From positions 1-47,591 of the forward strand of contig NZ_FXTX01000013.1 in NCBI RefSeq assembly GCF_900182795.1: a DNA stretch of 47,591 nucleotides, in the 5' to 3' direction. Positions 1-47,591 of the stretch are shown here, in pieces. The position numbers and the translations under genes were made by a program. Origin of the DNA: Venenivibrio stagnispumantis. Lineage in GTDB: Bacteria; Aquificota; Aquificia; Aquificales; Hydrogenothermaceae. Under the pieces are notes generated by a model. That model saw only the letters and a list, made by a program, of their open reading frames with translations. It searched no databases and had not been told where the DNA came from. Every line of letters starts with the position of its first letter. The stretch's first letter is position 1.

Positions 1-2
1 CA

Positions 3-77
3 CTTTTGACATATTTATATGGTTTTGCTTTAGGTTTTTCTTTGTTAAGAGGTATAAATGCTTCCCTTAGAATTTAA
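3..77 (+). CDS. C-terminal fragment of a possible membrane protein (partial)
   Basis: An open frame runs from the window edge to a TAA stop at 75-77. It encodes about 24 residues that are hydrophobic and glycine-rich (LYGFALGFSLLRGINASLRI), like the last transmembrane helix of a transporter followed by a short basic tail. Nothing else can be said because the rest lies outside the window. The frame could also be fortuitous, since only 24 codons are visible. Confidence 0.35.
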   Translation, partial: LLTYLYGFALGFSLLRGINASLRI

Positions 78-159
78 TTTCTCACTCAAGGTATATATTG
101 ACATATTAAATATAAAACTTATTTTTATCTTAAAAGATTATTTTTAAAAGGTGAAAGAT

Positions 160-855
160 ATGAAAATAAAAATATTAAAAGATGGTCCTTATTTGATAGA
201 AGGTAGTATTCCGTTATACAGAGAAATAATGGTTAAATATAAAATGCTTATACCTGAAAGATGGGAGAAGGTAGAGAAATTTGAAACAAAAGAAAGTTAT
301 GCTCTTTGTAGATGTGGATTGTCTAAAAATAAACCTTTTTGTGATGGTTCACACAAAAAAGGATTCAATGGTGAAGAAACTGCCGAGGATAAGCCTTTTA
401 ATGAAATAGCAAAAAAGTTTGAAGGTAAAAATTTTGATTTATTAGATGCAAAACCATTATGTGCATCAGCAAGATTTTGTATAAAAAAAGAAGGTGTATG
501 GGAAGCTATAAAAAAAGAAGAAAATGAAATTGAAGAAATAAAGCAGATGGTTTTTAACTGTCCATCCGGAAGATTGGTCTTAATTGATAAAAATGGAAAT
601 CCGGTAGAACCAAATTTTGAAAAAGAAATTTCTATATTAGAAGATAATCTAACCGGTGTAAGCAGTGCTATATGGGTAAAGGGAGGTATACCTATAGAAT
701 CTTCCAAAGGATTTATTTATGAAATCAGAAACAGAGTAACCCTTTGCCGATGTGGAAAGTCTTCAAACAAACCTTTTTGCGATGGTACTCATCTAAAAAT
801 TAAATTTCAAGATGAAAAATATTTTAGTGGAGGTGATAAAAAATGGATTATTTGA
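160..855 (+). CDS. Double CDGSH iron-sulfur domain protein
   Basis: This protein has two CDGSH-type [2Fe-2S] sites. Each follows the family pattern of three Cys and one His: C50, C52, C61, H65 near the N-terminus and C196, C198, C207, H211 near the C-terminus. Between them lies a region with further Cys residues (PLCASARFC and FNCPSGR) that resembles the divergent mono-cluster 4Fe-4S domain often joined to CDGSH domains. A role in electron transfer or cluster handling is likely, but the substrate is unknown. I place the start at ATG 160 because AAAAGGTG (145-152) sits at good spacing; an upstream in-frame GTG at 151 lies inside that ribosome site. The stop overlaps the next gene by 13 bases, so the two are probably translated together. 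Confidence 0.85.
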   Translation: MKIKILKDGPYLIEGSIPLYREIMVKYKMLIPERWEKVEKFETKESYALCRCGLSKNKPFCDGSHKKGFNGEETAEDKPFNEIAKKFEGKNFDLLDAKPLCASARFCIKKEGVWEAIKKEENEIEEIKQMVFNCPSGRLVLIDKNGNPVEPNFEKEISILEDNLTGVSSAIWVKGGIPIESSKGFIYEIRNRVTLCRCGKSSNKPFCDGTHLKIKFQDEKYFSGGDKKWII

Positions 856-1418
856 TAATTTATGCTCATCCAAATCCAAAAAGTTTTAATCATGCAATTA
901 AAGAAACAATAGAAAATAAATTCAAAGAAAAAGGAATATCATTTGAAACAAGAGATTTATATGCCCTTGGATTTGACCCTGTTTTAAAAGCAGATGATTT
1001 TATAGCAATGGAACAGGGAAATTATCTTCCGGATGTTAAAAGAGAACAGGAATTTATCAATAAAACAAAAAGATTAGTTATTATCCATCCTATCTGGTGG
1101 TATTCAATGCCTGCAATTTTAAAAGGATATATTGACAGGGTCTTTTCTTATGGTTTTGCTTATATTTTAGAAGAGGATATAAAACCATTACTTACCGATA
1201 AAGAAGTGATAATTTTTAATACATTAGGAGAAGGAAAAGAAGAATGTGAATCTTCTGGAATGTCTAATTGTTTAAAGAAAACAATAGGAGATATTTTTAG
1301 ATTTTGTGGAATGAAAATTTTAGAACATAAACTTTTCTATGCAGTTCCTTATGTCACCGATGAAGACAGAAAACAGATGTTAAAAGAAGTTGAAGAAACA
1401 ATAGAAAAATTAAGTTAA
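843..1418 (+). CDS. NAD(P)H:quinone oxidoreductase-like flavoprotein (flavodoxin fold)
   Basis: The 191-residue product has the layout of the NQO1/MdaB/KefF flavodoxin-like family. The N-terminal FMN/FAD phosphate-binding stretch reads YAHPNPKSFNHAI. The central motif HPIWWYSMPAILKGYIDRVF is the family's flavin-contacting segment. These proteins carry out two-electron reduction of quinones or related compounds in the cytoplasm. The gene starts inside the end of the CDGSH gene, so an iron-sulfur protein and a flavoprotein are produced as a pair, which suggests a small redox module. The exact substrate cannot be read from the sequence. Confidence 0.85.
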   Translation: MDYLIIYAHPNPKSFNHAIKETIENKFKEKGISFETRDLYALGFDPVLKADDFIAMEQGNYLPDVKREQEFINKTKRLVIIHPIWWYSMPAILKGYIDRVFSYGFAYILEEDIKPLLTDKEVIIFNTLGEGKEECESSGMSNCLKKTIGDIFRFCGMKILEHKLFYAVPYVTDEDRKQMLKEVEETIEKLS

Positions 1419-1429
1419 GAGGAAAAAAG

Positions 1430-1669
1430 ATGATTAAATCTTATACAGAACAATTTTATTACTTGATGAAGTTGGGAAGGGAGTTTGAATTAAAAGCAAA
1501 AGAAGAATATATGAAAGGAAATATCGGAGGATTTTTGCATCTGGCTATTGGAGAAGAAGCAGTTCATGTAGGTGCTATTATAGGCTTTGGGAAAGGCGAT
1601 GTATTTACTCCTTATAGAGAGCATATATTAGCAATTATATCCAAATGCAAACATATCTTTGGCTGTTGA
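1430..1669 (+). pseudogene. pdhA: Pyruvate dehydrogenase E1 alpha, N-terminal remnant
   Basis: About 70 residues match the start of the E1 alpha subunit of the pyruvate (2-oxo acid) dehydrogenase complex: an N-terminal helix, then GGFLHLAIGEEAVHVGA and the TPYREH motif. The family normally continues for about 250 more residues with the thiamine diphosphate motif. Here the reading frame runs into sequence that belongs to the E2 subunit in another frame, and it stops at 1669. The body of E1 alpha, all of E1 beta and the lipoyl and linker domains of E2 are absent. The ribosome site (AGAGGAAAAAAG) is intact, so a short peptide might still be made, but it cannot be an enzyme. Confidence 0.8.
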
Positions 1670-2033
1670 TGTAAAAGGAGAGTTATTTGCACCGGTTATA
1701 AAAAATATAAATACAAAAACATTAAAACAGATTAAAGAAGAACTTGAAATAATAAAAGAAAAAGCAAAATCAGGAAGATTTTCTTCAGAGGATTTAAAAG
1801 GAGCAACATTCTCAATTTCAAATCTTGGAATGTATGATGTAATCCAATTTGATGCAATTATACCGCCAAATCATGTAGGTATCGTGGCAGTAGGAAAAGA
1901 AGTAGATAACAAAGTGAAGCTAACTTTTAGTTTTGACCATAGAATAATAAATGGAAAAGAAACAGCTTTATTTATAAAAAGATTTAGAGAAAAATTAATG
2001 GATGAAAATTATTTAAAATCTCTATCTTCTTAA
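1640..2033 (+). pseudogene. pdhC: 2-oxo acid dehydrogenase E2, C-terminal catalytic-domain remnant
   Basis: The frame encodes the last part of the dihydrolipoamide acyltransferase catalytic domain, recognisable from PNANISLAVDVKGELFAPVI, the FSISNLGMYDV motif and FSFDHRIINGKE. The DHR motif carries the catalytic His, so the active-site His is retained. The lipoyl domain, the peripheral-subunit-binding domain and the first half of the catalytic domain are missing. Homology begins at about 1640, immediately at the junction with the E1 alpha fragment and in a different frame. The first possible ATG lies inside the overlap at 1659 and has no good ribosome site. This looks like the far end of one large deletion in a pdhABC operon. 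Confidence 0.8.
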
Positions 2034-2101
2034 AGATTTGTCATAAAAAACCGAAAAATTTCATGTAAAATATTTGTGAAATTTATTTATATTAAGGAAA
2101 G

Positions 2102-3154
2102 ATGAGAAAGATTTTAATATTATTTAGCATATTTTTATTTTCAATAGCTTATGCAGATGAAGAAGAAAAAGATATATTACTTTTGGCTAATTTATATTTA
2201 AAAGAAAATCAGATTGAAAAAATTTATAAACTTGCAGATTATGTAAATAAGAAAAATTTTTCTGAAGAAACAAAATATTTGGTATTTGAAAAAGCAACCT
2301 TTTTACTTGCAAAAAATTATAATAGAAATCTTTTGAGACAGCTAATATCAAAAATAGAATCAAATAAAGAAAATCAGATATTCCCTATTTCTTTTCCGAA
2401 AGTATATATAAACAATGTGGAACTTGAACTTGGGAAAAATATATTTTATCTAAATGATAAAATATTTGGAAATCTTTATATTTATATTGTAAAAAATGAG
2501 AGAACACTTCAAGAAATAGCATTAAAAACATCTACCGGATATTATGAATTAAAATATGCAAATCCTGATATAGACCCATTAAATCTAAAAGAAAACCAAG
2601 TTATCATTATACCTTTAAAAAAGATATTGCCAGATTATTGTAGATATGGAGAAATATGTGTAAATATTCCGGAATTCAGATTATATTATGTTATAGATGA
2701 TTATGTTATTACATTTCCGGTAGGCATTGGTGATGAAAAAGCCCAAACACCTATCGGAGAATTTATTATCACAGAAAAAGTAAAAAATCCTGATTGGATA
2801 GTTCCACCTTCTGTGAAAAAAGAAAATCCAAATTATCCTGATATAATTCCGGCAAGTCCTGATAATCCAATAGGCACCAGAAAAATGAGATTAAATGATA
2901 CATCCTATATGATACACGGGACAAATAAACCGGAAGGTGTAGGTATGAAAGTCAGTTATGGTTGTATCGTTTTGAGAAATGAAGATTTAGAAAAATTATT
3001 TGATTTAGTAGATATAAAAACAAAAGTTATTATAAAAGATACGCCGGTAAAGGTGTATAAAAGTATGAATTTATTTGAAAGCTATCCTTCTGTTTATAAA
3101 TATCAAAATAAAACAAGTTTTGTAAGTAGCTTTCCTATGAGATTAATTCCATGA
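2102..3154 (+). CDS. L,D-transpeptidase with LysM-like domain (YkuD family)
   Basis: The protein begins with a signal peptide (basic start, hydrophobic ILILFSIFLFSIAYA, then acidic residues), so it is exported to the periplasm. A LysM-like peptidoglycan-binding segment lies at roughly residues 118-172. The YkuD catalytic domain follows at about 180-310, ending in the family signature HGTN followed by SYGCIVLR with the catalytic Cys. Such enzymes form 3-3 cross-links in peptidoglycan or attach proteins to it. The length (350) suits the ErfK/YnhG type. The ribosome site AAGGAAA is only about three bases from the ATG, which is short. The stop overlaps the next start (ATGA), indicating coupling to the patatin gene. 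Confidence 0.85.
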   Translation: MRKILILFSIFLFSIAYADEEEKDILLLANLYLKENQIEKIYKLADYVNKKNFSEETKYLVFEKATFLLAKNYNRNLLRQLISKIESNKENQIFPISFPKVYINNVELELGKNIFYLNDKIFGNLYIYIVKNERTLQEIALKTSTGYYELKYANPDIDPLNLKENQVIIIPLKKILPDYCRYGEICVNIPEFRLYYVIDDYVITFPVGIGDEKAQTPIGEFIITEKVKNPDWIVPPSVKKENPNYPDIIPASPDNPIGTRKMRLNDTSYMIHGTNKPEGVGMKVSYGCIVLRNEDLEKLFDLVDIKTKVIIKDTPVKVYKSMNLFESYPSVYKYQNKTSFVSSFPMRLIP

Positions 3155-3909
3155 AAAAAGTTGGATTGGTTCTATCTGGTGGAGCAGTCAGAGGTTTAGC
3201 TCATATAGGTGTTTTAAAAGCTCTACAAGAGATAGGAATAAAACCTACTATATTAAGTGGTGTAAGTGCCGGAAGTTTGGTTGGTGTATTTTACTGCTAT
3301 GGATATTCTCCAAAAGAAATGGAAGAGATAGCATTAAAAACAAATTTTTTAAATTATATAAAACCAATTATTCCCAAAAAAGCTTTCTTTTCTATAAAAA
3401 GTATGTCAAAATTTTTGAAAAAATATATACATATTTCCGATTTATCCCAGCTTAAAATACCTTTGTATGTTGCCGTTACAAATCTAAATAAAGGTGAAGT
3501 TGAATATTTTAATGAAGGTGATATATTTACACTACTTAGAGCCTCTTCTTCTATCCCTGTTTTATTTGAACCGGTAGAGTATAAAAAAGAGATTTATGTA
3601 GATGGTGGTTTAATGAATAACCTGCCAGTTGAACCTATTAAAGATAAAGTAGATATAACTATAGCGGTAGAGGTAAATCCATTTAATAAATCCAACGGAG
3701 ATAATATAATCTCAATCTCTATTAAAAGCTTTTATCTTGCTATCAGGTCTAACGTCTTACTTCGGAAGAATTTATGTGATATTTTTATACAGCCGGAAGA
3801 TTTAGCCAAAATTCCTATATTTGCTACATGGAAATCCAAAGAAGCGATAGATATAGGTTATAAATCAGTTATAAATAAGGCAAATGAGATAGAAATGATA
3901 GTTAGATAA
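3151..3909 (+). CDS. Patatin-like phospholipase (RssA/YlbK type)
   Basis: All the hallmarks of the patatin hydrolase family are visible: the glycine-rich oxyanion loop LSGGAVRGLAHIG at residues 8-20, the nucleophile elbow GVSAG with Ser39, and the catalytic Asp151 in VDGGLMNN. The family hydrolyses acyl esters of phospholipids with a Ser-Asp dyad. At 252 residues it is close to the bacterial single-domain forms. The start codon overlaps the stop of the L,D-transpeptidase gene by four bases. The pairing suggests envelope remodelling, but that is inferred from position only. Confidence 0.85.
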   Translation: MKKVGLVLSGGAVRGLAHIGVLKALQEIGIKPTILSGVSAGSLVGVFYCYGYSPKEMEEIALKTNFLNYIKPIIPKKAFFSIKSMSKFLKKYIHISDLSQLKIPLYVAVTNLNKGEVEYFNEGDIFTLLRASSSIPVLFEPVEYKKEIYVDGGLMNNLPVEPIKDKVDITIAVEVNPFNKSNGDNIISISIKSFYLAIRSNVLLRKNLCDIFIQPEDLAKIPIFATWKSKEAIDIGYKSVINKANEIEMIVR

Positions 3910-3917
3910 TACAAGTA

Positions 3918-3926
3918 TGATATAAT
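3918..3926 (+). promoter_or_regulatory. Extended -10 promoter for the PilZ gene
   Basis: TGATATAAT fits the extended -10 consensus TGnTATAAT exactly. It lies 32 bases before the GTG start of the PilZ gene and after the stop of the patatin gene. No convincing -35 box is seen at the usual distance. Confidence 0.55.
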
Positions 3927-3957
3927 TATGTTAATAATATAATTAAGGAAGGAAGTT

Positions 3958-5082
3958 GTGGACGAAAAACAAAAATCCGTAATCCAAGCTTATAATAAAG
4001 CTCAAGAAAAAATGAATGAAATCAGTATAGAAGGAATTTCATTCTTAATTTTCCTAATTTTAACAGTTATTTTTCTTGTTTTAATATTTAACTATATAAG
4101 TCGTAGATCCAAATTATTGAATAAAAAAAGAGAATTTTGGAATTATCTTAAAGGAAAAAATTTATCAGATGAACAGATAAAAATATTGTGGGATTATTCA
4201 GAAATAATAGGAAGAGATCCATTTATTGCTATAGAAAATAAACCTGCCTTTGAAAAAATTATAGATATATATGAAAAGAGAAATCCTAACTATGATGAAG
4301 GATTAATCCAAGATATGAGAGAAAAATTAGGTTTTTATAATGTAATGGAATATATACCAATAGTGACTACAAAAGAAATAGAAACATATACAAAAGCAAA
4401 ACTAATATTTGAAGGAATAATAAATGAAATTTATTTGGTAGATAAAGATGAAGAATATATGTATTGGCTTTTACCTAATAAGAATTTTCGTATTCAGAAT
4501 GGGGATGAAGTGCAGATTTTATTAATAAGGGAAAAAGATGGGATCTATTATATAAAAGAAAAAATAGAAAATATTGAAGAAACACCAGAAGGCATTTTAT
4601 TAAAAATGCACCATACTTTTAATTTTGAACGAAAACAGAGAAGGGAATTCCATAGGTTTGAAATAGAAATTGATGCTATTTTGGGACGAACAATTAAGGA
4701 AAATAATAAAGTTTTTACTCAATGGATAGGTGGAAAAATACAAGATATTAGCCCGGGAGGAATTAGATTTTGCTTAACCGAAAAAAGTAAAAGATTACCC
4801 ATAGGAACCCAAGCTTTAATAAAATTTGAATTATCCGGTAAAGAAATAAATGAAAAAGTTGAAGTTGTTAATATCTTTGAAAAAGAGGATATAATCTGTT
4901 TTGGAATGAAATTTATAGATATTAAGGAAGAAAGACAAAGATTTATTTATAATTATATAAATAAAAAACTTTCAAGTTTATATAATCAAATAAAAGGAAA
5001 AAATGAAGATCAGGAAAATTTAAATATAGAAATTGAAAATGAATTAAATAAACTCAATATTGAAAATAGCAAACAAGATTAA
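3958..5082 (+). CDS. Membrane-anchored PilZ (c-di-GMP effector) protein
   Basis: A single transmembrane helix lies near residues 22-46 (FLIFLILTVIFLVLIFNYI), followed by a cytoplasmic part. The C-terminal half has the PilZ pattern: an RxxxR element in KQRREFHR, then DISPGGIRF, which is the (D/N)xSxxG element. Both are the residues that grip cyclic di-GMP. The segment between helix and PilZ resembles the YcgR-type N-terminal beta-barrel module. The start is GTG 3958, chosen for the strong AAGGAAGGAAG at 3945-3955; there is no better ATG. The C-terminus is a lysine- and glutamate-rich tail. The gene converges with a diguanylate cyclase gene, 15 bases stop to stop, so signal producer and receptor lie side by side. 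Confidence 0.8.
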   Translation: MDEKQKSVIQAYNKAQEKMNEISIEGISFLIFLILTVIFLVLIFNYISRRSKLLNKKREFWNYLKGKNLSDEQIKILWDYSEIIGRDPFIAIENKPAFEKIIDIYEKRNPNYDEGLIQDMREKLGFYNVMEYIPIVTTKEIETYTKAKLIFEGIINEIYLVDKDEEYMYWLLPNKNFRIQNGDEVQILLIREKDGIYYIKEKIENIEETPEGILLKMHHTFNFERKQRREFHRFEIEIDAILGRTIKENNKVFTQWIGGKIQDISPGGIRFCLTEKSKRLPIGTQALIKFELSGKEINEKVEVVNIFEKEDIICFGMKFIDIKEERQRFIYNYINKKLSSLYNQIKGKNEDQENLNIEIENELNKLNIENSKQD

Positions 5083-5097
5083 ATATAGAGTATATTT
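5081..5097. terminator. Small AT-only hairpin between convergent genes
   Basis: AAATATA, a GAG loop and TATATTT can form a seven-pair stem lying exactly between the convergent stops and followed by T on both strands. It is made only of A-T pairs, so its strength as a bidirectional terminator is doubtful. Confidence 0.3.
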
Positions 5098-6120
5098 TTA
5101 CATATCCGACACTACTGTATTTCTACCTAATTTTTTTGCAAAATATAACAATTCATCAGCTCTTTTTAAAAAAGAGTCAATATTATCATCTTTTTTTATT
5201 TGAGTAACTCCAAAACTTGCAGTATATTTAATAGTTTTATCTTGATAAATTATTTTTCTAGTTTCAAAGGTTCTTCTTAACATTTCTGCCACATTAACTG
5301 CTCTCTCCAAATTATCTAACATCAAGATACCAAACTCTTCTCCACCTATCCTTCCTGAAATAGTACTTGATTTTAAATTAGATTTTAAAACAGATGCTAC
5401 ATCTATTAAAACTAAATCACCGGCATCATGACCATAAGTATCATTAATTTTCTTAAAATGGTCAATATCAAAAAGAATTATGGAAAATATAACATCTTTT
5501 TCTTTGTATATTTTAAAATAATCTTCCAATGCCCTAAAAAAGCTTCTTCGATTATATAAACCGGTTAAAAAATCAATATTAGCTTCTCTTTTTGCATTTT
5601 CTATTTCCTTTTTTAAATTTTTTATCTTATCTTGACGCTCTTCTATTTTATTTTTTATGGTAGCATTTTGTTTTCTTAATTTTTTTATTTCTTCTAATAT
5701 TTCATCTATCTTATCTAAAGATAAATCCTTAGCATAATGTTGTAATGTATCTTCGGATTTCTGTAAATTTTTATAATTTTTATTTATTATATTTTTTATA
5801 ATTTCTATATTTTCTCCAATTTTAACTGTTAAATCTTCAAGTTTTTTGGGGTCAATATTTTCTTTTTCTTGAAATTTATTGATATTAATTTCTAAAAAGT
5901 TTTTGTATAAGCTCATTACATCTATATCAGCAAAATATTTTTTCTGTTCCATGAAATGACAAAATACTATAAATATTTTTTCAAAATTATCCGGTATTAA
6001 TGGAATTTTATTTCTTACCATAATTTTTAATGATTCTTTTGCAATATCTGTAATAAATTTTATTTCTTTTTCATTAAGAGTTTGTTTTTCATTTAATATT
6101 TTTAAAAATTTACAATCCAT
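5098..6120 (-). CDS. GGDEF diguanylate cyclase
   Basis: The C-terminal 170 residues form a GGDEF domain with an intact active site: FLTGLYNRRSFF, FDIDHFKKINDTYGHDAGD and RIGGEEF. It should make cyclic di-GMP from two GTP. The inhibitory I-site (RxxD five residues before GGEEF) is replaced by KSST, so product inhibition at that site is probably lost. The N-terminal 170 residues are helical with a long Lys/Glu-rich coiled coil (about 120-175) leading into the catalytic domain. They contain no recognisable sensor domain and no membrane helix. No clear ribosome site precedes ATG 6120. The gene faces the PilZ gene tail to tail. Confidence 0.88.
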   Translation of the reverse strand: MDCKFLKILNEKQTLNEKEIKFITDIAKESLKIMVRNKIPLIPDNFEKIFIVFCHFMEQKKYFADIDVMSLYKNFLEININKFQEKENIDPKKLEDLTVKIGENIEIIKNIINKNYKNLQKSEDTLQHYAKDLSLDKIDEILEEIKKLRKQNATIKNKIEERQDKIKNLKKEIENAKREANIDFLTGLYNRRSFFRALEDYFKIYKEKDVIFSIILFDIDHFKKINDTYGHDAGDLVLIDVASVLKSNLKSSTISGRIGGEEFGILMLDNLERAVNVAEMLRRTFETRKIIYQDKTIKYTASFGVTQIKKDDNIDSFLKRADELLYFAKKLGRNTVVSDM

Positions 6121-6228
6121 TTTTCAAGTTATAAATAGTATTTAAAAATTATAAGAAATAAATAAAGCATAGGATTTATCTCCTATTTTATCATTCTATT
6201 TTATTTTATCATAATAGAAATTAATGCA

Positions 6229-8571
<2,343 letters not shown>

Positions 8572-8572
<1 letters not shown>

Positions 8573-8772
8573 TAACCACCACCTACGAAATGAACTATTT
8601 CTACTTTATCTCCATCTTTTAGTTTATAACTGCTATACTCACTTTTTGGAATAACATCCATTCCAACTGCCACTGCAAAATTCGGAGAAGTAATACCAAG
8701 CTCTTTCACAAGTTCCTCTATGGTAAGTTCTTTATCAAACTCTCTTTCTTCTCCATTTATAATAAGCTTCAT
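8572..8772 (-). CDS. thiS: Sulfur carrier protein ThiS
   Basis: This 66-residue ubiquitin-fold protein ends in Gly-Gly(-Gly), the C-terminus that is adenylated and thiocarboxylated to donate sulfur to the thiazole of thiamine. KLIINGEER at the start and DGDKVEIVHFVGGG at the end are typical. The ribosome site GGAGGTAAAA is strong. It stands without other thiamine genes, between fabI and hisS, so its partner adenylyltransferase must be elsewhere. A related ThiS/MoaD-type carrier role cannot be fully excluded. Confidence 0.85.
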
Positions 8773-8785
8773 TTTTACCTCCGAT

Positions 8786-9556
8786 TTACATTCCTATAAT
8801 ATGATATCCGGCATCTACATATATTATTTCACCGGTTATGCCGGATGCAAGGTCTGAACATAAAAATAATGCTGTATTTCCTACTTCTTCAATAGTTACA
8901 GATTTTTTTAGAGGAGACCTTTCTTCTGCAACTTTTTGTATTTCGCTAAATTGGGCTATTCCCATTGCAGCAAGAGTTTTTATAGGTCCTGCAGATATAC
9001 AATTTACCCTAAGATTTTTGATTTCTCCAAGATCTCTTGCAAGATATTTTACAGAAGCTTCAAGGGCTGCTTTTGCAACACCCATAACATTGTAGTTATA
9101 AACAACCTTTTCAGCTCCATAATAAGATAATGTTAATAAACTTCCACCTTCATTAAATATAGGTAAAAACTGCCTTGCTATTGCAGTAAAAGAATATACA
9201 CTAATATCCATAGCTTCTAAAAAAGAGGCCCTATCAACTTTATAATAATAATCTTTAAGATACTCTTTATTGGCATAAGCTATAGAATGAACTATAATAT
9301 CAATATTTCCCCATTTTTCCTTTACTTCATTAAATAAATTTTGTATCTCTTCATCCTTAGATACATCACATTTTACAACAAGCTCTGCATTAAATTCTTC
9401 TGCTATCGGTCTTACTCTTTTTTCTATTCTTTCATCTAAATAATTAAAACCAAGAGTAGCTCCATGTTCATAAAATTTTTTCGCTATACCGTAAGCAATA
9501 CTTTTATCATTTGCAAGACCAAGAATTAGGGCTTTTTTACCGGCTAATAAACTCAA
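8786..9556 (-). CDS. fabI: Enoyl-[acyl-carrier-protein] reductase (NADH)
   Basis: FabI performs the last reduction of the fatty-acid elongation cycle. The 256-residue SDR-fold protein shows the FabI nucleotide-binding variant SIAYGIAKKFYEHGA, a catalytic Tyr-x6-Lys arrangement in the YNVMGVAKAALEASVKYLA region, and the C-terminal ITGEIIYVDAGYHIIGM. The start is TTG 9556, well placed behind GGAGGT, and it overlaps the stop of the upstream DUF2628 gene (TTGA). The neighbouring carrier and synthetase genes are unrelated in function; this is a general housekeeping operon. Confidence 0.95.
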   Translation of the reverse strand: MSLLAGKKALILGLANDKSIAYGIAKKFYEHGATLGFNYLDERIEKRVRPIAEEFNAELVVKCDVSKDEEIQNLFNEVKEKWGNIDIIVHSIAYANKEYLKDYYYKVDRASFLEAMDISVYSFTAIARQFLPIFNEGGSLLTLSYYGAEKVVYNYNVMGVAKAALEASVKYLARDLGEIKNLRVNCISAGPIKTLAAMGIAQFSEIQKVAEERSPLKKSVTIEEVGNTALFLCSDLASGITGEIIYVDAGYHIIGM

Positions 9557-10020
9557 TTTAATACCTCCGTAAAGTAATAATCAATAAATCCTGTTAAAAT
9601 CAGATATATTAAACCAAACATAATTGCTGATATTATGCTTGTCCCGCCATTTCTTCCTATTTCTGCTATTATTAAATTTTCATCCGGATATTTTTCTTTA
9701 ATCTCTTTTATCTTATTTTTCACAAAATCTAAATATATATAATTTCCAAACATTCCAAAACCAATTGATATAAATATATTTGTTAAGGCTACTATTAAAG
9801 GTGGTGTATTCATTTTTAGCTGTATTATCTGCAATAATATTAAAAAAGCCATAATCATTATGGCTATACTATACATCTTCCTATATGCAAACCAAAGCAT
9901 TCCAAAGAAAAAAGCTGCCCAGTTCCAGCTAATTTTACTACCTGTTGCTTCCATTACTTCCCATTTAGAAATATAATAATCTGCATTTTTTCCAACAAAA
10001 ATATGTAAATATCTATCCAA
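9553..10020 (-). CDS. DUF2628-type membrane protein
   Basis: The 155-residue protein starts with a short soluble segment. It then has the DUF2628 hallmark WNWAAFFFGMLWFAYRKMY, followed by hydrophobic helices at about 48-66, 70-95 and 125-148. It is an inner-membrane protein of unknown function. The start is TTG 10020 with only a weak GGGG-containing ribosome site five bases after the mtnD stop. Its end overlaps fabI by four bases. Confidence 0.7.
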   Translation of the reverse strand: MDRYLHIFVGKNADYYISKWEVMEATGSKISWNWAAFFFGMLWFAYRKMYSIAIMIMAFLILLQIIQLKMNTPPLIVALTNIFISIGFGMFGNYIYLDFVKNKIKEIKEKYPDENLIIAEIGRNGGTSIISAIMFGLIYLILTGFIDYYFTEVLN

Positions 10021-10025
10021 TTTTA

Positions 10026-10562
10026 TTAGCCCCAGGTAGCTTTTTCATCTTTTTCATATATTGCTTCCCAGCCGGCAGGTGTTTTAAAAACTCTGATACA
10101 TTTTATTTTTTTATTTTCATCAAGTTCAAACCAATGTCTTGCACCGGCAGGCACTACTATTAACTCTCCTGCTTCTACATATATATCCATAATATCATCT
10201 CCTATATTAACAGGAAATACCCCACTTCCATCTATAACAAATCTTACCTCATCATCTGTATGATGGTGTTCTCTTTTAAATTTTGCTTCTAATCCTTCTA
10301 AATTTGGAGTTTTTTCCCATAAAACAACAATATCTTCTGTTATGTATCCCATTTTTTCTTTTAACTCTTTTAACTCTTTTTCATAAGCTTTTATTATCTC
10401 TTTTTGCTTTTCTTCTGAAAGCTCATAATCTTTTCTTAAATCTTCCGATAATCTATCTACTCCCCAAACATCATAAACTATACCATACTCGGATAAAATC
10501 TCTTTTATTTGAGTATTATCTTCTATCACTTTTCCTGAATTTCTAAATACAACTTTTGCCAT
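10026..10562 (-). CDS. mtnD: Acireductone dioxygenase (methionine salvage)
   Basis: This cupin enzyme of the methionine salvage pathway splits acireductone with O2. The metal-binding motif HHHTDDEVRFVIDGSG gives the two His and the Glu, and the fourth ligand is the His in GARHWFE. The frame is open to 10577, but ATG 10562 is the better start: GGAGG at 10571-10575 is eight bases away, and the product then begins MAKVVFRNSG with 178 residues. It follows mtnB directly, so two steps of the same pathway are encoded side by side. Fe or Ni in the site would decide between on-pathway and off-pathway chemistry; the sequence does not say which. Confidence 0.92.
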   Translation of the reverse strand: MAKVVFRNSGKVIEDNTQIKEILSEYGIVYDVWGVDRLSEDLRKDYELSEEKQKEIIKAYEKELKELKEKMGYITEDIVVLWEKTPNLEGLEAKFKREHHHTDDEVRFVIDGSGVFPVNIGDDIMDIYVEAGELIVVPAGARHWFELDENKKIKCIRVFKTPAGWEAIYEKDEKATWG

Positions 10563-10567
10563 TTTAA

Positions 10568-11212
10568 TTACCTCCAAATCTGTTTGTCTCTTTTAAATAA
10601 TATCATATTTTTCATATATTCAAATATAAACTCAAATGCTTCTATATGTCTTTTTGCTTCAAACTCATCTCTACCCCAACAGTATATCCCATGGTTTTTT
10701 ATAAGTATTGCAGGGACATCAGAATTTATTGCTTTTGAAGCTTCTTCTGCCAATTTTTCAAGATTAAAATAATTTTCTATTATAGGTATCTCTATGTATG
10801 CATCTTCTTTCCATATATCAAGGGCTTTAATCATTTCCATATCTTTTACCGGAACTTTTCCATCTTCAAAATATATGGAAGATATAAAGTTGTTATTCGG
10901 TGTGTGTATATGAATTACACATTTTGCATCTGTTTTTTGATATATATACGAATGGATTTTTGTTTCTGCTGATGGCTTTAATCTTGTTCTTTCTACTGCT
11001 TTTCCTTCTTTGTCTACAAATATAACATCTTCATTAGATACAGTTCCTTTATCTTTTCCGGAAGTTGTTACGGCAAATACAAGAGGTTCATCATGTAATT
11101 TATAAGATAAATTTCCACTTGTTGCCGGAAACCATCCTTTATGATAAAGTTTAACTTTTATCTCATTTAGAATATGAATAGCTTTTTGCTTTTCCTCAAT
11201 ATATATCTCCAT
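10568..11212 (-). CDS. mtnB: Methylthioribulose-1-phosphate dehydratase
   Basis: This is a class II aldolase-fold zinc enzyme that dehydrates 5-methylthioribulose 1-phosphate. Visible landmarks are GWFPATSGNLSYK, the metal-binding HIHTPNN pair of His, and the third His in LIKNHGIYCWG. ATG 11212 is preferred over GTG 11218 because GAGGAG (11218-11223) is then spaced by five bases. The upstream nadE stop lies within this ribosome site. The product is about 214 residues, the family's normal length. The mtnC/mtnA-type steps are not in the window. Confidence 0.88.
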   Translation of the reverse strand: MEIYIEEKQKAIHILNEIKVKLYHKGWFPATSGNLSYKLHDEPLVFAVTTSGKDKGTVSNEDVIFVDKEGKAVERTRLKPSAETKIHSYIYQKTDAKCVIHIHTPNNNFISSIYFEDGKVPVKDMEMIKALDIWKEDAYIEIPIIENYFNLEKLAEEASKAINSDVPAILIKNHGIYCWGRDEFEAKRHIEAFEFIFEYMKNMILFKRDKQIWR

Positions 11213-11221
11213 AGCCACTCC

Positions 11222-12949
11222 TCAAATCTCACTAAATCTATTAACTATTGGCATTCTTCTATCTTTTCCAAAAGCTCTTTCTGTTATTTTTATACCTATA
11301 GGCGATTGTCTTCTTTTGTATTCATTTGTATCAATTAATCTTATTATTCTCTTAACTCTTTCTTTATTTTCCGGAAATCTTTCTAAAATGATATTAGCAG
11401 GAATATCTTCTTCTACATACATTTTTATTATTTCATCAAGTATTTCATAAGGCAGTAGTTCTGCTTCATCTGTTTGATTGGGTCTGAGTTCTGCAGATGG
11501 TGGTTTTTTTAATACTCTATCCGGAATAACTTTTTTTATACTATTTCTATAATAAGAAAGTTCATATACTTTTGTTTTTAATACATCTTTTAATACGGCA
11601 AATCCACCAACCATATCTCCGTATAAGGTGGAATATCCTACGCTCATCTCGCTTTTATTACCGGTTGCCAAAACTATCCAGCCAAATTTATTAGATAGAG
11701 CCATTAATATATTTCCTCTTATTCTTGCTTGCAAATTCTCTTCTGTTGTATTTTGTGGCAGATTTTTAAATATATCTGATAACTGTGATATATAGCTATT
11801 ATATATATCTATAATTGGTATTGTAAAGGTTTCAATACTTAGATTTTTTGCAACTTCAAGGGCATCTTCTATGCTTTCTTTTGAAGTATACATAGATGGC
11901 ATTAATACGCCTTTTACATTTTCATTTCCGAGGGCATCTACTGCAATTGTTGCCGTAAGTGAGCTATCAATTCCACCGCTTAATCCTATCACAACTTTTT
12001 TAAAATTATTTTTTTGTATATAATCCCTAAGTCCTACCACCAAAGCTTTATAAGTTTGCTCTATCTCCGGTGTATCCAAATATATCTTTTCCGGTGTAAT
12101 ACTGCTTTTTTCTTTTATTTGATAATCAATATTAATTATTTCTAAATTTTCTTCCCTTTTATAATCTGTTCTTAAATTTCTTATTCTGTTATCTTTTAAC
12201 TGATTTCTAAATGTTTGCTCAAAATCTATATCTGCAATAATTAAATCTTCCTCAAAAGATTTTCCTTTAGCTATTATCTCTCCTTCGCCGTCAACAACAA
12301 AACTATTTCCATCAAAAACAAGCTCATCTTGAGCACCGACTATATTTAAATATGCAATAGAGATAATATTATCCCTTGCCCTTGTTTTTATCATCTCTTC
12401 TCTTTTCTTTATTTTTCCTATAAAATATGGTGAAGCATTTATATTTATTACAAGGGAAGCTCCTTCTATTGCATATATATTAATAGGATTTTCCGGATAC
12501 CATATATCTTCACATATAGATAAGCCTATTTTTAGCTCTTGTAGCTGGATTATACTATTTTTTTTGCCTTTTTGGAAATATCTAACTTCATCAAACACTC
12601 CATAATTTGGCAAAAATTGTTTATGATATATTCCTTCAATATTACCATTAAACAAAACTGCTGCTGCATTATAAATATCTATCTCTTTATCTATAAATCC
12701 AACTATTGTGATTAAATCCTTAGAATGTTTAGCTATTTCTTTAACTGCTTTTATATTTTTTTCTATAAAAGATGTTTTGAAAATTAAATCTTCCGGTGGA
12801 TAGCCTGTAATTGCAAGCTCCGGAAATATTACTATATCTGCTTCTTCTTCCTTTGCCTTATTAATAAATTCAATAATCTTTGCTGTATTATACTCAATAT
12901 CACCTACAACAGGATTTATCTGGCATAGTGCTAATCTTAATGCTTTCAT
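11222..12949 (-). CDS. nadE: Glutamine-dependent NAD+ synthetase
   Basis: This is a two-domain enzyme. The N-terminal nitrilase-fold glutaminase (residues about 1-260) shows its Glu (FPELAITGYPPEDL), Lys (HKQFLPNYGVFDE) and Cys (GLSICEDIWYP). The C-terminal NAD synthase (about 290-575) contains the PP-loop VIGLSGGIDSSL. It converts deamido-NAD to NAD using glutamine nitrogen. The 575-residue length is typical of this glutamine-dependent form. The start overlaps the secA stop by four bases. Confidence 0.95.
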   Translation of the reverse strand: MKALRLALCQINPVVGDIEYNTAKIIEFINKAKEEEADIVIFPELAITGYPPEDLIFKTSFIEKNIKAVKEIAKHSKDLITIVGFIDKEIDIYNAAAVLFNGNIEGIYHKQFLPNYGVFDEVRYFQKGKKNSIIQLQELKIGLSICEDIWYPENPINIYAIEGASLVININASPYFIGKIKKREEMIKTRARDNIISIAYLNIVGAQDELVFDGNSFVVDGEGEIIAKGKSFEEDLIIADIDFEQTFRNQLKDNRIRNLRTDYKREENLEIINIDYQIKEKSSITPEKIYLDTPEIEQTYKALVVGLRDYIQKNNFKKVVIGLSGGIDSSLTATIAVDALGNENVKGVLMPSMYTSKESIEDALEVAKNLSIETFTIPIIDIYNSYISQLSDIFKNLPQNTTEENLQARIRGNILMALSNKFGWIVLATGNKSEMSVGYSTLYGDMVGGFAVLKDVLKTKVYELSYYRNSIKKVIPDRVLKKPPSAELRPNQTDEAELLPYEILDEIIKMYVEEDIPANIILERFPENKERVKRIIRLIDTNEYKRRQSPIGIKITERAFGKDRRMPIVNRFSEI

Positions 12950-15741
12950 TTCTTTCTTCTTTCCATTCGGTTTTTATATTTTAATACTCTTTTTTTCTTT
13001 TCTTCCGTAGGTTGTATATTTGTTTGTGATTTTTGTAGTAATTTTTCAGCTTCTTTTTCTTGCTCTTTAATCTCTTCTTCTATCTCTTCTTCGGAAGTTA
13101 TTTGTAGTTTAAATAGATACTCAATGGTATTTTGTTTTAATTTATACATCATATCTTCAAATAGTTCAAAAGATTCTCTTTTGTATTCAACAAGAGGGTC
13201 TCTTTGGGCATAGCCTCTTAGATATACGCTTTCTCTTAATCTATCAAGTAGATGTAAATGCTCTTTCCAAAGATTGTCCAATACTTGAAGAGTTATATAT
13301 CTTTCAAACTCTCTCATTAATGATGAGCCGAGTTTATTTTCTTTTTCCTGATATGCTTTTTCAAGCTCTGATAATATATATTCTTCAAGTTCTTTTCTGT
13401 CCCACTCTTTATTTTTATCTATATCTATTTTTACTCCTGTCCATTCTTGTATTGCAGATATAAGTCCGTCTAAATCCCATTTTTCTTGATACTGGTCTGC
13501 CGGTGCATATTTATCAAGTAATGATAAAACTATATCTGCAATCCATATTTTTATTTCATCATTTAGATTTATACCTTCAAGTATATCTCTTCTTAAAGAG
13601 TAGATAACCTGTCTTTGTTTATTCATAACATCATCAAACTCAAGTAATCTTTTTCTTATCTGGAAGTTTTGTCCTTCTACTCTTTTTTGTGCATTTTCTA
13701 TTGCTTTTGATACCATTGTGCTTTCTATTGGCTCATTTTCAGGAATTTTTAATCTTTCCATTAATGCTTTTAATCTATCTCCACCAAATAATCTGAGTAA
13801 ATCATCTTCAAGGGAAAGATAAAATCTTGAACTTCCCGGGTCTCCCTGTCTTCCGGCTCTACCTCTGAGCTGATTATCTATCCTTCTTGATTCGTGTCTC
13901 TCTGTTCCTATAACTGCAAGTCCTCCAAGTTCTACAACCTTTTGTTTTTCCTGTGATGTTATTTTTTGAGCTTCTTTTAAAGCTTCTTTATACTGCTCTT
14001 CTGTTGCTGTTTCCGGTGATAAACCTTTTTTTGCAAGTATTTCTTTTGCTAAAAATTCCGGATTACCACCGAGTAATATGTCAGTCCCTCTACCTGCCAT
14101 ATTTGTTGATATTGTTACTGCTCCAACTCTTCCTGCCTGAGCTATTATTTCAGCTTCTTTCTCATGGTTTTTGGCATTTAATACATTATGTTTTATATTT
14201 CTCTTTTTTAATAATCCAGACAGATATTCAGATGTTTCTACCGAAACTGTTCCTACTAAAACAGGTCTACCTTCTTTATGTAATCTTATTATTTCTTCTA
14301 CAACCTGATTAAATTTTTCTTTTTTTGTTTTATATATAACATCAGGATAATCTATTCTTCTTACCGGTTTATTTGTAGGTATTACAAGAACATCTAAGTT
14401 ATATATCTCTTTAAATTCTACTGCTTCTGTTTCTGCTGTTCCTGTCATTCCGGCAAGTTTTTTATACATTCTAAAATAGTTTTGGAATGTAATGGATGCA
14501 AGGGTTTGATTTTCTGCTTCTATTTTTACTCCTTCTTTTGCTTCTATTGCCTGATGTAATCCATCAGACCATCTTCTTCCGGGCATCAATCTACCGGTAA
14601 ATTCATCAACAATAATAACTTCTCCATCTTTTACAACATAATCCCTATCCCTATGGAATAATGTATTTGCCCTAAGTGATTGGTTTATAGCATGAAGAAG
14701 TTCTATATTTTTTGTATCATATAGATTTTCTATATTAAAATATTTTTCTGCTTTTTCTGCTCCTTTTTCTGTTAAAACTGCTGTTTTATTTTTTTCATCT
14801 ACTATAAAATCTTCATCTTTTATGAGGGTTTTCACGAAAGCATCTGTTTGATAATATATTGATACATCTTCTCCTGAAGGTCCTGATATTATAAGTGGTG
14901 TTCTTGCTTCATCTATTAAGATTGAATCAACTTCATCAATTATTGCAAAGTTATGCCCTTTTACCTGAACAATCTGGTCTTTTGAAAATACCATATTATC
15001 TCTAAGATAATCAAATCCAAATTCATTATTAGTTCCATAGGTTATATCTGCTTCATAGGCAGACCTTCTATCTGTTTCTTTTGCTACTGTAAAGAAATCT
15101 TTTCTTGCTTCTATATTATATTTTTCTGGTGGCAAAATCTCTTCAAAAAATCCTTTTGGCCATACTCTTCTATCTTTTTCTACGGCTTCTTCAAATTTAG
15201 ATTCATCTGCCCATTCTATAATATAAGATACACTATTTGTATTTATTGCTCCTACCGAAAGACCAAGGAATTTATAAATACTACCCATCTGGACTGCATC
15301 TCTTTTTGCAAGATAATCATTTACAGTAACAAGATGGACTCCTTTGCCGGTTAATGCATTTAGATATATAGCTATTGCTGCAACAAGGGTTTTACCTTCA
15401 CCGGTTTTCATCTCTGCAATCTTTCCTTGATGGAGAGCCATAGCCCCTATAAGCTGAACATTAAAAGGTCTAAGTCCGATGGTTCTTTTTGCTGCTTCCC
15501 TTGCAATAGCAAAAGCTTCAATCATTACTTCATTTATTTCTCCTTCTAATATCTCTGTCAGGATATGCTCGTTTGATTGAACTTTTTCCCGTAGAACAAG
15601 ACTTTTTTCTCTAAGTTCTTTATTTGATAATTTATCAAGCTCCGGTTCTAATAAATTAATTTTTTCTACAAATTTTGATAACTTTTTTATTTCTCTTTCA
15701 TTTTTTGTGCCGAATATCTTTTTTATTAAGAAGTTTAGCAT
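12946..15741 (-). CDS. secA: Preprotein translocase ATPase SecA
   Basis: SecA drives Sec-dependent export. Walker A is MKTGEGKT at 111-118. IIDEVDSILIDEARTPLIISG is the Walker B/DEAD region, and GRAGRQGDPGSSRFYLSLEDDL lies in the second motor domain. Compared with the Escherichia coli form, an insert of about 55 residues lies at roughly 166-222, between FLGLSVG and the AYEADITYGTNNE motif. A similar insert is known from Aquificales and Thermotogales SecA. The C-terminus ends in a basic tail (KYKNRMERRKK) and lacks the CxCxSGxxxxHC zinc motif used for SecB binding. The ribosome site is a modest TAAGG about ten bases upstream, and it can be paired by the structured leader described separately. 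Confidence 0.97.
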   Translation of the reverse strand: MLNFLIKKIFGTKNEREIKKLSKFVEKINLLEPELDKLSNKELREKSLVLREKVQSNEHILTEILEGEINEVMIEAFAIAREAAKRTIGLRPFNVQLIGAMALHQGKIAEMKTGEGKTLVAAIAIYLNALTGKGVHLVTVNDYLAKRDAVQMGSIYKFLGLSVGAINTNSVSYIIEWADESKFEEAVEKDRRVWPKGFFEEILPPEKYNIEARKDFFTVAKETDRRSAYEADITYGTNNEFGFDYLRDNMVFSKDQIVQVKGHNFAIIDEVDSILIDEARTPLIISGPSGEDVSIYYQTDAFVKTLIKDEDFIVDEKNKTAVLTEKGAEKAEKYFNIENLYDTKNIELLHAINQSLRANTLFHRDRDYVVKDGEVIIVDEFTGRLMPGRRWSDGLHQAIEAKEGVKIEAENQTLASITFQNYFRMYKKLAGMTGTAETEAVEFKEIYNLDVLVIPTNKPVRRIDYPDVIYKTKKEKFNQVVEEIIRLHKEGRPVLVGTVSVETSEYLSGLLKKRNIKHNVLNAKNHEKEAEIIAQAGRVGAVTISTNMAGRGTDILLGGNPEFLAKEILAKKGLSPETATEEQYKEALKEAQKITSQEKQKVVELGGLAVIGTERHESRRIDNQLRGRAGRQGDPGSSRFYLSLEDDLLRLFGGDRLKALMERLKIPENEPIESTMVSKAIENAQKRVEGQNFQIRKRLLEFDDVMNKQRQVIYSLRRDILEGINLNDEIKIWIADIVLSLLDKYAPADQYQEKWDLDGLISAIQEWTGVKIDIDKNKEWDRKELEEYILSELEKAYQEKENKLGSSLMREFERYITLQVLDNLWKEHLHLLDRLRESVYLRGYAQRDPLVEYKRESFELFEDMMYKLKQNTIEYLFKLQITSEEEIEEEIKEQEKEAEKLLQKSQTNIQPTEEKKKRVLKYKNRMERRKK

Positions 15742-15831
15742 TTTTATGAAACCTTATTCACGGCTATAAAAACCGTGCCCCTATTTAAAAGGCAGCCAAG
15801 CCTTAGGGGTAAGGTGTATTTTGGCTACCTT

Positions 15832-15833
<2 letters not shown>
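15742..15833 (-). promoter_or_regulatory. Structured leader RNA between guaB and secA
   Basis: The transcript strand can fold into an 11-pair stem: AAAAGGTAGCC (15833-15823) with GGCTGCCTTTT (15797-15787). The stem includes a G-U pair that would be a C-A mismatch in the opposite strand's RNA, which favours the minus strand as the functional one. Inside is CCTTA-CCCC-TAAGG (15814-15801). The CCCC loop is complementary to GGGG at 15781-15778, a possible pseudoknot. A third hairpin, CACGG/CCGTG, occupies 15777-15759. The probable secA ribosome site TAAGGT (15756-15751) is complementary to ACCTTA of the inner hairpin. It could be a riboregulator, an attenuator or a guaB terminator. No known riboswitch signature was recognised. 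Confidence 0.5.
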
Positions 15834-17349
<1,516 letters not shown>

Positions 17350-17402
17350 CAAAAAATATTTCTACTTTTTGCAAAAATCTATAAATTTTATTATAAAAAA
17401 AC

Positions 17403-17430
17403 TTGACAAAATTAAACTAAAGTATTAGAT
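17403..17430 (+). promoter_or_regulatory. Housekeeping-type promoter for dnaK
   Basis: TTGACA at 17403-17408 is a perfect -35. A weaker -10 (TTAGAT, 17425-17430) follows after 16 bases. No CIRCE-like inverted repeat (TTAGCACTC-N9-GAGTGCTAA) is present upstream of dnaK, so HrcA control is not supported here. Confidence 0.45.
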
Positions 17431-17468
17431 TATTTAATGTACAAAAAAATTTTAAGGAGGAAGTTAAG

Positions 17469-19337
17469 ATGTCAAAAGCAAGTAAAGTAATAGGAATTGA
17501 CCTTGGAACAACAAACTCTGTTGTATCAGTTGTAATAGGTGGAGAGCCTGTAGTAATTGCAAACCAAGAAGGATTTAGAACAACACCATCTATTGTATCT
17601 TGGACAAAGGAAGGTGAAACCCTTGTAGGAGAACCAGCAAAAAGAAGAGCAGTATTAGACCCAGAAAACACCATTTATGAATCAAAAAGATTTATAGGTA
17701 GAAAATATGATGAAGTAACAGAAGAAATAAAAAATGTTCCTTATAAGGTAGTAGCAGATGAAAAAGGAGATGCAGCATTCTATATTCCAAATCTTGGAAG
17801 AAATGTAAGACCGGAAGAAGTAGGTGCTCAAATCTTAAAGAAATTAAAAGAAGCAGCAGAAGCATATCTTGGGGAAAAAGTAACAGAAGCTGTTATAACA
17901 GTTCCTGCATATTTCAATGAAAGACAAAGACAGGCAACAAAAGATGCAGGTAAAATAGCCGGTCTTGAAGTAAAAAGAATAATAAACGAACCAACAGCTG
18001 CAGCTTTAGCTTACGGACTTGATAAAAAATCAGATATAAAAATACTTGTTTATGATTTTGGTGGTGGAACATTTGATGTTTCTATCCTTGAAGGTGGCGA
18101 TGGAGTAATAGAAGTAAAAGCCTCTGATGGTGATACCCATCTTGGTGGTTCTGATATTGATGCAAGAATAATAAACTGGCTTGTAGATGAATTTCAAAGA
18201 GAACACGGCATAGATTTAAGAAAAGATAAAACTGCTTTCCAAAGATTAAAAGAAGCAGCAGAACAGGCTAAAAAAGAGTTATCTTTCAAAATGGAAACAG
18301 ATATAAATCTTCCATTTATAACAATTAATCCGGAAACAAATCAACCATTACACCTTGAGAAAAAACTTACAAGAGCAAGACTTGAAGAAATGATAAAAGA
18401 TTTAATAGACAGAACAATGGATATAGTGAAAAGAACCTTAGAAGCAGCAAAATTAACACCAAGAGATATAGATGAAGTTGTGTTGGTAGGTGGTTCTACA
18501 AGAATACCTTTAGTCCAACAAAGAATAAGAGAATTCTTCGGAAAAGAGCCTAATAAATCTGTAAACCCTGATGAAGTTGTTTCTGTTGGTGCTGCTATAC
18601 AAGGTGGTGTATTAGCAGGAGAAGTAAAAGATGTATTATTAATTGATGTGACACCACTTTCTCTTGGTATAGAAACCCTTGGTGGAGTTATGACAGTATT
18701 AATACCAAGAAATACACCAATCCCAACCAAAAAATGTGAAATATTTACAACAGCTGCAGACAATCAAACACAGGTTGAGATTGTAGTATTACAAGGTGAA
18801 AGAAAAATGGCAAGAGAAAATAAACTTCTCGGTAGTTTCAGATTAACAGATATTCCTCCTGCACCAAGAGGAGTTCCTCAAATAGAAGTATGCTTTGATA
18901 TAGATGCAGACGGAATACTCCACGTTACTGCTACAGATAAAGCAACCGGAAAAGCCCAGTCCATAAAAGTAACCCCATCAAGCGGATTGACAGAAGAAGA
19001 TATCCAAAAAATAATTGAAGAAGCTAAAAAACATGAAGAAGAAGATAAAAAATTCCAAGAAATGGTTGAACTCAGAAATCAGCTTGATACAATAACTTAT
19101 AGCCTTGAAAAAACAATAAATGAAAACAGAGCAAAATTATCAGAAGATGATATTAAAGAAGCAGAAGAAGCAATAAAACAAGCAAAAGATGCACTAAATT
19201 CTAATGATAAAAACACAATACAAAGAGCCATTGATAATATTACAAATGTTGCAAACAAAATAGCTATAAAATTATATTCACAAGGTGGAGGAACCCAGAC
19301 AAATCCTGATGAACCGATAAACCCTGAAGTCCATTAA
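17469..19337 (+). CDS. dnaK: Chaperone DnaK (Hsp70)
   Basis: The nucleotide-binding domain (1-390) contains [25 protein letters not shown] and the [13 protein letters not shown] adenosine motif. The linker is [16 protein letters not shown], followed by the substrate-binding beta domain and the helical lid to residue 622. It is an ATP-driven chaperone that works with DnaJ and GrpE, which are not adjacent here. The start has an excellent site, AAGGAGGAAG. The gene stands alone, with a divergent neighbour upstream and a strong terminator downstream. Confidence 0.98.
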
Positions 19338-19342
19338 TATAC

Positions 19343-19367
19343 AAAGCCCCGAAAGGGGCTTTTTTTA
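19343..19367 (+). terminator. Intrinsic terminator of dnaK
   Basis: AAAGCCCC, a GAAA tetraloop and GGGGCTTT form a tight stem followed by TTTTT, six bases after the dnaK stop. This is a textbook rho-independent terminator. Confidence 0.93.
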
Positions 19368-19431
19368 TTGCAAAAAATTCTTATTTATAATATATTTAAT
19401 TTTAGGAACTCATATAAAATAGGAGGTAAGT

Positions 19432-20331
19432 ATGATAAACCAATTAAAAACAGTTTTACTTCTTGGTTTACTTACCGGTTTATTTCTAATGATTGGTAAG
19501 CTTATAGGTGGTCAGCAAGGTATGGTTATTGCCTTTATACTTGCAATGGTAATGAATTTCTTTGCATATTTCTTTTCTGATAAAATGGCTCTCGCAATGT
19601 ATGGAGCAAGAGAACTTTCTTATGAAGAAGCTCCATGGCTTCATAATATAGTGGAAGAGCTTGCACAAAAAGCAGGTATACCAAAACCAAAAATATATCT
19701 TGCTCCTATAGAAATACCAAATGCTTTTGCAACCGGTAGAAATCCGAATCATGCAGCAGTAGCAGTTACATCAGGAATATTAAAAATACTTAATGAAAGA
19801 GAGTTAAGAGGAGTGTTAGCCCACGAAATAGCCCATATAAAAAATAGGGATATCCTTGTATCTACAATTGCTGCAACAATCGGTGGTGCTATCTCTATGC
19901 TTGCCGATATGATGTTTTGGTCTAATCTTTTTGGTGGAAATAAAGAAGAAAACAATAACGGTATAGCAGGAATAATAACATCTTTACTTGTATTTATAAT
20001 AGCACCTATAGCAGCAATGCTAATACAAATGGCAGTATCCCGTTCAAGAGAGTATCTTGCAGATGAAACCGGTGCAAAAATATCAGAAGACCCACTTGCT
20101 CTTGCAAATGCACTTAGGAAGTTGGAAGAAGCAGCAAATTATTTAGCACCTGTTGCTCAAGAACAAGTTAATCCCGGAACAGCCCATATGATGATAGTTA
20201 ATCCATTAAGGGCAGATAGCATAATGGCTCTTTTCTCTACACATCCACCTACAGAAGAAAGAATTAGAAGATTAGAGGAACTTGCAGAAAAAATGAAAAA
20301 ATCCCACAATGTCGGAATAGTATATTATTAA
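19432..20331 (+). CDS. htpX: Membrane metalloprotease HtpX
   Basis: This M48-family zinc protease acts in membrane protein quality control. The zinc motif HEIAH is at residues 131-135 and the third ligand lies in the [11 protein letters not shown] segment. Four hydrophobic segments are visible: two near the N-terminus (about 8-25 and 31-49) and two between 145 and 200. The catalytic part faces the cytoplasm in known members. The ribosome site TAGGAGGTAAGT is strong. A TATAAT at 19386-19391 could be its -10 without a good -35. Its position next to dnaK fits a stress role, but the two have separate terminators. Confidence 0.93.
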
Positions 20332-20340
20332 TATATTTTG

Positions 20341-20369
20341 GCTCCCTGATTTTCTCAGGGAGCTTTTAT
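20341..20369 (+). terminator. Intrinsic terminator of htpX
   Basis: GCTCCCTGA (20341-20349) and TCAGGGAGC (20355-20363) form a nine-pair stem with a five-base loop, followed by TTTTATT. The T-run exists only on the plus strand, so it serves htpX. It abuts the end of the convergent DUF3108 gene. Confidence 0.9.
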
Positions 20370-20974
20370 TCTTCAAGTTCAAGATTTATGTTTACTTTAC
20401 TTTCTATATAAATCTGGGTAGGAAAATTTTTGCCATCTTCTAAAAATATAGTTATTCTTTTTGTTTTACTTTCTTGAGGTTCAAAAATAATTCTTCTACC
20501 TTCTTTTCTAATTATTACAGGTTTCCCATTTATTAGAATATTAGAATTTAAAATATCACTTAAAGATTTATCTTTTTTAAAGAACATAGCTATAATAGGA
20601 AGCCATGGTTTTTTTTCATAAATAGCTTCATTTTCATATATCCTTTCTTTTTTTCCTTCTTTTTCATAAAGAGCCATATAATTATCATCTGAATAAAATT
20701 TAAAATCATAATTATAAAGCCAAGAAAATCTATCATAAGTTTTTCCTTCTGCTTCTATCTTCTTGTCTGAAATCTTAAAATATACTTCTCCTATACCTAT
20801 ACCAAGGGCATATACTTTATATTTTTTTATTTGATAATTTTCTTCGTTTTTATTTTTATTTAAAGATGTAGTAATATAAACTTTATCTGTTCTTATAATT
20901 TTTTCTTGATTTTCATCAGATAGAGAAATTTGAAATATAATTAGAGCGACAATGATTAACAATTTTTCCATCAC
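20366..20974 (-). CDS. Exported protein, probably DUF3108 family
   Basis: The 202-residue protein has a signal peptide (LLIIVALIIFQISLS). A beta-rich body follows, with the patterns YKVYALGIGIGEVYFKI and YDRFSWLYNYDFKFYSD, which resemble DUF3108 proteins of unknown function found in the periplasm. It starts at GTG 20974 or ATG 20971, overlapping the radC stop, with no clear ribosome site, so it probably depends on radC translation. The family assignment rests on pattern memory and is moderate. Confidence 0.6.
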   Translation of the reverse strand: MMEKLLIIVALIIFQISLSDENQEKIIRTDKVYITTSLNKNKNEENYQIKKYKVYALGIGIGEVYFKISDKKIEAEGKTYDRFSWLYNYDFKFYSDDNYMALYEKEGKKERIYENEAIYEKKPWLPIIAMFFKKDKSLSDILNSNILINGKPVIIRKEGRRIIFEPQESKTKRITIFLEDGKNFPTQIYIESKVNINLELEE

Positions 20975-21660
20975 AATAAACCATTATTTGCAAAACTGTA
21001 ATAACCTTTTTTTGCTATTATGATATGGTCTAATATCTCAAATCCCATTTCTAAGGATAATCTATAAATATTTTTTGTAAATTCAATATCTTCCTTAGAA
21101 GGTTTTGGTTCACCATTTGGATGATTATGGGCTAAAATTATGCCATAGGCATTTTCCTGTATTGCATAATAAAATATATCTCTTGGCTTGGCATTTAAAA
21201 CATTTATGCTTCCTATGGCTATTATATGTTTTGCTAAAACTTTATTGGATGTATTTAGATATAGTGCTATTAATTTTTCCTGAGTTTCTTTTTCTAAAAA
21301 TTTAAGATGTTGGTATGCTTCTGATGGTGAAGATATTATTATTTCTGGTTCATCTTGGTTTATCCGGTTTATTATCTCATTTATTGCCATTATCTCTAAG
21401 GCTTTTGTCTCTCCTATTCCTTTTATCTTTAATAAATCTTCAAAACTTAAATCTCGTAAATTTTTTATAGAGCCATTTTTTAAAATTTTATTTGCCAAGG
21501 AAAGAACATTATTATCTTTCGTACCGGTTTTTAACAAAATTGCAAGAAGTTCTATATCAGATAAAGAAGAAAGCCCGTATTTTAGAGCTTTCTCCCGTGG
21601 TAATAAATCCTTAGGTAAATCTTTTATTTTTTTCTTGTATATAAATTTTTCTTCTTTCAT
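20971..21660 (-). CDS. radC: RadC family JAMM-domain protein
   Basis: The N-terminal UPF0758/helix-hairpin-helix part (KIKDLPKDLLPREKALKYGLSSLSD and LLKIKGIGETKA) is followed by the JAMM metal motif AHNHPNGEPKPSKEDIEFT. The length of 229 residues is normal. Despite the name, a DNA-repair role has not been established for the family, and its biochemical function is uncertain. It sits between a BCAM0308-type gene and the DUF3108 gene, sharing bases with the latter. Confidence 0.92.
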   Translation of the reverse strand: MKEEKFIYKKKIKDLPKDLLPREKALKYGLSSLSDIELLAILLKTGTKDNNVLSLANKILKNGSIKNLRDLSFEDLLKIKGIGETKALEIMAINEIINRINQDEPEIIISSPSEAYQHLKFLEKETQEKLIALYLNTSNKVLAKHIIAIGSINVLNAKPRDIFYYAIQENAYGIILAHNHPNGEPKPSKEDIEFTKNIYRLSLEMGFEILDHIIIAKKGYYSFANNGLL

Positions 21661-21667
21661 CCATTTT

Positions 21668-22147
21668 TTACTCTTCTCTTCTCCACCAAACTCTTACATA
21701 CTTTTTCCCTTCAGGATATGATAATTTAAGTTCTCCTTTGTATGCTTTATGGATTGCTTCGCCGATTCTTCTTGCAAGATGCTCATAAGTTGTTCTTATA
21801 ATCATTTTTCCATCTTCTTCTTTTATATCTATAATTCTTTCTAATGGTCTGTATGCCATTTCTGATTCTTCTGTATTTTTTATTAGATTTTTTATTTCTT
21901 CTTCATGCTTTTTCCAAAAATCACCTTCTATATAAACAATGCCCCCTTCATAATTATCTTCTATTCTTCTACATGCAGGACAGATTATTTTCTGGGCATC
22001 TTTTGGAACTTCCTCAAGCCATTCAAATATACCATCATGGAAAACAACACCACATCTTTCACAAACAGAAGGGTCGTGATATTTTTCTTTTGTAAAATAA
22101 GGATCGTGAATATACTCTTGAATTAATTTATCTTTTCTCTTCTCCAT
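21668..22147 (-). CDS. BCAM0308-type zinc-ribbon protein
   Basis: The 159-residue product has two CxxC pairs (CERCGVVFHDGIFEW and CPACRR), forming a zinc ribbon near residues 30-62. It also has the EHLARRIGEAIHKAYKG segment typical of the family first named for BCAM0308 and distantly like NMD3 ribosome-export factors. An RNA or ribosome role is often suggested but unproven. ATG 22147 is chosen over GTG 22150 because AAGGAG is six bases away. Seven bases separate it from radC, so the three genes should be one transcript. Confidence 0.65.
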   Translation of the reverse strand: MEKRKDKLIQEYIHDPYFTKEKYHDPSVCERCGVVFHDGIFEWLEEVPKDAQKIICPACRRIEDNYEGGIVYIEGDFWKKHEEEIKNLIKNTEESEMAYRPLERIIDIKEEDGKMIIRTTYEHLARRIGEAIHKAYKGELKLSYPEGKKYVRVWWRREE

Positions 22148-22182
22148 CACAAACTCCTTTTTCTGTATATTTTTAAATAAAA

Positions 22183-22191
22183 TTATACCAT
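22183..22191 (-). promoter_or_regulatory. Extended -10 promoter before the BCAM0308-type gene
   Basis: On the minus strand TGGTATAAT is a perfect extended -10 located 36 bases before the start codon, in the gap behind the FlgM-like gene. It suggests that the BCAM0308-radC-DUF3108 genes have their own promoter. Confidence 0.5.
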
Positions 22192-22214
22192 ATATGATTA
22201 TAGCTTTTGAAAAC

Positions 22215-22418
22215 TCAATTTTTTTTTCTATAAAAATCTAATATCTTTTCTACCAAGGCTTCTACATCAACTTTATAATCTCCTTTTTGAATTAACTCTC
22301 TTAAATAAATTATTTTTTCTTTTCTCACATCTAACTCCTTTTCTAAAATATTTTCAATTTTTTCAATCTCTTCCTCTGATAAATATTTTTTTAATATTTC
22401 ATACATTTCTTTATCCAT
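22215..22418 (-). CDS. flgM: FlgM-like anti-sigma-28 factor
   Basis: The 67-residue, highly charged helical protein ends with RKEKIIYLRELIQKGDYKVD, then VEALVEKILDFYRKK. This matches the C-terminal sigma-28-binding half of FlgM, with the pattern RxxxIxxLRxxIxxGxYxVdxxxVAxxIlxF. FlgM holds the flagellar sigma factor inactive until the hook is finished. It is shorter than most FlgM proteins, lacking part of the flexible N-terminus. GAGGTT precedes the ATG. No flagellar gene is in the window, so the assignment rests only on the C-terminal pattern. Confidence 0.6.
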   Translation of the reverse strand: MDKEMYEILKKYLSEEEIEKIENILEKELDVRKEKIIYLRELIQKGDYKVDVEALVEKILDFYRKKN

Positions 22419-22494
22419 TTTTTAACCTCAAAAATCTTAATTTAAATTTCGGTATAATTTTTAAAAGCTTTAAAAATTTGTGAGAGGTAGGAGA

Positions 22495-23106
22495 ATGATA
22501 ATTTCTATAGATACATTTTCTGATAATTTTGGAATAACAATAATAAAAGACCATAAAGTTTTGGCAAATATTTCTTTACTTAAGCAAAAACCTTTTTCAG
22601 AAGTTTTAATAAAAGAGATAGATAGATTATTTAAAGAGATGGAAATTTTACCACAGATGATAACAAAAGTAATAGTTAATAAAGGACCGGGTTCTATGAC
22701 CGGTTTGAAGGTAGGAATTTCTGTTGCAAAAAGTTTTGCTTATGTAAATAATATACCTTTATATAGTTATATTTCATTGGATGTAATGGCATACAAATAT
22801 AGATTTTTTAAAGGAAGATTAATATCTGCAATAAATGCCGGAAAAAGTCAGGTTTTTTTCAGAGAATATATAACTACAATGACAACAATTATTCCAATGC
22901 ATGAGATAAAAGTTATAAAGGTTGAGGATTTACAAAAATATATCTCTGATAATAAATTAATTGTTACAAAGAATTTAGATTTAGAAGGTATAAATATTGT
23001 TAAAATTTTAGATTCTTTATCACTTGATGGAGCTTTGTATTCATTGAAACATAAAACAGAAGAAAATATATTCAAACTTGAACCTCTGTATATAAATAAT
23101 CCATAA
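22495..23106 (+). CDS. tsaB: tRNA threonylcarbamoyladenosine biosynthesis protein TsaB
   Basis: TsaB is the non-catalytic ASKHA-fold partner of TsaD in making the t6A modification at position 37 of tRNAs. Typical parts are the N-terminal ISIDTFSDNFGI, the GPGSMTGLKVGISVAKSFAY motif and the internal AINAGKSQVFF. At about 203 residues it is near the usual size. ATG 22495 is preferred over GTG 22480, as the product then begins MIISIDT and GAGGTAGGAG lies just upstream. A TATAAT at 22453-22458 is a likely -10. Confidence 0.85.
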   Translation: MIISIDTFSDNFGITIIKDHKVLANISLLKQKPFSEVLIKEIDRLFKEMEILPQMITKVIVNKGPGSMTGLKVGISVAKSFAYVNNIPLYSYISLDVMAYKYRFFKGRLISAINAGKSQVFFREYITTMTTIIPMHEIKVIKVEDLQKYISDNKLIVTKNLDLEGINIVKILDSLSLDGALYSLKHKTEENIFKLEPLYINNP

Positions 23107-23229
23107 GATGGGGTATTCCTATCTAAAGGTAGCTAAAATAAGTCGGAATATTAGTAAGACTAAAAACAATAGCTAATGCATATCTTAATGCATTAATGTT
23201 CTTTCTATACACTATATTTAGCTATAATT
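23107..23229. other. Intergenic region with short inverted repeats
   Basis: No gene is seen between the tsaB stop and the end of the PAS gene. There is a five-pair hairpin (CTATC-TAAA-GGTAG, 23119-23132). It is flanked by TATTCC (23114-23119) and its complement GGAATA (23145-23150). AATGCAT occurs twice nearby. These could be remains of a mobile-element end that cut the PAS gene, or chance in AT-rich sequence. Confidence 0.3.
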
Positions 23230-23754
23230 TTAATTACTAGTTCCGATATTATATGGAAATTCAAAAATTTCCCATACATAAATATTTTTTATTTCATCTT
23301 CTTGAAAACCTGTTATTTCGATAAAATATGGGTTTACATATAAAAATTTGTCTTTATAAATAGCAAAACCAAAATTAGTTTCTTTTGTTATAGTATCTAT
23401 TAAACATGCATTTTCCTTTAAATCGGCAATATCTGTTTTTATTCCAACATAATAAGTTTTTCCATTAATTACTACTTTATATGCAGATAAAAAACAACTT
23501 AATTTTCTTCTATCTTTTGTTATGCATTCAACTTCACCGGAGAAATATCCTTTTTCCTTTATATCTTTTAATATTTGATTAAATCTATCTTTAAGATGTA
23601 TTTCAGGAGTTTTCCCAGTTAAATCTTCCAATGTATATCCTAATAAATCTCCGTGGGCTTTATTTATTAACAGATATTTACCTTCTTCATCAAGAATTCC
23701 TATTGAGTTAAGAGATTTATTAAATATCTCTTCAAATATATTTTTATCTATCAT
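23230..23754 (-). CDS. PAS-domain protein, apparently truncated
   Basis: The first PAS domain spans about residues 5-120 (SIGILDEEGKYLLINKAHGDLLGYTLEDLTGK, ending in the IKTDIADLKEN junction). A second starts at about 128 (GFAIYKDKFLYVNPYFIEITGFQEDEIKNI) but stops after roughly 40 residues, before its beta-sheet is finished. The last residues (FPYNIGTSN) do not look like PAS. No output domain (GGDEF, EAL, kinase or HTH) follows, although PAS tandems of this kind usually carry one. The gene is probably the front part of a larger sensor. The product may be non-functional, or may be a free ligand-binding module. Confidence 0.65.
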   Translation of the reverse strand: MIDKNIFEEIFNKSLNSIGILDEEGKYLLINKAHGDLLGYTLEDLTGKTPEIHLKDRFNQILKDIKEKGYFSGEVECITKDRRKLSCFLSAYKVVINGKTYYVGIKTDIADLKENACLIDTITKETNFGFAIYKDKFLYVNPYFIEITGFQEDEIKNIYVWEIFEFPYNIGTSN

Positions 23755-23811
23755 AAATCTAAATCCTTATTAAATTTTAAATTTTTTTAGCATAAATATA
23801 TTTTATATTTT

Positions 23812-26800
23812 TCATACTTCTTCTACAACCACATATCTTAAAAGGGGAGGAATAGTTATCAAAATAAGCAAGCCGGATATTAGCATACCACCTACTACTA
23901 CTATAGCCAATGGTTTTTGTATTTGGCTTCCTACCCCATGGGATAAAGCAGTAGGTAATAAACCCAAAGATGCAGTGAATGTACTTAAAAGCAATGCTCT
24001 ATATCTATCCTTTACTGCTATTCTAATAGCTTCTTCTTTTTGTTTTCCCAAAAGATAATAATGTTTGTAAGAATTTATTAAGAAAGTTATATTAAGTATA
24101 TTTATCCCAATAATTGAAACAAATCCTACAATAGCAGATAAACTTAATGGATGTTGAGCAATAAAAAGACTTAATGAACCTCCAAAAAATGAGAAAAGTA
24201 TTCCTGACGCAGATATTAAAGTATTTCTTACAGATAGATTAATTATATAAAGCAAAATTAATAATCCTACAAGGGCAATTGAACTGGAGATTAATAATCT
24301 CTGCAATGCTTCTACAAGGTTTTTAAATTCTCCACTCCACTCGGTATAATAACCTTCCGGAAGTTTTATATCTGATGTAGCTTGTTGAGCTTTGATTACT
24401 GTGCCTGCTAAATCCTTAGAAACAACTGCAAATTTTACAGGTATATACCTTTGATAATTTTCTCTATATATAAAAGATGCACCGGTTGCAAAATGAACAT
24501 TTGCTACTTTGGATAGAGGAACATAAGAACCATCAGGTAAAATTATTGGAATTTGAAGAATATTTGCCGGATTATTTCTGAAATTTTCAGGAAATACTAC
24601 TAATAAAGAAAATCTTTTATCGCCTTCAATAACTTGAGTTGCTTCTTTTCCTCCTAAAGCTGCAGAAACTACATCCATTAAATCTTCAACTTTTAAACCA
24701 TATAAAGCAAGTTTTTCTCTATCTGCCTCTATAATAATATTAGGTTGTCCTATCTCTCTAAAAATTCCTACCTCTTCTATTCCTTTTACATTTTGAATTT
24801 TAGCTTCAAATTGGTTTGCCAGTTTATCCAAGGTTTCTAAATCGCTACCAAATATTTTTACTGCATTTGAACCTTTTACTCCGGTCATTACTTCTTCTAA
24901 ATTATCCTGTATGTATTGAGATATACTTATATCAGCTTTTGGAAAAAGATTTTCTATTTTTTTCCTAATAGCTTCCTCAAGCTCTTTTTTCTCTTTAAAG
25001 TTTTTCCATTCCGAATATGGTTTTAAATCTACAAAATATTCAGAATTAAAAGGTCCTGTTGGGTCTGTCCCATCTTCCGGTCTGCCAACTTGAAATTCTA
25101 CAGTTTTTATTTCAGGGAAAGTTAATAGAATATCCCTTACTTTTTTTGCATCTTCATAAGTTTGAGATAAAGAAATTGAGTAAGGGAAAATAATACGCAT
25201 ATATATATTTCCTTCATCCATTTTTGGAATAAACTCTAATCCTAAGGTTTTTATAAGAATAAAAGTAGCTATAAATATACCGGCAAAAATTATGGCTAAA
25301 GATTTTCCTTTTAATTTCAAAATAATTTCAAATAAATTCATATATGAGTTCTCTAAGAATCTAACAATAAAATTTTCTTTGTGAGAAGATTTTATAAATA
25401 ATGTTATAACTGCTATAAGAAATGTAAATGTTAAAATGATTGCAAAAGTTATAGCATAAACATAAGCTTCCACCATTGGAGAGAATATGCGTTTTTCAGC
25501 ACCTTCCATTAAAAATACAGGGATAAAAGATACAAGAATTAATAAAATAGAAAACATCAAAGGTTTTCCAATCTCTGTTGAAGAACTTAATAAAGCTCTT
25601 CTGCCTATACCATATCTTTCTGTATTTCTAAAATAACTTTCTATAAAGAACAGTGGAATATCTGCAATAATTCCAAAATCAATAGCAGCTATTGATAAAA
25701 AATTTGCAGATTTTCCCAATACGGAAAAAGTAGCAAGTGCCATTATTAACGAAAGAGGAACTAAAAGAGAAACAAAAAAAGCACCGCTAAAACTACCTAA
25801 GAATATTAAAACTGATAAAAATACCAAAATAATACCTACTAAAGCTATTTCACTAACCTTATGAACTACAGTATCAATTAATTTACCTCTTTCATATATT
25901 GGAACAATTTTTACATCTTTCGGTAAGATATGAGAATTTAGCTCTTTTATCTTCTCTTTTAAAGAATTAATTGAAGGAATACTTTTAGCATTTCTTCTTA
26001 GAACTACCACACCCATAACAATATCGTTATTATTATTAAGTCCTACTATACCGGTTCTTGGTATATTTCCTATCTCTACATTTGCTAAATTTTTAACTAA
26101 AATAGGTATATTGTTTTTATAAGCTACTACTATATTTTCAATATCATTTTTATCTCTAATTAAACCTACTCCTCTTATAAGAAAATATTGGGAGCCGAAA
26201 TCTAATGCTCTACCTCCGGCATTCGTATTTGATTTTGAAATGGCATCTGCAATATCTGATAAACTTACTTTATATTTAATTAATGCATCAGGATTAACTT
26301 CTACTGTATATGCTTTTATAAATCCACCATAACTGGCTACATCCTCTACTCCTTCTGCAGTTTTTAAATATCTTGATACTACCCAATCTTGAATAGTTCT
26401 TAATTCCATAAGATTTCTATTACCTACTAATGCATATCTCATTACTTCCCCGATGGGGTTTGGAATTATTTGCGGAGAAACACCATCCGGTAAACTAACT
26501 ACTGCCAATCTATTTATTACTTCCTGCCGTGCTTCTGCATAGGTTATATCATAAGAAAATTGACATTTGATATCAGAAAGTCCATAAAGGGATACAGAAT
26601 TTACTCTTTTTAATCCCTTCATTCCGGAAAGGGCTACTTCTAATGGAATTGTTATCTGTTTTTCTATTTCTTCAGCTGACCTACCGGGATATATACTAAC
26701 AATTTCAATAACAGGTGGAGATGGGTCAGGAAAAGCTTCAACATTTAAATTTTTTATCAAAAATACAGAAACAGCACCAACAATAATAGTTAATATAAAA

Positions 26801-26844
26801 AATAAAATTGCATTATCAGCAACAAAATTAACCCATTTTTTCAA
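23812..26844 (-). CDS. Heavy-metal RND efflux pump, inner-membrane subunit (CusA/CzcA family)
   Basis: This 1010-residue proton-driven exporter has the RND layout: an N-terminal helix, a large periplasmic domain, a first helix bundle (about 325-500), a second periplasmic domain and a final bundle. The fourth-helix motif AIDFGIIADIPLFFIES keeps the D-x5-D-x6-E spacing that in CzcA relays protons, but with unusual residues around it. AFPDPSPPVIEIVSIYPGRSAEEIEKQITIPLE is typical of the heavy-metal subfamily. Which metal is exported cannot be settled by eye. It overlaps the adaptor gene by four bases. Confidence 0.9.
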   Translation of the reverse strand: MKKWVNFVADNAILFFILTIIVGAVSVFLIKNLNVEAFPDPSPPVIEIVSIYPGRSAEEIEKQITIPLEVALSGMKGLKRVNSVSLYGLSDIKCQFSYDITYAEARQEVINRLAVVSLPDGVSPQIIPNPIGEVMRYALVGNRNLMELRTIQDWVVSRYLKTAEGVEDVASYGGFIKAYTVEVNPDALIKYKVSLSDIADAISKSNTNAGGRALDFGSQYFLIRGVGLIRDKNDIENIVVAYKNNIPILVKNLANVEIGNIPRTGIVGLNNNNDIVMGVVVLRRNAKSIPSINSLKEKIKELNSHILPKDVKIVPIYERGKLIDTVVHKVSEIALVGIILVFLSVLIFLGSFSGAFFVSLLVPLSLIMALATFSVLGKSANFLSIAAIDFGIIADIPLFFIESYFRNTERYGIGRRALLSSSTEIGKPLMFSILLILVSFIPVFLMEGAEKRIFSPMVEAYVYAITFAIILTFTFLIAVITLFIKSSHKENFIVRFLENSYMNLFEIILKLKGKSLAIIFAGIFIATFILIKTLGLEFIPKMDEGNIYMRIIFPYSISLSQTYEDAKKVRDILLTFPEIKTVEFQVGRPEDGTDPTGPFNSEYFVDLKPYSEWKNFKEKKELEEAIRKKIENLFPKADISISQYIQDNLEEVMTGVKGSNAVKIFGSDLETLDKLANQFEAKIQNVKGIEEVGIFREIGQPNIIIEADREKLALYGLKVEDLMDVVSAALGGKEATQVIEGDKRFSLLVVFPENFRNNPANILQIPIILPDGSYVPLSKVANVHFATGASFIYRENYQRYIPVKFAVVSKDLAGTVIKAQQATSDIKLPEGYYTEWSGEFKNLVEALQRLLISSSIALVGLLILLYIINLSVRNTLISASGILFSFFGGSLSLFIAQHPLSLSAIVGFVSIIGINILNITFLINSYKHYYLLGKQKEEAIRIAVKDRYRALLLSTFTASLGLLPTALSHGVGSQIQKPLAIVVVGGMLISGLLILITIPPLLRYVVVEEV

Positions 26845-27890
26845 GGAGATTCCTCCACCATCGGATTAGTAATTACAACTTGTCCTTCTTCAATTCCTTG
26901 TATTGCAACAATATTATTATCCAGTTCTTTTACAAAAGAAACCTCAGTTTTTCTTATTTTACCTTCTTGTAATAAAAGCACATAAAATTTTCCGTCTTCA
27001 TAAAGAAGTGTAGTTTTTGGTATAACTGCATACTTAGTTTTACCGGTATATATTTTTATATTAAAAAACATATTTATCTTTAAAGGATTTATTTCTTCCG
27101 GTTTTATAAAAACCTTTACTATTCTTGTTTCTGGGTCTATAACATCACTTACATATGTTACTTTACCTTTAAATAATTTTTCCGGAAAAAGGGATATTGA
27201 AAATTCTACATCATCTCCTTTTTTTATTTTAAAAGCATCTTTATCCTGTATTTGTCCAACTACTAATATCTTAGAAGGGTCTACAATATCTATCATATCA
27301 ACGGAACTATCTACATAATCACCTACATGGGAGTTTATTTGATATACTACTCCATCCTTAGGTGCTGTAATTTCTATTTGTCCCATTCCTGCTCCTAAGA
27401 TTTTTAATCTCTCTTCTATACCTTTTAGCTGAGCTTTTAATACTTCATAATTTGTTTGAGCATCCATAAGTTCAGTCTTAGGTATTGCTCCGACTTCATA
27501 TAACTGTTTTTTTAAGTTATAAAGCTTATGAGCTTGAGCTAATTGAATTTCTAATGAAACTTTTTGAGAATATAAATCAGTTGTATCCGGTGCCTTTACA
27601 ATAGCTAAAATATCACCTTTTTTGACATAATCACCGACTTGAACTTTTATAACTTGAATATTTCCGGCTAACTTAGAATTTATTTTTACTACACCTTCCT
27701 TGTCCGGTTGTATATTTCCGGTAGCTTCTATAATATCTGCAACTTCTTGGGTTTTAATAGTTGTTGTTTGAATATGTGATAATTTTGCTTCTTTGCTATA
27801 TTCTACTCTACTTTGATTAGATTCTTCATTTTTTTCACATGCAAGAATTAAACCTGCCATTAAAACAGCTATTACTTTTTTATAAATCAT
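26841..27890 (-). CDS. RND efflux periplasmic adaptor lipoprotein (CusB/CzcB family)
   Basis: A lipoprotein signal ends at GLILAC with Cys18 as the lipidated residue. The membrane-fusion architecture follows: a beta-barrel strand, a biotinyl-lipoyl half motif (IKVQVGDYVKKGDILAIVKAP), an alpha-hairpin (about 110-160), and the second lipoyl half (GVVYQINSHVGDYVD). It links the inner-membrane pump to the outer-membrane channel. No His- or Met-rich metal-chaperone segment is seen at the N-terminus. It overlaps the TolC-type gene by 11 bases. Confidence 0.88.
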   Translation of the reverse strand: MIYKKVIAVLMAGLILACEKNEESNQSRVEYSKEAKLSHIQTTTIKTQEVADIIEATGNIQPDKEGVVKINSKLAGNIQVIKVQVGDYVKKGDILAIVKAPDTTDLYSQKVSLEIQLAQAHKLYNLKKQLYEVGAIPKTELMDAQTNYEVLKAQLKGIEERLKILGAGMGQIEITAPKDGVVYQINSHVGDYVDSSVDMIDIVDPSKILVVGQIQDKDAFKIKKGDDVEFSISLFPEKLFKGKVTYVSDVIDPETRIVKVFIKPEEINPLKINMFFNIKIYTGKTKYAVIPKTTLLYEDGKFYVLLLQEGKIRKTEVSFVKELDNNIVAIQGIEEGQVVITNPMVEESP

Positions 27891-29106
27891 CTGTATCTCC
27901 TGAAAGGATTTTTAACTTATAATAATTTTTCAAATAGTTATACTTAGCCTGAATAAAATCATTCATAAAACTTTTATAAGTTCTTTCTGTATCTAAAAAA
28001 TCAAGAATTGAAACTCCACCTAATAAATAAGCCTTCTTTGTTCTTTCTACTAAATCATCCATAACTTTTTTCTTTTCTATAAATGAGTTATAAATATCTT
28101 TACTTACTTGATAATCATAAAAAGCTTTTTCTATTTGGGATTTTATTAATGCATAATTTTTTTCTAAATTTATATAAGTTTGTTCTTTTGTAGCTAAGGA
28201 AGTGAGCAAATCTCCCTGCCTTTTATCAAAAATTGGTAAATTTAATGAAAATCCAAATCCTATACCAGGTTTATAATTAGTGCCAAAAGCATCATACTCA
28301 ACACCTACAGAGATATCCGGAATAGTATAAGCTTTTAAAAGTTTTATTTGATAATCTACAGATTTAAGCTGTTCTTGAAGAGCTTTAATATTTTCTCTTT
28401 TTTCTATCGCCGTTTTTATCAAATTATTAATATCAATCTCTGTTTTTTGAGGTAAATTAATATCTGCCGGTGAATAATCCCCAATCAGATAAAAATTAAA
28501 ATCTTTTAAATCTTTTTGATAATTTCCTTTAGCTTGAATAATTGCATTTTCAAGTTCCATTTTATAAAGCTTTAATTTGGTAAATTCTATTAAACTTAAA
28601 AATCCAAGCTGATGTTTTTTAGATTGCACTTCTAATATTTTTTCAAACTCATTTAAATCATTTTGAAGATAATCAACATAAGCTTTATCAGCTAATGTTT
28701 GGAAATAAATATCTGTAAAATCAAGAAATATTGCTCTTATACTATCCATTGTTTGATATTTTGTTGATTCTAATTGATGATAAGCAAAAAATTTACGGTA
28801 TTCTCTTTTTCCTCCAAGTTCTATAGGTTGGTCTATTCTAACAGAAAATAAAGTATTTCCTGTATCATAAACAATATTTCTTCCAAAACTTAAACCGGTA
28901 TAATTAACAGAAAGTGTTGGATTTTGAAATAATCCGGATTGTATATAACTGCCTTCATTTTTCTTAATTTCAAGAAAATTTATTTTGCTATCATAATTTT
29001 TTTCCTTTATTAAAGATAGAGCTTCTTTTAAATTTATCTCTGCTCCTAATGAGAATCTAAATAAAAAAATAGTTATCAACAATATACATAAAAAAATCTT
29101 TTTCAT
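27880..29106 (-). CDS. TolC-family outer-membrane efflux channel (CusC/CzcC type)
   Basis: A signal peptide (IFLCILLITIFLFRFSLGA) is followed by two OEP repeats of long helices and beta-strands, as in the TolC family. The 408-residue length is in range. It is the first gene of the three-gene metal efflux operon, so the order is channel, adaptor, pump. The ribosome site TTAAGG lies just before the ATG. Confidence 0.85.
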   Translation of the reverse strand: MKKIFLCILLITIFLFRFSLGAEINLKEALSLIKEKNYDSKINFLEIKKNEGSYIQSGLFQNPTLSVNYTGLSFGRNIVYDTGNTLFSVRIDQPIELGGKREYRKFFAYHQLESTKYQTMDSIRAIFLDFTDIYFQTLADKAYVDYLQNDLNEFEKILEVQSKKHQLGFLSLIEFTKLKLYKMELENAIIQAKGNYQKDLKDFNFYLIGDYSPADINLPQKTEIDINNLIKTAIEKRENIKALQEQLKSVDYQIKLLKAYTIPDISVGVEYDAFGTNYKPGIGFGFSLNLPIFDKRQGDLLTSLATKEQTYINLEKNYALIKSQIEKAFYDYQVSKDIYNSFIEKKKVMDDLVERTKKAYLLGGVSILDFLDTERTYKSFMNDFIQAKYNYLKNYYKLKILSGDTDDL

Positions 29107-29145
29107 CCTTAACTCTCTTATATGTAGAATATTTCATAGGTTTCT

Positions 29146-29154
29146 ATTATATCA
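29146..29154 (-). promoter_or_regulatory. Extended -10 promoter for the metal efflux operon
   Basis: TGATATAAT on the minus strand lies 40 bases before the start of the TolC-type gene. Upstream, around 29196-29211, an inverted repeat GTTAA-N6-TTAAC lies in a stretch where TGGTTAA is repeated, a possible regulator site. No MerR-type spacing anomaly can be shown because no -35 box is evident. Confidence 0.5.
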
Positions 29155-29244
29155 TAATTTCTTTATAAGTTTGATGAATGTATGGTTAAAATTTGGTTAA
29201 TATTATTTAACAGAATTTATATAAGAAATTAGATGAGAATAGAG

Positions 29245-29265
29245 AAAGGGGGATAACCCCCCTTT
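29245..29265 (-). terminator. Terminator behind the lipoprotein and small ORF
   Basis: On the minus strand AAAGGGGG and CCCCCTTT form an eight-pair stem with a short loop, followed by CTCTATTCTC. The T-run is interrupted, but the stem is strong and lies just after the 23-codon ORF. Confidence 0.65.
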
Positions 29266-29271
29266 GAAAGT

Positions 29272-29343
29272 TTATTTATGAGATAAAATAAACTTAGCTA
29301 ATGCTTTTCTTTCTTCTAAAACAGATAATGGTAATCTTTTCAT
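29272..29343 (-). CDS. Small protein, 23 residues, hypothetical
   Basis: A 23-codon frame starts at ATG 29343, eight bases after GGAAGTG-type Shine-Dalgarno sequence (29351-29357), and stops at 29272. The product begins MKRLPLSVLEERKAL and ends in FILSHK. It is basic at both ends and would form an amphipathic helix. It lies 18 bases behind the lipoprotein gene and just before a terminator, so it should share that transcript. It is too short for family recognition. The ribosome site and position are the only support. Confidence 0.45.
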   Translation of the reverse strand: MKRLPLSVLEERKALAKFILSHK

Positions 29344-29361
29344 CTTTAAACACTTCCTATA

Positions 29362-29634
29362 TTATTTTCCAGCTGGTTGTTGTGCTGGAGCTTGTTGCCC
29401 TTGGCCTGATGTAGGTGCTTGTTGTTCCGGAGCTTTTTGTTCTTGTCCTGCTGGAGCAGCTTGTTGCTGAGCAGGTTGAGCTGGTTGTGCAGCTGGTTGT
29501 TCTGCCGGTTGTTGTGCTGGAGCTTGTTGTTCAGCTGGAGCTTGTTGCTGAGCCGGTTGTTCCTCTTTCTTTTGGCAGCTAAATAATACTGCAGAAGATA
29601 AAACTAATGCAGATGCTAAAACTAACTTTTTCAT
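29362..29634 (-). CDS. Pro/Ala/Gln-rich lipoprotein
   Basis: The signal MKKLVLASALVLSSAVLFSC is a bacterial lipoprotein signal with Cys20 as the lipidation site. After a short KKEEQ segment the remaining 65 or so residues are almost only Pro, Ala, Gln, Glu and Gly in loose PAQQ/PAEQ repeats, so the mature part is a disordered, envelope-tethered chain. ATG 29634 is preceded by GGGAGGTAG. The frame can be read upstream to a TTG at 29649, but that lies in the ribosome site. Function is unknown. Confidence 0.75.
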   Translation of the reverse strand: MKKLVLASALVLSSAVLFSCQKKEEQPAQQQAPAEQQAPAQQPAEQPAAQPAQPAQQQAAPAGQEQKAPEQQAPTSGQGQQAPAQQPAGK

Positions 29635-29664
29635 TTTTCTACCTCCCAAAGATTTTATAGTTTT

Positions 29665-29673
29665 ATTATATCA
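29665..29673 (-). promoter_or_regulatory. Extended -10 promoter of the lipoprotein gene
   Basis: TGATATAAT on the minus strand lies about 31 bases before the lipoprotein ATG, in the gap behind the NifX-like gene. It is the same nonamer as in front of the PilZ and metal efflux genes. Confidence 0.5.
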
Positions 29674-29677
29674 AATA

Positions 29678-30037
29678 TTAATGATGATGATGGTGCCCAC
29701 ATGATGAAACCTCTTTAATTTCCGGTAGCAAGCCATTTTTGTAATCAGAAATAGCTTGTTCTATAGATATTCCTGCAGGAATTTTATAAGCTTTCATACC
29801 TAAGCTTTTTATGACTTCAAAAGCCCCACCACCCAGATGGGTAGTGAGGACTACTTTAACACCGTTTTTGCTTAAAATATTAGCTATATTCCTGCCACCG
29901 GTTTCTTCTGCCTTTATAATCTCTATATTTGAATTTTCATCAATAATTGCAAACAATCTTGCTCTTCCAAAAGCATCAGAAACAACATATTTAGTTCTAT
30001 CTTTACTATCCGGTTTGACAGGAATACCAATTTTCAA
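29678..30037 (-). CDS. NifX/NafY-like dinitrogenase cofactor domain protein with natural His tail
   Basis: The 119-residue protein has the NifB/NifX-type fold pattern: MKIGIPVKPDS, VSDAFGRARLFAIIDE, GGRNIANILSKNGVKVVLTTHLGGGAFEVIKSLGMKAY. Proteins of this fold bind iron-sulfur or iron-molybdenum cofactors or metals. The C-terminus ends in Ser-Ser-Cys-Gly followed by five His, a built-in metal-binding tail. The start is TTG 30037, nine bases after GGAGG, directly behind cydB. No nitrogenase genes are in the window, so a role tied to cytochrome bd or metal handling is more plausible than nitrogen fixation. Confidence 0.8.
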   Translation of the reverse strand: MKIGIPVKPDSKDRTKYVVSDAFGRARLFAIIDENSNIEIIKAEETGGRNIANILSKNGVKVVLTTHLGGGAFEVIKSLGMKAYKIPAGISIEQAISDYKNGLLPEIKEVSSCGHHHHH

Positions 30038-30039
30038 TG

Positions 30040-31074
30040 TTAATATCCTCCTTCCGTAGAAACTTTACCTTTAAATACTTTATAGACATAAGCAGTATAC
30101 CATATTACGATAGGTAAGAATATCACAGTAGAAATAAGCATAACAGTTAATGTTAGATTAGAAGACGCAGAGTTAAAGATTGTTAAATTATATTTTTCAT
30201 CAATAGAAGAATGGATAAACACAGGATAACTTGCAAGAGCAATTGTTAAAACTGTTCCAAGGATTGTGATTGTGGAACCATAAATAACTTTATTATATTT
30301 TTTATCTAATACTAAGTATTTAAAATATAAAACAAGTCCGAGTATTTTCAAAATTGGAGCTATCCAAAGTAATGGATAATCAAAGAAATTTGCAAATAAT
30401 TTAGGTTTAATAGCAATTATGAAGAAATCTGCAACTACTAAACTTGCTATAAATCCTAAGAAACCTACAATTGCACCTTTTTTAGCAAATTCAAAAGCTT
30501 TACCTTCTGTTTTAATCATAAGATAAGCAGAACCATGCATTAAATACATAAATAAAGAAACAAATCCCATTGCTAAAGAAGGAAGATTTAATAAACCAAA
30601 GAAAGTACCGTGGTATATCCCTTTTTCATCAATAGGCATACCCATAACGGCATTTCCAACGGCACAACCAAATAAAAATGCAGGAAGGACATTTCCTATC
30701 CAATAAGCAATATCCCAGGCAGTTCTCCAAGTTTTAGATTCTTTTTTATTTCTATATTCAAAAGAAACAGCTCTTAAAATCAATGCCCAAAGAACTATCA
30801 AAATTGCCAAATAAAATGCACTAAATGAAACAGCATAAACAACAGGGAAGGCTGCAAAAAGCATACCTCCTCCTGCAATTAACCAAACCTCATTTCCATC
30901 CCAAACAGGACCAATAGCATTCATATATATTCTTCTGATATCTTCATCTTTTGTAAAGATATGTAAAATTCCTGAACCAAGGTCAAATCCATCAGTAAGA
31001 GAATAACCTACCAAAAATATTCCTGCGAGTAAAAACCATATTCCATTTAAAGTAGTAAATAACTCCATTGGCAT
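30040..31074 (-). CDS. cydB: Cytochrome bd quinol oxidase subunit II
   Basis: CydB is the second membrane subunit of the high-affinity terminal oxidase, about 344 residues with eight or so hydrophobic helices. Recognisable segments are GYSLTDGFDLGSGILH and GPVWDGNEVWLIAGGGMLFAAFPVVYA near the N-terminus. It follows cydA by two bases. A CydX-like small subunit was looked for and not found between or just behind the two genes. Confidence 0.94.
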   Translation of the reverse strand: MPMELFTTLNGIWFLLAGIFLVGYSLTDGFDLGSGILHIFTKDEDIRRIYMNAIGPVWDGNEVWLIAGGGMLFAAFPVVYAVSFSAFYLAILIVLWALILRAVSFEYRNKKESKTWRTAWDIAYWIGNVLPAFLFGCAVGNAVMGMPIDEKGIYHGTFFGLLNLPSLAMGFVSLFMYLMHGSAYLMIKTEGKAFEFAKKGAIVGFLGFIASLVVADFFIIAIKPKLFANFFDYPLLWIAPILKILGLVLYFKYLVLDKKYNKVIYGSTITILGTVLTIALASYPVFIHSSIDEKYNLTIFNSASSNLTLTVMLISTVIFLPIVIWYTAYVYKVFKGKVSTEGGY

Positions 31075-31076
31075 GA

Positions 31077-32624
31077 TTATTTCACCTCCTTAGTTTTTGA
31101 GAAAGTTGTTGTTAATGAAGGATTTGGTGTAGTAGTTGGTATTGGTTCTGAAGCCAATGAAGAAGCTGGTCCTTTTATAACTGTTTTAAACATTAGATAT
31201 AAGAAAACTCCAAATAAAATCAAGTAGATAGTGGTGAAAACAGCCATAGATAAGGCTACTTGTTCTGCCGGAAGATATGAAACAGCATTCTTTGTGAGAA
31301 GCATACCGGTTACAATCCATGGTTGTCTTCCAACTTCTGCAGATATCCATCCGAGTAAACCTGCTAAATAAGGAAGCGGTATAGATAATACCAATATCCA
31401 TAAAAGTCCTTTGCTATTTTCCAATGTTCCTTTTTTGGCTTTCCAATAAGCTATAAATGCCAATAATACAAAAGCAAATCCTAAATAAACCATTATACGG
31501 AATGTTGTAAATACGAGGAAAATTGATGGTAAATCTTCATATTTAATATTATAAGCATGAGCTTTTACTGTTGCTTCTGTAAGTTGGTCTTTTATTGATT
31601 GTTTTTCTGCTTCGGATGTCGCTGTTTGTAATTTTTGTTCTAATACCGGTATCATTTGTTCATACTCTTTTGCCTTTTGTTGATACTCTTCAATTAAAGG
31701 AATAATACCTTTAACTTCTGCATTAAAGTCATGATAAGAAAGAAAACTTAATAAATAAGGAATTGGTATTATTGGTGTGGCTTGTTTGTTCTCTTGGTCT
31801 ATTATAGCAAATGTATCTAATGAAGCACCTTTTTCTGTTTGAAATTTTCCTTCATACATAGCAAGTTTTAAAGGTTGAGTATGTGCAACCTCATATCCAT
31901 GTAAATCACCGATTATAACTTGAGCTATAGTTGCTATAAGAGTAAATACTGCTGCAAATTTAAAACCTGTTTTTGCCATTTCTACATTTCTTTTTCTTAT
32001 TATATAGTAAGCAAGAACACCAAGTACAAAAAATCCTGCAGTAATATATGCCCCGTTAACTGTGTGTAGAAATCTATAAATAGTAGAATGGTTTATAACT
32101 GCTGCTAAGAAATCTGTAAGTTCTGCTTTATAACCCTGTGCTGTTTCCACTATTCTGTATCCTGCAGGTGTTTGTTGCCATGAGTTAGCTATTAATATCC
32201 ATAAAGCAGAAAGTGTGCTACCGATAGCAACCATCCATGCAGAGAGAGTATGAACCTTCTCAGAAACCCTTCCTCTACCAAAAAGGAAAAGCCCCATAAA
32301 TGTGGATTCAAGGAAAAATGCTGTTAAACCTTCTAAAGCTAAAGGAGCACCAAAAATATCCCCTACGAATTTTGAATATTCAGACCAGTTAGTTCCAAAC
32401 TCAAACTCCATAGTAAGACCTGTTGCTACACCAACAGCAAAGTTAATCGCAAAAATTTTCATAAAGAACATAGACAAATCGTCATAATGCTTGTTTCCGG
32501 TTCTCAAATACCACGTCTTCATAAGAGCAATCAATAGGCTAAGACCTATTGTAAGAGGAACATAAACAAAATGGAAAAAAGCAGTAAATGCAAACTGCCA
32601 CCGGGACAATGTAAGTACGTCCAT
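31077..32624 (-). CDS. cydA: Cytochrome bd quinol oxidase subunit I
   Basis: CydA carries the three haems and the quinol site and reduces O2 to water without pumping protons. The N-terminal MDVLTLSRWQFAFTAFFHFVYVPLTIGL contains the first haem-ligand His. ISAEVGRQPWIVTGMLLT is the conserved GRQPW quinol-loop end. The Q-loop is long and includes a charged helical stretch (YQQKAKEYEQM and following). ATG 32624 is chosen because AGGAGGTG lies eight bases upstream; the frame is open to 32666 but has no other support. It begins the cydA-cydB-NifX-like operon. Confidence 0.95.
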   Translation of the reverse strand: MDVLTLSRWQFAFTAFFHFVYVPLTIGLSLLIALMKTWYLRTGNKHYDDLSMFFMKIFAINFAVGVATGLTMEFEFGTNWSEYSKFVGDIFGAPLALEGLTAFFLESTFMGLFLFGRGRVSEKVHTLSAWMVAIGSTLSALWILIANSWQQTPAGYRIVETAQGYKAELTDFLAAVINHSTIYRFLHTVNGAYITAGFFVLGVLAYYIIRKRNVEMAKTGFKFAAVFTLIATIAQVIIGDLHGYEVAHTQPLKLAMYEGKFQTEKGASLDTFAIIDQENKQATPIIPIPYLLSFLSYHDFNAEVKGIIPLIEEYQQKAKEYEQMIPVLEQKLQTATSEAEKQSIKDQLTEATVKAHAYNIKYEDLPSIFLVFTTFRIMVYLGFAFVLLAFIAYWKAKKGTLENSKGLLWILVLSIPLPYLAGLLGWISAEVGRQPWIVTGMLLTKNAVSYLPAEQVALSMAVFTTIYLILFGVFLYLMFKTVIKGPASSLASEPIPTTTPNPSLTTTFSKTKEVK

Positions 32625-32673
32625 GACATCACACCTCCTAATAAATTTAATTTCGTTAATATTCACTAACTAA

Positions 32674-32702
32674 AATATAATATAACACTTCTTTATTGTC
32701 AA
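32674..32702 (-). promoter_or_regulatory. Promoter of the cydAB operon
   Basis: On the minus strand a perfect -35 TTGACA (32702-32697), a 17-base spacer and -10 TATATT (32679-32674). Eight bases further on is TGAATATTAACGAA, resembling sequences at the same place in the hydrogenase promoters. Confidence 0.75.
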
Positions 32703-32850
32703 TATATAATTTTATAACTATAACTATTAACTTTGCAATTTTATTATAACATTAAAATAACTTTAACTTTAAAAAAATATGTATTTGATACTAAAAGTTT
32801 AATAAACAGAAAATACATAAAACATGAGGGATATCATTGTTATATAAAAT

Positions 32851-35082
32851 TCAAATCAAAAGATGAGCTACCTGTCCTAAGGACAATCCGCCATCATTTG
32901 GTGGAACTTTTTTATGTATCAATATCTTAATATTATTTTTATGAGCTAAATCTATTATTTTTTCAACTAAAGGTTTATTTTGGAAAACACCACCTGATAA
33001 TCCTATTGGTATGTCAAAATTTTTCCCTATATCAATCACAATTTTTGCCAAGGTATTTATAAATCTTGAGATTTTAACTTCTGTATTGGATTTATCATCT
33101 AATAAAGATAAGATAATTTCTTTCCAAATTATTTTATTTTCATTTATAGAGTATGGGTAAAAATCTTTAATTGAGTTATCATATAAATCTTCCATAATCA
33201 TTCCGGATTGTCCTTCATAAGATAATATCTGCTTTATATCCAGTAGAGATGAAACTGCATCAAATAATCTTCCTACTGAAGAAGTTAAATAACAATTTAT
33301 ATTTTTTTGCCAAATAAGATATAGATTTTCAATCTCTTTTTCTGAGAAAGCTTTAAAAAATGGGATATCTTTGCCAAATATTTCAAATAAAATAGAAATA
33401 GCAACTCTTCTTGGTTCTTTTACTGCTTTTTCTCCACCTATTAGTTTAAAATAATCAAAATACAATATTCTATTAAAAGATTGATAACTGGAAATTAAAA
33501 ATTCTCCACCCCATAAATTACCATCTAACCCGTATCCTGTTCCATCCCAGCAAACAGCCAAAATCTTTTCTTCTTCTTTTATTTCATTATCTACCATTAC
33601 TGATAATGCATGAGCAAAATGATGTTGAACTTTTACATGTTTTATAGAATAATTTTTAGAGAAATCTTCAGCAAATTTTGTAGAATAATATCTTGGATGT
33701 AAATCAGATAAAATAACTTCCGGTTTAAAATCATATAAATCTAAAAATTTATAAATAGTATCTTCAAAGGATTTACAGGCATCTAAGGTTTCTAAATCTC
33801 CTATATGCTGAGATAATATAGCTTTATTTTCAAAAGCAATTGCTATGGTATTTTTTTGATGTCCTCCAACAGCAAGCACTTTCTTATTTAAATTAAACGG
33901 CAATTTTATAGGTAGTGGGGCATATCCTCTTGATCTTCTAATAAAAGAGATATTGTTACTAATAACTCTCACTACACTATCATCTACTCTATTTTCTATA
34001 TCCCTATTGTGAATTAATATATAATCTGTAAATACAGAAAGCTTGTTAAAAGCTTCTTCGTTATCTTTTACAATTGGTTCATCTGATAAATTTGCTGATG
34101 TCATTACTAATGGATTTTCATAATCATTTAGTAATAGATAATGAAGTGGAGAATAAGGAAGGAAAACACCTAATTTCCTCAAATTTGGAGCTACATATTG
34201 ACTTATTTTTTTATTTTCTCTTATTTTTACGATAACAATCGGTCTTTCCGGAGATAAAATCACAGCTTTTTCAAAATCATTTATTATTGTATATTTTTCA
34301 ATTTCATTTATATTTTTAAACATTACAGCAAAAGGCTTTTCTCCTCTATTTTTTCTTTTCCTTAACTCTTTTAGTGGATAATCATTTGTTGCATCAGCTA
34401 CAAGATGAAAACCACCTATTCCTTTGATTGCTATAATTTTTCCTTTTTTTAATAAATTTATTACGACTCTTAAAGCTTCATCGCCTCTTGCTATAAATTC
34501 TTTTTTAGATGTATATAAAGAAATCTCTGGACCACATCCAGGACAAGCGTTAGGCTGGGCATGAAATCTTCTATCTAACGGATTATGATATTCTTCCTTA
34601 CAAATTTCACACATTTTAAAATTTTTCATTGTTGTATTTTCTCTATCATAAGGAAGCTTTTGAATAATACTAAACCTTGGTCCGCAATTCGTACAATTTG
34701 TAAAGGGATATCTATATCTTCTATTATTTTTGTCATTTATTTCTTTTAAGCATTCATCACATATAGATATATCTGGAAGTATAAATACCTGCTTTTCTTT
34801 ATTTGATTTTGAGCTTTTTATTTGAAAATTTTTGTATCCAAAAAAATCTAATTCTTCTATATAGGAAGAAAATATATGGGCAAGTGGTGGTTTTTCAGAA
34901 AATAAGGATACTAAAAATTTATCTATATTTTCTTTTTCCCCTTCTACTTCTATTAAAACCCCTTCTGTATCGTTTAAGACATAACCTTTTAGATTATATC
35001 TATTTGCTATATTAAAAACAAAAGGTCTAAAACCAACTCCTTGAACGGCTCCTGTTAATTGAATTTTCAGCCTTCTATACAA
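32851..35082 (-). CDS. hypF: Carbamoyltransferase HypF
   Basis: HypF activates carbamoyl phosphate and loads the HypE C-terminal Cys, the first step in making the cyanide ligands of [NiFe] hydrogenases. In order: an acylphosphatase domain (VQGVGFRPFVF), four CxxC zinc knuckles with 18/24/18 spacing, a YrdC-like domain (KRKNRGEKPFAVMF and TSANLSDEP), and a Kae1-like domain with HHFAH and CWDGTGYG. All catalytic signatures are intact. The start is probably TTG 35082, five bases from GGAGG; the frame reads four codons further to TTG 35094. It overlaps the end of the divergent paralogue. Confidence 0.95.
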   Translation of the reverse strand: MYRRLKIQLTGAVQGVGFRPFVFNIANRYNLKGYVLNDTEGVLIEVEGEKENIDKFLVSLFSEKPPLAHIFSSYIEELDFFGYKNFQIKSSKSNKEKQVFILPDISICDECLKEINDKNNRRYRYPFTNCTNCGPRFSIIQKLPYDRENTTMKNFKMCEICKEEYHNPLDRRFHAQPNACPGCGPEISLYTSKKEFIARGDEALRVVINLLKKGKIIAIKGIGGFHLVADATNDYPLKELRKRKNRGEKPFAVMFKNINEIEKYTIINDFEKAVILSPERPIVIVKIRENKKISQYVAPNLRKLGVFLPYSPLHYLLLNDYENPLVMTSANLSDEPIVKDNEEAFNKLSVFTDYILIHNRDIENRVDDSVVRVISNNISFIRRSRGYAPLPIKLPFNLNKKVLAVGGHQKNTIAIAFENKAILSQHIGDLETLDACKSFEDTIYKFLDLYDFKPEVILSDLHPRYYSTKFAEDFSKNYSIKHVKVQHHFAHALSVMVDNEIKEEEKILAVCWDGTGYGLDGNLWGGEFLISSYQSFNRILYFDYFKLIGGEKAVKEPRRVAISILFEIFGKDIPFFKAFSEKEIENLYLIWQKNINCYLTSSVGRLFDAVSSLLDIKQILSYEGQSGMIMEDLYDNSIKDFYPYSINENKIIWKEIILSLLDDKSNTEVKISRFINTLAKIVIDIGKNFDIPIGLSGGVFQNKPLVEKIIDLAHKNNIKILIHKKVPPNDGGLSLGQVAHLLI

Positions 35083-37144
35083 AAATTCCTCCAAAAGATA
35101 TATTTATATTATCTATAGGCAATCTTTCATTCATAAAGACATTATAATGATGTAAATGTTTTAACATTTTTCCGGTAAATACAGGTAATCCAAAGAAATT
35201 CCCTGCTAATATTACATTCTCTATTTTTAAATCTCTTCTTATTAAATTTACTTTATCTTGTAAGAAATTTTCTAAACTTTCAAAAAATGAAAATGCTAAT
35301 ATTTCATTAGGTGTATCTGCTAATTTATAAGAGATTATGCTTCTTATCATTTTCCTCCAATCAAGTAAAAATTCATTATCCTTCTCTAATATTACAAAAT
35401 CTATTATTAATCCTCTTTTTTCTATAAAATTTAATGCTTTAGATTCAAAATTTTTTATACTCATCTCTTTTGAAATATTTAAATCATTATTTATTCCGAT
35501 AATAAAAGAAATCAAATCTAATACATCTGATATATTCTGGGATTCTTGATAATTAGTTTCTCCATCTTCAAATTTAAAAGGAAATTTTTTTATATAATTG
35601 GAAATTAATCTTTTTCCTTCTTCATCTAAATTTGCTATCTCTTCTAATACATATCTTAAACTATTTTTTCTATCTTTATAAATTTTTAAAGGTAATAGTT
35701 TGATTATAGGCTTTATCTTTTTTGATTTAGTTTTTGCTGCAAGAATAGAATTATTATCCATTGATAAATAAATTCCTATAAATGGTTCATCAATCATATT
35801 ATGTTCTGCAAGAACTGAATAAAAAGCAGCTTCATAATCTTTAAATGATTTTTGATTTTTATAAGAAATAGGTATATATTCATATTCACTGTTTAATAGA
35901 TTTACATTTTCCAAGTTTGGATTTAAATTTTCAAGATTTTCCAATATTCTACTTTTTTTATCTATCAGATATTCATTTTCTCCTATATAAATTGCAGCAT
36001 AATCTTTAGCTATTGATAAGGTATTAAAATTTTTATTTGTTCTTAATATTACAGGTAATATAGATTTTTCACCATCTTTTATTAAAATTTTACCCTGGGC
36101 TACAAACATTTCTAAATCTCTTTGTTTATTAATAATCGGTAAATCAAAATCTATCCCCTTTTCTATTTTGTTAAATTCTTCTTCATCTATTTCTTTAACA
36201 AAAGCAAAATCTATACCAATTTCTTTTAAATATTGGGCTAATATAATAAAAATAGGGTCATCCGGTAATTTAAATTTTAGTTGATATTCACCTGTATAAT
36301 TAAATATATCTGAACTTTCCCTTATTTGAAGATTTACGATAGGTTTTTCTTGAGATGCTAATACTTTAAATTCTTTTTCATTTATATATACCATTTCATT
36401 TATTTTTTCCGGATTTGTGATTAACACAATAAAATCTTTATCCTTTAAAGATTTTCCTATCTTAAAATAACCATTTAATGTTTTTATTTTAATTATTTCT
36501 CCTTTTAAAATTAAATTAGCCAATGCTTTAAATAAATTTTCTCTATCATTTGGTGTAAATACTAATCTTTCTGTATCTTTTATTTTAAAAAATAAAGGAA
36601 TAAAACATTCTGGACAGTTAATAAGAGGATAGTTATATTTATTAGAATTTTTATTTTCAAACTCTTCCTGACAGTTTTTGCATAATTGAAAATATTTAAG
36701 ATATGTATTTTCTCTTTTAAAAGGATATGTATAAGTATAGGCATACTGAAAACCACAATAATTACAAGAAATAAAGGGATACAAATATCTTCTACTATTT
36801 TTATCAAATAATTCTTTAGAGCATTCAGGACATATTGATTTATTAACCGGTAATATATTAATATTTCTATTTTTTATTTTAAAACCATCTTCTTTAATTT
36901 CTTCATCAAATACAGAAACATTGGAATCTTTCATAAATATTGAATATGGCAGCGAAATACCTAAGGTATGAATGAATTTTTCTAAACTTTCTTTATCTGA
37001 ATTGGCAACTATTGTAATAATATTATTTTTATATTCTACAAAACCTTTTATTGAATTTTCTTCTGCAATTTTTTTTATAAGATATAAGATTCTTTCATCT
37101 CCAAAATTATATGTTATATCTATCTTAATACCTAAATTTTCCAT
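35075..37144 (-). CDS. Divergent HypF paralogue, apparently non-catalytic
   Basis: The 689-residue protein is colinear with HypF but has lost its active-site signatures. The zinc-knuckle region is fully kept: CxxC at 105/108, 127/130, 155/158 and 177/180, with exactly HypF's 18/24/18 spacing and shared strings such as DKNSRRYLYPF. The acylphosphatase motif VQGVGFRPF is absent. The YrdC-like part keeps ASQEKPIVNLQIRE but lacks the KRxxxKP and TSAN motifs. The Kae1-like part lacks HHxAH and the DGTGYG loop. Its end (PIDNINISFGG) aligns with HypF's PPNDGGLSLGQ. ATG 37144 follows GGGAG. It overlaps both the protease gene and hypF, so it is co-expressed with them. A scaffold or regulatory partner of HypF is the simplest guess. 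Confidence 0.8.
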   Translation of the reverse strand: MENLGIKIDITYNFGDERILYLIKKIAEENSIKGFVEYKNNIITIVANSDKESLEKFIHTLGISLPYSIFMKDSNVSVFDEEIKEDGFKIKNRNINILPVNKSICPECSKELFDKNSRRYLYPFISCNYCGFQYAYTYTYPFKRENTYLKYFQLCKNCQEEFENKNSNKYNYPLINCPECFIPLFFKIKDTERLVFTPNDRENLFKALANLILKGEIIKIKTLNGYFKIGKSLKDKDFIVLITNPEKINEMVYINEKEFKVLASQEKPIVNLQIRESSDIFNYTGEYQLKFKLPDDPIFIILAQYLKEIGIDFAFVKEIDEEEFNKIEKGIDFDLPIINKQRDLEMFVAQGKILIKDGEKSILPVILRTNKNFNTLSIAKDYAAIYIGENEYLIDKKSRILENLENLNPNLENVNLLNSEYEYIPISYKNQKSFKDYEAAFYSVLAEHNMIDEPFIGIYLSMDNNSILAAKTKSKKIKPIIKLLPLKIYKDRKNSLRYVLEEIANLDEEGKRLISNYIKKFPFKFEDGETNYQESQNISDVLDLISFIIGINNDLNISKEMSIKNFESKALNFIEKRGLIIDFVILEKDNEFLLDWRKMIRSIISYKLADTPNEILAFSFFESLENFLQDKVNLIRRDLKIENVILAGNFFGLPVFTGKMLKHLHHYNVFMNERLPIDNINISFGGIFV

Positions 37145-37670
37145 TATAAGCTCCCACAAAATTTAATACTATCTCTTCTAAAGAAAATTTATTAACCTTT
37201 TTATATTTGATATTTAATTTTTTTATTTCATTCAAAATTGTTTCTATAAGGAAATTAAAATTTTTCTCTAAGGACTGGGTTAAACCTATCTCTGATTTTG
37301 AAATATCTTCCGGCACTACACCTATAATAACAACATCTGCCATTTTTCCTTTTAAAGCTGATAATTCTAACATTTGCAAAACTTCTACTTCGTGGGCTGT
37401 TTGATGGTAAGAACCTATTCCTACAAGTTGTTGTGGAGTTAATCTATAAATTGAACCAGGTTCATCGTTAATGGATATTGTATCTATCAAAATAATATTA
37501 TCATAATCTTCAAAATATTCCATTAATCCAAAACCGGCAGTTCCGGCATCTATTAAGTCAATATTTGGATTAAATTTATAATTCCCCTCTAAATACTTTA
37601 CAGCAAAAACACCAACTCCTTCATCTTTAAAAAGAATATTTCCAATACCCAATATCCCAATTTTTTTCAT
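37125..37670 (-). CDS. [NiFe] hydrogenase maturation protease (HyaD/HupD family)
   Basis: This endopeptidase removes the C-terminal peptide of the hydrogenase large subunit after nickel insertion. Family marks are GILGIGNILFKDEGVGV with the nickel-sensing Glu, the Asp in LIDAGTAG or DTISI, and the His in TAHEVEVLQM. It is 181 residues from ATG 37670, which is five bases from GAGG (GTG 37676 is inside that site). The likely substrate is the membrane-bound hydrogenase large subunit upstream, whose C-terminus has a cleavable tail. Confidence 0.9.
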   Translation of the reverse strand: MKKIGILGIGNILFKDEGVGVFAVKYLEGNYKFNPNIDLIDAGTAGFGLMEYFEDYDNIILIDTISINDEPGSIYRLTPQQLVGIGSYHQTAHEVEVLQMLELSALKGKMADVVIIGVVPEDISKSEIGLTQSLEKNFNFLIETILNEIKKLNIKYKKVNKFSLEEIVLNFVGAYNGKFRY

Positions 37671-37689
37671 ATTCACCTCTTTTTAAAGG

Positions 37690-37744
37690 GAAACAGGGAG
37701 TAATGTTATTGCAGAAAGTGGAAGGAGGGATTACTCCCTGTTTC
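37690..37744 (-). other. Large stem-loop inside the hydrogenase operon
   Basis: GAAACAGGGAGTAAT (37690-37704) and its exact complement ATTACTCCCTGTTTC (37730-37744) form a perfect 15-pair stem with a 25-base purine- or pyrimidine-rich loop. It lies in the only sizeable gap between the cytochrome b gene and the protease gene. There is no T-run right after the stem on the transcript strand. Possible roles are partial termination or protection of the upstream mRNA, giving more structural subunits than maturation proteins. Confidence 0.75.
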
Positions 37745-37753
37745 ATTATTTTA

Positions 37754-38443
37754 TTACTGAATTTTTTTATATTTATATCCACCAAAAACTATACCAATAT
37801 CACCTTCTTTCCAGAAAATTGTTCTCCATACTTGATAATAAATATGAAAAATAACCCAACTTAAAATCAACCACATAGTCAGATGATGAACAATTCTAAC
37901 CCCTGCCAATCCACCAAATACATACAATGTCCAATCAGTTGCAATATGTAAAAGCCAAGGCCACCAACTACCTATAGCTGATAAACCACTTTCTAATCCT
38001 ACCACATACATTTGAAAACCTGTAAATAACATAAGTAATAACATTAAATGTAAAATAGTAAACCAAACTACATTAAAACTATCCAAATGGGATGAATCGA
38101 AATTTTTTCTTCTATTTAAAGTAATTAAATTGAGAAAAACTTCCCAAAACTCTCTAATATTTTGTGCATTTGGTATAAGTTTTTTATAAGGTTTTTCAAA
38201 TCTACTAAAGAAATATAGATAAGCAATTATAATAGCTGTTACATCTAAAAATATTGCTGCTATAAAATGGAAAAATCTATTATATGCCATAATATATTTA
38301 TAAGCAGCAGGTTCTGCTATTAATGCCTGATAATAAGGATTTGCTATATATAATCCGGTTATAACTGCAATAACTATAGAAAATGCATTAATCCAATGTA
38401 TAATACGCATAGTTGCTGACATTCTTTTAATTTTTTCATACAT
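37754..38443 (-). CDS. hyaC: Ni/Fe-hydrogenase b-type cytochrome subunit
   Basis: This 229-residue membrane cytochrome passes electrons from the periplasmic hydrogenase to quinone. It has four main hydrophobic helices, with haem-ligand His residues in RIIHWINAFSIVIAVITGLYI, NRFFHFIAAIFLD and the later helices (VRIVHHLTMWLILSWVIFHIYYQVWR). It overlaps the large subunit gene by eight bases. The length fits the HyaC/HupC family. Confidence 0.92.
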   Translation of the reverse strand: MYEKIKRMSATMRIIHWINAFSIVIAVITGLYIANPYYQALIAEPAAYKYIMAYNRFFHFIAAIFLDVTAIIIAYLYFFSRFEKPYKKLIPNAQNIREFWEVFLNLITLNRRKNFDSSHLDSFNVVWFTILHLMLLLMLFTGFQMYVVGLESGLSAIGSWWPWLLHIATDWTLYVFGGLAGVRIVHHLTMWLILSWVIFHIYYQVWRTIFWKEGDIGIVFGGYKYKKIQ

Positions 38444-40172
38444 TGCACATACCTCCTACCGGTTCTACTTTATAAACTCCAAGTTCTTTTCCTTTTGTAT
38501 CTATTATATGAACAGCACAGGCAATACATGGGTCAAAAGAATGAACCGTTCTGAGAATTTCAAGAGGTTGGTCTGGATTTGCTACTTTTGTATTACTTAC
38601 TAAGGCAGCTTCATAAGCACCCATTCTTCCTTTGTAATCTCTTGGTCCCGCATTCCAGGTAGATGGTACTACAGCTTGATAATTTGCAACTTTACCATCA
38701 ACAATTCTTACCCAATGTCCTAATGCACCTCTTGGTGCTTCTGATAATCCATATCCTTTTAGTTCTTTTCCTTTTGTTAAAGCATCATAATCAAACTTCG
38801 TCCATGTTGATAAATCTCCACGGGCACAATTTGTAGCAAGCTCATCTGCCCATTGTAACATCATATCTGCCATCATCCATGTTTCAATTGCTCTTGCAGC
38901 TGTTCTTCCTACTGTTGAGAATAGAGCAGAAGCTGGCAATCCTGCAAGTTTTAAAGCTTTATCTACATAATTTTTTATTCTTTCATCCCCTGAAGCATAT
39001 CCTACTATCATTCTTGCAAGAGGTCCAACTTCTACTCTTGTATCATCATAAATAGGAGATTTTATCCATGAATATTTTTCATTTGTTTTTAATAATCCAT
39101 CTTTATCAAATCCTGTATAATTTGGAATTGTTTGTCCATCAAAAGGATGAAGAGGTTTATCTGCATTCTCATATTTATACCAACTATGGGTTACATCTTC
39201 TGTAACTTTTTCCTGGTTAAATGGTATCACCTTAGACAAATCTTTGTTTAAAACAACTCCGGATGGGAATAAAGTTTTTCCTTTATAAAGAGGTGTATCA
39301 TCAAGAGGTAAATCTCCATAAGCAAGATAATTTCCAAGACCTGCTCCAACACCATTTAAAGCTTCATCTTTATAAGCTTCTGCTGCCATTAAAATATCCG
39401 GAATATAAGCTCTCAGTATAAAATCTCTTGTTTTTTCCAGTAATTCTTTGAATAATGCATGTCTAGATGGATTTTCTAAATCTTGAACACATGTAACACC
39501 ACCAACAACTATTGATTGAGGATGTGGATTTTTACCTCCCCATATTGCCATCATTTTAGCTGCATCTCTTTGTACTTCAAGAGCATCAAGATAATGTTTG
39601 GTTGCTATTAGATTTTGTTCAGGACTGAATTTGTATGATTTGTTTCCCCAGTATGCATTTGCAAAAGGTCCCAATCTTCCTGCTTTAACAAATTTAGTTA
39701 ATCTTTCTTGTACTGCTTTATAATCAGTAGGAGAGTTTGACCATGGATTGTCAGAATAATTTTCTGCTATTTTAGCTGCTTTGTAAGGGTCTGCTTTCAA
39801 TGCAGAAACTATATCTACCCAATCCAAAGCATGAAGATGATAAAAATGAACAACATGGTCATGAAGATATAACGAACCTTCTATTAAATTTCTAACAAGC
39901 CTTGCATTTTTAGGTATTGTTATTCCTAGTGCATGTTCAACAGCTTTTATACTTGTCCAGTAATGAACTCCAGTACAAACACCACATATTCTCATTGCCA
40001 TTAATCCGCAATCCCTTGCATCTCTACCTTTCAAAATCAGTTCTATTCCTCTAAACATTGTAGAAGAGCTATAAGCATCAATTATCCTGTTATTTTCATC
40101 AATTACAACTTCTATTCTTAAATGTCCTTCTATTCTTGTTATTGGATCTACTACTATATGTTTTGTAGCCAT
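38436..40172 (-). CDS. hyaB: Membrane-bound uptake [NiFe] hydrogenase, large subunit
   Basis: The nickel-iron site is ligated by Cys63 and Cys66 (MRICGVCTGVHY) and by the C-terminal pair in SFDPCIACAVH (Cys549 and Cys552). After His555 a 23-residue tail ends in GGMCNV. It is the peptide removed by the maturation protease once nickel is in place. The 578-residue protein belongs to the Group 1 respiratory hydrogenases. It has no export signal of its own and should travel with the small subunit through the Tat system. Confidence 0.95.
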   Translation of the reverse strand: MATKHIVVDPITRIEGHLRIEVVIDENNRIIDAYSSSTMFRGIELILKGRDARDCGLMAMRICGVCTGVHYWTSIKAVEHALGITIPKNARLVRNLIEGSLYLHDHVVHFYHLHALDWVDIVSALKADPYKAAKIAENYSDNPWSNSPTDYKAVQERLTKFVKAGRLGPFANAYWGNKSYKFSPEQNLIATKHYLDALEVQRDAAKMMAIWGGKNPHPQSIVVGGVTCVQDLENPSRHALFKELLEKTRDFILRAYIPDILMAAEAYKDEALNGVGAGLGNYLAYGDLPLDDTPLYKGKTLFPSGVVLNKDLSKVIPFNQEKVTEDVTHSWYKYENADKPLHPFDGQTIPNYTGFDKDGLLKTNEKYSWIKSPIYDDTRVEVGPLARMIVGYASGDERIKNYVDKALKLAGLPASALFSTVGRTAARAIETWMMADMMLQWADELATNCARGDLSTWTKFDYDALTKGKELKGYGLSEAPRGALGHWVRIVDGKVANYQAVVPSTWNAGPRDYKGRMGAYEAALVSNTKVANPDQPLEILRTVHSFDPCIACAVHIIDTKGKELGVYKVEPVGGMCNV

Positions 40173-40175
40173 TGT

Positions 40176-41423
40176 TTATACCTCCTTATTTGCTGAATTT
40201 TCTTTTTTTCCGGCTAAAGCACTTGATATTGCATGAATACCAATACCTATCGCCGTTGCTGTCAATATTGTTAAACCGAATTCATCAACTGTAGATTCTA
40301 CCCCTCTTTCTGCTGGTGGTGAAATAGGTGAAGCTGCAACTGGTCTTTCTGTTGCATATTTATCCCAAAAATCAGGTTCAGAACATCCTATACAACCTCT
40401 ACCCACACCTATTGGCCAGTTTGTGCCGTCATTATATCTTATTATTGAACAGTTATTGAATGTAAAAGGTCCTTTACATCCCATTTTATATAAACAGAAA
40501 TTATTTTTTGCTCCTTCATCACCCCATTCTTCTACAAATTCGCCTGCATCAAAATGTGCTCTTCTTTCGCAGTTATCATGTATTCTATATCCAAAAGCAA
40601 ATTTCGGTCTAAGTAAAGAATCAAGCTCCGGTAAACTACCTGTCATTACATAATGAAGTAAAACACCAACTATATTTGCAGGATTTGCAGGACAGGCAGG
40701 AATATTTACTATTGGTTTTCCTTTTACCACATCCATAACTCCAACTGCACCGGTTGGATTTGGATGGGCTGCAGGAATACCTCCAAAAGAAGCACATGCT
40801 CCAACAGCAATAACTGCTGCGGCATCTTTAGCTAATCTTTTAACTCTTTCAACACCTGTTTCCGGATGTCTTCCTGTTGTAAATGCATATTCCATTTTTA
40901 CAGGAATAGAACCTTCAACAAATAAAAGATATTTACCTTTAAATTCTTTTACTGCATCTTCAAGACATTTTTCTGCTTGATCTCCAGCAGCAGCCATTAA
41001 TGTTTCCTGATATTCCAAAGATATATAATCTAAAATTAATTCGTCTACTGTTGGTGCTGATGACCTTATCAAAGCCTCTGTATTTCCATCACAGTCTTGA
41101 ATATTTATCCAAATAACAGGTATTCTATTCATTAGCTCTGCTGCTTGAGCTACCAATGGTTCAAAAGATGGAGGAAGCATTAACATTGCGGTTGTGGCAG
41201 ATACCCACTTTAAAAAATCCCTTCTTGAAATTTCCCATGTTTTTAGGTATTCATGTAACTTTAAATCTTCTTCTCTTATCGGCCTGCTATTAGCTAAGTG
41301 TTGGAGATGATTTTCAATTTGCCTGTAAAGAGATTTGTAGTATTCATCCCCTTTATTTGTGTTGATTAAATTTGTTGGTTTTGTGAAAAGCTGTCGGAGC
41401 GAATCTCTACTGAAGAACTGCAT
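40176..41423 (-). CDS. hyaA: Membrane-bound uptake [NiFe] hydrogenase, small subunit
   Basis: The Tat signal SRRDFLKW is at residues 66-73, with the hydrophobic part to about 95. It is preceded by a long hydrophilic extension, whereas relatives usually have about 10-30 residues before the twin Arg. The start is nevertheless well supported by GGGAGGT before ATG 41423. The proximal cluster motif reads DCDGNTEA with Cys111; Asn114 stands where many Group 1 enzymes have a second Cys. Medial and distal cluster ligands are in the region from HDNCERRAHF to GRGCIGCSEPDFWD. A C-terminal helix (GLTILTATAIGIGIHAISSAL) anchors it in the membrane. Confidence 0.94.
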   Translation of the reverse strand: MQFFSRDSLRQLFTKPTNLINTNKGDEYYKSLYRQIENHLQHLANSRPIREEDLKLHEYLKTWEISRRDFLKWVSATTAMLMLPPSFEPLVAQAAELMNRIPVIWINIQDCDGNTEALIRSSAPTVDELILDYISLEYQETLMAAAGDQAEKCLEDAVKEFKGKYLLFVEGSIPVKMEYAFTTGRHPETGVERVKRLAKDAAAVIAVGACASFGGIPAAHPNPTGAVGVMDVVKGKPIVNIPACPANPANIVGVLLHYVMTGSLPELDSLLRPKFAFGYRIHDNCERRAHFDAGEFVEEWGDEGAKNNFCLYKMGCKGPFTFNNCSIIRYNDGTNWPIGVGRGCIGCSEPDFWDKYATERPVAASPISPPAERGVESTVDEFGLTILTATAIGIGIHAISSALAGKKENSANKEV

Positions 41424-41460
41424 GACTATTACCTCCCAAATTTAATAAATATTCATTCAA

Positions 41461-41489
41461 AATATAAATTAAAAAAATCAAAAAGTCAA
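41461..41489 (-). promoter_or_regulatory. Promoter of the uptake hydrogenase structural genes
   Basis: Minus strand -35 TTGACT (41489-41484), a 17-base spacer and -10 TATATT (41466-41461). TGAATATTTATTAA follows five bases after the -10. It lies between hypA and hyaA, so structural and hyp genes can be expressed separately. Confidence 0.7.
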
Positions 41490-41505
41490 CTATATTCAAT
41501 TATTC

Positions 41506-41850
41506 TTATATTTGCATCTCCAAGGATAAAAGATACATATCTTCACCATCTAAAATATTTATATTAAAGCTTTTACAATAAGGACAGATAAATTCATTTT
41601 CTTTTATAACAAACTCTTTCTTACAATCTTCACATATTGCTATGATTTCTTGTATAATCATTTCAAGTTTAGCATTTTCACAAATGGTTTTTTCTTTAAA
41701 TGTATCAAAAGCAAGTTCCAATAAATGTGGCTCTATTCCTGATAATCTTCCTATTTTAACAACAACTTTATCTACAGATTTAGCATTATGTTCCTTTGCA
41801 TTTTTTTCTATCAAATCTAATAAACTTTGGACAACAGAGAATTCATGCAT
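41506..41850 (-). CDS. hypA: Hydrogenase nickel-insertion protein HypA
   Basis: The 114-residue nickel metallochaperone begins [11 protein letters not shown], with His2 in the nickel site. It carries a zinc loop of two CxxC pairs (CEDCKKEF and CPYC). It normally hands nickel to the large subunit with the GTPase HypB, which is not encoded here. The ATG overlaps or touches the hypE stop, giving the order hypC-hypD-hypE-hypA. Confidence 0.93.
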
Positions 41851-42849
41851 TTAACATATCCTTGGTAGTAATTCTCCTGAAGGAGGTTCCATTATTCTTT
41901 TTGTTCCATGGGTTGTTTTTAAAATAACTTTCTTATCTGTTCCGTCGATTACTTTTCCAATAATCTCTGCTTCTTTACCGAGAGGATGCTTTTTTAGAAT
42001 TTCCAATAAACTTTCTGCATCATTTTTATCAACTGCAAACACTATTTTGCCTTCATTAGCAAGGTTATAACTTTCTAAACCAACTAATTCGCATAACCCC
42101 TGTACTTCATTTTTTATTGGAATTTTTCCTTCTTCTATTTCTATATTAACATTGGAGCTGAAAGCCCATTCATTTAAAACAGCAGATAATCCACCTCTTG
42201 TTGGATCTCTCATTGCTTTTATTTTAATATCATTATTTATCACATATTCTACTAAATCCCATAAAGATGCACAATCAGATTCTAAATCAAGCTCCATTTC
42301 CATACCTTCTCTTTCTGCCATTATGCAAGCACCATGATCTCCTATTGTTCCGGATACAATAATAATATCACCTTCAGATAAATTGGAAGCAGATAAACCT
42401 TCATAAATAACTTTTCCAATACCGGCTGTATTTATAAAGATTTTATCTATACTACCTTTTGGTACAACCTTAGTGTCTCCTGTAACAATTAAGACCCCTG
42501 ATTTTTTACTTTCTTCTGCCATTGATTTAACTATCTTTTCTAAATCATCGTAATCAAAACCTTCTTCAATAATGAAAGATACACTTAAATATAATGGTCT
42601 TGCTCCCATCACTGATAAATCATTTACTGTTCCGGCTATAGATAATTTTCCTATATTGCCTCCTTTAAAAAATATCGGTGAAACAGTAAATGAATCTGTC
42701 GTAAAAGCTATTTTTGAGTTTATATCCAAAATAGCAGAATCTTCCATTTTTTCTAATATCTCATTTGAAAAATATTTAAAAAATAAATCTTTGATTAATT
42801 TTTGAGTTTCTTCTCCACCACCGCCGTGAGATAATAAAATCTTCTTCAA
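41851..42849 (-). CDS. hypE: Hydrogenase maturation protein HypE
   Basis: HypE accepts the carbamoyl group from HypF on its C-terminal Cys and dehydrates it to thiocyanate with ATP. The AIR-synthase-like fold is evident (LSHGGGGEETQKLI, FTTDSFTVSPIFFKGGNIGKLSIAGTVNDL). The protein ends exactly in PRIC, the modified Cys being the last residue. It has 332 residues and begins two bases after the hypD stop. Confidence 0.95.
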   Translation of the reverse strand: MKKILLSHGGGGEETQKLIKDLFFKYFSNEILEKMEDSAILDINSKIAFTTDSFTVSPIFFKGGNIGKLSIAGTVNDLSVMGARPLYLSVSFIIEEGFDYDDLEKIVKSMAEESKKSGVLIVTGDTKVVPKGSIDKIFINTAGIGKVIYEGLSASNLSEGDIIIVSGTIGDHGACIMAEREGMEMELDLESDCASLWDLVEYVINNDIKIKAMRDPTRGGLSAVLNEWAFSSNVNIEIEEGKIPIKNEVQGLCELVGLESYNLANEGKIVFAVDKNDAESLLEILKKHPLGKEAEIIGKVIDGTDKKVILKTTHGTKRIMEPPSGELLPRIC

Positions 42850-42851
42850 TT

Positions 42852-43967
42852 TTAAACCTCTTTTATACTGTATTTATAATAAGCAGCACAGGCTCCCTCA
42901 GAAGATACCATACATGCACCAACCGGATTTTCCGGCTTACATGCTGTGCCAAATATTTTACAATCATAAGGTTTTGCTTTACCTTTTAATATATCGCCAC
43001 AAATACATAATTTATGGTCATCTATTGGTGTATCTGGAAGAATATCTTTGAAAATATTTTCTGCATCTAAATAACTATACTCTTTTTTCAATTTTAATGC
43101 TGAAAAAGGTATATCTCCAATGCCTCTCCATCTAAAACTTTCTCTCAATTCTAAATATTTATTAATCATTTCTTGTGCTTTTTTATTTCCTTCCCAATTA
43201 ACAGCTCTTGAATACTGAATCTCTACCGTGCTTTTTCCTTTTTTAAACTGTTTTATTATCATCAATATACTTTCCATAATATCAACTGGTTCAAATCCGG
43301 CTACAACAACAGGTGTATTATATAAATTTACTATTTCTTTATAAATTTTTGCACCGGTGATTACAGACACATGGGATGGCCCTATAAATGCATCTATATT
43401 GCTATCTTTACTATCCATTATTGCTTTAATAGGTGGTGGAACCAAAACATGGTTAATATGGAAATAGATATTTTTAATATTTAAATTAATAACTCTTTCT
43501 ATTAAAGCTGCTGTCATAGGTGTCGTGGTCTCAAATCCTATAGCAAAATATATTATATTTTTATCCGGATTTTTTAATGCTATATCTAATATATCAAATG
43601 GAGAGTATAAAACTTTTATATTTTTACCTTTTGCTCTCTCTTTTTGTAATGAACTTTTTGAACCGGGTACTCTTATCATATCCCCTAAAGTTGCAACAAT
43701 ATTTCTTTCATCTTGGGCTAATTCTATTGCATGGTCTATTCTCTCTTTTGGCATTATGCAGACAGGACATCCTGGACCATGTATAAAATTTATATTTTCA
43801 TGTAATAGCTGTTTAATGCCGTATTTCATTATAGTATGGGTATGGCCACCGCAAACTTCCATAATATTTATATTTTCTACAGATTTTGCCTCCTCTTTTA
43901 TTAATTTAGATAATGCTAATATTCTTTTACTGTCCCTGAAATCTTTGATAAAATCTACTTTATTCAT
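42852..43967 (-). CDS. hypD: Hydrogenase maturation protein HypD
   Basis: This iron-sulfur scaffold assembles the Fe(CN)2CO unit with HypC. Landmarks are EVCGGHTHTIMKYG with the iron-binding Cys, HGPGCPVCIMP, FAIGFETTTP and the C-terminal cluster Cys residues (KLCICGDILKG, FGTACKPENPVGACMVSSEGACAAYYKY). It has 371 residues and overlaps the hypC end by eight bases. Confidence 0.95.
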   Translation of the reverse strand: MNKVDFIKDFRDSKRILALSKLIKEEAKSVENINIMEVCGGHTHTIMKYGIKQLLHENINFIHGPGCPVCIMPKERIDHAIELAQDERNIVATLGDMIRVPGSKSSLQKERAKGKNIKVLYSPFDILDIALKNPDKNIIYFAIGFETTTPMTAALIERVINLNIKNIYFHINHVLVPPPIKAIMDSKDSNIDAFIGPSHVSVITGAKIYKEIVNLYNTPVVVAGFEPVDIMESILMIIKQFKKGKSTVEIQYSRAVNWEGNKKAQEMINKYLELRESFRWRGIGDIPFSALKLKKEYSYLDAENIFKDILPDTPIDDHKLCICGDILKGKAKPYDCKIFGTACKPENPVGACMVSSEGACAAYYKYSIKEV

Positions 43968-44208
43968 TTTTAAATTCCTCTTCTTCTAACTTGCTTATAA
44001 TCTCTTCATATACTTTAATACTTTCAAGGGCATCTTCTTCATTCAATTTTGTTATAGCATATCCTACATGAATAAGGACATAATCTCCAATAGATACTTC
44101 TTCTGGCATTAAATCAAGAGAAACTTTTCTTTTTACCCCCATTGTATCCACAATTGCAAAATTGTCTTCTAATATTTCTACTATTTTAGATGGTATTGAT
44201 AAACACAT
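43960..44208 (-). CDS. hypC: Hydrogenase maturation chaperone HypC
   Basis: This small chaperone begins MCLSIPSKIV, with the essential Cys2 that holds the Fe(CN)2CO unit with HypD. The 82-residue OB-fold protein has a helical acidic tail. GAGGTGAAA precedes the ATG. It is the first gene of the hypCDEA operon, just behind the Group 2 hydrogenase large subunit. Confidence 0.94.
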   Translation of the reverse strand: MCLSIPSKIVEILEDNFAIVDTMGVKRKVSLDLMPEEVSIGDYVLIHVGYAITKLNEEDALESIKVYEEIISKLEEEEFKNE

Positions 44209-44222
44209 ATTTTCACCTCTCT

Positions 44223-44238
44223 GATGAACGATTATTCA
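44223..44238 (-). promoter_or_regulatory. Palindromic operator candidate before hypC
   Basis: On the minus strand ATGAATAATCGTTCAT is an inverted repeat ATGAA-N6-TTCAT placed two bases after the hypC -10, near the expected transcription start. Its size is compatible with a TetR-type dimer site. A related but less symmetric sequence follows the cydA and hyaA -10 boxes. Confidence 0.45.
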
Positions 44239-44240
44239 TT

Positions 44241-44269
44241 AATATAGAATAGATTAATTATTTTGTCAA
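44241..44269 (-). promoter_or_regulatory. Promoter of the hypCDEA operon
   Basis: Minus strand -35 TTGACA (44269-44264), a 17-base spacer and -10 TATATT (44246-44241), in the 70-base gap between the Group 2 large subunit stop and hypC. It has the same architecture as the cydA promoter. Confidence 0.75.
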
Positions 44270-44278
44270 GAGTTTTTT

Positions 44279-45646
44279 TCAATGAGTAGTACAAACAGAA
44301 CATATATCAAAACTTCTTAAAACCATATGGGCTTTTATGTTAGAGTCTAAACCGATAATTGCTTTTTCCGCCGGTGAAGGATATTTTTCATCTCTTGATG
44401 TAAGATTCCATACGGTAGGTGTAATAATATTATATTCTTCTATGTTTCCATTTTTTATAACAACTTGATGAATAAGAGAACCTCTTGCAGCTTCAGTAAT
44501 ACCTGTGCCTTGACCGGAAAGTTTCTTAATATCCATCTGAGGTTTTATATAAGAACTTTCTTTTAGGTTTATACTCAGTAACCAGTTTTTCATAGAAAAA
44601 AGCAGTTTTATAATTTCATCTAATCTTGCTAAAACCCTAACAAGAAAACTATCAGAAAATTTATTTAGCATATCCAGAAAAAGATTATCTTCATTTAAAA
44701 TTCTTCTTGCAAGAGGACCTGTTTCCATAGGAAGTTTATCATAATGGACACCTTTAGCCCATGTATATCTTTTTTCATCTAATTTTATATCAAAATTTTT
44801 AGTCAAATAAGAATAACTATCTATTTCTTTTATTTTATTAAGATCAAATTTTACCTTTTTCTTTTTTATAACTCCTTTTTTTATGCAAGGTAAAATATCA
44901 CCTAAGGTTATAAATCTTTTATAAGCAGTTCCTATATTCTCCATATTTAAACTGAAAGTCATTTCTATAAATCTTTTTAAATCTCCATCTTTTAATATAT
45001 TAATAAGCTCTTCAAAAGACGAAGTAGCTAAATATTTTTCAGCATCTATTCCCAGTATTTCATCTTCAAAAAATTTTATTAAATAATCTACAATAGATAT
45101 TGCAGAAATTATATCAGTAGTTATCGGATCAGATACAACACCACCTGGAACAGCATAAGATGTATGAGGCCATTGACCTCCAAAAATGGATATAACCTTA
45201 ACAATTTCACTACTTGCCTTTAAGCCTTTTTGCCATTGCAAACCTTTTATAGGCTCATAATATATTTTCATATTTTCATTAAAATATAAAAAATCCGGTA
45301 TCAAAAAAAGATAAAACCATCTAATATGATTTTGAATAATTTCTGCTGCTAATGTAATATTTCTAATTAATTTTGCTTTTTCTGTAATTTTTATCTCATA
45401 TCCATTTTTATTATATATATCTTCAATAGCATTAACCGTAGCTATAAGATGGGCATGTCCACATATACCGCAAACCCTTGGAGAAATAACTAAAGCATCC
45501 AAAACAGGTTTATTTCTTAATATAAATTCAAATCCTCTAAAATTAGGAGCTATAATTAATGCATCTTTAATCGTATTATCTTCCCACATTAATTTTAATT
45601 CAATCTCTCCCTCAACTCTATTCAAAATCTCTTTTTTTATTTTCAT
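44279..45646 (-). CDS. Group 2 (Aquificae-type) [NiFe] hydrogenase, large subunit, without C-terminal peptide
   Basis: The 455-residue protein ligates the metal site with Cys59 and Cys62 (PRVCGICGHAHL) and the final FDICSVCTTH. It stops immediately at the His that in most large subunits is the cleavage point, so there is no tail to remove. The usual DPC is DIC here. Mature-length ends of this sort are known from regulatory hydrogenases such as HoxC. The Group 2d placement is inferred from the small-subunit motif, missing export signal and likely host. It overlaps the small subunit gene by four bases. Confidence 0.85.
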   Translation of the reverse strand: MKIKKEILNRVEGEIELKLMWEDNTIKDALIIAPNFRGFEFILRNKPVLDALVISPRVCGICGHAHLIATVNAIEDIYNKNGYEIKITEKAKLIRNITLAAEIIQNHIRWFYLFLIPDFLYFNENMKIYYEPIKGLQWQKGLKASSEIVKVISIFGGQWPHTSYAVPGGVVSDPITTDIISAISIVDYLIKFFEDEILGIDAEKYLATSSFEELINILKDGDLKRFIEMTFSLNMENIGTAYKRFITLGDILPCIKKGVIKKKKVKFDLNKIKEIDSYSYLTKNFDIKLDEKRYTWAKGVHYDKLPMETGPLARRILNEDNLFLDMLNKFSDSFLVRVLARLDEIIKLLFSMKNWLLSINLKESSYIKPQMDIKKLSGQGTGITEAARGSLIHQVVIKNGNIEEYNIITPTVWNLTSRDEKYPSPAEKAIIGLDSNIKAHMVLRSFDICSVCTTH

Positions 45647-46551
45647 TCTGTTTCTTCCAATTTATTTTCTAATCTCTCATTTTTAAAAGTTTTTGCTACA
45701 CCGGAAATCATTATATATGCTCTTTTAGAAATGCCAAGAGGAATATCCTCAGGAATACCAATATTCTTTTTTGTTTCAAACATATTTTTACGTGGAAAAT
45801 CAAACTCAGTACAACCTATACATGGCATACCTGCTCTTGTTTTTGAAGAAGTATTATTCCATAGAATTTTATTACATGACGAATGGGTCATAGGTCCCCT
45901 ACATCCAAGATCTATAAATAAACAACCTTCTTTTTTACCAAACTCTGTTGTCTCAACCTTCCATTCAAAATATTCATTCCTTATACAGCCGTCATGAGTC
46001 AAATACATATATAACTCTTTTGGTCTGTTATATTTATCTAATTTTATTTCATATCCATAATGCAATTGCAATATTGTTCTAATTATCCATTCAGGATGTG
46101 CTGGGCAACCTGATATATTTATAACAGGATAATTTTTTCTGGTTTTAAAATCTTCGGCCAAATATCTATTTTTCTCTTTAAATTTAAATTGTAGACCTTT
46201 TATATCATCTCTATATAAAGCAGGAATATTCCCAAATGATGCACAATTACCAACAGCTATAATGTAATCTGTTTTTGGAATTATCTTTTCTAATATCTCT
46301 ACAATAGAAAAATTTCCTAATCTGCAGATATCTTTATTCTTTGTAATAGCTCCTTCAATTACTAAAAAATTCAGATTTATATCTCCATTTTCAATTTTAT
46401 CAATAATTTGAAATAAATCGTCGGAATAGCTCATAGCTGGATGATAAAGAATATTTATAGATTTAAGAAATATATCTATATTTTCAGCACAAAAAAAAGA
46501 TTGGGTATTACCATTACAACTAAGTCCCTGTATCCATAATAAATTACTCAT
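45643..46551 (-). CDS. Group 2 (Aquificae-type) [NiFe] hydrogenase, small subunit
   Basis: The small subunit starts directly at the mature fold (MSNLLWIQGLSCNGNTQSFF) with no Tat signal, and it has no C-terminal membrane helix, so the enzyme is cytoplasmic. The CxGN motif (Cys12, Asn15) at the proximal cluster matches Group 2 enzymes such as cyanobacterial HupS. Other cluster ligands are seen around VGNCASFGNIPA, INISGCPAHPEW, THDGCIRNEYFEW and GMPCIGCTEFDFP. At 302 residues it has the normal core size. It is two bases downstream of the TetR remnant. Confidence 0.88.
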   Translation of the reverse strand: MSNLLWIQGLSCNGNTQSFFCAENIDIFLKSINILYHPAMSYSDDLFQIIDKIENGDINLNFLVIEGAITKNKDICRLGNFSIVEILEKIIPKTDYIIAVGNCASFGNIPALYRDDIKGLQFKFKEKNRYLAEDFKTRKNYPVINISGCPAHPEWIIRTILQLHYGYEIKLDKYNRPKELYMYLTHDGCIRNEYFEWKVETTEFGKKEGCLFIDLGCRGPMTHSSCNKILWNNTSSKTRAGMPCIGCTEFDFPRKNMFETKKNIGIPEDIPLGISKRAYIMISGVAKTFKNERLENKLEETE

Positions 46552-46553
46552 AA

Positions 46554-46995
46554 TTAATCACTTTTTAAAGCTCTCCATATATTTTCTGCTATCTCGTTTG
46601 AGTATGATAATAAATCGTACGGAAGAACATTTTCACCATGTAAAAATACAATACCGCCAAGTGGCCCCATTATTGTAACAAAAGCTGTGAAAAAATCCTG
46701 TTGTCTTAAATCTCCTTTTTTTGCTCCTTCCTCTAAAAATATTGCCAATTCTGTAACCACATCACCTACGCATAAAAATCCCTCACATCCTTCCTTAAAG
46801 ACTTCCCTATTAGATAAAAATACTCTCAGAAAATAATCAATCAATTCAGGTTTTTCTGTAGCAAGTTGCAAAAATCTTTCTACAAGAAGATAAATTTTTT
46901 CTTTCGTAGGAATATCCAATTTTGAAATTTCTCTTATTTTTTTGCCAAGTAATTTAGAAGAATATTGCATAATATATTTAGCAAGTTCTTCTTTG
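46554..46995 (-). pseudogene. TetR-family regulator lacking its DNA-binding domain
   Basis: The reading frame encodes a TetR-type C-terminal ligand-binding domain (LLVERFLQLATEKPELIDYFLRVFLSNREVF and later helices). Upstream the homology ends at KEELAKYIMQYSSKLL, the residues that directly follow the helix-turn-helix in this family. Beyond about 46995 the sequence belongs to the insertion element, and a stop lies in frame near 47040. The roughly 45-residue DNA-binding domain is therefore missing. A product from an internal ATG such as 46970 could fold and dimerise but could not bind DNA in the usual way. The gene immediately precedes the Group 2 hydrogenase and was probably its regulator. Confidence 0.75.
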
Positions 46996-47591
46996 AGAGT
47001 GTTTAAAAATTCGCTAACACTTGACAGACAATCAGTTGGTTAACATATTATCTAATCATTGTTTACCAATGTTAAAAAACTGGTAAAAGTTAGAGGTTAT
47101 GAAGATGAAAAGAAAAGTTTCTAAGCATAAAATTTTAAAAATAGCATCTAAATATTTAAATGAACTACATAATATAATAACTGAAAAAGAAAAAAAGAGA
47201 GGAAGACCTAAAAAATATGACGATAAAATCATTATATTCGCACTAATCCTAAGAGTCCTGAAAGAGCTATCTTTTAGAGAACTTGAAGAAGAATTAAGAG
47301 AATTAAAATATTTCAATCAAATCCCAGATTTTTCTACTATATGAAGAAAATTCAGATTGAAAATTTAAATAAACTAATACAAAAAATAGCAGAAGATATA
47401 AAGAAAGAGGTAAAAAACAAAGAGTTTTATTGCATAATAGCAGATGGAACCGGATTTGGATATGCAGACACATACAAGCTTTCATAGAAAAGAGGGAAAG
47501 AATTAAGAAAAGTAAAATCGCATGTAAAAACAGAGATATTAATAGGAATAGTAAAAGGGATAAAGGTAGTTATAGGAGTAAATACCGGAAA
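46995..47591 (+). mobile_element. Left part of an insertion sequence (extends beyond the window)
   Basis: Starting near GAGAGTGTTTAAAAA (46995) the sequence no longer belongs to the TetR gene, and it leads to a transposase gene on the plus strand. The exact terminal repeat and target duplication cannot be defined because the other end is outside the window. The boundary is placed where the TetR homology stops. Confidence 0.6.
47105..47591 (+). pseudogene. Transposase, broken (DDE type, IS4/IS5-like)
   Basis: The N-terminal part (KKRGRPKKYDDKIIIFALIL, then SFRELEEELREL and IPDFSTI) is typical of IS4/IS5-like transposases and ends in a TGA at 47341-47343. Transposase-like sequence continues in another frame from about 47340 (KKIQIENLNKLIQKIAED, then FYCIIADGTGFGYADTYKLS, whose DGTGFG probably holds the first catalytic Asp). 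It meets a TAG at about 47483-47485 and then resumes in that frame (KRGKELRKVKSHVKTEIL). One frameshift and one nonsense codon make this copy inactive unless decoded unusually. ATG 47105 is eight bases after GAGG. The gene runs off the window. Confidence 0.75.

Follow-up and report, generated by a model that had tools for sequence, protein, structure and literature searches.

On the evidence of sequence comparison, the 689-residue protein encoded beside hypF in the window (the analysed 47,591-nucleotide stretch of Venenivibrio stagnispumantis DNA, contig NZ_FXTX01000013.1) is the full-length form of HydE of the hydABCDE operons, and HydE arose from HypF through a single ancient duplication. 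By the same evidence HydE is a paralogue that has kept the HypF fold and lacks carbamoyl-phosphate hydrolysis, carbamoyl-adenylate formation and carbamoyl transfer. It probably serves as a non-catalytic maturation factor of the group-1 [NiFe] hydrogenase encoded by its own operon, acting after the HypE/HypF step and most plausibly on the large-subunit precursor.

The genes of the locus are transcribed from the minus strand in the order group-2-like hydrogenase pair, hypC, hypD, hypE, hypA, the small subunit, large subunit and cytochrome b of a membrane-bound group-1 hydrogenase, protease, hydE, hypF (Table 1). The ends of the HydE gene overlap both neighbours, the protease gene by 20 bp and hypF by 20 bp. 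The Rfam search yielded no RNA feature and the PHROGs search no match.

Table 1. Features of the hydrogenase locus in the window
Feature	Position	Strand	Remarks
Full-length HydE (HypF paralogue, predicted to be catalytically dead), 689 aa	35075..37144	-	ATG at 37144; stop codon 35075-35077 included; ORF intact
Two HypF-type zinc ribbons inside HydE (C105 to C180)	36605..36832	-	None of the eight Cys varies among long HydE proteins
True HypF (carbamoyltransferase), 747 aa	32851..35094	-	TTG start at 35094; TIGR00143, 866 bits
Hydrogenase maturation protease (HydD position)	37125..37676	-	PF01750, 90 bits
Cytochrome b subunit (HydC position)	37754..38443	-	Conserved position; name based on the operon and on orthologues that carry a cytochrome b/b6 annotation
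Group-1 [NiFe] hydrogenase large subunit (HydB position)	38436..40172	-	Co-occurs with HydE
C-terminal extension of large-subunit precursor, 23 residues	38439..38507	-	Ends GGMCNV; predicted cleavage after His, from the DPCxxCxxH motif
Hydrogenase small subunit (HydA position)	40176..41423	-	Tat signal; proximal-cluster motif C-x-G-N
hypA	41506-41850	-	Named from sequence and context
hypE	41851-42849	-	AIRS domains; product ends PRIC
hypD	42852-43967	-	Named from sequence and context
hypC	43960-44208	-	Named from sequence and context
Second [NiFe] hydrogenase, group-2-like	44279..46551	-	Large 44279-45646, small 45643-46551; without C-terminal extension

The preliminary description took the protein for a HypF pseudo-enzyme homologous to HypF over its full length, and profile comparison and structure prediction bore this out. 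Hhalign aligned residues 6-688 with residues 9-743 of HypF (probability 100%, E 2.2e-46). The eight zinc-ligand cysteines form the pairs C105/C108, C127/C130, C155/C158 and C177/C180 with 18, 24 and 18 residues between the CxxC pairs, and the spacing is identical in the neighbouring HypF (C112/115, C134/137, C162/165, C184/187). Among the Pfam models zf-HYPF passed with 63.6 bits, as did HypF_C_2, which stands for the second Kae1-like subdomain, with 28.9 bits (cut-off 27); Acylphosphatase stayed slightly under its cut-off (21.7 against 22.5 bits), and the YrdC match was weak (11.8 bits). The score with the HypF equivalog model TIGR00143 was 147.8 bits, below the cut-off of 466.1. Pfam matches to a radical-SAM domain or to the hydrogenase large subunit (PF00374) were not found. 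The AlphaFold model of HydE had a mean pLDDT of 79 and a pTM of 0.51, values that make the domain placement uncertain. When the model was compared with the PDB by Foldseek, the top nine matches were HypF chains, followed by TsaD/Kae1 proteins. The best match, HypF 3vti, had an E-value of 2.8e-36 over 767 columns with an overall TM of only 0.45, and the likeness to HypF thus extends beyond the zinc region.

The loss of catalytic residues from the acylphosphatase, YrdC and Kae1 domains, proposed from the single sequence, was confirmed by alignment in all 17 long orthologues. The acylphosphatase motif VQGVGFRPF and the catalytic Asn41 are absent from every one of them, the YrdC-like nucleotide site (KRxxxKP region, TSxN) is replaced or deleted, and the Kae1-like metal/ATP site (HHxxH, DGTGYG, DGG) is gone. 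Only 31 of the 240 columns invariant in HypF were kept in at least 80% of the 17 orthologues, and these include all eight zinc cysteines. The fold and the scaffold are retained and the residues of three catalytic sites lost, which supports the pseudo-enzyme reading.

Further Hydrogenothermaceae genomes contained 17 full-length orthologues (38-46% identity), two fragments at contig edges and one frame-broken copy; in the two other families of the order only HypF was detected. The broken copy (genome G094), the single stop-interrupted orthologue among the detections, is likely to be a sequencing artefact, because the genome is 55% complete and its small- and large-subunit genes are split as well. 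In the same genome pairs dN/dS was 0.10-0.32 for HydE, about twice the values for HypF (0.07-0.15), and 0.02-0.07 for the large subunit. The gene has thus remained under purifying selection, as the preliminary description had presumed, and decay into a pseudogene under relaxed selection is ruled out by these values together with about 20 full-length orthologues.

We then compared the distribution of HydE with that of the group-1 hydrogenase, designated LSU1-type where the large subunit had at least 70% identity. Three Hydrogenothermaceae genomes (G067, G077, G095), in which LSU1 is present as a fragment at a contig edge, are uninformative. HydE was present in 21 of the 23 genomes with an LSU1-type hydrogenase, and all 21 detections were in such genomes; in the remaining two (G091, G092) the contig stops before the expected place. 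No HydE was found in Hydrogenothermaceae genomes without LSU1, including five that carry more distant large subunits (G069, G072, G074, G075, G076). The operon order small subunit, large subunit, cytochrome b, protease, hydE was seen in all Hydrogenothermaceae genomes with context except G080, which keeps HydE though it lies 137 kb away from the hydrogenase. The tandem with hypF, which the preliminary description had singled out, is not general: in most relatives the HydE gene is not beside hypF, and it adjoins or overlaps hypF in the window, in two further genera (g6 and g10) and in Sulfurimonas.

In the phylogeny HydE formed one clade (support 100) that was separate from every HypF in the sample. 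An origin of the gene by recent tandem duplication of the neighbouring hypF was considered and rejected, since the AU test gave p 7.5e-6 for descent from the HypF of the local family, long branches being involved in this comparison.

Relatives outside the family were recovered by an alignment-based search, whereas a single-sequence pattern search of genome contigs gave no matches. Full-length relatives with 27-30% identity occur in Sulfurimonas, where the gene order is small subunit, large subunit, cytochrome b, hydE, hypF, protease. RefSeq lists two plasmid-borne copies, from Sulfurimonas paralvinellae and Sulfurovum mangrovi, as 'hypothetical protein'. No HydE was found in 394 genomes of Thermodesulfobacteriota at E 1e-60, a cut-off that excludes HypF and could miss short HydE. 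Among 298 genomes of Campylobacteria 271 had both HydE and the large subunit, 18 had neither, four the large subunit only and five HydE only, HydE being scored by its C-terminal match; some of the weak matches may be HypF C-termini. Fisher's test gave p 7e-21 for this co-occurrence, a value that overstates independence because the genomes are related. In the four genomes with the large subunit only, all large subunits were of distant types. Two of the five HydE-only genomes have an interrupted large-subunit gene, and the other three show a weak match to the HydE profile without a detectable large subunit. Almost all hydrogenases of this kind in Campylobacteria are thus accompanied by HydE, although its annotation is hypothetical where this was checked.

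The identity with HydE was established through Helicobacter. In five Helicobacter genomes a protein of 542-575 aa encoded after the small subunit, large subunit, cytochrome b and protease was matched by the family HMM (hmmsearch E 1e-34 to 1e-39). The link rests on species other than H. pylori, at the operon position matching HP0635. A profile built from Helicobacter HydE only matched the Hydrogenothermaceae family with 99.8% probability (hhalign E 8.5e-29, 507 columns), but reached only 16.6% probability when compared with HypF directly. The kinship of HydE and HypF therefore becomes visible through the long form. Helicobacter HydE had no match above cut-off in Pfam and NCBIfam, in which no model covers HydE. 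Operon slot, profile match and hydrogenase clade are common to the window protein and Helicobacter HydE; the window protein is longer, and it alone has both zinc ribbons and recognizable HypF sequence.

The preliminary description knew of no described system of this kind, but the protein belongs to an old family that includes the short, known HydE of Campylobacterota. In H. pylori hydE is required for hydrogenase activity, and in the mutant urease is normal and nickel does not rescue the defect (PMC7695850, citing Benoit et al. 2004). The function of HydE is given as unknown (PMC7695850; PMC5557546), and the protein goes unmentioned in a review of [NiFe]-cofactor assembly published in 2025 (PMC12134894). 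A statement of the HydE-HypF relation was not found in the literature searched, which left most subscription papers outside, including the original hydE genetics, so that an earlier notice is possible. HydE resembles HypF in domain order, zinc ribbons and fold, and differs from it by the loss of the three catalytic sites and by forming a separate clade. With the radical-SAM HydE of [FeFe]-hydrogenases, an unrelated protein, it shares the name alone. HupK/HoxV, also dead paralogues of a hydrogenase component that work as accessory maturation factors (PMC12134894), offer a functional analogy only, as these stem from the large subunit and HydE from HypF.

The large subunits that occur with HydE form one clade (SH-aLRT 95) beside a HydE-less group-1 type. 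Within it zinc-ribbon HydE pairs with a large-subunit sub-clade (98) in which the proximal-cluster motif of the small subunit is C-x-G-N, not C-x-G-C. The number of CxxC pairs in HydE declines stepwise from four (Sulfurimonas type, Hydrogenothermaceae) to two and to none (Helicobacter, Campylobacter-type), and ribbon-poor HydE is accompanied by the small-subunit motif CTGC. The C-x-G-N motif was rejected as the general reason for HydE, because Helicobacter has HydE with CTGC. A cysteine near the end of the large-subunit tail was found beside every zinc-ribbon HydE examined. This feature looked promising as a marker of HydE dependence and failed as a general rule: some hydrogenases that lack HydE have cysteine-bearing tails too (Flavobacterium, L071, L218, L219), and Campylobacter-type HydE accompanies tails without cysteine.

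These patterns agree with one of the roles suggested in the preliminary description, namely that the protein serves one hydrogenase and not the other, since HydE tracks the group-1 clade and not the second hydrogenase of the window. The cyanide ligands of every hydrogenase are supplied by HypE and HypF (PMC12134894), and a factor that follows one clade should act at a hydrogenase-specific step. HydE would thus act downstream of the HypE/HypF cyanide-ligand step common to all hydrogenases. Most likely its HypF-like body would hold the large-subunit precursor, perhaps jointly with Hyp scaffold proteins, so that the Fe(CN)2CO/Ni cofactor is inserted before the protease closes the large subunit. 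A more specific version, drawn by analogy, must be regarded as speculative and is itself rather improbable: HydE, as a neofunctionalized pseudo-HypF, might recognize its own large-subunit precursor by the C-terminal tail, just as HypF does with HypE, and provide a cofactor-insertion checkpoint dedicated to one hydrogenase clade.

A small-subunit or membrane-targeting factor would give the same genomic pattern. HydE could act as a chaperone of the small subunit, or in Tat export or membrane attachment of the complex, which we consider possible but unlikely. The small subunit bears a Tat signal, HydD and HydE have been credited with helping to bring the complex to the membrane (PMC4992972), and the form of HydE covaries with the proximal-cluster motif, the unusual C-x-G-N accompanying zinc-ribbon HydE and CTGC accompanying ribbon-poor HydE. 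A localization defect can, however, be secondary to failed large-subunit processing, because HydD is the large-subunit protease, and origin from a cofactor-ligand enzyme makes a role at the large subunit or its cofactor more natural.

Action at the HypE/HypF step itself, by a heterodimer with HypF or by competition for HypE that would regulate or channel carbamoyl-adenylate, appears somewhat more doubtful still. The HypF fold of HydE and the instances of adjacency to hypF listed above speak for it, but such adjacency is missing from most relatives, and genomes with other hydrogenases and HypF have no HydE. The heterodimer or carbamoyl-adenylate carrier of the preliminary description became less likely because HypE and HypF serve all hydrogenases and HydE tracks one clade, and because the domain bearing the zinc ribbons, between the acylphosphatase and YrdC domains, is gone from the short Helicobacter HydE. 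A cryptic activity of HydE, for example on the C-terminal cysteine in the tail of the large subunit, much as HypF acts on the C-terminal cysteine of HypE, would fit the tail cysteines found beside zinc-ribbon HydE and the PRIC end of the window HypE, but it is very improbable, as all known catalytic residues are lost and tail cysteines and HydE also occur without each other.

That the hydrogenase of H. pylori cannot do without HydE has been known for two decades, during which the protein had neither an assigned function nor recognized relatives. The long form ties it to HypF, a well understood enzyme with solved structures, and thereby makes specific tests of its binding partner and its step possible. 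With this descent, HydE would join HupK/HoxV as a second example of dead paralogues turned into maturation factors dedicated to a hydrogenase.

The small subunits paired with zinc-ribbon HydE, the long form of this catalytically dead HypF paralogue with HypF-type CxxC pairs, all have C-x-G-N as the proximal iron-sulphur cluster motif, in which Asn replaces the second Cys. The small subunits of Helicobacter and of group-1 hydrogenases lacking HydE have C-x-[GC]-C at this cluster. Large subunits in all zinc-ribbon HydE systems carry a C-terminal extension, 20-24 residues long, in which a Cys lies close to the end; in Campylobacter-type systems the extension is devoid of Cys. Because some hydrogenases without HydE possess the same Cys-bearing extension, it provides no clean rule for HydE.

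Features of the hydrogenase region and neighbouring genes
Feature	Position	Remark
Dinitrogenase Fe-Mo cofactor domain protein	29678-30037	natural poly-His tail, C-terminus CGHHHHH
Large-subunit C-terminal extension	38439-38507	compared with large subunits from related loci
Hydrogenase small subunit	40176-41423	proximal iron-sulphur cluster motif around residues QDCDGNTEA
138-residue protein	46554-46970	immediately upstream of second hydrogenase; no match in Pfam search

In Sulfurimonas, as in relatives, homologues of the 138-residue protein occupy the corresponding position.

Within one genus, two species (G078 and G079; loci L052/L065) differ: G078 has the HydE-associated hydrogenase, with HydE adjoining hypF, whereas G079 retains hypF and lacks both this hydrogenase and HydE. 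Sulfurimonas paralvinellae and Sulfurovum mangrovi have plasmids (loci L207 and L208) that carry entire hydrogenase modules, comprising two hydrogenases, HydE, hypF, hypBCDEA and HypX-like genes; integrase or transposase genes adjoin these modules.
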